From Lachnospiraceae bacterium (GTDB lineage: Bacteria > Bacillota > Clostridia > Lachnospirales > Lachnospiraceae): a DNA stretch of 41,695 nucleotides. Shown here piece by piece: positions 1 to 41,695 of this stretch. The first letter of the stretch is position 1. Each line of letters begins with the position of its first letter. The position numbers and the translations under genes were made by a program. The notes beneath the pieces were generated by a model. That model saw only the letters and a program-made list of their open reading frames with translations. It made no database searches and was not told where the DNA came from. The stretch covers positions 1 to 41,695 of the forward strand of contig JALESH010000058.1 in NCBI GenBank assembly GCA_022781985.1, written 5' to 3'.

Positions 1-1901
1 TCCAGCCGGTAGCTTCCGTCTCCGTTGGGCTTGCCGCTGATGATGCCTGCTCCCACGGCCCAGCTCATGTACTCATTGGCCCAAGCGCTGACCCGGCTCC
101 GGTCGGTGAAGCCGTCCAAAGACTGACGCTGGGTGGTGGCATAGCCCCGTTTCACAGCGTATTCATACAGCATCTTGGCGATCTGCTCTCTGGTGATATA
201 GTCGTTGATACCAAAACGTCCGGAGCCATCGTTATAGCCCGCTACGATACCCTGGTTATAGGCCCAGATGACGGCATCGCTGTACCACTGGCCGCTGGCA
301 ACATCGGTGAAGCGTGTGGTAAAGGTGATGCCGGGAGAGCCTGCGGCCCGGTGGAGGATCGTTGCGAACATGGACCTGGTCAGGGGATCGTCCGGCTTGA
401 AAAGGGTGGTGCCGGAGATTCCCGTCATCAGCCCCCTTTCATAGACGAAGTTCACACTTTCGTATTTCCAGTTGCCTGCTATTACCGCTATGTCTGAGAA
501 GACATAGTCCTGGGGCAGAGGGCAGGCTGAGTCAGGCATATTGTTGTAGACCGGAATCTTAAAGACAAAGGTGTTGTCCAGGGCACCGGTGCTGCTGTAG
601 GCATTTCTGATACTGCTGCTTTCACTGGCAGGAGCACAGATGTTCTGCATGTACTGATGCCAGAACATACCGTTGGCACTGTTGTCCACATCGAATTTCT
701 GCAGATAGAGAGTATCCTGTCCCTGCAGGATATAGTTCTGTGCCAGGAGGGAAGCTCCGCCTGCCAGAGAGGCGTAGCGGCTTGTCCAGCCCTTGTCGCG
801 GGCATAGGCCAGGCCGTTCTGGATCACCTGGGAGTCACTGCTGCCGGTGGCGCCGATATTGAAATAGTTGTAGACTCCTTCATAGCCCGGATAGGTTCCG
901 GAGATAAGAGGGGAGGTTCCCTGTCCCTGCTCCTGGTAGACCCTGCAGGCCAGATGGAAGGGGCTGACTCCCTTGGAACGGCCGATATCGTAGAAGGCCC
1001 TGGCATAGGTGATGCCTTCCCCGGGAATCTCTCCCCTCATGAAGGTTGCATTCAGCAGCTGCTGTACAGCAGCCTGTGTATGGTAGCTGGAATTGTAGGT
1101 GAGCTGCTCAAACTGGAAAATAAAGGGATCCTTCAGAAAGTTCCTGGGGTCCAGATAATATTTGATGATTTCGTGGGATGCGATGGCCCATCTGGCCTGT
1201 CCGGAAGGGCCGCGCTTCCAGCTCTCGGGGGAGGAGGAGGGCACCAGGCTCCTGTCCTGATAGGCTTCATTCTCCACCACATAGTCCCAGTTCAGATTGG
1301 TGTTCATACGGACGAAGACCCAGTTGGGATGGGCATTTTTTAATATGGTAAGCGCTCCTCTGTAGCTGGGAGGGAACTGATACACATCGTCCATGGTATA
1401 TCTCAGGCTTTGTACCGACTGGGAACCATTCAGGGGATGGCTTTTCTCCCAAGCCAGAAAATCTTCATCCGAGTAGGCCAGATGCTTTTTCTGTATGTAG
1501 CCGCTGTATTCCCTGCCGTCCATAAGGCAGGATACCCGATACCATATGTCCTGCATACCGTCCAGCTCCACATCCCGGATCAGTACCAGCTGGCCGCTGG
1601 GCAGGGAAGCCAGGCTGCTGCTGAGGGCATCAGGGCTTTCCTTCAGGTCATAGAAATCGCACAGATAGACCAGAGCCGACACCGTTTTTCCGGAAAGCAG
1701 TTCGGCCAGCGCCTCCTTAGCCGGGGTCAGGGCAGAGCCGGCAGTTTCAGGAGCGGCTGCTTTATGTTCTGCGCCCTCGTCAGACACCAGCAGCTCCTCC
1801 CTGCCTACGCCCACAGAAAGATCAGCGGCTGCTGCAGCCGGCAGGGCGCTTTGGGAAAATACCAAAAACGACAGCAAAACAGATAATGTCCTTTTTTTCA
1901 T
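1..1901 (-). CDS. SLH-anchored beta-N-acetylglucosaminidase (3' end cut by window edge)
   Basis: A peptidoglycan hydrolase exported to the cell wall. Reading the minus strand from ATG at 1901 gives 633 codons with no stop before the window edge. Residues 1-26 are a signal peptide (Lys-rich start, hydrophobic core, AAAA region). Residues about 55-130 look like an SH3-like domain. Residues about 240-430 match the GH73/LytD-type glucosaminidase fold, with the segment RVYQEQGQG carrying the likely catalytic Glu, followed by NYFNIGATG. From about residue 460 come SLH repeats (FSDIAVIAGNWKYESVNFVY; FTDVASGQWYSDAVIWAYNQ; FTDRSRVSAWANEYMSWAVG); the third runs off the window. The start is supported by GGAGG four bases upstream and a promoter at 1948-1976. 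It diverges from the glycan operon. Known of the family: it cleaves glycan strands during growth or separation. Inferred: SLH repeats hold it on a wall polysaccharide. Confidence 0.85.
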   Translation of the reverse strand, partial: MKKRTLSVLLSFLVFSQSALPAAAAADLSVGVGREELLVSDEGAEHKAAAPETAGSALTPAKEALAELLSGKTVSALVYLCDFYDLKESPDALSSSLASLPSGQLVLIRDVELDGMQDIWYRVSCLMDGREYSGYIQKKHLAYSDEDFLAWEKSHPLNGSQSVQSLRYTMDDVYQFPPSYRGALTILKNAHPNWVFVRMNTNLNWDYVVENEAYQDRSLVPSSSPESWKRGPSGQARWAIASHEIIKYYLDPRNFLKDPFIFQFEQLTYNSSYHTQAAVQQLLNATFMRGEIPGEGITYARAFYDIGRSKGVSPFHLACRVYQEQGQGTSPLISGTYPGYEGVYNYFNIGATGSSDSQVIQNGLAYARDKGWTSRYASLAGGASLLAQNYILQGQDTLYLQKFDVDNSANGMFWHQYMQNICAPASESSSIRNAYSSTGALDNTFVFKIPVYNNMPDSACPLPQDYVFSDIAVIAGNWKYESVNFVYERGLMTGISGTTLFKPDDPLTRSMFATILHRAAGSPGITFTTRFTDVASGQWYSDAVIWAYNQGIVAGYNDGSGRFGINDYITREQIAKMLYEYAVKRGYATTQRQSLDGFTDRSRVSAWANEYMSWAVGAGIISGKPNGDGSYRL

Positions 1902-1947
1902 AAGTCCTCCAAATCATTGTGGTAAATCAATCCTTTTTTATATAGGC

Positions 1948-1976
1948 AGTATAACAAAAATACCGGCAGCAGGCAA
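1948..1976 (-). promoter_or_regulatory. sigma-A type promoter for the SLH glucosaminidase
   Basis: On the minus strand, TTGCCT (1971-1976) and TATACT (1948-1953) are separated by exactly 17 bases, about 47 bases upstream of the glucosaminidase ATG. Both boxes are close to consensus. Confidence 0.7.
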
Positions 1977-2061
1977 TACATGGAAATATTTACAACTGCA
2001 GAAAGGACTGGAAAAAACTTCTTTTTAATGATAAAGTAGTATAGATAATGAGGATATTTAT

Positions 2062-3546
2062 ATGAGAATGAAATTTTTAAATACACAGGTAGACAATTTA
2101 ACCATGGAAGAGGCCGTAGAGGAGGCAAAGCGGCTGATTCTGGAAAAGAGGAGCAGCTATGTGGTCACACCCAATGTGGACCATATCGTCAAGATCGAGC
2201 ACGACCCTCTGTTCAGGGAGATCTATGAAAATGCGGATCTGATCCTGACAGACGGCAAGCCGCTGATCTGGATGTCCAGGCTGCTGGGGATGCCCATTAA
2301 GGAGAAAATCTCCGGTTCCGATTACTTTCCGGAGGTCTGTAGGATGGCGGCCAGCCAGGGATTTTCCATTTTTCTGCTGGGCGCCGCTGAGGGCGTGGCC
2401 AAAAAAGCAGCTGTCAATCTCATGAGAAAGTATAAGAACCTGAAGATTGCAGGCGTGTATTCCCCCAGCTATACTTTTGAAAATGATGCAGAGGAAATAG
2501 CCTATATCATAAAAAAGATCAACAAGGCCAGGCCGGATATCCTCTGTATCGGCCTGGGGACACCCAAGCAGGAGAAGTTCTATTATCAGTACAAGGATGC
2601 CTTCAGAGTGCCTCTGACTCTCCACATAGGAGCTACCATAGATTTTGAAGCGGGAGTGGTCAAACGGGCTCCCAAATGGATGAGCTACATGGGGATGGAG
2701 TGGCTTTATCGCCTGATGAAGGAGCCCCGCCGCCTGTATAAGAGGTATCTGCTGGATGACGTGGAGATTCTTCCTATTTTTATGAAATACAGAAAGCAGC
2801 TCCGATTCAGCGAGCTCAAGTCCTGCAACATCCTGGGTGTGGACATTGCAGTGACAAATATGAAATCCGTAGCTTATTATCTGTCGAAGAATCTGGAGGC
2901 GCTGCGGGGAGAATATGTCTGTGTTTCCAACGTGCATACCACAGTGATGGCCTATAACGATGCTTCCTATAGAAATGTGCAGAACAGCGCTGTGATGGCA
3001 GTGCCGGACGGCAAGCCTCTGTCTCTGATCTGCAGGATCCGGGGATATAAAAATGCCCAGCGTGTGGCAGGCCCTGATCTGATGCCGACCATATTGGGTC
3101 TGTCGGAGAAGAGGGGCTACAGGCATTATTTTTACGGGAGTACAGAGCAGACCCTGGAATCTCTGGAAAGGAATCTTCGGGCACAGTACCCGGGCCTGCA
3201 GATTGTGGGCACGTATTCGCCGCCCTTCAGGAAGCTGACAGAGGAGGAGGATCTGCGCATCATAGAGCAGGTCAATGCTGCCAGACCTGATTTCGTCTGG
3301 GTGGGTCTGGGCGCACCCAAGCAGGAACGGTGGATGTATGAGCACCGGGGCAGGATCAATGCTGTGATGCTGGGAGTGGGTGCAGCCTTTGACTTCCATG
3401 CTGGAACGGCTAAGCGGGCGCCCAAGTGGATGCAGGAGTGCTATATGGAATGGCTGTACAGGCTGATACAGGATCCCAGGAGGCTGCTCAAAAGATATGT
3501 GCGTTCCAATGCACAGTTCATATGGCTGATTTTAACGGGACATTGA
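2062..3546 (+). CDS. Tandem two-domain GT26 glycosyltransferase (WecG/TagA/CpsF family, duplicated)
   Basis: A single 494-residue protein containing two full WecG/TagA/CpsF (GT26) domains, residues about 1-243 and 250-494, each near the usual length of an entire family member. Domain 1 has TPN at 36-38, the Asp in TDGKPL near residue 64, and GLGTPKQEKF. Domain 2 has VSNVHTT, PDGKPL and GLGAPKQERW. Both end in a basic EWLYRL...PRRL.KRY tail, which in the TagA family is a membrane-association and active-site-completing appendage. Known of the family: transfer of a HexNAc-type sugar from UDP-sugar to a polyprenyl-linked sugar at the cytoplasmic membrane face. Inferred: two successive transfers, or one enzyme with a built-in partner. 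The domains are clearly diverged, so the duplication is old. Start chosen at 2062 with GAGGA about 9 bases upstream. First gene of the plus-strand operon; 22 bases before the epimerase gene. Confidence 0.9.
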   Translation: MRMKFLNTQVDNLTMEEAVEEAKRLILEKRSSYVVTPNVDHIVKIEHDPLFREIYENADLILTDGKPLIWMSRLLGMPIKEKISGSDYFPEVCRMAASQGFSIFLLGAAEGVAKKAAVNLMRKYKNLKIAGVYSPSYTFENDAEEIAYIIKKINKARPDILCIGLGTPKQEKFYYQYKDAFRVPLTLHIGATIDFEAGVVKRAPKWMSYMGMEWLYRLMKEPRRLYKRYLLDDVEILPIFMKYRKQLRFSELKSCNILGVDIAVTNMKSVAYYLSKNLEALRGEYVCVSNVHTTVMAYNDASYRNVQNSAVMAVPDGKPLSLICRIRGYKNAQRVAGPDLMPTILGLSEKRGYRHYFYGSTEQTLESLERNLRAQYPGLQIVGTYSPPFRKLTEEEDLRIIEQVNAARPDFVWVGLGAPKQERWMYEHRGRINAVMLGVGAAFDFHAGTAKRAPKWMQECYMEWLYRLIQDPRRLLKRYVRSNAQFIWLILTGH

Positions 3547-3568
3547 TGGAAAGAGGAAGGAAGCTTTT

Positions 3569-4588
3569 ATGGAGCATTGTATGAGGCAGTTGGATATAAA
3601 AAAGAAATATTTGATAACAGGCAGCGCCGGGTTTATCGGTTTTCATCTGGCAGCCAGGCTGCTGGAAAAGGGAGCCAGGGTAGTGGGCCTGGACAACCTG
3701 AATGATTATTATGAGGTATCTCTGAAGGAGGATCGTCTCAGGCTTCTGGAAAAGTACGGAAATCACAGCTTTATCAAGGGGGATCTGGCAGACAAGGAGG
3801 GGGTTTTGGCCCTGTTTGAAAGGGAGAGGCCGGAGGTTGTGGTGAATCTGGCAGCCCAGGCAGGTGTCAGGTACAGCATTGACAATCCGGATGCCTATAT
3901 CCAGTCAAATCTGGTAGGTTTTTTTCATATTCTGGAGGCCTGCCGCCGCTATCCGGCAGAGCATCTGGTCTTTGCCTCCTCCAGCTCCGTCTATGGCGGA
4001 AACGAAAAGGTGCCCTTTGCCACAGATGACCCGGTGGACCGCCCGGTGAGCCTCTATGCGGCCACAAAGAAGTCCAACGAGCTGATGGCATATTCCTACA
4101 GCAAGCTGTATGGAATCCCTGCCACCGGATTACGGTTCTTTACGGTGTATGGTCCCTATGGCAGGCCGGATATGGCCTGCTGTAAGTTTGCAAGGAAGAT
4201 CATGTCAGGAGAACCTGTACAGATCTACAATAACGGAGATATGTACAGAGACTTTACCTATATTGATGACATTATACAGGGAGTAGAGAACGTGCTCTGC
4301 AATCCGCCGGCCCCGGACAGCTTGGGAGCCCGCTGCAGGGTATACAATATCGGCAACAGCCGTCCGGAGAAGCTGATGGATTTTGTGACTATCCTGGAGA
4401 AATATCTGGGCAGGGAGGCGAGGAAGGAGTTCCTTCCCATGCAGCCCGGGGATGTCTATCAGACCTATGCGGATGTCTCCGATCTGGTCAGGGACTTCGG
4501 ATTTCGCCCGGCTACCTCCCTGGATGAGGGGATGAAGCGCTTTGTGGGGTGGTTTAAGGAGTATTATGGCTATGAAGAAACTGTTTGA
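3569..4588 (+). CDS. NAD-dependent epimerase, probable UDP-glucuronate 4-epimerase
   Basis: A 339-residue extended short-chain dehydrogenase. The NAD-binding motif GSAGFIG is at residues 18-24, the Ser-rich catalytic segment SSSSVYGG follows, and the catalytic Tyr163 and Lys167 form YAATK. The segments LDNLNDYYEVSLKEDRL and FFTVYGPYGRPDMA resemble the CapI/LspL-type UDP-GlcA 4-epimerases more than GalE, so UDP-galacturonate is the likeliest product; UDP-Glc/GalNAc epimerisation is possible. It supplies a nucleotide sugar in the cytoplasm. AGGAAGG sits about 7 bases before the ATG. The gtrA-like gene begins inside its last 23 bases, implying coupled translation. Confidence 0.85.
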   Translation: MEHCMRQLDIKKKYLITGSAGFIGFHLAARLLEKGARVVGLDNLNDYYEVSLKEDRLRLLEKYGNHSFIKGDLADKEGVLALFERERPEVVVNLAAQAGVRYSIDNPDAYIQSNLVGFFHILEACRRYPAEHLVFASSSSVYGGNEKVPFATDDPVDRPVSLYAATKKSNELMAYSYSKLYGIPATGLRFFTVYGPYGRPDMACCKFARKIMSGEPVQIYNNGDMYRDFTYIDDIIQGVENVLCNPPAPDSLGARCRVYNIGNSRPEKLMDFVTILEKYLGREARKEFLPMQPGDVYQTYADVSDLVRDFGFRPATSLDEGMKRFVGWFKEYYGYEETV

Positions 4589-4985
4589 GGAGGTACTGCA
4601 TTTTGGCATCATCGGCGTGCTGAATACCGTCCTGGGATATGTGCTGATGAGTGTATTTTATAATGTGTTCCATATGGGCTATTGGCAGTCCAGCGCGGTA
4701 TCCTATACCATAGGCAGTATTTTTTCTTATTTTGCCAATAAAAAGCACACCTTTAACGTGGAAGGGGGAAGCGGAAGGTATGCAGTGAAGTTTGCCCTGC
4801 ATATTCTGGTGTGCTACCTTCTGGCCTACGGTATCGCAAAGCCTCTGGTAAAAATGGCGCTGGCTGGATATGCTAAGGAAATCGTAGAAAATATAGCCCT
4901 TGTGACAGGTATGGGACTGTTCATCGTGTTCAATTTTATGGGACAGAAATTTTTCGTATTTAAAGATGCAGGAAAGGATGGTTGA
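4566..4985 (+). CDS. GtrA family membrane protein (putative polyprenyl-sugar flippase)
   Basis: A small protein of 139 residues with four predicted membrane segments, beginning KKLFEEVLHFGIIGVLNT and ending FNFMGQKFFVF, both typical of GtrA/DPMS flippase-like proteins. I chose ATG at 4566 over an upstream ATG at 4542 because AAGGAG stands four bases before it; a second ATG follows at 4572. Known of the family: GtrA proteins work with GtrB-type GT2 enzymes to bring undecaprenyl-phosphate-linked single sugars to the outer face, where GT-C enzymes use them. Candidates for such GT2 partners are the genes at 7545 and 15317. Overlaps the epimerase by 23 bases and the next gene by a few bases. Confidence 0.85.
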   Translation: MAMKKLFEEVLHFGIIGVLNTVLGYVLMSVFYNVFHMGYWQSSAVSYTIGSIFSYFANKKHTFNVEGGSGRYAVKFALHILVCYLLAYGIAKPLVKMALAGYAKEIVENIALVTGMGLFIVFNFMGQKFFVFKDAGKDG

Positions 4986-6379
4986 TAGAGATGGAGATAA
5001 GCTTGGGAGGAAGAAGGATAGGGGTTGATATGAAGGCGGAAGCATGCAGGAGGCTTATCTTTGCAGGCCTGATTCTCCTCTCTTTTCTGGCTGTGCTGAT
5101 ATACAATATTTTCACTCCGGCCATGACGGACGATCTCTCCTACGGCAGTGTGGTGGCCGGCGCGGACAGCCTGTGGGATCTGCTCAGGCAGGAGCAGTAC
5201 CAATATATGACCTGGACAGGCAGAAGCGTGGGAAGTATGATACTGAGATGCTTTCTGAAAGGGGATAAGTGGATCTTCAATATCTGCAACAGCCTTGTTT
5301 TTGTGCTGCTGACCCTTTTCATGTATTACAATATCGAACGAAAAAAGAAGTATGATGTCTTTGTTTATCTGCTGGTCAACCTGTTTGTCTGGACCTTTGC
5401 CGTATCCTTTGCCCAGACGGTGCTGTGGGAAACAGGAGCCTGCCACTATCTGTGGGGAAGCGCCATCATCATGGGCTATATCTCCGCAGTCCGTTACTGT
5501 ATGCAGGCGGATTATGCCGGAGTGTCTCAGATCGCTCCCGCAGTGGGGCTGTTTCTGGCCGGCCTTGTAGCCGGCTGGTGCAATGAAAATACCTCCGGCG
5601 GCTGTATCCTGCTGACAGGTATCTGGGTAGCTGTCTATGTCTGGAAGAACAGAAGGGTGAGGGCATGGATGATCCTGGGTCTGCTGGGCAATCTGACCGG
5701 TTTCCTTTTTATGACACTGGCTCCGGGCAATGCCAACCGAATGCAGTACATGGAGGAGGAGCATACCGGGTGGCTGGCTGTTCTGTCCAGATGGCTGAAG
5801 ATCAATCTGGCGGTCCGGGACAACCTCTTTCTTCTCATTGCCATATGCATCGTGACCTTTATCTTGGTCAGACAGCAGCAGGCAGAGTGGGAGAGGAGCA
5901 GGAATATGGGGATCTTTTTCCTGGCTTCCCTGGCTACCTGCTATGCGCTGGTGCTGACACCGGAGCCGGTGGTGAGGGTCTACTTCGGAGCCAGTATTTT
6001 TATGATGGTTGCCAGCATACAGGGCATTGTGGATGTGGCTGACAAGGATCTCTATCTGCGAACCTTGAAGCTGGGAGCCACGGCCATATTTTCCCTCTAT
6101 TTTGTGTTTACCTATATGGACAGCGGAGCAAATGTGATCAGGGTCTACAGGGAGAGCAGCGAAAGGTTTGCTTATATCGAGGAGCAGAAGGCGGCTGGCA
6201 ATATGGATATTACGGTACCTCTTCTGCGGCCGGAATTTGAGAATAAGTACACCGATGCCTACAAGTCGGAGCTGAGCAGTGAGGACAGCGGCTACTGGGT
6301 AAACGTGGCTTATGCCACCTACTATGGGGTGAACAGTATATCTGCAGTTCCCCGGGAGGAGTGGGAGGCCATGAAATAG
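4982..6379 (+). CDS. Polytopic membrane protein, DUF6056-like (possible GT-C glycosyltransferase)
   Basis: A protein of up to 465 residues with about ten hydrophobic segments. The first loop after the first membrane segment has FTPAMTDDLSYG, with acidic residues where GT-C enzymes carry their catalytic Asp, then WTGRSVGSM, ETGACHYLWG and NENTSGG; together these resemble the DUF6056 family as I remember it. Function not established; a sugar transferase using lipid-linked sugars outside the membrane is an inference. Start is uncertain: TTG at 4982 overlaps the upstream stop, ATG at 4991 lies closer to AGGAAAGGA, and ATG at 5030 gives a neat signal-anchor (KAEACRRLIFAGLILLSFL). I consider 5030 quite possible. 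Confidence 0.7.
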   Translation: MIEMEISLGGRRIGVDMKAEACRRLIFAGLILLSFLAVLIYNIFTPAMTDDLSYGSVVAGADSLWDLLRQEQYQYMTWTGRSVGSMILRCFLKGDKWIFNICNSLVFVLLTLFMYYNIERKKKYDVFVYLLVNLFVWTFAVSFAQTVLWETGACHYLWGSAIIMGYISAVRYCMQADYAGVSQIAPAVGLFLAGLVAGWCNENTSGGCILLTGIWVAVYVWKNRRVRAWMILGLLGNLTGFLFMTLAPGNANRMQYMEEEHTGWLAVLSRWLKINLAVRDNLFLLIAICIVTFILVRQQQAEWERSRNMGIFFLASLATCYALVLTPEPVVRVYFGASIFMMVASIQGIVDVADKDLYLRTLKLGATAIFSLYFVFTYMDSGANVIRVYRESSERFAYIEEQKAAGNMDITVPLLRPEFENKYTDAYKSELSSEDSGYWVNVAYATYYGVNSISAVPREEWEAMK

Positions 6380-6423
6380 TCGAGAGATGACAGGCTGATA
6401 AACAGAGAAAGGGCTGGGTACGG

Positions 6424-7545
6424 ATGGGCAGAGTGTTTGACAAAATTATAATCGGCGCAGGGCTGTATGGTATGTATGCAGCCCTGTATTGTGCAAAAAA
6501 AGGCCAGCAGGTGCTCCTGCTGGAGTATGACGAAGCACCCTTTCAAAGGGCCACCTATATCAATCAGGCCAGGGTGCACATGGGCTATCACTATCCCCGG
6601 AGCCTATCTACAGCGGTCAAATCGGCGGGATATTTCAGGCGCTTTGTGGAGGAATTCGGCTTCTGCATCCATTCCTCCTTCTCTCAGATCTATGCCACAT
6701 CCTCCCGTTTTTCATGGACGGACAGGAAGCAGTTTGAGTCCTTTTGCCAGGCCGCAGGAATCCGCTGCGAGGAGGTTCCCGCCTCTGCTTATTTCCGTGA
6801 GGGGATGTGCGATGGGGCCTTTCTCACGGAGGAATATACCTACGATGCCGTGCTGCTGAGGGATTTTTATGTGAAGGAGCTGGCCGCCAGGAAGAATGTG
6901 CAGGCGGTTTATGGGGCCAGGATAGAGAGGATCTGCCGGGAAGGGGAGGCATACAGGGTGGATCTGGGCAGCGGTCAGAGCTTTGCTGCAGGATATATCC
7001 TGAATGCCTCCTATGCCTCTGCCAATCAGATCCTGCAGCTTGCGGAGGGAGGGTTTGCGCCCTTTGACATCAAGTATGAGCTATGTGAGATCATCCTCTG
7101 CCGTCCGTCCAAAAGGCTGGAGCCTGTGGGTATCACGGTAATGGACGGCCCTTTTTTTTCCATCATGCCCTTTGGAAGATCGGGATATCACTCCCTTACC
7201 TCCGTTACCTTTACCCCCCATGTGACCAGCTATAAAAAGCTGCCCGGCTTTCTCTGCCAGAGAGGGGTGGAATGCAGCCCGGACCAGCTTGCCAACTGCA
7301 ATACCTGTCCCGCCAGGCCGGAGTCTGCCTGGCAGTATATGGATCATCTGGCAAGGAAATATATGAGGGAGGAGTATGAGTATGAATATGTAAGCTCCCT
7401 TTTTTCCATGAAGCCCATTTTAAAATCCTCGGAGGTGGATGATTCCAGGCCTACCAGGATAAGGGTGGATTCGGAATATCCACATTTTGTGAGCGTCCTG
7501 TCGGGCAAAATTAATACAGTATATGATTTGGAGGAATTTCTTTAA
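6424..7545 (+). CDS. FAD-dependent oxidoreductase (DAO fold) in a glycan operon
   Basis: A 373-residue flavoprotein. GAGLYG at residues 11-16 within a beta-alpha-beta start, followed by an acidic LLLEYDEAP that ends the second strand, is the classical dinucleotide-binding fold of the D-amino-acid-oxidase/glycine-oxidase superfamily. Later segments (INQARVHMGYHYPRS; ILNASYASANQIL) fit that superfamily. A Cys-containing stretch, CSPDQLANCNTCPARPESAW, is unusual and could bind metal. Soluble, cytoplasmic. The substrate is unknown; membership of a polysaccharide operon suggests oxidation of a sugar or a glycan-linked amine. Its stop codon shares one base with the next ATG (TAATG), so the pair is probably translationally coupled. 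Confidence 0.75.
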   Translation: MGRVFDKIIIGAGLYGMYAALYCAKKGQQVLLLEYDEAPFQRATYINQARVHMGYHYPRSLSTAVKSAGYFRRFVEEFGFCIHSSFSQIYATSSRFSWTDRKQFESFCQAAGIRCEEVPASAYFREGMCDGAFLTEEYTYDAVLLRDFYVKELAARKNVQAVYGARIERICREGEAYRVDLGSGQSFAAGYILNASYASANQILQLAEGGFAPFDIKYELCEIILCRPSKRLEPVGITVMDGPFFSIMPFGRSGYHSLTSVTFTPHVTSYKKLPGFLCQRGVECSPDQLANCNTCPARPESAWQYMDHLARKYMREEYEYEYVSSLFSMKPILKSSEVDDSRPTRIRVDSEYPHFVSVLSGKINTVYDLEEFL

Positions 7546-8522
7546 TGGGCAATGATGGGATACAGAAGATACTGAAAAGAGACGGCAGGGAAAGCAAATT
7601 TGTGTCTGTGGTGGTGTATATCCGAAACGATGAGGAGAGTATCCGGCCTTTTTTCGATATGGTACTGCCTGTGATGGAGGAGAACTTTGAAACCTATGAG
7701 GTCATCTGTGTGAATGACTGCTCTGCCGATGGCAGTGTGGAAGGGCTGAAGGATTATTTTGCAGAAACCAAGGGGGATGGCTGCAGGAATATGATCCAGA
7801 TCATCCATATGAGCGGCTTTCAGGGAGTGGAGGCATCCATGAATGCGGGCAGGGATATGGCCATCGGGGATTTCGTATATGAATTTGACGATATCCGGCA
7901 GGATTATCCCGCCGGGCTGGTCCGGCAGGTGTATGACAGACTGCTGGAGGGCTATGATGTGGTGGCAGCCGGCCGAAGGGGAGGGGGCAGGCTGACCTCG
8001 GATCTGTTTTACTGGCTGTATAATATGACCAGCCATTCGGGCAACAGGATCGGTCAGGAAACCTTCCGCATCCTGTCCAGAAGGGCGGTCAACAGAGTGA
8101 TGTCGGTGGGAAAGTATATCCCCTATCGGAAGGCCATATATATGAACTGTGGGCTGAAAACGGATACGATACATTATAAGGGAGCAAAAAGAAGAGATAA
8201 AAAGGGCAGCAGGAGGGAGAGAACCAGGCTGGCGGTGGACTCTTTCATCTATTTTACGGATGGGATGGAAAGGCTTTCCCTTCTGCTGAGCTGTATCTTC
8301 CTCCTCTTTACGCTGGGAGCGGCTCTGTATATCGGAGGCTCTGTATTCAGTGCCAGCAAGCCGGTGGAGGGCTGGCTGTCTACCATGGGATTTCTTTCTC
8401 TGGGATTTTTCGGCGTCTTCACCCTGCTGACTATTATCCTGAAGTATCTGTCGGTCATGCTCAACCTGATCTTTAAGCATCAGAGATATCTGGTGGAAAG
8501 CGTGGAGAAAATAACGGGCTGA
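7545..8522 (+). CDS. GT2 glycosyltransferase with two C-terminal membrane segments (GtrB/DPMS-like)
   Basis: A 325-residue family 2 glycosyltransferase. The N-terminal half has the GT-A start (VSVVVYIRNDEESIRPFF) and VNDCSADGS; two hydrophobic segments near residues 240-265 and 275-300 place it in the membrane like GtrB/ArnC-type polyprenyl-phosphate glycosyltransferases. The usual DxDLQDPP motif is replaced by FDDIRQDYP, keeping acidic residues but in an unusual context, so activity is likely but not assured. It would move a sugar from a nucleotide donor to polyprenyl phosphate at the inner face. Starts by one-base overlap with the oxidoreductase; GGAGG is 10 bases upstream. Confidence 0.8.
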   Translation: MGNDGIQKILKRDGRESKFVSVVVYIRNDEESIRPFFDMVLPVMEENFETYEVICVNDCSADGSVEGLKDYFAETKGDGCRNMIQIIHMSGFQGVEASMNAGRDMAIGDFVYEFDDIRQDYPAGLVRQVYDRLLEGYDVVAAGRRGGGRLTSDLFYWLYNMTSHSGNRIGQETFRILSRRAVNRVMSVGKYIPYRKAIYMNCGLKTDTIHYKGAKRRDKKGSRRERTRLAVDSFIYFTDGMERLSLLLSCIFLLFTLGAALYIGGSVFSASKPVEGWLSTMGFLSLGFFGVFTLLTIILKYLSVMLNLIFKHQRYLVESVEKITG

Positions 8523-8558
8523 CAGCGGACAGCCTGTGGAAGGAGTAAAGGTGCAGAG

Positions 8559-9299
8559 ATGGATGTGACGATTTTGTTTCCCGTTCTCAATGAGCGTCTG
8601 CGGCTGGAGAAGGGGATTGAGAAAGCAGTAGGGTATATAAGGAAAAATATAGAGAGTCCCTGCAGGCTGATCATCGTGGATAACGGTTCCACCGATGAGA
8701 CGCCCCGGATTGCGGGAAGGCTGTGTGAAAAATATGAGGAGGTATCCTATGTCCGCATCAGGGAGAGGGGAGTGGGAGCAGCCCTCCGGAAGGGCATTGC
8801 GCTGAACAAGAGCGATATCGTAGGCTATATGGATATCGATCTGTCCGCAGATATCAGGCATCTGGGGCAGGCCCTCCATATCCTTGAGACCTGTCCGGAG
8901 ATTGACTATATCAACGGAACCAGATTCGGCAGGGGATCGGAAACCAGGGGGAGAAAATGGTATAGGAGGATCACCTCCCGGGGGCTGCTGCTGCTTCTGA
9001 AGGCAGTATTCGGGATGAGGTGCACCGATGCGGTCTGCGGCTTTACTTTTGTAAGAAAGCAGACAGCGCAGCAGTTGGCGGCAACCTGCAGCAGGGAGAA
9101 CGGGTGGTTTTATACGATAGAATTTCTCCTTCGGGCGGAACGGATGGGGGTTTCCATCCTGGATCTGCCGGTGAAATGGCAGGAGGATTATGATACTACA
9201 GTCCGCGTGTGGAAGACGATCAAAAACTACCTGATACAGACGGCCAGGCTGAAGAGGGAATTTTGGAAAGAGGACAGGAAGAATGCTGAAAAGAATTGA
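8559..9299 (+). CDS. GT2 glycosyltransferase, soluble DPMS-like
   Basis: A 246-residue family 2 enzyme without membrane segments. It shows ILFPVLNERLRLEKG, VDNGSTDETP and the metal-binding MDIDLSAD, then CTDAVCGFTFVRK and NGWFYTIEFLLRAE, which fit the dolichol-phosphate-mannose-synthase group. Predicted to transfer a sugar to a polyprenyl or glycan acceptor in the cytoplasm. AAGGAG lies about 11 bases upstream of ATG. Its last 17 bases overlap the aminotransferase start. Acceptor and donor cannot be told from sequence. Confidence 0.82.
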   Translation: MDVTILFPVLNERLRLEKGIEKAVGYIRKNIESPCRLIIVDNGSTDETPRIAGRLCEKYEEVSYVRIRERGVGAALRKGIALNKSDIVGYMDIDLSADIRHLGQALHILETCPEIDYINGTRFGRGSETRGRKWYRRITSRGLLLLLKAVFGMRCTDAVCGFTFVRKQTAQQLAATCSRENGWFYTIEFLLRAERMGVSILDLPVKWQEDYDTTVRVWKTIKNYLIQTARLKREFWKEDRKNAEKN

Positions 9300-10380
9300 T
9301 TTGGGAAGAAACTACAGAAATCATAAGGAAGAATATCTGAAGGCAATCCGGGAGGTCTGTGAGGAGACGGCCTTTTCCGGCGGGAAGTATGCCGACAGAT
9401 TTGAAGAGGAGTTTGCAGCCTATATCGGGGTAAAGGCTGCCTCCGGGGTGGACAATGGAACCTCGGCCCTCCAGCTTGCCATGCTGGCCCTGGGCATCGG
9501 AGAGGGGGACGAGGTCATCGTGCCGGCCAATACCTATATTGCCACTGCCTGGGGCCCCACCTATACGGGAGCAACACCTGTTTTTGCGGACTGTACGGCA
9601 GATACCTGGCAGATCGACCCGGCCTCCGTCCGGAACAGGATCACGGAGAGGACAAAGGCTATCATCGGCGTTCACCTCTATGGGCAGCCCTTTGCCTACA
9701 GGGAGGTCAGGGAAATCGCAGACCGGCATGGACTGTATCTGGTGGAGGACTGCGCCCAGTCCCACTCTGCCCGATACGAAGGGCAGATGACAGGGAGTCT
9801 GGGAGATCTGGGGTGCTTCAGCTTCTATCCGGGCAAGAACCTCTATGCCTTTGGCGAAGGAGGCTGCGTCACCTCCAACCGCCGGGAATACATTGATTAT
9901 ATTAATATTTTAAAGAATCAGGGCTGTGAGGTACGTTACTGCCACGATGTAGTGGGGTATAATATGCGTATGGAGGGGATACAGGGAGCGGTATTGAGCG
10001 TCAGCCTGAAATATCTGGATCAGTGGACCCGCCGCCGCCGGGAGATCGGCTGGCGTTATCTGAGAGAGATTCAGAATCCTCTGTTTGGGATGCAGGCTCA
10101 TCCGGAGAATACGGAGCCCGTGTTCCACCTCTTTGTCATGACAGTGCCGGAGCCGGAGGACTTCCTGAAATATATGGAGGGCATAGGGATCGAGTGCCAC
10201 CGGCATTATCCTATCCCCTGCCATCTCCAGAAGGCCTATGCCCATCTGGGATATGGGAAGGGAGACTGTCCCAATGCGGAGTATCTGGCGGAGCACTGCG
10301 TAACCCTTCCTTTGTTTCCGGAGATGACAGAAGAGGAGGAGGATCTGGTCATCCGGGCCTGCAACAGCTATAATCATTAA
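9283..10380 (+). CDS. PLP-dependent sugar aminotransferase (DegT/DnrJ/EryC1 family)
   Basis: A 365-residue pyridoxal-phosphate enzyme that converts a nucleotide-linked ketosugar to an aminosugar. Features: DNGTSALQLAMLALGIGEGDEVIVPANTY (N-terminal substrate/PLP region), VEDCAQSHSA, and the Schiff-base Lys185 in FYPGKNLYAFGEGG. The pattern resembles the FdtB/QdtB type that makes 3-amino-3,6-dideoxyhexoses, but I see no matching dTDP-sugar ketoisomerase in the window, so the exact sugar is unknown. Cytoplasmic. Overlaps the preceding GT2 gene by 17 bases. A weak hairpin and a new promoter follow, so it is probably the last gene of the first operon. Confidence 0.9.
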   Translation: MLKRIDLGRNYRNHKEEYLKAIREVCEETAFSGGKYADRFEEEFAAYIGVKAASGVDNGTSALQLAMLALGIGEGDEVIVPANTYIATAWGPTYTGATPVFADCTADTWQIDPASVRNRITERTKAIIGVHLYGQPFAYREVREIADRHGLYLVEDCAQSHSARYEGQMTGSLGDLGCFSFYPGKNLYAFGEGGCVTSNRREYIDYINILKNQGCEVRYCHDVVGYNMRMEGIQGAVLSVSLKYLDQWTRRRREIGWRYLREIQNPLFGMQAHPENTEPVFHLFVMTVPEPEDFLKYMEGIGIECHRHYPIPCHLQKAYAHLGYGKGDCPNAEYLAEHCVTLPLFPEMTEEEEDLVIRACNSYNH

Positions 10381-10387
10381 GAAATTT

Positions 10388-10420
10388 TTAAGGATGCCGC
10401 AACTTTTCCTTAAGTTTTCT
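10388..10420 (+). terminator. weak possible terminator after the aminotransferase gene
   Basis: TTAAGGA (10388-10394) and TCCTTAA (10407-10413) can pair, followed by GTTTTCT. The stem is AT-rich and short, so termination would be partial. Its place just before a promoter is the main argument. Confidence 0.3.
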
Positions 10421-10427
10421 GCATATA

Positions 10428-10456
10428 CTGGCATAGGAATCATATTGTGCTATAAT
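10428..10456 (+). promoter_or_regulatory. extended -10 promoter for the SGNH lipoprotein / acyl-transfer group
   Basis: TATAAT at 10451-10456 is a perfect -10 box preceded by TGC (extended -10). CTGGCA at 10428-10433 is a moderate -35 box at 17 bases. The gene start is 40 bases downstream. Confidence 0.75.
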
Positions 10457-10495
10457 GCAGAAGAACTGTTGTTATTTATATGGGAGGAAAGGATT

Positions 10496-11527
10496 ATGAA
10501 AAAATGGAGCAGGCTGCCGGCGCTGATGCTGTGCCTCCTCTGTGTGATGGGATGCGGCAGCAGGGACGAAGCAGCGGATGGAGCAGACGCCAACGGAAAT
10601 GCTATCGTCATCAATGAGGACACGGATCCGGGACAGAAGACAGAGCCGGCAGAAAAAGAGGGGAAGCCCGTAACCCCGGAGACGAAGGAGGAGACCCGGG
10701 CTGAGGAGGAGATCGTGGTGGATCCCGCCCAGCTGAACGAGCCGGAGATAACCCAGCAGGAGATGACGGAGACCCTGCCGGAGCAGCACGATACAAACCG
10801 GCTGCAGATCGTTTTCTTGGGCGACAGCATCCTGGACGGCTATAGAAACGAGACAGGAATCGCCTATCTCACGGGTGTCAGATGCAATGCGGACGTATAC
10901 AACCTGGCTATGGGAGGCACTACCGCGGCTTTGACCACCTACGAAAGCGCGGAGTATGCCAAATGGACCTCCCGCAGCCTGCAGGGCGTGGTGCATGCCA
11001 TCTGCGGCGATGTGGATCCGGGGATCCTGGAGGGCTATCGGGCAGGGGAGGTATTTGCCACCTGTGATTTTTCCCGGACGGATTACTTTGTGATCGAATA
11101 TGGGATGAATGACTTTCTCAGCGGCATCACTATGAATGACGAAGAGGACTTCTATGATGAGTACAGCTATGTGGGAGCCCTGCGGATCGCCATCCAGCGT
11201 CTGAGGGACAATTTCCCTGATGCAGCCATCGTGCTCTGTTCCCCCAACTATGCGCAGTTCTGGGGGCAGGATGGTGCCTTTCTGGGAGACGGCAATATGG
11301 TAAACAACGGCGGGGGGACCCTGGTGGCTTACCACCGGGTCTGTGAGAATGTGGCCAACGACATGCATACCCTGTTCCTGGATGGCTACAATGGAATCGG
11401 GCTGGATGCCTATACGGCAGATGAATTTCTGGAGGACGGCGTGCATCTGTCTCAGAAGGGCCGGGATAAGTATGCGGAGAAGCTGTCGGAGATCATTCTG
11501 GAGTATGAGGCTACAAAAAATAATTAG
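10496..11527 (+). CDS. SGNH-hydrolase lipoprotein (putative extracytoplasmic O-acyltransferase or esterase)
   Basis: A 343-residue lipoprotein. The start at 10496 is fixed by GGGAGGAAAGG just upstream and a signal peptide ending in a lipobox-like VMGC with Cys20; an upstream ATG at 10394 in frame precedes the promoter and is not used. Residues 21-90 are an acidic, Pro/Glu-rich linker, then a GDSL/SGNH domain: GDS at 109-111 (nucleophile Ser111), Asn205 in YGMND, and the Asp314/His317 pair in DGVH. All catalytic elements are present. It would sit on the outer membrane face. In DltD- and PatB-like systems such proteins pass acyl groups from an MBOAT protein to a wall polymer; the FkbH, ACP and MBOAT genes that follow suggest the same here. 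Plain esterase activity is the alternative. Confidence 0.85.
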   Translation: MKKWSRLPALMLCLLCVMGCGSRDEAADGADANGNAIVINEDTDPGQKTEPAEKEGKPVTPETKEETRAEEEIVVDPAQLNEPEITQQEMTETLPEQHDTNRLQIVFLGDSILDGYRNETGIAYLTGVRCNADVYNLAMGGTTAALTTYESAEYAKWTSRSLQGVVHAICGDVDPGILEGYRAGEVFATCDFSRTDYFVIEYGMNDFLSGITMNDEEDFYDEYSYVGALRIAIQRLRDNFPDAAIVLCSPNYAQFWGQDGAFLGDGNMVNNGGGTLVAYHRVCENVANDMHTLFLDGYNGIGLDAYTADEFLEDGVHLSQKGRDKYAEKLSEIILEYEATKNN

Positions 11528-11562
11528 GTGTAGCGGCACATAATAAAGTATGGTAAAATAAG

Positions 11563-11587
11563 GCGGATGCTGCAGGCATCCGCTTTT
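11563..11587 (+). terminator. hairpin with short T-run between the lipoprotein and FkbH genes
   Basis: GCGGATGC (11563-11570) pairs perfectly with GCATCCGC (11576-11583) around a 5-base loop and is followed by TTTT. The run of T is short, so this may be a partial terminator that sets a lower level for the FkbH-ACP-MBOAT genes downstream. Confidence 0.6.
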
Positions 11588-11628
11588 GGCATGGAAAGGC
11601 AGATCAATAGAAACAGGAGACGGATGAG

Positions 11629-13410
11629 TTGAGAGAACTGGAATATCCCTTTGATAGTGAATACATTTTAAAAAACGCCAGAAGGCTGAAGCGTCTGCTT
11701 CTGGAGGAGGATACTGTGCGCGTCAGAAAAAAGATAGCGGTGCTGGGCGGCAGCACCACCCATGATATCCTCCGTATGCTGGAGCTGTTTCTGCTTCAGC
11801 AGGGCATAGAGCCTTCCTTTTATGAATCCGAATATGGACAGTATTATCAGGATGCCATGTTTGAAAATGAGGAGCTGGCAGCTTTTGGGCCGGACATCAT
11901 ATATATACACACCAGCAGCAGGAATATCGCGGCCTATCCCGGCCCGGGGGAGGGCAGCCGGAAGGCGGAGGCACTGCTGGAGTCTCAGTTTGAGCATTTC
12001 AGGGGCATGTGGGAGCGTCTCAGAGAGAGATACGGCTGTCCCGTCATACAGAATAATTTTGAGTACCCCTATTACCGGCTCATGGGGAATAGGGAGGCCA
12101 GTGACAGATGCGGGCGCATCCGCTTCCTGACCAGGCTGAATGAGCGTTTTTATGAATATGCAGAGGCTCATGAGGATTTTTTTATCCATGATATCAACTA
12201 TATGGCGGCTGCCTATGGACTGGAGAAATGGGCAGACCCTTTTTACTGGCATATGTACAAATACTGTATGTGTCTGCAGGCGGTTCCTGAATTTTCGTAT
12301 AACTTAAGCCATATAATCAAGGCTGTTTTTGGAAAAAATAAAAAGGCCCTGGTTCTGGATCTGGATCAAACACTGTGGGGGGGCATTGTAGGGGACGATG
12401 GGCCGGAAAATCTGGAAATCGGGCAGGAAACCTCTATGGGACAGGTCTTTGCTGAGTTCCAGAGCTATATCAAGGCACACAGGGAGATAGGGGTGGTGCT
12501 CTGTATCAACTCCAAAAATGAGATGGAGAATGCCCTGGCAGGACTGGAGCACCCGGAGGGGATTTTGAGGCCGGAGGATTTTATCGTCATCAAGGCAAAC
12601 TGGGAGCCGAAGAGCAGAAACCTGACAGAGATCGCCGAAGAGCTGAAGCTGCTGCCGGAAAGTCTGGTCTTTGTGGATGATAATCCGGCAGAAAGGGAGA
12701 TCGTGCGAAGCCAGGCGCCGGGGGCAGCAGTGCCGGAGATGGAGGCTCCCGAACAGTATATCCGTATCCTGGATCGTTCCGGCTTTTTTGAGGTCATCGG
12801 CCTTTCTGAGGATGACAGAAACAGGAATGAGATGTACAGGGCCAATCTGATGCGGGAGAAGCAGCAGGCTGATTTTACGGACTACGGTGAATATCTTGCT
12901 TCCCTTAAGATGAAGGGAACCATACGGGCCTTTGAGCCGGTCTATATGTCCAGGATCGCCCAGCTCACCAATAAGAGCAATCAGTTCAACCTGACCACCA
13001 GAAGGTATACCCAGGGTGAAATCGAACGGACGGCAGCCTCCGATGACTATATCACCCTGTACGGCAAGCTGGAGGACCGGTTTGGAGACAATGGCGTGGT
13101 GTCCGTAGTGATCGGAAATAAAAGGGGCAGCCAGCTCCACATGGATCTGTGGATCATGAGCTGCCGGGTTCTGAAGCGGGATATGGAATATGCCATGATG
13201 GATCGGCTGGTGGAGGAGTGCCGGAAGGCCGGCGTGGAAACAGTCATAGGCTATTATTATCCCACAGCCAAGAACCGTATGGTGAGAGACTTCTATGGAC
13301 TGCAGGGCTTCACCAGGGTGAGCGGGGATGAAGGGGGAAATACAGTATGGCGGTACGATATTCCCCGGGACTATGAGAAAAAGAACCGGTATATAGAAGT
13401 GACAGGATAA
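11629..13410 (+). CDS. FkbH-type HAD-IIIC protein (acyl/glyceryl loading onto ACP)
   Basis: A 593-residue FkbH-like protein. The start is TTG: AGGAGA is about 9 bases upstream, and the nearby ATG at 11624 is out of frame. The N-terminal part has VLGGSTTHDI (residues 38-47), an SGNH-like start seen in long FkbH proteins. The HAD core has LDLDQTLWGG with Asp244 and Asp246, later VFVDDNPAERE; the C-terminal part (LTNKSNQFNLTTRRYT, GDNGVVSVVIG) is GNAT-like. Known of the family: FkbH proteins take 1,3-bisphosphoglycerate, dephosphorylate it and load the glyceryl group on an acyl carrier protein, mainly in polyketide pathways. The ACP gene directly behind it supports that chemistry. No polyketide synthase is present, so delivery to a surface glycan by the MBOAT is my inference. 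Confidence 0.85.
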   Translation: MRELEYPFDSEYILKNARRLKRLLLEEDTVRVRKKIAVLGGSTTHDILRMLELFLLQQGIEPSFYESEYGQYYQDAMFENEELAAFGPDIIYIHTSSRNIAAYPGPGEGSRKAEALLESQFEHFRGMWERLRERYGCPVIQNNFEYPYYRLMGNREASDRCGRIRFLTRLNERFYEYAEAHEDFFIHDINYMAAAYGLEKWADPFYWHMYKYCMCLQAVPEFSYNLSHIIKAVFGKNKKALVLDLDQTLWGGIVGDDGPENLEIGQETSMGQVFAEFQSYIKAHREIGVVLCINSKNEMENALAGLEHPEGILRPEDFIVIKANWEPKSRNLTEIAEELKLLPESLVFVDDNPAEREIVRSQAPGAAVPEMEAPEQYIRILDRSGFFEVIGLSEDDRNRNEMYRANLMREKQQADFTDYGEYLASLKMKGTIRAFEPVYMSRIAQLTNKSNQFNLTTRRYTQGEIERTAASDDYITLYGKLEDRFGDNGVVSVVIGNKRGSQLHMDLWIMSCRVLKRDMEYAMMDRLVEECRKAGVETVIGYYYPTAKNRMVRDFYGLQGFTRVSGDEGGNTVWRYDIPRDYEKKNRYIEVTG

Positions 13411-13466
13411 CCCGGGCGGGACAGGCTGCCGGGTATAAAAAGGTATGAAAAGAAAGGAAAACAGCT

Positions 13467-13712
13467 ATGACGAGAGAAAAAGTGTTTGAGACATTAAATG
13501 AAGTATTCCGGGATGTGTTCGATGATGAGTCCATCGTTGTGGAGGAGGAGACCACTGCCGATGACATCGAGGACTGGGATTCCCTGGAGCATATCAATCT
13601 GGTGGCTGCTGTGGAGCAGGAGCTGGGTGTGAAATTCACTATGGGCCAGGTGGTCACCATGAAAAATGTGGGAGAGATGGTGGACATTATCCTGGCTCAG
13701 ATCGGAGAGTAG
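13467..13712 (+). CDS. acyl carrier protein dedicated to the FkbH/MBOAT system
   Basis: An 81-residue acidic protein. The phosphopantetheine site is Ser39 in DWDSLEHINL; length and helical pattern are typical of discrete ACPs. AAAGGA lies about 9 bases upstream. It lies between the FkbH and MBOAT genes rather than in a fatty-acid cluster, like DltC in dlt operons. It would carry the activated acyl or glyceryl group in the cytoplasm between FkbH and the membrane acyltransferase. A holo-ACP synthase from elsewhere in the genome would be required. Confidence 0.9.
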   Translation: MTREKVFETLNEVFRDVFDDESIVVEEETTADDIEDWDSLEHINLVAAVEQELGVKFTMGQVVTMKNVGEMVDIILAQIGE

Positions 13713-13747
13713 GGAGGTTATAAGTATACCGGAAGGGATTGGGCTGT

Positions 13748-15217
13748 ATGCAGGCTACATTTACATCCTTTTATTTTCTGTGCTTTTATGCAGGGGTATT
13801 GATCATATATTATCTGATTCCGAAAAAGCTGCAGTGGGCATTTTTGCTGACTGCGAGCACGGCATATTATCTGCTGACAGGGAACGGCATTCTGATCCTG
13901 TATCCTGTGGGAGCCTGTCTGGCAGCCTATGGGGGGATCCGCCTTATGACATGGGCTGAGAAGCCGGCAATAAGGCGGTGGATCCTGGTGGCGGTGGCGG
14001 GACTCCTGCTGGGAGGCCTCTGTCTCCTGAAGTATGCAGATTCCGGCCTCCTGGCGCCGCTGGGAGTTTCCTTCTACACCCTGACTGTCCTGGGCTATGT
14101 CATAGATGTATATCACGGGATCGCAGAGCCTCAGAAAAATTTTCTTAAGCTGGCTCTGTACGGGCTCTATTTTCCGGCCATACTTTCCGGGCCGGTGCTT
14201 CGGTACAGGGAGGATGGGGAACAGTTTTTTCAGCCCCATCCCTTTGACTACAGGCAGGTCACCATGGGACTCCAGAGGATGGTGTGGGGGCTCTTTAAGA
14301 CGCTGGTAATTTCCGAAAGGATGAATCTGGTGGTGAATACCGTATACGGTGACTGGCGCAGCTATCCGGGCATATATATATGGCTGGCTACGGCCTGCTT
14401 TGCCTTTCAGCTCTATACCAACTTTTCGGGCTGTATGGATATTGCCCTGGGGATGTCCCAGACCTTCGGTCTGAAGCTGCCGGAGAATTTTCGAACACCC
14501 TTCTTTTCCAAAACCATTGCGGAATACTGGCGGAGGTGGCATATCACTCTGGGGGTATGGATGAAGGAATATGTGTTTTATCCGCTGCTCAGGACAGGGG
14601 TCTTTGCCAGGCTGGGGAAGGAATTGAAAAAAAAAGCGGGAAAAAAGAGGGGAAAGCAGCTCACCACCTTTGCTGCCATGCTGGCACTCTGGTTTACTGT
14701 AGGTCTCTGGCATGGAGGGGACTGGAAATACATCATCGGTTCCGGCCTGCTGCACTGGGCCTATATCACAGCCGGAGAGCTTCTGGCACCTTTTTTTAAA
14801 AAGGGGATGGAAAGGCTGGGGATTGCTTACAGCAGCCGTCCGGTGGAAGTGTGCCGTATGCTCCGTACCTTCTTATTGGTAAATATCGGCTTCGTATTCT
14901 TCCGGGCAGATTCGGTGGGAGCGGCGGCAGGGATGCTGAAGCAGGCGGTGGGGGTATGGAATCCCCATGTGCTGCTGGACGGCTCTGTCTTCACACTGGG
15001 GCTGGATGTGATAGAGAGTGTGATTGCACTGGTGTCCCTGCTGATCTTACTGGCGGTTTCCCTCCTGCAGCAGAGGGGCTCTGTCAGGGAGATGATAGAG
15101 AGGCAGAGGCTGCCCCTTCGCTTTATCATCTGGTATGCGCTTTTATTTTATACCATTCTGCTGGGGTACTATGGGCCTGGGTACAGCGCAGTGGAGTTTA
15201 TTTACCAGGGCTTCTGA
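13748..15217 (+). CDS. MBOAT family membrane O-acyltransferase (DltB/AlgI-like)
   Basis: A protein of about 489 residues with some ten or more membrane segments. The MBOAT core includes LAPLGVSFYTLTVLGYVIDVY, YWRRWHITLG, and the invariant His322 in GLWHGGDW. These match the DltB/AlgI/PatA group that exports acyl groups. Start chosen at ATG 13748 because GGAAGGG lies about 9 bases upstream; a TTG at 13739 would be on top of that site. Predicted to take an acyl group from the neighbouring ACP (as DltB does from DltC) and hand it to an extracellular acceptor or to the SGNH lipoprotein. Last gene before a probable internal promoter at 15233. Confidence 0.88.
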   Translation: MQATFTSFYFLCFYAGVLIIYYLIPKKLQWAFLLTASTAYYLLTGNGILILYPVGACLAAYGGIRLMTWAEKPAIRRWILVAVAGLLLGGLCLLKYADSGLLAPLGVSFYTLTVLGYVIDVYHGIAEPQKNFLKLALYGLYFPAILSGPVLRYREDGEQFFQPHPFDYRQVTMGLQRMVWGLFKTLVISERMNLVVNTVYGDWRSYPGIYIWLATACFAFQLYTNFSGCMDIALGMSQTFGLKLPENFRTPFFSKTIAEYWRRWHITLGVWMKEYVFYPLLRTGVFARLGKELKKKAGKKRGKQLTTFAAMLALWFTVGLWHGGDWKYIIGSGLLHWAYITAGELLAPFFKKGMERLGIAYSSRPVEVCRMLRTFLLVNIGFVFFRADSVGAAAGMLKQAVGVWNPHVLLDGSVFTLGLDVIESVIALVSLLILLAVSLLQQRGSVREMIERQRLPLRFIIWYALLFYTILLGYYGPGYSAVEFIYQGF

Positions 15218-15232
15218 GCAGGTCTGTGGCTA

Positions 15233-15261
15233 TGGACGGCAGAGGAATATTTTGCTAAAAT
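15233..15261 (+). promoter_or_regulatory. probable promoter for the GT2 / GT-C group
   Basis: TGGACG (15233-15238), 17 bases, then TAAAAT (15256-15261) preceded by TGC. It would start transcripts about 50 bases before the GT2 ATG. No terminator is seen between it and the MBOAT gene, so it would add to read-through. Confidence 0.55.
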
Positions 15262-15316
15262 AAAGGCCATGATAGAGAACAGGAAAGCCGTGCCCCGAAA
15301 GGAGTAAAATACGACA

Positions 15317-16258
15317 ATGGATAAAATTGCTGTTTTGATACCGTGCTATAATGAGGAGCAGACAGTGGCCAAGGTGGTTGCAGATGCAAAGAAGGCACTG
15401 CCGGAGGCGGTAGTATATGTATATGACAACAATTCCACGGACAGGACGGCAGAGCTGGCTGCGCAGGCCGGGGCAGTGGTCCGCTGTGAGTATATGCAGG
15501 GTAAGGGAAACGTGATTCGGCGCATGTTCCGGGAAATCCAGGCAGAATGCTATGTGATGGTGGACGGAGACGATACCTATCCCATGGAATATGCCCCTCA
15601 GATGGTGGAAAAGGTGTTGGGGCACAACGCGGATATGGTGGTGGGAGACAGGCTTTCCTCCACCTATTTCCAGGAAAACAAAAGACCCTTCCACAATATG
15701 GGGAACAGCCTGGTGAGAGGCTGCATCAACCGGCTCTTCGGCTGCAGGATCAAGGATATCATGACCGGCTACCGGGCCTTCAGCTATGGCTTCGTCAAGA
15801 CCTTTCCGGTACTGTCCAAGGGCTTTGAGATAGAGACAGAGATGACCATCCACGCAGTCTCCAACAATATGCAGATTGAAAATGTCATCATAGAATACCG
15901 GGACAGGCCGGAGGGCAGTGAGTCCAAGCTCAATACCTATTCCGACGGCCTCAAGGTACTTGGAACCATAGGCCGGTTGTATAAGGACTATAAGCCTCTG
16001 GGCTTCTTTGCGCTGCTGGCACTGGCGCTGGCCTTGGTCTCTGTTGCCTTTTTTATTCCCATACTGGTAGATTTTATCCAAACGGGGACAGTGGAAAGGT
16101 TTCCCACCCTGTTTGTGTGCGGCTTCGTCATGCTGGCAGCCATTCAGTCCTTCTTTTCAGGTCTGATTCTCTCCAATATGGCTTTAAAAAACAGAAGGGA
16201 CTTTGAATTCCGGTTGAATATGATTCAGGGAAAAATAAAACATGAGGACTTTGATTAA
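15317..16258 (+). CDS. GT2 polyprenyl-phosphate glycosyltransferase with C-terminal membrane anchor
   Basis: A 313-residue family 2 enzyme with AVLIPCYNEEQTVAKVV, YVYDNNSTDRT and the metal site MVDGDDTYP, followed by DIMTGYRAFS and two hydrophobic segments at about 230-255 and 262-290. This is the classical layout of DPMS/GtrB-like proteins. It would load a sugar on polyprenyl phosphate inside the cell, which a GtrA-like flippase (4566) brings outside for the GT-C enzymes that follow. AAAGGAG lies about 11 bases upstream. The next gene begins within its last 17 bases. Confidence 0.87.
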   Translation: MDKIAVLIPCYNEEQTVAKVVADAKKALPEAVVYVYDNNSTDRTAELAAQAGAVVRCEYMQGKGNVIRRMFREIQAECYVMVDGDDTYPMEYAPQMVEKVLGHNADMVVGDRLSSTYFQENKRPFHNMGNSLVRGCINRLFGCRIKDIMTGYRAFSYGFVKTFPVLSKGFEIETEMTIHAVSNNMQIENVIIEYRDRPEGSESKLNTYSDGLKVLGTIGRLYKDYKPLGFFALLALALALVSVAFFIPILVDFIQTGTVERFPTLFVCGFVMLAAIQSFFSGLILSNMALKNRRDFEFRLNMIQGKIKHEDFD

Positions 16259-17624
16259 GAAAAAAACAGATGTGATCCTGCTGCTGATCTGCATGGGCTT
16301 TTATCTTTTTTTCCCCCTCTATGACGGGCCGGTGTGGTGTGTGGATTCTGCCAGCTACGCTTCCATGCATATCACAAGGGAGCCCCTGTATCCTGTGTTT
16401 TTGTGGATATTCAGGAGCATATTCGGAGAGGAAGCCTATCTGATGCCGGTGGCGCTGGTCCAGAGCCTGATTGCGGGTTACGCAGCCTGGAGGCTGGCGG
16501 TGACGGTGAGGGAGGAGACAGAGGGCAGTCTGCCTATGGCAGTATTGGCCATGGGATTCCAGTTCGGCGTCACCTTTTTATGCCGTTTTGTTGCCAACAG
16601 GGGCTCAGCCTATACGGGAAGCATCATGACGGAGGGACTGGGGCTGTCCCTGTATCTGCTGTTCATCCTCCGGCTCTATCGGTATGTGACGGGAGAAAAG
16701 GGGAGGGATCTGGCAGCCACAGCCTGTCTCGCCCTGCTGTTGGTAAACCTGAGAAAGCAGATGCTGATTACCCTCTGCCTGATGGCGGCAGTCTTTGTTT
16801 TGTATAATCTGCTGAAAGACAGGAGGATAAAAAAGCTGCTTTTCCTGTCTGTGCTGACGGTAGGCCTGCTTTTTCTGAGCAGACTGACGGACAGGCTTTA
16901 TAATTACTGTGTGAGAGGGGCCTGGATCGAGCACTCCGGCAATTCCATGGGACTGCTGTGTACGCTGATCTATACCTCCTCAGAGGAGGATGCAGGGCTT
17001 TTCCGGGAGGAGGAGCTGCGCAGGATGTATCAGGAGATCCATGAGCAAGCCTGGCAGCAGGGGCTGAACATAGCCTTTGCGCCCGAGGGCTGGGAGGGAT
17101 TGTCCACCCATTATGCGGACAGCTATGATGCCATCGGCTACGGCATCATCAATCCTGTGGTGCAGGGAGTGATCCGGGAGGGCAGGGAGGTCACAGAGGT
17201 GGAAGAGGCCCGGCTGTATGACGGGTACTGCAGTGCTATGGCACAGGCGCTGATTTCTCAGGAAAAGGGAGATCTGCTGAGGGTCTATGGGGCCAATACC
17301 CTGAAGGGGTTCATCAACTCCATCGCCCGGGTTCATCCTGTGCTGAATCCCTTCGCCCTGTCTGCCTATGGGCTGTATCTGAGTCTTTATATTTTTCTCA
17401 GCCGGAAAAAGAAGGGGCAGAGGGATCGGGCGCTGGCCTTTGCAGAGGTGGTAATGGGAGGCATCATCATCAATGCCCTGGTGGTGGGAGCGATGATCTT
17501 CTGCCAGCCCAGGTATATGATCTATAGTATGGGGCTGTTCTATGGGGCCCTGTCCTTGTTGGTCTATGATTGTATAATAAGTGTCCGGAAGGGTATGGTG
17601 CAGGCATGGGAAAAAGGATATTAA
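16242..17624 (+). CDS. polytopic membrane protein, possible GT-C glycosyltransferase
   Basis: A 460-residue protein with about nine to eleven hydrophobic segments. After the first segment there is VWCVDSASYASMH, an acidic residue in the first outer loop as GT-C enzymes have; a large loop at about 215-350 (HSGNSMGLLC to SIARVHPVLNPF) is followed by final membrane segments and FCQPRYMIY. I do not recognise a named family with certainty. The gene overlaps both neighbours (17 bases upstream, 19 downstream), so it is tightly coupled with the GT2 and the next membrane protein; transfer of a lipid-linked sugar to a surface polymer is inferred. Confidence 0.7.
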   Translation: MRTLIKKKTDVILLLICMGFYLFFPLYDGPVWCVDSASYASMHITREPLYPVFLWIFRSIFGEEAYLMPVALVQSLIAGYAAWRLAVTVREETEGSLPMAVLAMGFQFGVTFLCRFVANRGSAYTGSIMTEGLGLSLYLLFILRLYRYVTGEKGRDLAATACLALLLVNLRKQMLITLCLMAAVFVLYNLLKDRRIKKLLFLSVLTVGLLFLSRLTDRLYNYCVRGAWIEHSGNSMGLLCTLIYTSSEEDAGLFREEELRRMYQEIHEQAWQQGLNIAFAPEGWEGLSTHYADSYDAIGYGIINPVVQGVIREGREVTEVEEARLYDGYCSAMAQALISQEKGDLLRVYGANTLKGFINSIARVHPVLNPFALSAYGLYLSLYIFLSRKKKGQRDRALAFAEVVMGGIIINALVVGAMIFCQPRYMIYSMGLFYGALSLLVYDCIISVRKGMVQAWEKGY

Positions 17625-19354
17625 AATACTGGTATGCAGTTTTGATCGGGCTGTTCCTGGTAAGCGCAGCTGCTGTCTACGCATATTTTGGAGAGGGCAG
17701 CTATATCGCAGTGCATGATAACCTGGATCTGTTCGTGGCTCAGATGCAGATGATGAAGAATACGGGCAGCTTCTTTGCCCATGGCGCGGAGGTGCCCTTT
17801 TTAGGAGGGATCAGCAGGGACAACCTGCCCTCTGAGCTGTCGTTGTATACCCTGCTGTATGTGTTGTTTCCCTCCTTCACGGCCTATATTGCAGGCTATC
17901 TCCTGAAGGTGGCGGTAGCAGTGGCATCGGTCTGGCTGCTGGCAAAGGACTGGTATGGGGACAGCTTTGAAGAATACAAGCCTCTTGCTGCCCTGTTTGG
18001 CTTTACCTATGGGATTCTGAACCTGTTTCCTGCCTTCGGCATTCCTTTTGCCTCCATTCCCCTGGCAGTATATCTTCTGCGCCGCATCTACAGAAAGCCC
18101 TCGGCGGGACTTTATGCCGCCCTGTTCTGCTATCCCTTTCTCTCCTATTTTTCTTATTTTGGTTTTTTCCTCCTGGCTTATCTGGCGGCTGCGGTGATCT
18201 GGCTGGGTTTTCGGGACAGGAAGGTATCAAAGCCCCTAGCGGCAGCCCTGCCGGCGCTTGCTGCCGGCTATGTGGTCTTTGAATACCGCCTCTTCGGTGT
18301 GATGCTGTTCAGCGATACCCAGACCATCCGTTCCACCATGGTGGAGGCGGATCTGAGTGGGGGAGAGATATTGGCCCAGTCCCTGGAGGTGTGGAAATAC
18401 GGGATGTTCCACGCGGAAAGCCTTCATCATAAGCTGGTGCTGTGGGTCTGTGTGATTTACTTCCTTTATCGCAGTCTCAGGCATCTCCGGGAAAAGAGGG
18501 GGCGTGAGATCCTCAGGGATCCCTATAACCTGCTGATGCTGCTTCTGGTTTTCAACAGTCTGATTTACGGCATCTACAGCTGGGGAGGCTTTCGCCGCCT
18601 GATAGAAACCCTTCTTCCCCCCCTGAAGGGCTTTCAGTTCAACCGTACCATATTTTTCAGCCCCTTCCTCTGGTATGCGGCCTTTTTCATGGTACTGCAG
18701 AGGATGTATGCAGCTTTTCCCAAAGGCTGCCGCAGGGGCCGGCTGATCCGGGCCGGCGCCTGTGGGCTGGCACTGGCGGCGGCAGCCATCATCCTGCTCA
18801 CTCCTACCCGGTACAATGACCTGTATGCCACCTGCCGGAACAAGGCCCTGGAGCTGGTCAGGGGAAAGGAGTCTGACGCCTTCAGCTATGGAGAATTTTA
18901 TTCCCCGGAGCTGTTTGAGGAGATCAAGTCGGAGATCGGCTATATGGGAGAATGGGCAGCAGCCTACGGCTTCCATCCGGCGGTACTGGAATACAGCGGC
19001 ATCTCCACCCTGGACGGCTACCTGGGCTTTTATTCCCAGCAGTACAAGGAGGACTTCCGCAGGGTAATAGCCCCTGCACTGGAGCGGGTAGAGGCCAGCA
19101 GAATCTACTACGATGACTGGGGAGCCAGAGCCTACCTCTATTCCGGCACCGACCTGTCGGTGGTCAGTGCCTCAAAGGAATTTACCGTTACAGACAGGGA
19201 TATCTATATAGACACAGAGGCCTTTGCGGAGCTGGGAGGGAGATATATTTTCTCCCGGATCCGGCTGAGCAATGCAGAGGAGGCAGGTCTGCAGCTGGTA
19301 AACAGTTATGAGGGGGAAGCGTACAGGGTGTACTTGTATGCGGTGGAGGAGTGA
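17606..19354 (+). CDS. large polytopic membrane protein, DUF6044-like
   Basis: A protein of 582 residues. I chose ATG at 17606 (MGKRILKYWYAVLIGLFLV) because it yields a proper first membrane segment and overlaps the upstream gene in the usual way; an upstream TTG at 17570 is poor. After the first segment comes YIAVHDNLDLFVAQMQMM, an acidic motif in the first outer loop, then PFLGGISRDNLPSELS; these recall the DUF6044 family as I remember it. About ten to twelve membrane segments are followed by a C-terminal outer domain of about 150 residues (FSYGEFYSPELFEEIKSEIG, SGISTLDGYLGFYSQQYK). The layout resembles YfhO and other GT-C enzymes. Function unproven. Confidence 0.72.
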   Translation: MGKRILKYWYAVLIGLFLVSAAAVYAYFGEGSYIAVHDNLDLFVAQMQMMKNTGSFFAHGAEVPFLGGISRDNLPSELSLYTLLYVLFPSFTAYIAGYLLKVAVAVASVWLLAKDWYGDSFEEYKPLAALFGFTYGILNLFPAFGIPFASIPLAVYLLRRIYRKPSAGLYAALFCYPFLSYFSYFGFFLLAYLAAAVIWLGFRDRKVSKPLAAALPALAAGYVVFEYRLFGVMLFSDTQTIRSTMVEADLSGGEILAQSLEVWKYGMFHAESLHHKLVLWVCVIYFLYRSLRHLREKRGREILRDPYNLLMLLLVFNSLIYGIYSWGGFRRLIETLLPPLKGFQFNRTIFFSPFLWYAAFFMVLQRMYAAFPKGCRRGRLIRAGACGLALAAAAIILLTPTRYNDLYATCRNKALELVRGKESDAFSYGEFYSPELFEEIKSEIGYMGEWAAAYGFHPAVLEYSGISTLDGYLGFYSQQYKEDFRRVIAPALERVEASRIYYDDWGARAYLYSGTDLSVVSASKEFTVTDRDIYIDTEAFAELGGRYIFSRIRLSNAEEAGLQLVNSYEGEAYRVYLYAVEE

Positions 19355-19358
19355 GATT

Positions 19359-19425
19359 GGGAGGCTGTGAAGGAACGGAAGGGGCATAGGGGCGGCTTGC
19401 CCCTTCCGTTCCCTCACAGCCTCCC
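19359..19425. repeat. long inverted repeat (28-bp arms, one mismatch, 11-base loop)
   Basis: Arms 19359-19386 and 19398-19425 pair at 27 of 28 positions around the loop 19387-19397. It begins four bases after the stop of the preceding gene and ends 47 bases before the next start. No T-run follows; instead a C-rich stretch does. It is far longer and more GC-rich than a normal terminator stem and would form a very stable RNA hairpin; it could protect the upstream mRNA end, cause polarity, or be a small mobile palindromic element. Confidence 0.9.
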
Positions 19426-19472
19426 TCCAACCCTCCTCCCCCCAACCCAACCACGAAAGGAGCCTATCACCC

Positions 19473-20882
19473 ATGCACCCCCAAAATCCCCAGACCAAAA
19501 GGGAGCTTATCACCGACTCCCTTTTCTATCTTCTTGTATTCCTCTCCATCGCCTGCTTTGCCGTCCTTCAGACCTTTGGAGATCCGCCGGATGAGATCAA
19601 CCGGTTTAAAGTAGTCAGCTATATCTGCCGATACGGCAGGCTGCCGGTGGGAAACGATCCGGAGGTGCTTCTGGACGGATATGGCGCCTCCTATGCTTTT
19701 CAGCCTATGCTTACCTATATGATACAGGGGTTCCTGCTGAGGGCGCTGAGGCTGTTTACAGAGGACGGATATGCGCTGCTGCTGGCAGCAAGGATGGTAA
19801 ATGCGGTCTTTGGCGTGGCGATGGCCTATTTTGTGCGGAGGATATCCAGGGAGGCATGGAGAAATCCATATCTGCAGTGGACCTTTACCCTGCTGACAGT
19901 GTTCCTGCCCCAGAATATATTTATCCATTCCTATGTGAATACAGATTCTATGGCTATGCTGTCGGTGGCGGTGATCTTCTATGTGCTGCTGAAGGCACAG
20001 AGGACAGGCTATGGAACAGGGGACTGCATCCTGCTGGCCGCAGGGATTATTCTCTGCGCCATGTCCTACTATAATGCCTACGGTATTGTGCTGGCAGCTA
20101 TCATTATCTTTATCTCGGAATTTGTCCATCTGGGAGGACGGGCCGGGCAGAGCCGCCGGGGGCTGTGGGTGGAGTGGAGGCCGCTGCTTGGGAAGGGGAT
20201 GCTGATCTCTGTCATCGTGCTGGCAGGCATCGGCTGGTGGTTTATACGAAATGGGATCCTGTATCAGGGGGATATCATCGCCATGAGCGCCAGACGGGAG
20301 TGCGCCATCCTGACAGCCACAGAGGAGTATAATCCGCTGACCAGGTTTACCTGGCAGAAATCCGGGCGTTCTGTGTGGGAGATGCTCACTGCCACAGGCT
20401 ATCTAACCCTGCTCAGGGACAGCTTTGTGGCCATGTTCGGCCCCATGCTCATTCCTACTCATGGACTGATATATATTTTTTACAAATGGCTTTGGATCCT
20501 GTCCTGTGCTGCCGCAGCGCTGCCTTTAGAGCGGATAAAGGGAGAGGTGTCATGGGAAAGATGGGGAAGAAAAAAGACCCTTATTTTCTATGGGAGCATG
20601 GCATTGTTTTGTATGATTACCATAGGCCTGAGCATCTATTATTCCTATACCTGGGAATACCAGCCCCAGGGCAGGTATATTCTGCCGGTGCTGCTTCCCT
20701 TTATGTATCTGGTGACGCTGGGGATAGAAAAAGCCGCCCTGTTTTTGGGCAGATGGGTCTGTATCGGAACAATGGCATATGTGGCGCTGGCCTTTGCCTA
20801 TAGCCTGTTTGTCAGATTTATTCCTTATTATATGGAAGGGGAGAATCTGTTTTCCCAGTGCGGGCAGATGCTGATACCGTAA
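19473..20882 (+). CDS. polytopic membrane protein, DUF2142-like (GT-C type)
   Basis: A 469-residue protein with about ten to twelve hydrophobic segments. Just after the first segment is FGDPPDEINRFKVVSY; the PPDE motif in the first outer loop marks the DUF2142/GT-C group, in which the acidic residues are thought to be catalytic. Later YVNTDSMAMLSVA and WEYQPQGRYILPVLLP are typical of this group as well. AAAGGAG lies about 11 bases before the ATG at 19473. Separated from the upstream membrane gene by the giant hairpin. Probable role: use of lipid-linked sugars to extend or decorate a surface glycan (inferred). Confidence 0.75.
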   Translation: MHPQNPQTKRELITDSLFYLLVFLSIACFAVLQTFGDPPDEINRFKVVSYICRYGRLPVGNDPEVLLDGYGASYAFQPMLTYMIQGFLLRALRLFTEDGYALLLAARMVNAVFGVAMAYFVRRISREAWRNPYLQWTFTLLTVFLPQNIFIHSYVNTDSMAMLSVAVIFYVLLKAQRTGYGTGDCILLAAGIILCAMSYYNAYGIVLAAIIIFISEFVHLGGRAGQSRRGLWVEWRPLLGKGMLISVIVLAGIGWWFIRNGILYQGDIIAMSARRECAILTATEEYNPLTRFTWQKSGRSVWEMLTATGYLTLLRDSFVAMFGPMLIPTHGLIYIFYKWLWILSCAAAALPLERIKGEVSWERWGRKKTLIFYGSMALFCMITIGLSIYYSYTWEYQPQGRYILPVLLPFMYLVTLGIEKAALFLGRWVCIGTMAYVALAFAYSLFVRFIPYYMEGENLFSQCGQMLIP

Positions 20883-20905
20883 AAACGGAAGCCTGCTGAC
20901 CGGCC

Positions 20906-20947
20906 ACAGTTGACCAACTACAGTTGACCAACTGCAGTTGACCAACT
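20906..20947. repeat. three tandem 14-bp repeats, each with a small inverted repeat
   Basis: Three head-to-tail copies of CAGTTGACCAACTA (the middle one ends in G) at 20906-20919, 20920-20933 and 20934-20947. Each contains AGTTG and CAACT as inverted arms around AC. The spacing puts the copies a little over one helical turn apart. The TTGACC of the last copy serves as a -35 box (next feature), so the array may be an operator. Confidence 0.95.
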
Positions 20948-20965
20948 ACAGGCTGAATGATATGA
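20937..20965 (+). promoter_or_regulatory. promoter for the radical SAM gene, -35 box inside a tandem repeat
   Basis: TTGACC (20937-20942), exactly 17 bases, then TATGAT (20960-20965); the radical SAM ATG is 43 bases further on. The -35 box is part of the third 14-bp repeat. Confidence 0.78.
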
Positions 20966-21008
20966 TGGAGAACGTAGATCATAACAAGGAAAAGCAAAGG
21001 AGACGGAA

Positions 21009-21989
21009 ATGCCGGTTAGAGTGCATAATTTTTTAGGTAAATTCGGCTGGAATGCCAGAAAATATTTTCCCATGCTGGCCAGTTCAAGCTATCTGAAGCT
21101 GCAGTTTGTTACTAGGAGGAAGCTGCAGAGGGAATATATTGAATATTTTATGTCTCAGAAGGAGACGCCCCATCCCCTGGTGGTAAACCTGGAGACAATC
21201 AACCGCTGCAACAGTACCTGTGAGTTCTGTACAGCGAATAAAAATGCGGAGAAGCGTCCCTTTAAAAAGATGGAGGATGAACTGTTCTACAGCATCATTG
21301 ATCAGCTGGCGGACTGGGGCTATAAGGGACATCTGACCATGTATGGCAACAACGAGCCCTGGCTGGATGTGCGTATCGTAGAATTCCACAGGTATGCCAG
21401 GGAGAAGCTGCCGGATGCCTTTATCTTTATGTCTACCAATGGGCTGATTCTGGACGTGGAAAAGGTAAAGGCTGTCATCCCCTATGTGGACCAGCTCATC
21501 ATCAACAACTACTGTCTGGATATGAAGCTGCATGACAATATCCAGGTGATCTATGAGTATATCAAATCCCACCCGGAGGAGTTCGGGGAGGTGGATATCC
21601 TGATACAGATGCGTTATCTGAAGGAGGTGCTGACCAATCGGGCAGGCAGTGCGCCCAATAAGCAGGCCACCCAAAAGGTGATAAAGGAAACCTGTCTGAT
21701 GCCCTATACGGACATGTGGATCATGCCCAATGGCAGGCTGGGCATCTGCTGCTGTGACAACTTTGAGGTGACAGATCTTGCGGATCTTCATAAGGTGACC
21801 CTGAGGGAGGGCTGGAGCAGCCGGAAATATCAGGAATTGCGGGAGGCCATCAGGACGGGAAGGCAGAACTATCCCTTCTGCAGACACTGTGACTTTATTG
21901 ATGCAGGACTGCGGATGGATGCAGTGGATGACAGGCTGAAAAACAGCCAGACCATGCATGGGGCAAGGCAGAGTATGTTCAGAAAATAG
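21009..21989 (+). CDS. radical SAM protein with SPASM-like C-terminal cysteines
   Basis: A 326-residue radical SAM enzyme. Cys67, Cys71 and Cys74 (CNSTCEFC) bind the 4Fe-4S cluster that cleaves S-adenosylmethionine. A C-terminal set of cysteines (CLMPYTDMWIMPNGRLGICC, then FCRHCDF) resembles a SPASM domain binding auxiliary clusters. SPASM proteins modify peptides, sugars or other small substrates; no small precursor peptide gene is evident next to it, so a sugar or cofactor substrate is more likely in this context. It has its own promoter with a repeat array, so it is regulated apart from the genes upstream. It ends at a strong bidirectional terminator. Start at 21009 is preceded by AAAGGAGACGGAA. 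Confidence 0.85.
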   Translation: MPVRVHNFLGKFGWNARKYFPMLASSSYLKLQFVTRRKLQREYIEYFMSQKETPHPLVVNLETINRCNSTCEFCTANKNAEKRPFKKMEDELFYSIIDQLADWGYKGHLTMYGNNEPWLDVRIVEFHRYAREKLPDAFIFMSTNGLILDVEKVKAVIPYVDQLIINNYCLDMKLHDNIQVIYEYIKSHPEEFGEVDILIQMRYLKEVLTNRAGSAPNKQATQKVIKETCLMPYTDMWIMPNGRLGICCCDNFEVTDLADLHKVTLREGWSSRKYQELREAIRTGRQNYPFCRHCDFIDAGLRMDAVDDRLKNSQTMHGARQSMFRK

Positions 21990-22011
21990 GAGGATGGGAG
22001 AGCAATGCATG

Positions 22012-22061
22012 AAAAAAGGAATAAAATCCCCTGCAGCATAGGGGGATTTTATTCCTTTTTT
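22012..22061. terminator. bidirectional terminator between convergent genes
   Basis: A 20-bp stem: left arm 22012-22031 (A-rich start, GGAATAAAATCCCC core), right arm 22042-22061 (GGGGATTTTATTCC then a run of T). The A-run on one side and T-run on the other allow termination on both strands, serving the radical SAM gene and the convergent flavoprotein. Confidence 0.93.
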
Positions 22062-22074
22062 ATTATGATGCGGA

Positions 22075-23670
22075 TTATTCCAGCTCATTGGACTGGGCTT
22101 CCTCATGGTATTCCTTTTCTGTATTGACACTCCAGATATTGCTTTTGTCACGGATGCCGTTTTTGATATTTTTGACGGCTTCAAAGGAGGTGCACATGGA
22201 GTGGTCGATATTGTTGTATCGGTGCTGGCCGTTGCGCCCCACACAGTAGAGGTTTTCAATGGTATTCAGATAGTCCACCAGCCTGTCCATATCCTTATAG
22301 GTATCGAAGTAGGCGGGATATGCCTTCTTTACCCGCTCTACATGGGTATCCAGCACATCCTTTTCACTGTCGATGAGTCCCATCTGCACCAGCTCTCCCA
22401 CAGCCAGCCTGGTAAAATCCTCCTCGGACATATTCCAGAGGGAGTCTGACTCGTTGCAGAAATACTCCAGGCCTATCCACACGGTGTGTTCCAGATCCCG
22501 GATCATATAAGGGGACCAGTTGTTGTATATCTGGAGCCGTCCCAGCTTCACATTTCTGTCATGTACATAGATCCAGCAGTCGGGTACGATATTGCCCACT
22601 GTCTTCATCCTGGTTTTGTTTTTCAGGTTCAGACGGGGAACCAGAACTCCCAGGGTCATATAGTCCCTGTAGGGAAGACCTTCGGCAATAGCAGCCATGT
22701 CCGCAGGCACATCGTTCATGCCCCCCACCAGATCGCGGATGGGCATGGAGGAAATGAAGATGTCGCCCTCCATCACAGAGACAGCACCCTCATGTTCACA
22801 GGTAAGAGCGGTGATCCGGTTATTTTCATCCTTTACCAGTCCGGTGACCCGGCAGTTTTTCAGAATGCGGCCTCCCAGCCTGGTGATCTCCTCAGCAGTG
22901 ACCTCCCACAGCTGCCCCGGCCCCAGTTTGGGGTATTTAAACTGTTCGATCAGAGAGGTCTCTACCCTGCGGTTTTCCCTGCCGGGCAGCATTTTGCCGA
23001 AAACATCCCGGATGATGGCAATGATGGAAAGGCCCTTGACACGCTGCGCACCCCAGTCGGGAGCGATCTCACGGGGATTTCGCCCCCAGAGATTTTCTGT
23101 ATAGTTTTCAAAAAACATGGAATACAGCCTGCGCCCGAAGCGGTTGATGTAAAAATCCTCAAGGGAGTCCTCTTTGCGCTTATAGATCAGGGATTTTATA
23201 TAGCTGAACCCCACTGCCAGGGTGGTGCCCAGTCCCATATTTTTAAAGGTTTCAAATTTGAAGGAAATGGGATAGTCAAAAAATTTATTCTGGAAGTAGA
23301 TCCGGGACACCCGGTTTCTGTTGAGCATCACCCGGTCTTCCTTCTCCGGGTCGGGTCCCCCGGGAGCCAGAGGCATGGAGCGGTCCAGAAGAATATCATC
23401 ATAGGTGGGAGCCCCTTGCTCCGGCAGCATCCTTTCCCACCAGGCATTGACCTCCGGAACCTTGGAGAAAAAACGATGTCCGCCCATATCCATCCGGTTG
23501 CCTTTGTAATTTACTGTCCTGGAGATGCCTCCCATAGCTTCGCTTTCTTCCAATACGATAACCTCGTAGTCATTATCTATATCAGGGCTGCCGGCCTGTC
23601 TGTCAGTCAATAGCTCATAGGCGGCAGTAAGGCCGGCGGGGCCGGCGCCTATGATAAGTACTTTCCTCAT
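22075..23670 (-). CDS. FAD/NAD(P)-binding protein, UDP-galactopyranose-mutase-like
   Basis: A 531-residue flavoprotein. GAGPAG at 8-13 opens a Rossmann fold; the second part has [13 protein letters not shown] and [11 protein letters not shown], typical of the UGM/protoporphyrinogen-oxidase/phytoene-desaturase superfamily. The C-terminal FAD site is [17 protein letters not shown]. Compared with canonical UDP-galactopyranose mutase (about 370-390 residues) it is long, so furanose formation is possible but not certain; a family of NAD(P)-binding polysaccharide-locus proteins fits as well. ATG at 23670 is preceded by AAGGAGAGG, and a promoter lies at 23704-23732. Monocistronic, ending at the shared terminator. 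Confidence 0.8.
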
Positions 23671-23703
23671 AATTATAGCTACCTCTCCTTTATTTCTTTT
23701 AAC

Positions 23704-23732
23704 ATTCTAGCATACTATCCCAGGATTGTCCA
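23704..23732 (-). promoter_or_regulatory. promoter for the UGM-like flavoprotein
   Basis: On the minus strand, TGGACA (23727-23732), 17 bases and TAGAAT (23704-23709) with TGC before it (extended -10). Lies 34 bases from the ATG. Confidence 0.78.
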
Positions 23733-23783
23733 TGGATAGACGCGGGCAGGACAGGGTAGCTTGCATTTAACAGCAGTGGTTTA

Positions 23784-23812
23784 TTGACCTGGCAACTTCC
23801 GGATGATATGAT
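23784..23812 (+). promoter_or_regulatory. promoter for the large SLH protein
   Basis: TTGACC (23784-23789), 17 bases, TATGAT (23807-23812); the start codon is 71 bases downstream. Both boxes and the TGA before the -10 are the same as at 20937-20965. It is divergent from the flavoprotein promoter, with about 50 bases between the two -35 boxes. Confidence 0.78.
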
Positions 23813-23883
23813 AGGATCAATAGGAAAAAGGAGCGGATTTCAAGCGTGCTTTAGGGGATGACAGAAAGGATGAAAGGGAAAGT

Positions 23884-26800
23884 ATGAAAAGGAAAATAGT
23901 TAATTTATTGTTATGCGCCTGTATCGTGCTGATGCCTGCAGCTCAGGGAGCATCAGCTGTAAATGCTGCCGGCGGATCAGGGGGTGCGCATGCAGCCTCA
24001 GGAGAGTCCGGGGAGACTGCTGCCGGCAGGACAATTTATGTGGATGGCAGTTCATCGGCCACAGGCAGCGGAACACAGCAGCTCCCTTATAAGGATTTTA
24101 CCACCGCCCTGAGCAGGGCAGAGGATGGAGATACTATCATCATTAAGGCGGGCGGTGCCTTTATAGGGACGGAGACAGGCAATGAGATGACTCCGCTGGT
24201 ACTGGATAAGGCTGTTACCATTGAGGGAGAGTCGGGAAGTCCCAGCCTCTCTCTGCGCAGGGCCGGTATCCTGCTGGAGGCGGATGTAACACTCAGGAAT
24301 ATCAACCTTACCCTGACCAACAAGACCCGGGCAGCCATCTGTGCCAACGGACACCGGCTGGAGCTGGAGAATGTGGTCAGTGACAGCAGTGCCAGGCTGG
24401 TTCATGTGTTTGCAGGAAATATGTATATTGCCAACAGCAGCGGAAACGGCACTGCACCCGTGGGCCAGAGAACAGGCCCCAAGGGAGAGATCATCATCAA
24501 AGGCTCCAAAACCAACCTGGGAAATATTTATGCCGGCAGCATGAACGGAGGCTTTGCTGTACCTGCCCAGATTACGGTGGAGGGAGCCGTAAATATGAGA
24601 CTGGGAGACATCTATGCCAGCGGAGCGCTGCAGGGGCAGTATGACGAAGATGCTTTCCTGGATTATAACTCAGAGCCAACCGCACCTGCCCCCAGTGCCT
24701 CAGCCTTTCCCATGACAGGCCGGGTGTCCGTCCGTATCACCGGCAACAGTGTGGGCAGCGTAGACGGAAAAATGAATGAAGCCGGAGACCGGGCAGATGT
24801 AACCTTTTCTACCACAAATCTGGAATCCAGCCTGCGCCTGGCGGATATCGCAAGCCTGTCGCTGACCGGCGGAAAGCTGCGGCCTGCCGCATTGAATGAA
24901 GGGGTGAATCTTTCTGTAGCCCAGGGGGCTGCACTGGATTTGTCTGCAGTCATGACAGCAAACCAAAGCTTTTTCCAGGTAAGTGACTTTACCGGCGGCG
25001 GCACGCTGGAGATGAATATGGATGATACACTGGCCATCACCGGGACTGTCGCCGGTGTCACCGAATTTAAGACTGTGGGCCTCACCGACGGAGGCAGCTC
25101 CGGTCTGGTGATAGAGGGGCATGGCTATATTGATGTAAGCGAGGCAGAAGGAGAGGGCAGCTTTACCTTTAGTCCTTACCCTACCCAGACGTCCATTGTA
25201 TTGGAGAAGGTGAATGATGTCTGGCGGGCAGTGGGCCCTGGAAAAGAAGAGGAAAACATGATTGTCCTTTCCAGCCTGTCCTTTTCCTCCCCTGAGGTGA
25301 CAGCCCGGGCTGACCAGATCAATGCCCTGAGCGGATACAAGGTGGATGTGGACTGTGCCTTTGCAGATACAGTTCTATGGCCTGATCTGGGGGATATTCC
25401 CTTTGCCTATGAGATAGAGTGCCTGAGCCAGACCTATAGCGGGAAGTCGGTCAGGGCGGAGGATGGAGGATATGAGGCGGTCATCGCTCCATTGAATCTG
25501 AAGTTCCTGCCCTGGGGCAGTGAGGAAAACGGTTCCCTCTGGATCTATGCCGCAGACGGAGAAAAGAAGGTGTATCCGGCGGTTTATACGATCAAAATGA
25601 AGGCGCCGGAGGAGAACGGCAGCCTGGAGAGTACACTGAGGCTGACGATCACAGGGGATGGAGCAGAGTCGGAGGTTCCCCAGGCTCCCGATGTCACAGC
25701 GCCTGTCATCACAGCAGTGACGGCCTCTGCGGTGACGGCTGAGACAGCGGTGGTGACAGTGACAGCAAATGACGATTGGGGAATCGCCTCCTACAGTCTG
25801 GTGAAGACCGGCGGGGAAGGAGAGGCAGCCGTGACAGAGACGGAGACGAAGGGAGTATTCCGCCTTTCCGGCCTGACGCCTTCTGCGGAATATACCTTTA
25901 CTGCCACAGTCACAGATCAGGCAGGAAACAGCAGCACAGAGACAGTGAGCTTCCGGACCGCAGAGGCAAAAAAAATTGACCTGAGCACAGCCACAGTGAC
26001 GGTGGATAAAACCTATGTCTATACTGGAAGGGCCATCATACCGGCAGCAGAGGATGTGACTGTGACCTTAAACGGCAGGGTGGTGGATCCGGGAGGCTAT
26101 TCCTTTACTGCCACCAACAATGTGAATGCAGGGACGGCAGTGCTGAGCATCCGAGGAAGGGATGGGTATGCAGGCAGCGCCGCAGGGATATTCACTATCC
26201 ATAAGGCCCAGGGGGCACAGATTTCATCAGTTGCCGGAAGCCTTGCTTTAAGCCAGGATCTGGGGACATATACCTACAGGGTAACGGAAACCGCCGGGGC
26301 AGAATACCGGATGGATGACGGTCCATGGCAGGAAGGCCCAACCTTCGAAAGCATTGCCCCGGGCAGCAGTCATACCTTTTCCGCCCGGATGAAGGAGACT
26401 GCCAATACTCTGGCAGGCAGCCCCGTCAGCACGGGCCCGGTAAGCTTCCCGGTGATCGGGGCAGGGGATAAGGAGCCGATCCCCTCAGTGGATATCACCG
26501 CCATATTTTCCGATGTAAAGGAGGGGGACTGGTTTAAGGAGGCTGTGGCCTATGTCTATACCAACAGGATCATGACCGGTATGGGCAGCAGTGATCAGTT
26601 CAATCCTTATGGGGAGACCACCAGAGCCATGGTGGTAAAGATCCTGCACAATGCAATGGGAGCCCCTGCATCTTCCCATAAGAATCCCTTTGCGGATGTG
26701 CCTGCAGGAAAATGGTATGAGGAGCCGGTGAGATGGGCATTGGAGCAGGGGATCACCACTGGAGTCTCTCCTGATCGGTTTGCCCCTGACAGGAGTGTAA

Positions 26801-27051
26801 CCAGGCAGGAGGTGGCCAGCTTCCTGTACAGGTATGCGGAGTACCGCGGCTTTGATACCAGTGAGACAAAGGATCTGTCCGGTTTTCCTGACCGGGGAGA
26901 AATTTCCGCCTATGCAGGGAAGGCAATGGCCTGGGCCAACGCTGCCGGCATTATCACCGGCAAGGGAGGCATCTATCTGGATCCCAGGGGGACGGCTACC
27001 AGAGCGGAGATCGCTGCCATGGTGCAGAGGTTTGAGGTACGGTATAAATAG
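23884..27051 (+). CDS. large SLH-anchored surface protein with beta-helix-like, FN3 and SLH domains
   Basis: A 1055-residue secreted protein. Signal peptide at 1-29 (MKRKIVNLLLCACIVLM, cut near ASA). Residues about 48-450 begin with RTIYVDGSSSATGSGTQQLP and contain short beta-rich turns typical of right-handed parallel beta-helices (pectate-lyase-like). Residues about 605-695 are a fibronectin type III-like domain (SGLTPSAEYTFTATVTDQAG), followed by an MBG-like Ig-type domain at about 700-775 (TVTVDKTYVYTGRAI). Residues about 870-1055 are three SLH repeats (FSDVKEGDWFKEAVAYVYTN; FADVPAGKWYEEPVRWALEQ; FPDRGEISAYAGKAMAWANA). It probably lies on the cell surface bound to wall polysaccharide, as an adhesin or glycan-binding protein; no catalytic residues can be named. 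Own promoter; terminator at 27156. Confidence 0.88.
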   Translation: MKRKIVNLLLCACIVLMPAAQGASAVNAAGGSGGAHAASGESGETAAGRTIYVDGSSSATGSGTQQLPYKDFTTALSRAEDGDTIIIKAGGAFIGTETGNEMTPLVLDKAVTIEGESGSPSLSLRRAGILLEADVTLRNINLTLTNKTRAAICANGHRLELENVVSDSSARLVHVFAGNMYIANSSGNGTAPVGQRTGPKGEIIIKGSKTNLGNIYAGSMNGGFAVPAQITVEGAVNMRLGDIYASGALQGQYDEDAFLDYNSEPTAPAPSASAFPMTGRVSVRITGNSVGSVDGKMNEAGDRADVTFSTTNLESSLRLADIASLSLTGGKLRPAALNEGVNLSVAQGAALDLSAVMTANQSFFQVSDFTGGGTLEMNMDDTLAITGTVAGVTEFKTVGLTDGGSSGLVIEGHGYIDVSEAEGEGSFTFSPYPTQTSIVLEKVNDVWRAVGPGKEEENMIVLSSLSFSSPEVTARADQINALSGYKVDVDCAFADTVLWPDLGDIPFAYEIECLSQTYSGKSVRAEDGGYEAVIAPLNLKFLPWGSEENGSLWIYAADGEKKVYPAVYTIKMKAPEENGSLESTLRLTITGDGAESEVPQAPDVTAPVITAVTASAVTAETAVVTVTANDDWGIASYSLVKTGGEGEAAVTETETKGVFRLSGLTPSAEYTFTATVTDQAGNSSTETVSFRTAEAKKIDLSTATVTVDKTYVYTGRAIIPAAEDVTVTLNGRVVDPGGYSFTATNNVNAGTAVLSIRGRDGYAGSAAGIFTIHKAQGAQISSVAGSLALSQDLGTYTYRVTETAGAEYRMDDGPWQEGPTFESIAPGSSHTFSARMKETANTLAGSPVSTGPVSFPVIGAGDKEPIPSVDITAIFSDVKEGDWFKEAVAYVYTNRIMTGMGSSDQFNPYGETTRAMVVKILHNAMGAPASSHKNPFADVPAGKWYEEPVRWALEQGITTGVSPDRFAPDRSVTRQEVASFLYRYAEYRGFDTSETKDLSGFPDRGEISAYAGKAMAWANAAGIITGKGGIYLDPRGTATRAEIAAMVQRFEVRYK

Positions 27052-27117
27052 ATCGAAGGATTTGGAGGCTTTCTTCATCCAATTTGAGAGAAAAGTAATT
27101 TCTGAAAAACAATCTAT

Positions 27118-27153
27118 GATGCACATTGTGATGCACATTGTGATGCACATTTA
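27118..27153. repeat. three tandem 12-bp direct repeats
   Basis: GATGCACATTGT occurs at 27118-27129 and 27130-27141 and with two end changes at 27142-27153. It lies between the stop of the SLH gene and its terminator, and about 70 bases outside the left inverted repeat of the recombinase segment. It might be an arm-type recombinase binding site or just a 3' UTR repeat. Confidence 0.85.
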
Positions 27154-27155
27154 TG

Positions 27156-27205
27156 AAAAGCTGTTGCAAAGGCAGAGGTGGAACCTGCCTTTGCAGCAGC
27201 TTTTT
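27156..27205. terminator. strong terminator after the SLH gene, usable from both sides
   Basis: A 20-bp stem: 27156-27175 (AAAAGCTGTTGCAAAGGCAG) and 27185-27204, one G-U pair, loop of nine, ending in TTTTT. The A-run at the left gives a T-run on the opposite strand, so it can also stop transcripts coming leftward from the promoter at 27283-27311. Confidence 0.92.
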
Positions 27206-27222
27206 AATTTGGCCTAAAAATC

Positions 27223-27248
27223 TTTCGTGGAGTATCACACTCTACGAA
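27223..27248 (+). repeat. left inverted repeat (recombination half) of the invertible segment
   Basis: A 26-base near-palindrome with arms CGTGGAGT and ACTCTACG around the five-base spacer ATCAC. Its reverse complement matches the copy at 28554-28579 at 25 of 26 bases. Arm-spacer-arm form is that of a tyrosine-recombinase crossover site, and the asymmetric spacer is inverted relative to the other copy. Confidence 0.9.
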
Positions 27249-27282
27249 CTGATTCATTTATATTTATACAAATATTTACTTT

Positions 27283-27311
27283 ATTCTACAGATTTATGCT
27301 CGCTCTGTCAA
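27283..27311 (-). promoter_or_regulatory. outward-facing near-consensus promoter inside the invertible segment
   Basis: On the minus strand, TTGACA (27306-27311, perfect), 17 bases, TAGAAT (27283-27288, one mismatch). In the present orientation it fires leftward through the repeat into the terminator at 27156-27205 and meets no gene. After inversion it would face the operon at 28683. Confidence 0.85.
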
Positions 27312-27319
27312 TACGCTGT

Positions 27320-27348
27320 TTGAAGTCAAACGAATCGTCCGATTTATA
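27320..27348 (+). promoter_or_regulatory. weaker promoter candidate for the recombinase gene
   Basis: TTGAAG (27320-27325), 17 bases, TTTATA (27343-27348), about 24 bases before the recombinase ATG. The -35 lies in TTTGAAGTCAAA, a small palindrome (27319-27330) between this and the divergent strong promoter, which could be an operator. Confidence 0.45.
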
Positions 27349-27371
27349 GCCACAGAAAGGAGATATGTCTT

Positions 27372-28502
27372 ATGGCAGGAAAAGGTGAAAATATTTATAG
27401 AAGAAAAGACGGCAGATGGGAAGGCCGGTACATCAAGCCGCGCTCCTGTGCCGGCAAAACAGCCTATGGTTATGTGTATGGGAAAACATACCGGGAGACA
27501 AAAGCAAAGCTGCATAAAGCTGCTTTATATTTCGGATCAGAGGCTGCTCCGGAAACAGATTCGGATTTATTTGCATCGGTGGCCATGGAATGGTTTGATC
27601 AGATCAGGCTGCAAACAAAGGAATCTACCGGAAACAGGTATTGGAACCTGCTTCATTCTTATATTCTCCCCATATACGGCGAACAGCCATTGGAACACAT
27701 TACCTGCGATTTTATGGAAAGCCACTGCAATGCGCTCCTGCTGTCAGGAGGCAGGAAGGGGACAGGATTGTCACCGAAAACTGTAGCGGATATCCTGTCG
27801 GTGGTCCGCAGTATCATAAAATATGCCATAAAAAAAGGAAAAAATGTGCCCTGCGACGGAAATGGGGTCAGGGTAAAGCAAAGACCCAGGGGGATGCGGG
27901 TTCTAAGCAGGTCGGAACAGGAAAAGCTGTCCCGGTACCTGTATTCAGAACCTGATTCATTTAATGTGGGAATACTGATATGCCTTTTTACAGGTCTGCG
28001 TGTGGGTGAAATATGTGCTTTGCGCTGGGAGGATATCTCCATTTCAGATCAAACCATCTGTGTCCGGCATACCCTGCAGAGGGTGCAGGATAAATCAGGG
28101 GCTGATAAAAAAACAAAAATAGCAGTTACTGTCCCCAAAAGCGCCTGCTCGGTTCGGATCATCCCTATCCCGGATGCCCTGCTGGGTATTCTCACCGGGC
28201 ACAAAAGAGCTTCAGCTGGATATTGCCTGACAAATAGTGAGTCCAGGTTTATTGAGCCGCGGACTATGCAGAATCGGTTTAAGAGAGCATTAAAGAACAG
28301 CGGTATTGAACCGGCAAACTTTCATGCATTGCGCCATACGTTTGCAACCAGATGTATAGAATTGGGATTTGATGTGAAGAGCTTAAGCGAAATATTGGGT
28401 CATGCCACTATCAATATCACAATGAACCGTTATGTTCATCCAACACTGGAGCTGAAAAAAGAAAATATGCAGAAGCTCTCCTCTTTATTAGCTGTCAACT
28501 AA
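27372..28502 (+). CDS. tyrosine recombinase (site-specific integrase), intact
   Basis: A 376-residue tyrosine recombinase. Residues about 1-50 (IYRRKDGRWEGRYI, YGYVYGKTYRETKAKL) look like the three-stranded arm-DNA-binding domain of Tn916-type integrases; residues about 60-165 are the SAM-like core-binding domain; the rest is catalytic with Arg210 (TGLRVGE), a beta-hairpin Lys near 257 (VPKSACSVR), His318-x-x-Arg321 (HALRHT), His344 (LGHATI) and nucleophile Tyr354 (NRYVH). All active-site residues are present, so it should be functional. AAAGGAG precedes the ATG. The gene is alone between two inverted copies of a 26-bp crossover-like site, with no excisionase, relaxase or phage gene beside it. 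This suggests an inversion system more than a mobile element remnant. Confidence 0.92.
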   Translation: MAGKGENIYRRKDGRWEGRYIKPRSCAGKTAYGYVYGKTYRETKAKLHKAALYFGSEAAPETDSDLFASVAMEWFDQIRLQTKESTGNRYWNLLHSYILPIYGEQPLEHITCDFMESHCNALLLSGGRKGTGLSPKTVADILSVVRSIIKYAIKKGKNVPCDGNGVRVKQRPRGMRVLSRSEQEKLSRYLYSEPDSFNVGILICLFTGLRVGEICALRWEDISISDQTICVRHTLQRVQDKSGADKKTKIAVTVPKSACSVRIIPIPDALLGILTGHKRASAGYCLTNSESRFIEPRTMQNRFKRALKNSGIEPANFHALRHTFATRCIELGFDVKSLSEILGHATINITMNRYVHPTLELKKENMQKLSSLLAVN

Positions 28503-28553
28503 AACCGTCGGCACGGCCTGAAATGCAGGGATTACTGTCTTTTTCGGTGTTTT

Positions 28554-28579
28554 TTCGTAGAGTGTGATACTCTACGAAA
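28554..28579 (+). repeat. right inverted repeat (recombination half) of the invertible segment
   Basis: The partner of 27223-27248: arms CGTAGAGT and ACTCTACG around spacer GTGAT, extended to 12-base perfect arms by T-run and A-run. It ends 103 bases before the start of the membrane-protein operon. It might also act as a weak hairpin at the end of the recombinase transcript. Confidence 0.9.
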
Positions 28580-28682
28580 ATTTCTGATGCCTAGGGGTTC
28601 AGCCCGGCATGCACTGATTCCGGGCAGTGGCGGAGGATACCTGTATATTCAGAGGAAGAAGAGGGCGCAGGGTGAAGGAGTT

Positions 28683-30599
28683 ATGAGAATACAGGATGAG
28701 GGCAGGAGGGGAAAAAGCCCCCTGATCAATATAGGAAAAACCGTGTTGACCATGGCAGCAGTGTTAAACTGGATGGCAGTTTATTTTCATATTGAATTGT
28801 ATGCACTGATAGAGGACGGCAGGGTGTATACCTTTTTGGTTCTGCTTGGGGGATTTGCGTTATTCAGGCTCTATGGTACGGAGTATGATACAGGGCTGGA
28901 GATCCGGGAAAAAATCCTCTGTCTGGCCGGAGCAGTCATAATGCCCGTAGGAGCGGCCTTTGGAGCAGAGGAATCTACAACGGTTTTAGTAAACTCCTGG
29001 AAAAGTATTCTGCTGTTTACAGTATCAGTCACTGGCTGGTATTTTATGTGGAGTCATTTCCTGAAAAAAGGAATCTGCTGGTATCTGAAGAAGGAGGACA
29101 GGGAAATACAGGCCGCAAGCCGCCTGCAGAAGTGGTGCAGCTATGTATTGGACAGACATCCCATCTTGGTGCCCTTTCTGTTCATTTTGCTCCTGTGGCT
29201 GCCCCATATGGTTGTATTTTATCCGGGAGGCCTCATATATGATACCATGGATCAACTCAACCAGTACGCAGGTGCAACTGTGATGACCAATAAGCACCCT
29301 GTACTGACCACACTTCTCATGGGGAAATGTATAGAAATCGGCCGACTTGCGGCAGATGACAATCTGGGAGTGTTTCTTTGGTCTTTTGCACAGATGCTGT
29401 CAGGGGCAGGGGTATTTTCCTATGCCATCTGCCTGCTGAAACAGTGGAAGGTGCCCTGGGGCATCAGGATGGCAGTACTCTTATGGTATGGGCTTCATCC
29501 GCTGTTTCCGGGATATTATTATGGCATGCTGAAGGACAATATTCATGCAGTCTTTCTCATCTTGGCAATCCTATTATTCTATGAATATTTATTTTATGAA
29601 TATACCGGCAGAGGGGACTTTCTGCTGAAGCGGCACAAGACAGCAGTCTGGATGGGTGCTATGCTGGGAGCATGTCTGACCAGAAAAAACGGTATTTATA
29701 TCATCGCAGGAATGCTTGTTTTCCTGCTGATCCGGAAGGGAAGGCAGAAGAGGGTTTTGGGGGTGTTCCTGATCCCTATTTTTTTATATCTGGTGATAGA
29801 GGGCAGCGTGGTGGCAGCCATGAGGATACATCAGGGAAGTATAGCCGAGGTGATGTCCATTCCCTTTCAGCAGACAGCCAGGTACACAAAATACTATGCA
29901 GAGGAAATGAGTGAGGAGGAAATAGAAGTCATAGACAGCGTGCTGGAATATGACAGGCTGGGAGACCGGTATCGGCCCTATATTTCGGATCCGGTCAAGG
30001 GCACCTATAAGGAATCAGCCACACTCCGGGATTGGGCGAGCTATCTTCGGGTCTGGTTTCTACAGTTCTGCAGGCATCCTAAAATATATTTGGATGCCAC
30101 CATAGACAATACCTATGGTTATTATTATCCAATGGCCAATCCCATGGGAGAAAAGGGATTTTATACTCTTCTGGATGTAAAGGCCTTTCCAGAAATGCTG
30201 GTGCATGAAACACTGTTTGACTTTTATACGGAAAATCCCCGGTTTGAAAAAATCAAAGAGGCTGCCGCCCTATGGATAAACAGGGGCAGTGTAGACAGGG
30301 TTCTGCTGTTAAGCCTGAGCTATGCACCGGGGGCCTATACTTGGCTTCTGTGCTTTGTGCTGCTGCTGTTGATCAGAAAGGAAAGAGATTCCTGGGTGAG
30401 CATAGCGCCGGCCCTGATGCTCCTGCTGATCTGCATTGCCTCACCGGTGAATGCCTATGTCAGGTACTATTTCCCCATCATGGCAACAGCTCCTGTTTTT
30501 GTCTGCCTCCTGTTCAGACAAGGGGGACAGATTTCAAATTCTCCGGAAGGTACGGATATCAGGAAAGGAAAGAGCAATGACAGCAGGATATGTCCGTAA
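28683..30599 (+). CDS. polytopic membrane protein, DUF6020-like
   Basis: A protein of 638 residues with about 14 hydrophobic segments. YPGGLIYDTMDQLNQYAG with KHPVLTTLLMG in the first large outer loop, and later GLHPLFPGYYYGMLKDNIHA and ACLTRKNGIY, match the DUF6020 family as I remember it. Start chosen at ATG 28683; GAAGGAG ends only two bases before it, which is tight, and an upstream ATG at 28587 is in frame but gives a polar, unlikely extension starting only eight bases after the inverted repeat. It would be the first gene switched on if the segment 27223-28579 inverts. Overlaps the YfhO-like gene by 23 bases. GT-C-type sugar transfer is plausible; not proven. Confidence 0.75.
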   Translation: MRIQDEGRRGKSPLINIGKTVLTMAAVLNWMAVYFHIELYALIEDGRVYTFLVLLGGFALFRLYGTEYDTGLEIREKILCLAGAVIMPVGAAFGAEESTTVLVNSWKSILLFTVSVTGWYFMWSHFLKKGICWYLKKEDREIQAASRLQKWCSYVLDRHPILVPFLFILLLWLPHMVVFYPGGLIYDTMDQLNQYAGATVMTNKHPVLTTLLMGKCIEIGRLAADDNLGVFLWSFAQMLSGAGVFSYAICLLKQWKVPWGIRMAVLLWYGLHPLFPGYYYGMLKDNIHAVFLILAILLFYEYLFYEYTGRGDFLLKRHKTAVWMGAMLGACLTRKNGIYIIAGMLVFLLIRKGRQKRVLGVFLIPIFLYLVIEGSVVAAMRIHQGSIAEVMSIPFQQTARYTKYYAEEMSEEEIEVIDSVLEYDRLGDRYRPYISDPVKGTYKESATLRDWASYLRVWFLQFCRHPKIYLDATIDNTYGYYYPMANPMGEKGFYTLLDVKAFPEMLVHETLFDFYTENPRFEKIKEAAALWINRGSVDRVLLLSLSYAPGAYTWLLCFVLLLLIRKERDSWVSIAPALMLLLICIASPVNAYVRYYFPIMATAPVFVCLLFRQGGQISNSPEGTDIRKGKSNDSRICP

Positions 30600-33500
30600 A
30601 AGACTGGGTCTCTGGTGTGTTGGCGTTCTTTTTGCTGCGCTGCTGATATGGCCTCGGTTTGAGGATTACTCTCTTCAGCTAAGGCTTCGTCAGGACAGGA
30701 CCGGGCAGCATATGCAGATATATTGGAAGACAGAGGAAGGGGATTATACAGATAAGAACTCCTATAAGGCGGCCATCCTGGGACAGGATATATATATACC
30801 TGTTCAGAGGGGGATGCTGGGCTGGGACGTGGAATGGCGTCTGGATCCTATGGATGCCAACCTGGATCTGGGTATTTCATCCTTTGATTTATACAAAGGC
30901 GAGAAGTGGAGAAAAAATTTTTCCGCTGACGATCTGGCCGCCATGGTGAAAGGACAGGAGCAGATAGATACCGTCTACAGCGTGGGAGAGGACTATTACA
31001 TCAGGCCCTCAGGGGAGTCTGCATCCCTGTTTTTGGGAAACACTCTGCCCCGTATTATCGTCAGGCACATCCTGCTGCATTATTTGTTAAGTCTGGCAAA
31101 GGCTTCTGTTGTTCTGGCCTTACTTGTGGCAGGAGAGAGCCTGCCGGGAGTCAGGGGTCTCTATAGATGGGCAGGGAGACAGCTGGGGCGGATTGGGAAT
31201 GGGGTCAGAGAAGAGCCGGGAAGGCTGCTGGTGCTGGGGATGATGTTTCTGCCTCTGGCTGTGGGCACCTTGGCTGCAGAGTCCGGCATCTACTATATTG
31301 ACAGGAGCTATATCCTGAGGCTGCTGCTGGGAGGGGGGCTGCTGATATTGATTATTTGGGCGGACAGGCTGCCCGGGATCAGGAGTCTATACACGGTATT
31401 TCGGGGGGCTGTCTCCCGGGAAAGGTCTGCATTTTGGGTATTTTGCCTGCTGCTTGTCAGCCTGGTACTGCTGCTTTTCCATCCTATGTTTTTGGGGGAA
31501 AGGGTCTTTGTATATAGCGGTGACTCCCTGTATCAGACCTATCCCGGGCTGGCCCATGCAGCGGATCGGATCGCGGCAGGGGAGTGGGGAAGAGGCTACA
31601 CCTTCTATGAGTCGCTGGGAAAAGCAGAAGATCCCCTGCTCCTGAATCTGCGCAATTTCTGCGCCCTATTCGGGAGGGAAAATCTGGGAGCGGCCATGGG
31701 ATTTGCCCACATGCTCAAGATTTTATTTTCAGGGCTGTTTTTCTATGGTTTTTTGAGAAGAATGGGAACGGAGAAGCTGGGCTGCTTCCTGCTGTCATTG
31801 GGGTATGCCTGCAATTCCTACATGATAGCCAGGGGGATGTGGCAGAATTACCCCAATGAAGCCCTTTGCCTTGCCATGTGGCTATGGGGCTTTGAGGGCT
31901 TTAAAACCGGAAAGTGCTGGCTGTCCTTCCTTTTCGTCAACCTTTTTTGCTGCTGGAATTATAATGGCTACAGTATCATCCTGTATACAGGTATTGGACT
32001 GCTGTATGGGGTATTCCGGCTGGTCTCAGAGAGGGAGAAGCAGGAGCCCCTGAGACTGCTGTTGAAAAAAACAGGGGCACTGGTGGGAAGCATGGCAGCG
32101 GGGGCGGCTGCAGCCTGGACAGCCTGGCTTCCCTCTCTGATGAAAATGCTGGGAAGTGACAGGGTAAGGCTGGGGGCAGAATCGGCCTCCCAGCCGGGGA
32201 GTGTATTCAGCTTTGCCGATCTGCCGGTGTGGAGGACCATGTTCTACAGGATGCTGTCCCCGGACAGTCTGGGGATGTGGTCGGATACCTATAGCGGGAC
32301 CGCTAACTGGCTGGAGGATCCGGTCTACTACTGCGGTCTGGCAGCAGTGGTCTTCCTTCCTCTGGGCTTTTCTGTCATGTCCGGAGCGAAAAAAAGATGG
32401 TACCTTCTGCCGCTGGCCGGAGCCCTTCTCTACAATGCTTCTGATGGGCTAAGAAATCTGGCCAATGGATTTTCCGGCACCGGATGGAAGCTGTCCTCCC
32501 TGTGGGTCATCGTATGTATGCTGCTGGTGACGGCAGCATTATGGCAGGGGAATCCACCACCGAAGCCGGCCGGGGGAGGAGCCATACTGGTTTTGACCAA
32601 TCTTGGCCTGACAGGGGTTTCCGTAATTTTTTATGGGGAAGGGGTACAAAGGCCTTATCTGTGGGCTGCCATCAGCTTTTGTCTGCTGTTTTCTCTGCTC
32701 TTGTTTTTTCTGTGGAGGGAAAAGGAGGGGGAGCGGCAGCAGTATCTGCAGTATCTGCTGGTGATGGCAGCGGCGGCAGAGGTGTTCTGCTCCTCCTATC
32801 GGATCATCAATAATGAAGCGGCAGTGGATCCGAAGTATCTGAAGGAAAGCGGGTATGAGGACGGTACGGCGGAAATGCTGGCAGTCATAGAGGATCCTGA
32901 TTTTTATCGGGTGGACAAGCAGTTTACTCCGGTATCAGCCTGCGATTCCCTTTATCAGAGATACCGGGGAGCAGCCTCCTATATAGGAGGGGTGGGAGAC
33001 AGCCGGTATACCAGGAGGCTGTATCAGTATCTGGAGCTTCCTGCCCTGGAGCATGTTCAGATGGGAACGGATAAGAGTACGGTGGTGGATGCCCTGTTCA
33101 ATGTGAGATATGTGCTTGCTCAGGGAGAGGAGATCAGCACCTTCGGTCTGAATCTGCTGAAAAAGGAGGGGGAGCTTTCACTCTATAAAAACCAATATGC
33201 CCTGCCCTTTGGTTATGTGTACCACAGCTGGATCCCGGAGGAGGAGGCCTGGGGCTATGGAGCCGGGGACCGCAGGCTGCTGATGCTGGAGCAGTGCATC
33301 CTGGGGGAGGAGGCAATGGCTCGGCTGCCATCGGGAATCGTGAAGGGACAGGGCCGGACAGAGTTTCGGGAGAGGTGGGGGGACTACCGCAGGGAGATCA
33401 GCCTGGGAGAAAGAGAGGTTACCTTTGAGCCGGCGGAGAAGGGTCAGGTGATCGTGGTTCAGGCGGTCACAGAAGCCGATGCCGAAGCCTGGTGCCGGAT

Positions 33501-33933
33501 GTACTGTATGGAGGGAAACAGCATCCGGATGGAGAATTCTGTCAGGCTGGCCAGGGGGAGGGCAGAGCACTTTGAGGAATTCCGGGCAGAGGGGGCGGGC
33601 CGAATCCTGCTGCAGGCAGAGGGAGAGCAGCCTTTCCGCCTGGCCGGGGCGGAGCTGTATGTGATCCCTGAGGAGATATACTTTGCTGAGTATGTGAAAT
33701 TGACGGAAGAAAGAAGCCGGGGAGGTCTGGCCATGGAGTATTTTTCAGAGGAGAGGATGGAGGGAAGGGCCAGCCTGGAGAAGGACAGCATCATGGTATT
33801 TACCATTCCTTATGACCAGAATTGGAGGGTTTATGTGAATGGAGAGGAGCGGGAGCTGTTCCTGGCCAATATAGGATTTATGGGACTGGCGCTGGAAGCC
33901 GGGGATTATGAAATCCGTCTGGAATACCAGTGA
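30577..33933 (+). CDS. YfhO family membrane glycosyltransferase-like protein
   Basis: A very large membrane protein of 1118 residues. The start at 30577 follows AGGAAAGGAAAG and gives a normal first membrane segment; an earlier ATG at 30451 lies inside the upstream gene. Residues about 300-800 have YfhO-family landmarks: FVYSGDSLYQTYPGLAHA in the first big loop and GYACNSYMIARGMWQNYPNE, about 12 membrane segments. The C-terminal outer region contains the typical YfhO ending YDQNWRVYVNGEE. Before that, an extra N-terminal domain of about 150 residues between two membrane segments is present. Known of the family: GT-C-fold enzymes that glycosylate wall polymers such as lipoteichoic acid from lipid-linked sugars. 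Operon partner of the DUF6020-like gene and so under the putative switch. Confidence 0.85.
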   Translation: MTAGYVRKRLGLWCVGVLFAALLIWPRFEDYSLQLRLRQDRTGQHMQIYWKTEEGDYTDKNSYKAAILGQDIYIPVQRGMLGWDVEWRLDPMDANLDLGISSFDLYKGEKWRKNFSADDLAAMVKGQEQIDTVYSVGEDYYIRPSGESASLFLGNTLPRIIVRHILLHYLLSLAKASVVLALLVAGESLPGVRGLYRWAGRQLGRIGNGVREEPGRLLVLGMMFLPLAVGTLAAESGIYYIDRSYILRLLLGGGLLILIIWADRLPGIRSLYTVFRGAVSRERSAFWVFCLLLVSLVLLLFHPMFLGERVFVYSGDSLYQTYPGLAHAADRIAAGEWGRGYTFYESLGKAEDPLLLNLRNFCALFGRENLGAAMGFAHMLKILFSGLFFYGFLRRMGTEKLGCFLLSLGYACNSYMIARGMWQNYPNEALCLAMWLWGFEGFKTGKCWLSFLFVNLFCCWNYNGYSIILYTGIGLLYGVFRLVSEREKQEPLRLLLKKTGALVGSMAAGAAAAWTAWLPSLMKMLGSDRVRLGAESASQPGSVFSFADLPVWRTMFYRMLSPDSLGMWSDTYSGTANWLEDPVYYCGLAAVVFLPLGFSVMSGAKKRWYLLPLAGALLYNASDGLRNLANGFSGTGWKLSSLWVIVCMLLVTAALWQGNPPPKPAGGGAILVLTNLGLTGVSVIFYGEGVQRPYLWAAISFCLLFSLLLFFLWREKEGERQQYLQYLLVMAAAAEVFCSSYRIINNEAAVDPKYLKESGYEDGTAEMLAVIEDPDFYRVDKQFTPVSACDSLYQRYRGAASYIGGVGDSRYTRRLYQYLELPALEHVQMGTDKSTVVDALFNVRYVLAQGEEISTFGLNLLKKEGELSLYKNQYALPFGYVYHSWIPEEEAWGYGAGDRRLLMLEQCILGEEAMARLPSGIVKGQGRTEFRERWGDYRREISLGEREVTFEPAEKGQVIVVQAVTEADAEAWCRMYCMEGNSIRMENSVRLARGRAEHFEEFRAEGAGRILLQAEGEQPFRLAGAELYVIPEEIYFAEYVKLTEERSRGGLAMEYFSEERMEGRASLEKDSIMVFTIPYDQNWRVYVNGEERELFLANIGFMGLALEAGDYEIRLEYQ

Positions 33934-34185
33934 AGAAGTTTTGGGGATTCCTGGGCGCAAAAGGGCATCACAGCATGTTTTTACATATCTTTGGCTGCAG
34001 ATAGGAAGGCAGGGGGAGGAGGGATAGGAAAAGGAAGAATGGAGATAGCAGGGGAACAGGATGTTGATTTTTGGGGGGAAAGGAGGTGAAGAGGAGATGC
34101 AGGTGTAACAGAGTGCTGAGAGAGAACGAAACATGAAAATGATGAGAGGAAGCAGGATCAGATCATCCTGAAAAGGAGGCAGAGA

Positions 34186-36480
34186 ATGAGAAACAGGAGA
34201 AAAACAATGGCGGGAGTTGCCCTGGGCATTCTGCTGGGACTGTGTTTTGGCCCGGTAAATGCTGCAGAGCCTGAAAACCCAGAAGGAACGGAAGTGGCTG
34301 AGGAGGTGGCTATAGATGAGAGGAACTTTCCAGATGAAGAGTTCCGCAGCTATGTGAGCAGATGGATGGATACCGATAGAAATGGCAGCCTGAGTGAGAG
34401 TGAGATTAGTGGATGTACAGAGATTGACGTACGAGATATGAAAATTAGGAGCTTGGAAGGAATCAAATATTTTACGTCCTTAACTGATTTGTGGTGTCAA
34501 AATAATAACCTAAGCAGTCTGGATGTAAGCCAAAATACGTCCTTAACTTCTTTGGTGTGTGATTCTAATAACCTAAGCAGTCTGGATGTAAGCCAAAATA
34601 CGTCCTTAACTTCTTTGAGGTGTAATAATAATAATCTAAGCAGTCTGGATGTAAGCCAAAATACGTCCTTAACTTCTTTGGGGTGTTATTCTAATAACCT
34701 AAGCAGTCTGGATGTAAGCCAAAATACGTCCTTAACTGATTTGAATTGTAATACTAATAACCTAAGCAGTCTGGATGTAAGCCAAAATACGTCCTTAACT
34801 TATTTGAATTGTGGTGGTAATAAGCTAAGCAGTCTGGATGTAAGCCAAAATACGTCCTTAACTGATTTGTGGTGTGGTTATACTAACCTAAGCAGTCTGG
34901 ATGTAAGCCAAAATACGTCCTTAACTCATTTGAGTTGTGGTGGTAATAACCTAAGCAGTCTGGATGTAAGCCAAAATACGTCCTTAACTTATTTGTGGTG
35001 TGATTCTAATAACCTAAGCAGTCTGGATGTAAGCCAAAATACGTCCTTAACTTATTTGGATTGTGTTGGAAATAACCTAAGCAGTCTGGATGTAAGCAAA
35101 AATACGTCCTTAACTGTTTTGAGTTGTCATAGTAATAACCTAAGCAGTCTGGATGTAAGCAAAAATACGTCCTTAATTAGGTTGAATTGTAGTTTTAATA
35201 ATCTAAGCAGTCTGGATGTAAGCCAAAATACGTCCTTAACTGAATTGGATTGTAGTTATAATAAGCTAAGCAGTCTGGATGTAAGCCAAAATACGTCCTT
35301 AACTTCTTTGAGTTGTAATAATAATAATCTAAGCAGTCTGGATGTAAGCCAAAATACGTCCTTAACTATTTTGAGGTGTAGTAATAATAAGCTAAGCATC
35401 CCCACTGCCGGAAGGGATATGCTCAAGTACGATCCTAACTTTAATCCGCAAAGGGTATCCGAGCTTCGAGGAATCACATTGACAGGAAATGTCCTTTCTT
35501 TCGAGGAAGGGGTGACGGTGGGGAGTTATACCTATGATTGCGGGAGGAACCAGACTATGCATGTATCCCTGTTCTATGAGGCCGTGCTGCTGGAAAACCT
35601 GAACTGGGGCTATAAGGAGGACGGCTCCGCGGTCATCCATGCCGATGTGGTAAACCGCGGCTATCATAGCCGGGAGGGACTTTCCGTGAGTCTGGTGAAG
35701 GATTCCCCGGAGGGAGAGGTTCTCCAGACCAAGCCTGTGGGCTCTGTAGAGTCCCTGGGCCTTGCCACGGTTTCCTTCCTGGTAAAGGCTCGGGAAAATG
35801 ATATCTACTACGTGGTGTTAAGGGATCAGGAAAACCGGCTGGTGGACAGCGATTACCTGGTTATTGACTCGGAGTCTGCAGGTGACGGATCCGGCACACA
35901 GGAAAAGAAATGGATCTTTACCGATGTGTCAGTGGTTCCGGGAAACTGGAAGTACGAGGGGGTAAGGTATGTGTACAACCAGGGTCTGATGGGAGCGGTG
36001 GGTGCAAGCAATCAGTTCCAGCCCGATAACCAGCTCACCAGAGCCATGTTCGCCACCGTCCTCTACCGTATGGCAGGGGAGCCGGAAACTGCCTACAGCA
36101 GTAAATTTTCCGATGTGGCGGCAGGAAAATGGTACAGCAGTGCCATCCTCTGGGCCAACAGCAAGGGCATCGTGCAGGGCTACAGTGATGGCAGCTACGG
36201 CATCAACGACAACATCACCCGGGAGCAGATCGCCAAGATGCTCTGCCTCTACGGAGAAGCCCAAAAGTATGATGTGAGCGCCAGGGCATCCCTGGACAGC
36301 TTCACCGACAGAACCAAGGTCAGTGACTGGGCGGCAGGCTATATGCAGTGGGCTGTGCACACAGGCATGATCAGCGGCAAGCCCAACGGAGACAGCACCT
36401 TCCGCCTGGATCCCAAGGGACAGGCCACCCGGGCCGAGTGTGCCAAGATGCTGAGGATGTTTAACGAGAAGTATCAGTAA
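34186..36480 (+). CDS. leucine-rich-repeat surface protein with three SLH domains
   Basis: A 764-residue secreted protein. Signal peptide at 1-27 (ALGILLGLCFGPVNA). The cap has FPDEEFRSYV and an EF-hand-like loop DTDRNGSLSESE (from Asp62). Residues 109-402 are exactly fourteen 21-residue leucine-rich repeats with the fixed part LSSLDVSQNTSLT (SKN in two) and the variable part xLxCxxNN. Residues about 403-570 are beta-rich; 574-764 are three SLH repeats (FTDVSVVPGNWKYEGVRYVY; FSDVAAGKWYSSAILWANSK; FTDRTKVSDWAAGYMQWAVH). Such internalin-like gut proteins bind partners on the outer surface; the partner is unknown. AAGGAGG lies 6 bases upstream. The repeat region is AT-rich while the flanks are GC-rich, suggesting the array was acquired or expanded separately. 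Followed at 11 bases by the next SLH gene. Confidence 0.92.
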   Translation: MRNRRKTMAGVALGILLGLCFGPVNAAEPENPEGTEVAEEVAIDERNFPDEEFRSYVSRWMDTDRNGSLSESEISGCTEIDVRDMKIRSLEGIKYFTSLTDLWCQNNNLSSLDVSQNTSLTSLVCDSNNLSSLDVSQNTSLTSLRCNNNNLSSLDVSQNTSLTSLGCYSNNLSSLDVSQNTSLTDLNCNTNNLSSLDVSQNTSLTYLNCGGNKLSSLDVSQNTSLTDLWCGYTNLSSLDVSQNTSLTHLSCGGNNLSSLDVSQNTSLTYLWCDSNNLSSLDVSQNTSLTYLDCVGNNLSSLDVSKNTSLTVLSCHSNNLSSLDVSKNTSLIRLNCSFNNLSSLDVSQNTSLTELDCSYNKLSSLDVSQNTSLTSLSCNNNNLSSLDVSQNTSLTILRCSNNKLSIPTAGRDMLKYDPNFNPQRVSELRGITLTGNVLSFEEGVTVGSYTYDCGRNQTMHVSLFYEAVLLENLNWGYKEDGSAVIHADVVNRGYHSREGLSVSLVKDSPEGEVLQTKPVGSVESLGLATVSFLVKARENDIYYVVLRDQENRLVDSDYLVIDSESAGDGSGTQEKKWIFTDVSVVPGNWKYEGVRYVYNQGLMGAVGASNQFQPDNQLTRAMFATVLYRMAGEPETAYSSKFSDVAAGKWYSSAILWANSKGIVQGYSDGSYGINDNITREQIAKMLCLYGEAQKYDVSARASLDSFTDRTKVSDWAAGYMQWAVHTGMISGKPNGDSTFRLDPKGQATRAECAKMLRMFNEKYQ
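34510..35391 (+). repeat. array of fourteen 63-bp coding repeats
   Basis: Fourteen units of exactly 63 bases, starting each time with CTAAGCAGTCTGGATGTAAG. About 40 bases per unit are almost invariant (including third positions), while four codons vary freely and nearly always end in T or G. The near-identity at silent positions means recent expansion or ongoing homogenisation. Confidence 0.97.
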
Positions 36481-36491
36481 GGAGGATGAAT

Positions 36492-38078
36492 ATGAAAAAA
36501 ACAAAAATAGTAGCAGCTCTGCTGGCGGGCGTGCTGGCCGGATTATGGAATCCGGCCGGCATGCCGGAGCCTCTGTCCGGTTACACGCCGGGCGCAGTGC
36601 AGGCAGCAGAAAGCAAAGAGAGCTATCAGTCCGGTATAGCAGGCTTTACGGATGTGGATGCAGGCAGGTATTATTCCAGGCCGGTGGAATGGGCCTTGCA
36701 GAATCAGATCACAACAGGAACCTCACCCACCACCTTCTCCCCCCACAGCTACTGCACCAGGGGGCAGACAGTGGCATTTCTCTGGAGGATCGCAGGAGAG
36801 CCGGAGCCAACAAGCCTGGAAACCGGCTTTGTGGATGTGCCTGCCGGCAGCTACTATGAAAAGGCTGTAGCCTGGGCGGTGGAGAATGGAATAACCACAG
36901 GGAAAAATCCCTCTGTCTTTGATCCGGATGGGCTCTGTACCAGAGGGGAATTTGTGACCTTCCTCTTCCGTTCCTTAAAGATCTCTGATTTCCAGAGTGA
37001 TAGAAACCGGTTCTCGGATGTGGAGGAGTGGAGATTTTACAAGCTTCCCATTGCCTGGGCCGTTGAAAATGGGGTGACAACCGGAACCGGCCCGGACACC
37101 TTTTCCCCCAATGAGGGCTGTACCAGGGGGCAGGTAGTGACTTTCCTGCATCGTTGGGCCACCACATTGAATGTAAGGGACTGCGGGGCAGTGCCCGGGG
37201 ACGGAGGGGATGATACCGATGCCATCAACCGGGCCATTGAGCGGGCTTACACAGAGGAGGCAGTGGAAGCGGTCTATATCCCTGCCGGCGTGTATGATAT
37301 CAATGCGGAGAGCGGCATCCGTTTGAAGAGCGGCACCACCCTGCAGATGGATCCCTCTGCCTTGCTGGAGGTAAGGGGGAATGCCCTGGAAGGCTACAGT
37401 GTGCTGCGCCTGGAGAATGTGCATGATGTGTATATCTCAGGGGGGCAGATCGGCGGCGAGCGTTATAAGCACATAGGCTCCTCCGGTGAATGGGGGATGG
37501 GAGTGGGCATTTATGACAGCGATAATGTCTGCATTTCCAATATGAGCATCAGCCGCAACTGGGGAGACGGCATCTACCTTGGCACCACAAGCTACCAGGA
37601 TGATCTGGACGGCTGCAGCAATATCCGGATAGAAAAGTGCAGGATCTATGACAATCGGAGAAGCAATATCTCCATTGTGGATGCGGACAATGTGACCATT
37701 GACGGATGTACCATCACCGATGCAAATGGCAAGGCGCCTCAGTGCGGGATCAATATTGAGCCAAACCGGGATGCTTCGGGAAGAATTCCGGAGGATGCTG
37801 TCTGCACACAGATCCGGATTTTGAATACCACTGTAAATGTGCGGGCAAAGGGTGATTATTGGGGACAGTTCTTCTGCTTTATGACCATAAACTACCCGGA
37901 TAATTCTATCATATCGGCCCGGGATATAACCATCGACAACTGCAGATTTAACGGAGACTGCGGAAATTATTCCGGCGCAGGGGTGAGGATATCCAACACT
38001 GTCATAGGAGGCACTTTCTATGATGAGCAGAATACCAGCCTGGAGAATGTGACTTATGAGGAGATTTGGAGAGGGTAA
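36492..38078 (+). CDS. surface protein with N-terminal SLH repeats and parallel beta-helix
   Basis: A 528-residue secreted protein. Start chosen at ATG 36492 because AAGGAGG is six bases upstream; the ATG at 36486 abuts that site. Signal peptide ends near residue 40 (VQAAES). Three SLH repeats come first, at about 50-225 (FTDVDAGRYYSRPVEWALQN; FVDVPAGSYYEKAVAWAVEN; FSDVEEWRFYKLPIAWAVEN). From about residue 232 there is a pectate-lyase-3-like start (DCGAVPGDGGDDTDAINRAI, VYIPAGVYDI) and then the coils of a right-handed beta-helix (IRIEKCRIYDNRRSNISIVD; VTIDGCTITD). This fold is typical of polysaccharide lyases or hydrolases, but no catalytic residues can be assigned. Placement of SLH at the N terminus is opposite to its neighbour. 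Co-transcribed with the LRR gene; terminator at 38101. Confidence 0.9.
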   Translation: MKKTKIVAALLAGVLAGLWNPAGMPEPLSGYTPGAVQAAESKESYQSGIAGFTDVDAGRYYSRPVEWALQNQITTGTSPTTFSPHSYCTRGQTVAFLWRIAGEPEPTSLETGFVDVPAGSYYEKAVAWAVENGITTGKNPSVFDPDGLCTRGEFVTFLFRSLKISDFQSDRNRFSDVEEWRFYKLPIAWAVENGVTTGTGPDTFSPNEGCTRGQVVTFLHRWATTLNVRDCGAVPGDGGDDTDAINRAIERAYTEEAVEAVYIPAGVYDINAESGIRLKSGTTLQMDPSALLEVRGNALEGYSVLRLENVHDVYISGGQIGGERYKHIGSSGEWGMGVGIYDSDNVCISNMSISRNWGDGIYLGTTSYQDDLDGCSNIRIEKCRIYDNRRSNISIVDADNVTIDGCTITDANGKAPQCGINIEPNRDASGRIPEDAVCTQIRILNTTVNVRAKGDYWGQFFCFMTINYPDNSIISARDITIDNCRFNGDCGNYSGAGVRISNTVIGGTFYDEQNTSLENVTYEEIWRG

Positions 38079-38100
38079 AATAACTGCCCCCTGATTATAG

Positions 38101-38141
38101 AAAGGGAATCCTTCATGCTACGGTAGGAAGGATTCCCTTTT
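38101..38141 (+). terminator. terminator after the SLH gene pair
   Basis: AAAGGGAATCCTTC (38101-38114) pairs perfectly with GAAGGATTCCCTTT (38127-38140), loop of 12, ending in TTTT. Strong on the plus strand and also usable from the minus strand. Confidence 0.93.
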
Positions 38142-38143
38142 AA

Positions 38144-39580
38144 TTGAAATGGAGGATGACTCTTTTGGGATTCAACTGTCCCCTGGCGGCTTTGATTTAT
38201 CAGCTCACAGGAAAGCTTTTTTTATCCTGGGGCTGGGCTAATCTGATAATGCTGGCGGCTGTTCTGGCTGCCTACCAGGTATTATTGTCCCATTATATCG
38301 GCAGGCTGCAGGGGAGGTTAGTTGCCCTGAATCTATCCATAGGCACTTATTGTCTGGTGGATCATTACGGCTACGGGCTGATTTCAAATGACCTTGGCTA
38401 TGGGGCCATGATGTTTCTTTCTGCATCCATGTATGCGTTTAAAATGCTGACCTTTCTGATGGTAGCCGTCTCGGTGCTGGATATGGAAAAGGGACGGAGG
38501 GAGCCGGTCCATATATTTCGGTATATTTCCACTATTGCCCTCATTTTTGTAACAGGCCTGTCCAGTGGGACCTATATTCTGTTTATCGCTATTCTGCCGG
38601 CAGCAGGATGTCTTATGCTGAAAATTCTGATAGCAAATGATTTCAGGAGGGTAAAACTGCCCGGTGTTCTGTACATCATCGGCTGTGGCCTTGTAAATTT
38701 AGCAGGAAAGAAGCTGGCGGCAGTCTGCTTTGGGTTCAGCGCCAGGGATTCGGGGATGAACTGGTGTGGACATGAGCAGTTCTGGCAAAACCTGGGCTTA
38801 TTTCTGACCGGCTATCCACAGGCTCTTACAGCTGTTTCTCCAAAATCAGACATTCCCATTTTTTCCCGGACAGGGATCTTCATGTGTGCGGGCATTGCCA
38901 TAGTAGGATTTACTGTGGCAGGCTGTATTTATTTTTTCAGAAAGGCAGCAAAGGAAAGGGGCGGACAAGACAGCGATTTGCTTCTGGCATCTATTTTGCT
39001 TATGAATACAGCGGTACTGGTTCTTTCTTATTCCATTTATCCTGGTCAGGAAAGCCATTTTCAGATCCGATATCTGATTCCGCTGATGCTGGGCTATTTC
39101 ATTTGTGTGGGGATGTGGGTGGATCATCTGAACAGGAAATATATTGCTTCTCATGTCTGCTGTCTGGCACTGATTGCTTCGATTGCGGCCATGGATCTTA
39201 AGTCGGATCATACCTATAGCTCTACAAAAACCAATTATGACCAGTTGGTACAGCTGTCAAACATAGTGGGGGAATACAGTGATACAAAGGTTGTGTATTT
39301 TTATGGGAGTCAGCCGGAGACACAGGTGGCCTCCAGAAACATGAGGGTAATAGATGCTTCCAGGATATACAAACAGGTGATGGATAACGGCAGCTTTCTT
39401 CATTGGGGAGATTATACCTGTTATGATCATCCGGAAGACTATCCCGGTGAAGTCCTTGTAATCTGTCAAAGCGGGCATCTGAATGGCACCCTGGAATGGA
39501 TGGCCGGCTGTGAATATCTTGGGACTTTTGAAGGTTGGGACATGTACAGGATGGGGGAGAACAGGATTTATCCCCTGTAG
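38144..39580 (+). CDS. polytopic membrane protein with doubtful 5' end, possibly truncated GT-C enzyme
   Basis: An open frame of up to 478 residues with about nine or ten hydrophobic segments and a soluble C-terminal part (VVYFYGSQPETQ to MYRMGENRIY). Motifs like ISNDLGYGAMMFLS and YPGQESHFQIRYLIP suggest a sugar-transfer-type membrane protein, but I do not recognise a family. The 5' end is odd: an in-frame TAA at 38141-38143 in the terminator is followed at once by the only early starts (TTG 38144; ATG 38156, directly on GGAGG; TTG 38165, nine bases after GGAGG). There is no space for a promoter. GT-C proteins usually carry their catalytic acidic loop in the region that would be missing, so this may be a decayed gene. 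Confidence 0.6.
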   Translation: MKWRMTLLGFNCPLAALIYQLTGKLFLSWGWANLIMLAAVLAAYQVLLSHYIGRLQGRLVALNLSIGTYCLVDHYGYGLISNDLGYGAMMFLSASMYAFKMLTFLMVAVSVLDMEKGRREPVHIFRYISTIALIFVTGLSSGTYILFIAILPAAGCLMLKILIANDFRRVKLPGVLYIIGCGLVNLAGKKLAAVCFGFSARDSGMNWCGHEQFWQNLGLFLTGYPQALTAVSPKSDIPIFSRTGIFMCAGIAIVGFTVAGCIYFFRKAAKERGGQDSDLLLASILLMNTAVLVLSYSIYPGQESHFQIRYLIPLMLGYFICVGMWVDHLNRKYIASHVCCLALIASIAAMDLKSDHTYSSTKTNYDQLVQLSNIVGEYSDTKVVYFYGSQPETQVASRNMRVIDASRIYKQVMDNGSFLHWGDYTCYDHPEDYPGEVLVICQSGHLNGTLEWMAGCEYLGTFEGWDMYRMGENRIYPL

Positions 39581-39611
39581 GCGCAGGCAAAAGAAAAGGA
39601 GTTGGAGAATA

Positions 39612-39692
39612 ATGGGAAAGAAAAGCAAACAAGGAGCGTTTGCCGAATTGTTCGGCATAGCATATGGAGAAAAGGATGGTGACGGCGATTGA
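39612..39692 (+). CDS. 26-residue small ORF of unknown role, or gene remnant
   Basis: ATG at 39612 follows AAAAGGAG and GGAGAATA and encodes a 26-residue polar peptide ending EKDGDGD; its stop overlaps the TTG of the following glycosyltransferase fragment (TTGA). The ribosome site is good, but the surroundings are debris, so this could be the end of a vanished gene. I do not recognise it. Confidence 0.4.
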   Translation: MGKKSKQGAFAELFGIAYGEKDGDGD

Positions 39693-39839
39693 AAAAAATA
39701 GCTTGCTTCTGTATCCCTGCACATGGTCATACAAATCCCATGCTCCCGGTTGCGGCGGAACTTGTTCGGCGTGGGAACACGGTCAGGTTTTATTCGTTCA
39801 GCGAATTTGAGGACAAGATCAAAGCATCAGGCACGGAAG
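39689..39839 (+). pseudogene. N-terminal fragment of a macrolide-type (GT1) glycosyltransferase
   Basis: About 50 residues starting with TTG at 39689: KKIACFCIPAHGHTNPML and ELVRRGNTVRFYSFSEF are the unmistakable start of MGT/UDP-glucosyltransferase-like GT1 enzymes, which are about 390 residues long. The frame then runs 12 more codons through unrelated DNA to a stop at 39877. The rest of the enzyme, with its nucleotide-binding C-terminal domain, is missing. A deletion or recombination joined it to other fragments. Confidence 0.75.
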
Positions 39840-39840
39840 G

Positions 39841-40032
39841 TTTCAATTCACATACTGGTTCATTATCGCCGCTATGATTATCCTTGTCGGAATTTTTGTA
39901 AGCTGGAAGTATGTTTGGATGATCGGTCTTGCGGCCGGAATATTATCCACACCGATAGGCATGTCAGGCACTCCACTGAGAATTGCGGAGCGCTTCTTTC
40001 TTGCCTTGTCTGGGGGAAGGTTACATTTTTGA
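39841..40032 (+). pseudogene. fragment of a small membrane protein
   Basis: In a different frame from the glycosyltransferase piece, 63 codons read FQFTYWFIIAAMIILVGIF and WKYVWMIGLAAGIL, two likely membrane segments, then end at TGA 40030-40032. There is no start codon with a ribosome site. It looks like the C-terminal part of a lost membrane protein fused next to the GT1 fragment. Confidence 0.45.
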
Positions 40033-40073
40033 ATCCGTCCGAATGAAAAAATAGAATTCCCATTTTCATCCGC

Positions 40074-40136
40074 TTGCTGTACCATATGGCAGGGGAGCCT
40101 GAGGTAGCCTGCAGCAGTAAGTTTTCCGATTCCTAG
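40074..40136 (+). pseudogene. remnant of an SLH domain gene
   Basis: The frame reads LLYHMAGEPEVACSSKFSDS then stop. It closely matches VLYRMAGEPETAYSSKFSDV in the first SLH repeat of the LRR protein (around 36062-36118), also at DNA level. It is therefore a leftover of a duplicated SLH gene, without start or end. Confidence 0.75.
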
Positions 40137-40303
40137 TGTCACATCGATATCCGCCGGCACAAAGCCGTTATCAAGTGCAGATAATTCTCAGGAATGGGGG
40201 CACAGTTAAGACATCTCGGAACAGGAGTGTCTCCGATGTAGAGCAAAAGTGGAAAAACTGGAAAACTAAGTTTTTTTGAATATTCCCTTGCGTCAGGGGT
40301 TGC
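40137..40303. other. intergenic stretch before the MerR gene; no gene recognised
   Basis: No open frame with a start and ribosome site is visible. The stretch holds a T-run at 40271-40277 and GCGTCA (40290-40295), which can pair with TGACGC (40307-40312). Probably decayed coding DNA plus the 5' region of the MerR gene. Confidence 0.4.
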
Positions 40304-40320
40304 TTGTGACGCTGCGTTAT
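40304..40320 (+). promoter_or_regulatory. candidate MerR-type operator upstream of the merR-like gene
   Basis: TTGTGACGCTGCGTTAT contains TGACGC and GCGTTA, inverted arms around one base, similar to compact MerR-family sites overlapping a promoter. A second arm GCGTCA is 11 bases upstream. It lies 35 bases before the ATG; self-regulation is likely. The -10 box is unclear (TATAAG at 40318 or TATTCT at 40325). Confidence 0.4.
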
Positions 40321-40354
40321 AAGCTATTCTTAGACGTGAAGGAGGTGAAATGCT

Positions 40355-41083
40355 ATGTCAAAATACACAACAGGAGAAATTGCAAAGCTTTGCGGTGTGA
40401 CGGTCAGAACCGTACAGTATTATGATACCCGTGGAATCCTTGTCCCGGCGGAGCTGTCTGAAGGAGGCAGACGCCTGTATTCCGAGGATGACCTGAAGCG
40501 CATGAAAATCATCTGCTTCCTGCGGGAACTTGGGCTGCCGATTGATTCCATTTCTCAGCTTCTTTCCGAAGACGATCCCGGTAGTGTTATTTCGCTCTTG
40601 CTTGGACAGCAGGAACATTCACTTAGGGAAGAAATCAGGGAGAAAAAAGAAAAACTGGACAAGCTGGAAGCGCTAAAGAAGGAACTGAAAAGTGTCAAAG
40701 ATTTCTCCATCGATTCCATTGGTGACATAGCGTATACGATGACGAGTAAAGACAAACTAAAGAAGATTCATAGAAATCTGCTTTTTACCGGAATCCCTGT
40801 CGGTGTCGTGCAATGGACAGCCATCATCATGCTTATGCTCAAAGGAATATGGTGGCCACTTATCATCTGGATAGCGGTGGCTATTCCCTACGCTATCTGG
40901 GTGTCGAAGTACTATTTCAGCCATGTAGCTTACCTCTGTCCTCAGTGCCATACAGTATTTCAGCCGAAATTTAAGGAGGCATTCTGGGCAAGACATACAC
41001 CGGCAACCAGGAAGCTGTCCTGCCCATCCTGCTCTCATCATGGCTTTTGTGTTGAGGTTGCAAAAGAGGAGGAAAGTAAATAA
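40355..41083 (+). CDS. MerR family regulator with membrane segments and C-terminal zinc ribbon
   Basis: A 242-residue protein. Residues 1-75 are a MerR winged helix (YTTGEIAKLCGVTVRTVQYY; GRRLYSEDDLKRM; LRELGLPIDSISQLL). Residues about 85-125 form the dimerising coiled coil (REEIREKKEKLDKLEALKKE). Two membrane segments lie at about 148-185 (PVGVVQWTAIIMLML; WWPLIIWIAVAIPYAIWV), then CPQC and CPSC pairs form a zinc-ribbon-like end. So it would bind DNA from the membrane and may sense a lipid, antibiotic or metal signal. GGAGG stands 12 bases before the ATG. Such MerR proteins normally control an adjacent membrane protein or transporter; here only debris is adjacent, so its target may be lost or itself. 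Confidence 0.88.
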   Translation: MSKYTTGEIAKLCGVTVRTVQYYDTRGILVPAELSEGGRRLYSEDDLKRMKIICFLRELGLPIDSISQLLSEDDPGSVISLLLGQQEHSLREEIREKKEKLDKLEALKKELKSVKDFSIDSIGDIAYTMTSKDKLKKIHRNLLFTGIPVGVVQWTAIIMLMLKGIWWPLIIWIAVAIPYAIWVSKYYFSHVAYLCPQCHTVFQPKFKEAFWARHTPATRKLSCPSCSHHGFCVEVAKEEESK

Positions 41084-41440
41084 GCGGAACCGGGCATCGT
41101 TATCATTTTGCACTGGTATCATGTGTGCAATTTGTTTTACCCATTGTTCTTCTGATCTGTTTCCGAAAGACGAAGGGTGGGGATAAGGCAGTACTGACCG
41201 ATGATGCATTCACGCAAGTGGAGATATCGATTCAGACAAGGCATTCCGGCATCAGTATGGATAGACTGGAGTGCGGGATTAGCGAAAAAAGTGGAGGCCG
41301 ACAGCTGGACTGTTGGCTTCCTGTATTTGGAGGCGCATTTCATTGATTCTTCCCTGCTGGCGGGGGAAAATATATTTGATAAAGCCATTCGGATGCCATA
41401 TAATAAACATATACTACATCAACATAAGAAAAGGGTAAAT
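41084..41440 (+). other. 357-base stretch with decayed open frame after MerR
   Basis: One frame stays open from about 41080 to 41346 (RYHFALVSCVQFVLPIVLLICF, one membrane-like segment, then polar text), but lacks a convincing start and resembles no family I know. It may be the C-terminal remnant of the membrane protein that was once controlled by the MerR regulator. A second frame, open from about 41260, runs without stop into the next gene. Confidence 0.35.
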
Positions 41441-41695
41441 ATGAGAAATACGAATGTCAATACGCCATACGATGATGTGTTCCGAACCCTGCTCACAGAC
41501 TGCAGCAGCCTGATCATCCCGGTGGTCAATGAGATCTTCCATGAAAATTACACGGGAGAGGAAACGGTAACATTAAAGGAAAATGAATTGTTCCTGAAGC
41601 AGCCGGACGGGGGAGAGGAAAAAAGGATCACAGATTCTTCTTTCGTGATTTCAGGCAGTGGGGCAGGGAGGCATTACCACATAGAATGCCAGAGT
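41441..41695 (+). CDS. PD-(D/E)XK nuclease/transposase-like protein, 5' part only
   Basis: The first 85 codons of a gene cut by the right window edge. TPYDDVFRTLLTDCSSLIIP and VVNEIFHENYTGEE, then KRITDSSFVI and YHIECQS, match clostridial proteins usually named Rpn/PD-(D/E)XK nuclease family transposases; D in TDSSF and E-x-Q in IECQS would be the catalytic set. AAAGGG is nine bases before the ATG. Such genes are common passengers in accessory regions and fit with the debris on the left. The remaining part is not visible. Confidence 0.6.
   Translation, partial: MRNTNVNTPYDDVFRTLLTDCSSLIIPVVNEIFHENYTGEETVTLKENELFLKQPDGGEEKRITDSSFVISGSGAGRHYHIECQS

Follow-up and report, generated by a model that had tools for sequence, protein, structure and literature searches.

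The locus described here raises the question of whether a tyrosine recombinase gene and an outward-pointing promoter, which lie together between two short inverted repeats in a genome of a Lachnospiraceae bacterium, constitute a DNA switch that encodes the enzyme for its own inversion. The window, by which we mean the whole analyzed stretch of 41,695 nucleotides, was proposed in a sequence-only reading to show the OFF state of such a self-contained switch. We likewise read 27223–28579, with a probability of about 0.87, as an invertible promoter cassette with a recombinase gene of its own, the cassette being OFF in the window and targeting the DUF6020/YfhO operon to its right. This reading is supported by an architecture that recurs in related loci, by the identity of the spacers within each pair of sites, by the conservation of the promoter, and by relatives in which the element is turned over.

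Layout of the segment

The features on which the argument depends are as follows.

27156–27204, no strand assigned: strong terminator-like hairpin to the left of the element, facing the outward promoter (−39.1 kcal/mol, z −6.5)
27223–27248, plus strand: left recombination site, a near-palindrome with spacer ATCAC, TTTCGTGGAGTATCACACTCTACGAA (from sequence)
27283–27311, minus strand: outward promoter TTGACA-17-TAGAAT, an 11/12 match whose end lies 34 bp in from the left site (consensus match; conserved in the family)
27372–28502, plus strand: Int-like tyrosine recombinase of 376 aa; its N-terminal domain is predicted to be beta3-alpha (Pfam Phage_integrase, E 1e-26)
28507–28558, plus strand: terminator-like hairpin of moderate strength that follows the recombinase gene on the inner side of the right site, ends approximate (−10.8 kcal/mol)
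28554–28579, minus strand: right recombination site, inverted, TTTCGTAGAGTATCACACTCTACGAA as read on the minus strand, with spacer ATCAC there (from sequence)
28683–30599, plus strand: DUF6020 membrane protein; its gene opens the presumed target operon (profile match)
30451–33933, plus strand: YfhO-like membrane protein, presumed second gene of the operon; ORF as listed, with the start possibly further in

The two 26-bp sites are near-palindromic and inverted, with 25 of 26 bases equal, and arms of 10–11 bp flank the same 5-nt spacer in both, so that re-reading the sequence bore out the earlier description of the pair and of its matching spacers. Strand exchange by tyrosine recombinases needs identical crossover spacers. 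The pair scores 23, where the cut-off used for the family was at least 18, and a pattern search of the 2.44-Mb genome (90.9% complete) that allowed up to 3 mismatches found no copies of the site beyond these two. The 1.3-kb segment encloses the outward promoter and a recombinase gene that, as had been claimed, is intact over its 376 codons and matches the Pfam Phage_integrase family; the only other ORFs of at least 90 aa between the sites (27385–27786, 27641–27955, and 27659–28042) overlap it in other frames. Transfer genes and an excisionase of the Tn916/Tn1549 conjugative transposon type were not encountered between the sites, where the recombinase fills 27372–28502.

Residues R210, K256, H318, R321, H344, and Y354 of the recombinase, which we take to be the catalytic positions, are invariant in an alignment of 15 proteins. 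Its nearest named kin are from Lachnospiraceae, and the window genome holds two other recombinase matches, 26–27% identical to it. The closest solved structure is that of the Tn1549 integrase, followed by XerA when ranked by sequence and by lambda Int when ranked by fold. The predicted model of the protein has a mean pLDDT of 83 and a pTM of 0.63.

Recurrence of the site pair and the promoter in related loci

Relatives of the recombinase were gathered from contigs of named genomes, from genomes without a name in the same family or order, and from records of plasmids, phages, and viruses, and 104 loci, including the window, were kept of 107 matches after identical genes were removed (L and G numbers are our labels for loci and genomes). 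These are the best-scoring matches and not a random sample, 60 regions having been taken from about 100 places listed, and the loci are not fully independent, since some are near-copies (L068 and L069, for example, are nearly identical). Site pairs were sought in 450 bp on each side of the recombinase, with the left flanks paired with the right flanks of other loci as control. An inverted pair scoring at least 18 surrounds the recombinase in 63 of 104 relatives versus 0 of 513 mismatched-flank controls, and even at the laxest cut-off of at least 14 the counts are 67 of 104 versus 7 of 513. The expectation that relatives with this recombinase also carry the repeats as a pair is borne out by the 63 with a close pair and not by the other 41 of the 104, which have no close pair scoring at least 18 and some of which are cut by contig ends; among them, L006, L010, L074, and L143 have pairs that are wider or placed differently, L050 scores 17, and in L114, L131, and L052 a short pair lies to one side of the recombinase and does not enclose it.

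Within each of 62 of the 63 paired loci (one 166-bp repeat was left out) the two spacers are equal: none of 312 positions in the central 5–6 nt differs, against 114 of 1240 positions in the arms, figures to be read with the fact that the site finder requires a run of 8 matches, which somewhat favors matching centers. Across these loci there are 50 distinct spacers. Genome G153 carries four cassettes (L116, L118, L120, and L125) with four different spacers (ACCAT, GCCAT, ATCCC, and ACACC), and in genome G405 L119 and L154 differ, but L155 and L158 share the spacer ACTTT, which weakens the idea that each cassette has a private spacer and makes exchange between these two loci possible.

The invertible segment is mostly 1.2–1.6 kb long across the family. 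Wider cassettes of about 3.8–4.0 kb from site to site, enclosing ORFs besides the recombinase, were seen at L006:2244–6199 and L010:385–4173, and at L053:5840–9041 two recombinase copies lie side by side in opposite orientation, each with the same 19-bp sites, with a run of N between the copies and a possible assembly artefact. On the tree, for which eight loci without a pair of at least 18 (L006, L010, L070, L073, L074, L075, L143, and L144) were labeled self-contained by hand, that label is scattered, with 22 changes against a shuffled mean of 28.4, suggesting that the self-contained state was often gained, lost, or missed. The three nearest kin of the window locus (L003, L107, and L004) are all self-contained. 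Of 397 genomes sampled from the family to which the window belongs, 77 contain a relative of the recombinase at E <= 1e-60, not all of these relatives being in cassettes.

A scan of this part of the window found 3 promoter-like sites against a shuffle mean of 3.9, and since that number is unremarkable, the case for the promoter rests on family statistics. On the outward strand between the left site and the recombinase, matches of at least 10/12, at least 11/12, and 12/12 occur in 48, 31, and 13 of 62 loci (one of the 63 paired loci was left out because the stretch is too short), versus 7, 2, and 0 of 62 on the opposite strand of the same DNA and 9.8%, 0.9%, and 0.0% of dinucleotide shuffles. 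In many of these loci the −10 box ends about 25–40 bp inside the site. A feature first seen once in the window, where it was correctly placed 34 bases inside the left site as TTGACA-17-TAGAAT, is therefore a conserved part of the cassette design, although it is known as a promoter by its sequence only. It also points left into a terminator, as had been stated, the hairpin at 27156–27204 being a strong one (−39.1 kcal/mol), and the leader of about 157 nt predicted to result from inversion holds arithmetically, given a start ATG at 28683 and a transcription start 7 nt past the −10 box.

On the other side of the recombinase, a hairpin of −10 kcal/mol or lower follows the gene in 20 of 63 loci, including the window, L003, L107, and L004, compared with 4.4% of shuffles, and a terminator at this place was dropped as a general family feature because it is above chance only in that subset. 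The palindromic right-hand site is itself terminator-like. These observations bear on the possibility that the switch inverts but alters the recombinase or flanking read-through, with the DUF6020 operon transcribed from elsewhere. The recombinase and the operon are indeed codirectional in the window and the internal terminator is only moderate; however, a scan of 26900–29000 for the sigma-70 consensus found nothing promoter-like on the plus strand from the end of the recombinase gene to 28683, and conservation of the outward promoter across the family is strong, so we think this explanation unlikely. For the window recombinase itself no near-consensus promoter was found, the best forward score being 7.

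Orientation of the element and the genes beside it

Inversion is indicated at the sequence level by two pairs of loci, found in the comparison with related genomes that the sequence-only reading had proposed, and in both the breakpoints fall in the sites. In genome G405 the elements of L155 and L158 are 95% identical but turned over, with breakpoints inside both sites and with flanks that are 92% identical over 2523 bp and 94% identical over 248 bp; repeated exchange between the two loci would be a less simple alternative to plain inversion. In L012 and L014, from Clostridia metagenome-assembled genomes of sheep rectum and roe-deer colon, the elements are 95% identical with an equal spacer, and the flanking sequences match each other with their order reversed, at 72% over 741 bp and 83% over 60 bp. 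Homologous target operons also lie on opposite sides of more diverged elements, namely TadZ in L152 and L164, a TnpB-like gene in L147 and L150, and a helicase in L155 and L154. By the layout of neighboring genes, 31 of 63 elements are OFF-like, as in the window, 5 are ON-like, 19 have genes pointing outward on both sides, 4 have genes pointing inward on both sides, and 4 lack a neighbor on one side. L067 and L079 were considered as one locus in two orientations and dropped, because the flank they share is a regulator gene and correspondence of the remaining context was not established.

For the window locus, one copy in a single orientation is present in its genome, and the opposite orientation was not found. 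Two patterns for the window site gave 0 and 0 matches in viral contigs, a search of the 60 relatives with the DUF6020 protein gave nothing at E <= 1e-60, its own genome being the only one to match, and the best recombinase matches in phage-labeled and plasmid records are 63% and 39% identical and thus from other species. A single orientation was likewise seen among the mutually alignable Enterococcus raffinosus loci L068, L069, L071, and L072 (five records examined), and L077 and L107 share an element that faces the same way in both. The lack of a second orientation for the window locus, together with the one arm mismatch in its left site and the partial degeneracy of its arm-type repeats described below, would fit a switch that once inverted and is now locked; but the recombinase ORF is intact with all six presumed catalytic residues, both spacers are identical, the promoter is near consensus, and arm mismatches are widespread among the relatives, at 114 of 1240 positions, and we regard a fossil as quite unlikely. 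The ends of Tn916-type elements carry unrelated coupling sequences, and since both ends here have identical spacers in 62 of 62 loci within near-palindromic arms, it is very unlikely that the segment is a small mobile element or integrative cassette with att-like or terminal-repeat ends and only incidental inversion, a view that could draw on the kinship with the Tn1549 integrase, on the many unrelated genes that related cassettes adjoin, and on relatives in plasmid or phage-labeled records, but that also has against it the single copy in the window genome, the conserved outward promoter, and the paired loci that keep the same flanks around an overturned element.

The genes that an invertible promoter cassette of this kind would regulate are varied. 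S-layer-homology-domain genes lie on both sides of the window element. One of the proteins near it, a 764-aa SLH protein encoded at 34186–36480, contains a run of near-identical leucine-rich repeats (SLDVSQNTSLT) and is a candidate for repeat-number variation. Among the relatives, Pfam scans covered 30 of the 35 target genes listed, and 2 of the 30 matched no family. Polysaccharide genes come first on the regulated side in L003 (epimerase), L058 (CpsB), and L132 (Wzz), and regulators do so in L124, L011, L068, and L071; in L071, from E. raffinosus, the element lies ahead of a regulator and secA2. Further first targets include a NusG-like gene (L120), TadZ (L016, L152, and L164), an HD-domain gene (L064), PP2C phosphatases (L111 and L166), TnpB-like genes (L060, L119, L147, and L150), and, recurrently, helicases with 4–6 helicase-associated (HA) domains (L149, L154, L156, and L158, with L155 assigned by DNA similarity). 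In E. gilvus the recombinase lies ahead of WxL-domain genes, with a repeat pair that scored only 12.

A TnpB-like gene of about 450 codons lies behind the switch at L006:6264–7568(+), L050:7576–8928(+), L060:7618–8970(+), L061:7301–8656(+), L119:3551–4879(−), L147:3352–4695(−), and L150:6234–7607(+). PF07282 was found in the four of these proteins scanned with Pfam, the NCBIfam guided_TnpB model stayed below its cut-off in the three scanned, and the alignment with PDB entries is restricted to the C-terminal part; the RuvC acidic residues appear to be replaced when the alignment is read against TnpB motifs. In three of the four loci examined (L006, L060, and L061) the next genes include LicD, a CDP-glycerol phosphotransferase-like gene, or an aminotransferase, and the TnpB-like gene has a partly conserved noncoding block 3′ of it. 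One possibility is that the TnpB-like target is an RNA-guided regulator of surface polysaccharide that lacks nuclease activity and varies in phase.

Arm-type repeats and the place of the cassette among known switches

The integrases of Tn1549 and lambda act on core sites and on separate arm sites that are read by the N-terminal domain. In the window recombinase this domain is predicted, with moderate confidence, to consist of strands at residues 8–10, 16–22, and 31–37 and a helix at 40–54; it holds a strongly conserved stretch, GENIYKRKDGRWEGRY, in the 15-protein alignment, and gave no match to a Pfam arm-binding model at E <= 0.5. Direct repeats of the form GTCA-N8-GTCA were found around the start and stop codons of the recombinase genes, and the window has partly degenerate versions of both sets:

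27325–27352, plus strand: upstream arm-type repeats GTCA, GTCC, and GCCA at 12-bp spacing (27325, 27337, and 27349), before the Shine-Dalgarno sequence
28494–28510, plus strand: downstream arm-type repeats GTCA (28494) and GTCG (28507), overlapping the stop codon

Among the 103 of 104 elements used for this count, the upstream repeats occur in 53, at a median of 37 nt ahead of the start codon, and those around the stop codon in 46, with 32 elements having both sets, compared with less than 1% in shuffles, 1 and 0 of 103 on the reverse strand, and 0 of 103 at mid-gene. About half of the elements have no detectable repeats.

The base ahead of GTCA tracks the recombinase residue that follows GENI, a position in the first predicted strand (residues 8–10). 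In the 62 of 104 elements that have a readable N terminus, 90 bp or more of DNA ahead of the gene, and repeats detectable as a pair, the first unit of each pair has C with Tyr in 55 of 60 cases, A with Phe in 10 of 10, G with Arg in 21 of 21, and G with His in 6 of 6. The rule is obeyed by 59 of the 62 elements; the exceptions are L010, L133, and the window, which has Tyr9 at this position. Parsimony on a tree of the catalytic part gives 8 residue changes and 9 base changes, and in the reconstruction used both change on 5 branches, the residue only on 3, and the base only on 4, the number of independent co-switches being inexact because the deep branches are ambiguous. The clearest co-switches are the Phe clades (L137/L143/L134, L128, and L144/L131) and the lone Arg member L126. 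From this covariation, which we regard as strong but indirect evidence, we infer that the N-terminal domain probably reads the GTCA repeats, as in the Tn1549 and lambda integrases. The window enzyme is Int-like, with a probable arm-reading domain.

In capsule loci of Bacteroides, invertible promoters act according to their orientation, and in these invertons as in those of RecV the invertible DNA is short and the recombinase gene lies elsewhere. Hin of Salmonella resembles the window case in being encoded within the DNA that inverts, and it is a serine recombinase, nonhomologous to the window enzyme. The likeness to Bacteroides capsule loci and RecV drawn in the sequence-only reading therefore stands for function (promoter inversion between inverted repeats, a surface role, and ON or OFF by orientation) and falls for arrangement, the recombinase lying outside there, whereas in the window it is inside, Int-like, and probably arm-reading.

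The RecV switches of Clostridioides difficile consist of regulatory DNA between inverted repeats that a site-specific recombinase inverts and that controls surface functions (PMC7446863, PMC5903667). The discussion of one of these papers mentions that recombinases are occasionally located within the invertible segment, as with Hin, and a section of the same paper names one case of an enclosed recombinase, a fimbrial inverton of Providencia stuartii, which is an 844-bp segment that encloses a recombinase ORF between 14-bp imperfect repeats (PMC5903667). The arrangement is in principle the same as in the window, but the bacteria and the repeats differ. In Clostridia, inverton group 139 with invertase group 35 comprises 33 invertons, of which 32 are from Clostridia; the group shows a statistical association with tyrosine recombinases in its vicinity, as well as orientation shifts in reads (PMC11892184). 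Two examples with coordinates are about 206 and 228 bp long, too short for a recombinase gene, which would place the recombinase outside. The pneumococcal SpnIII hsdS locus is described as encoding a site-specific recombinase within the switching locus (PMC11868660), but it is coding sequence that is shuffled there and a promoter here. The closest relatives in sequence and fold are the Tn1549 and lambda integrases (PDB 6emy–6en2 and 1z1b), which integrate and excise elements, whereas the inverted sites with identical spacers described here would serve inversion. No description of the cassette family or of the arm rule was found in the open-licence PMC literature searched. Relative to these systems, the additions appear to be a self-contained layout that recurs around a Tn1549-like recombinase, spacers that are specific to each locus, and arm sites governed by a single residue; judged from sequence comparison, the new elements are the GTCA arm repeats at the recombinase Shine-Dalgarno sequence and stop codon and the one-residue recognition rule.

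In the proposed working of the cassette, the recombinase would exchange strands at the 5-nt spacers of the inverted sites and so turn over the 1.3-kb segment. In the OFF state of the window, the outward promoter would fire left into the terminator, and the moderate hairpin after the recombinase would limit rightward read-through, whereas in the inverted, ON state the same promoter would fire to the right, across the site and into the DUF6020/YfhO operon, which is presumed to have a surface or membrane function and lies near S-layer-homology genes. The N-terminal domain very probably binds the GTCA repeats at the recombinase's own Shine-Dalgarno sequence and stop codon, and the arms probably set both synapsis and the expression of the recombinase. 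Since the upstream arms lie over the ribosome-binding region, recombinase bound there may limit its own synthesis. For the window copy, inversion, a change in operon expression, and autoregulation are thus inferred from its layout and its relatives.

More broadly, we put at roughly even odds a scenario in which an integrase of the conjugative-transposon type was domesticated into a plug-in, self-driving promoter switch across Clostridia and Enterococcus plasmids, with arms over its own ribosome-binding region and stop codon that couple recombination to expression, a single N-terminal residue (Tyr with C, Phe with A, Arg or His with G) that sets arm specificity, and differing spacers that keep most cassettes of the same genome apart; we go no higher in view of the spacer that L155 and L158, cassettes of a single genome, have in common. 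The covariation of residue and base offers a rule, open to direct test, for how an integrase domain recognizes its arm sites. If the scenario is true, a sizeable part of phase variation in Clostridia would run on self-contained cassettes, which searches tuned to short promoter invertons might miss because the segment is mostly 1.2–1.6 kb long and contains a gene. Cassettes that lie ahead of capsule, Tad-pilus, accessory-secretion, and regulator genes would then be candidates for surface switching in gut commensals.
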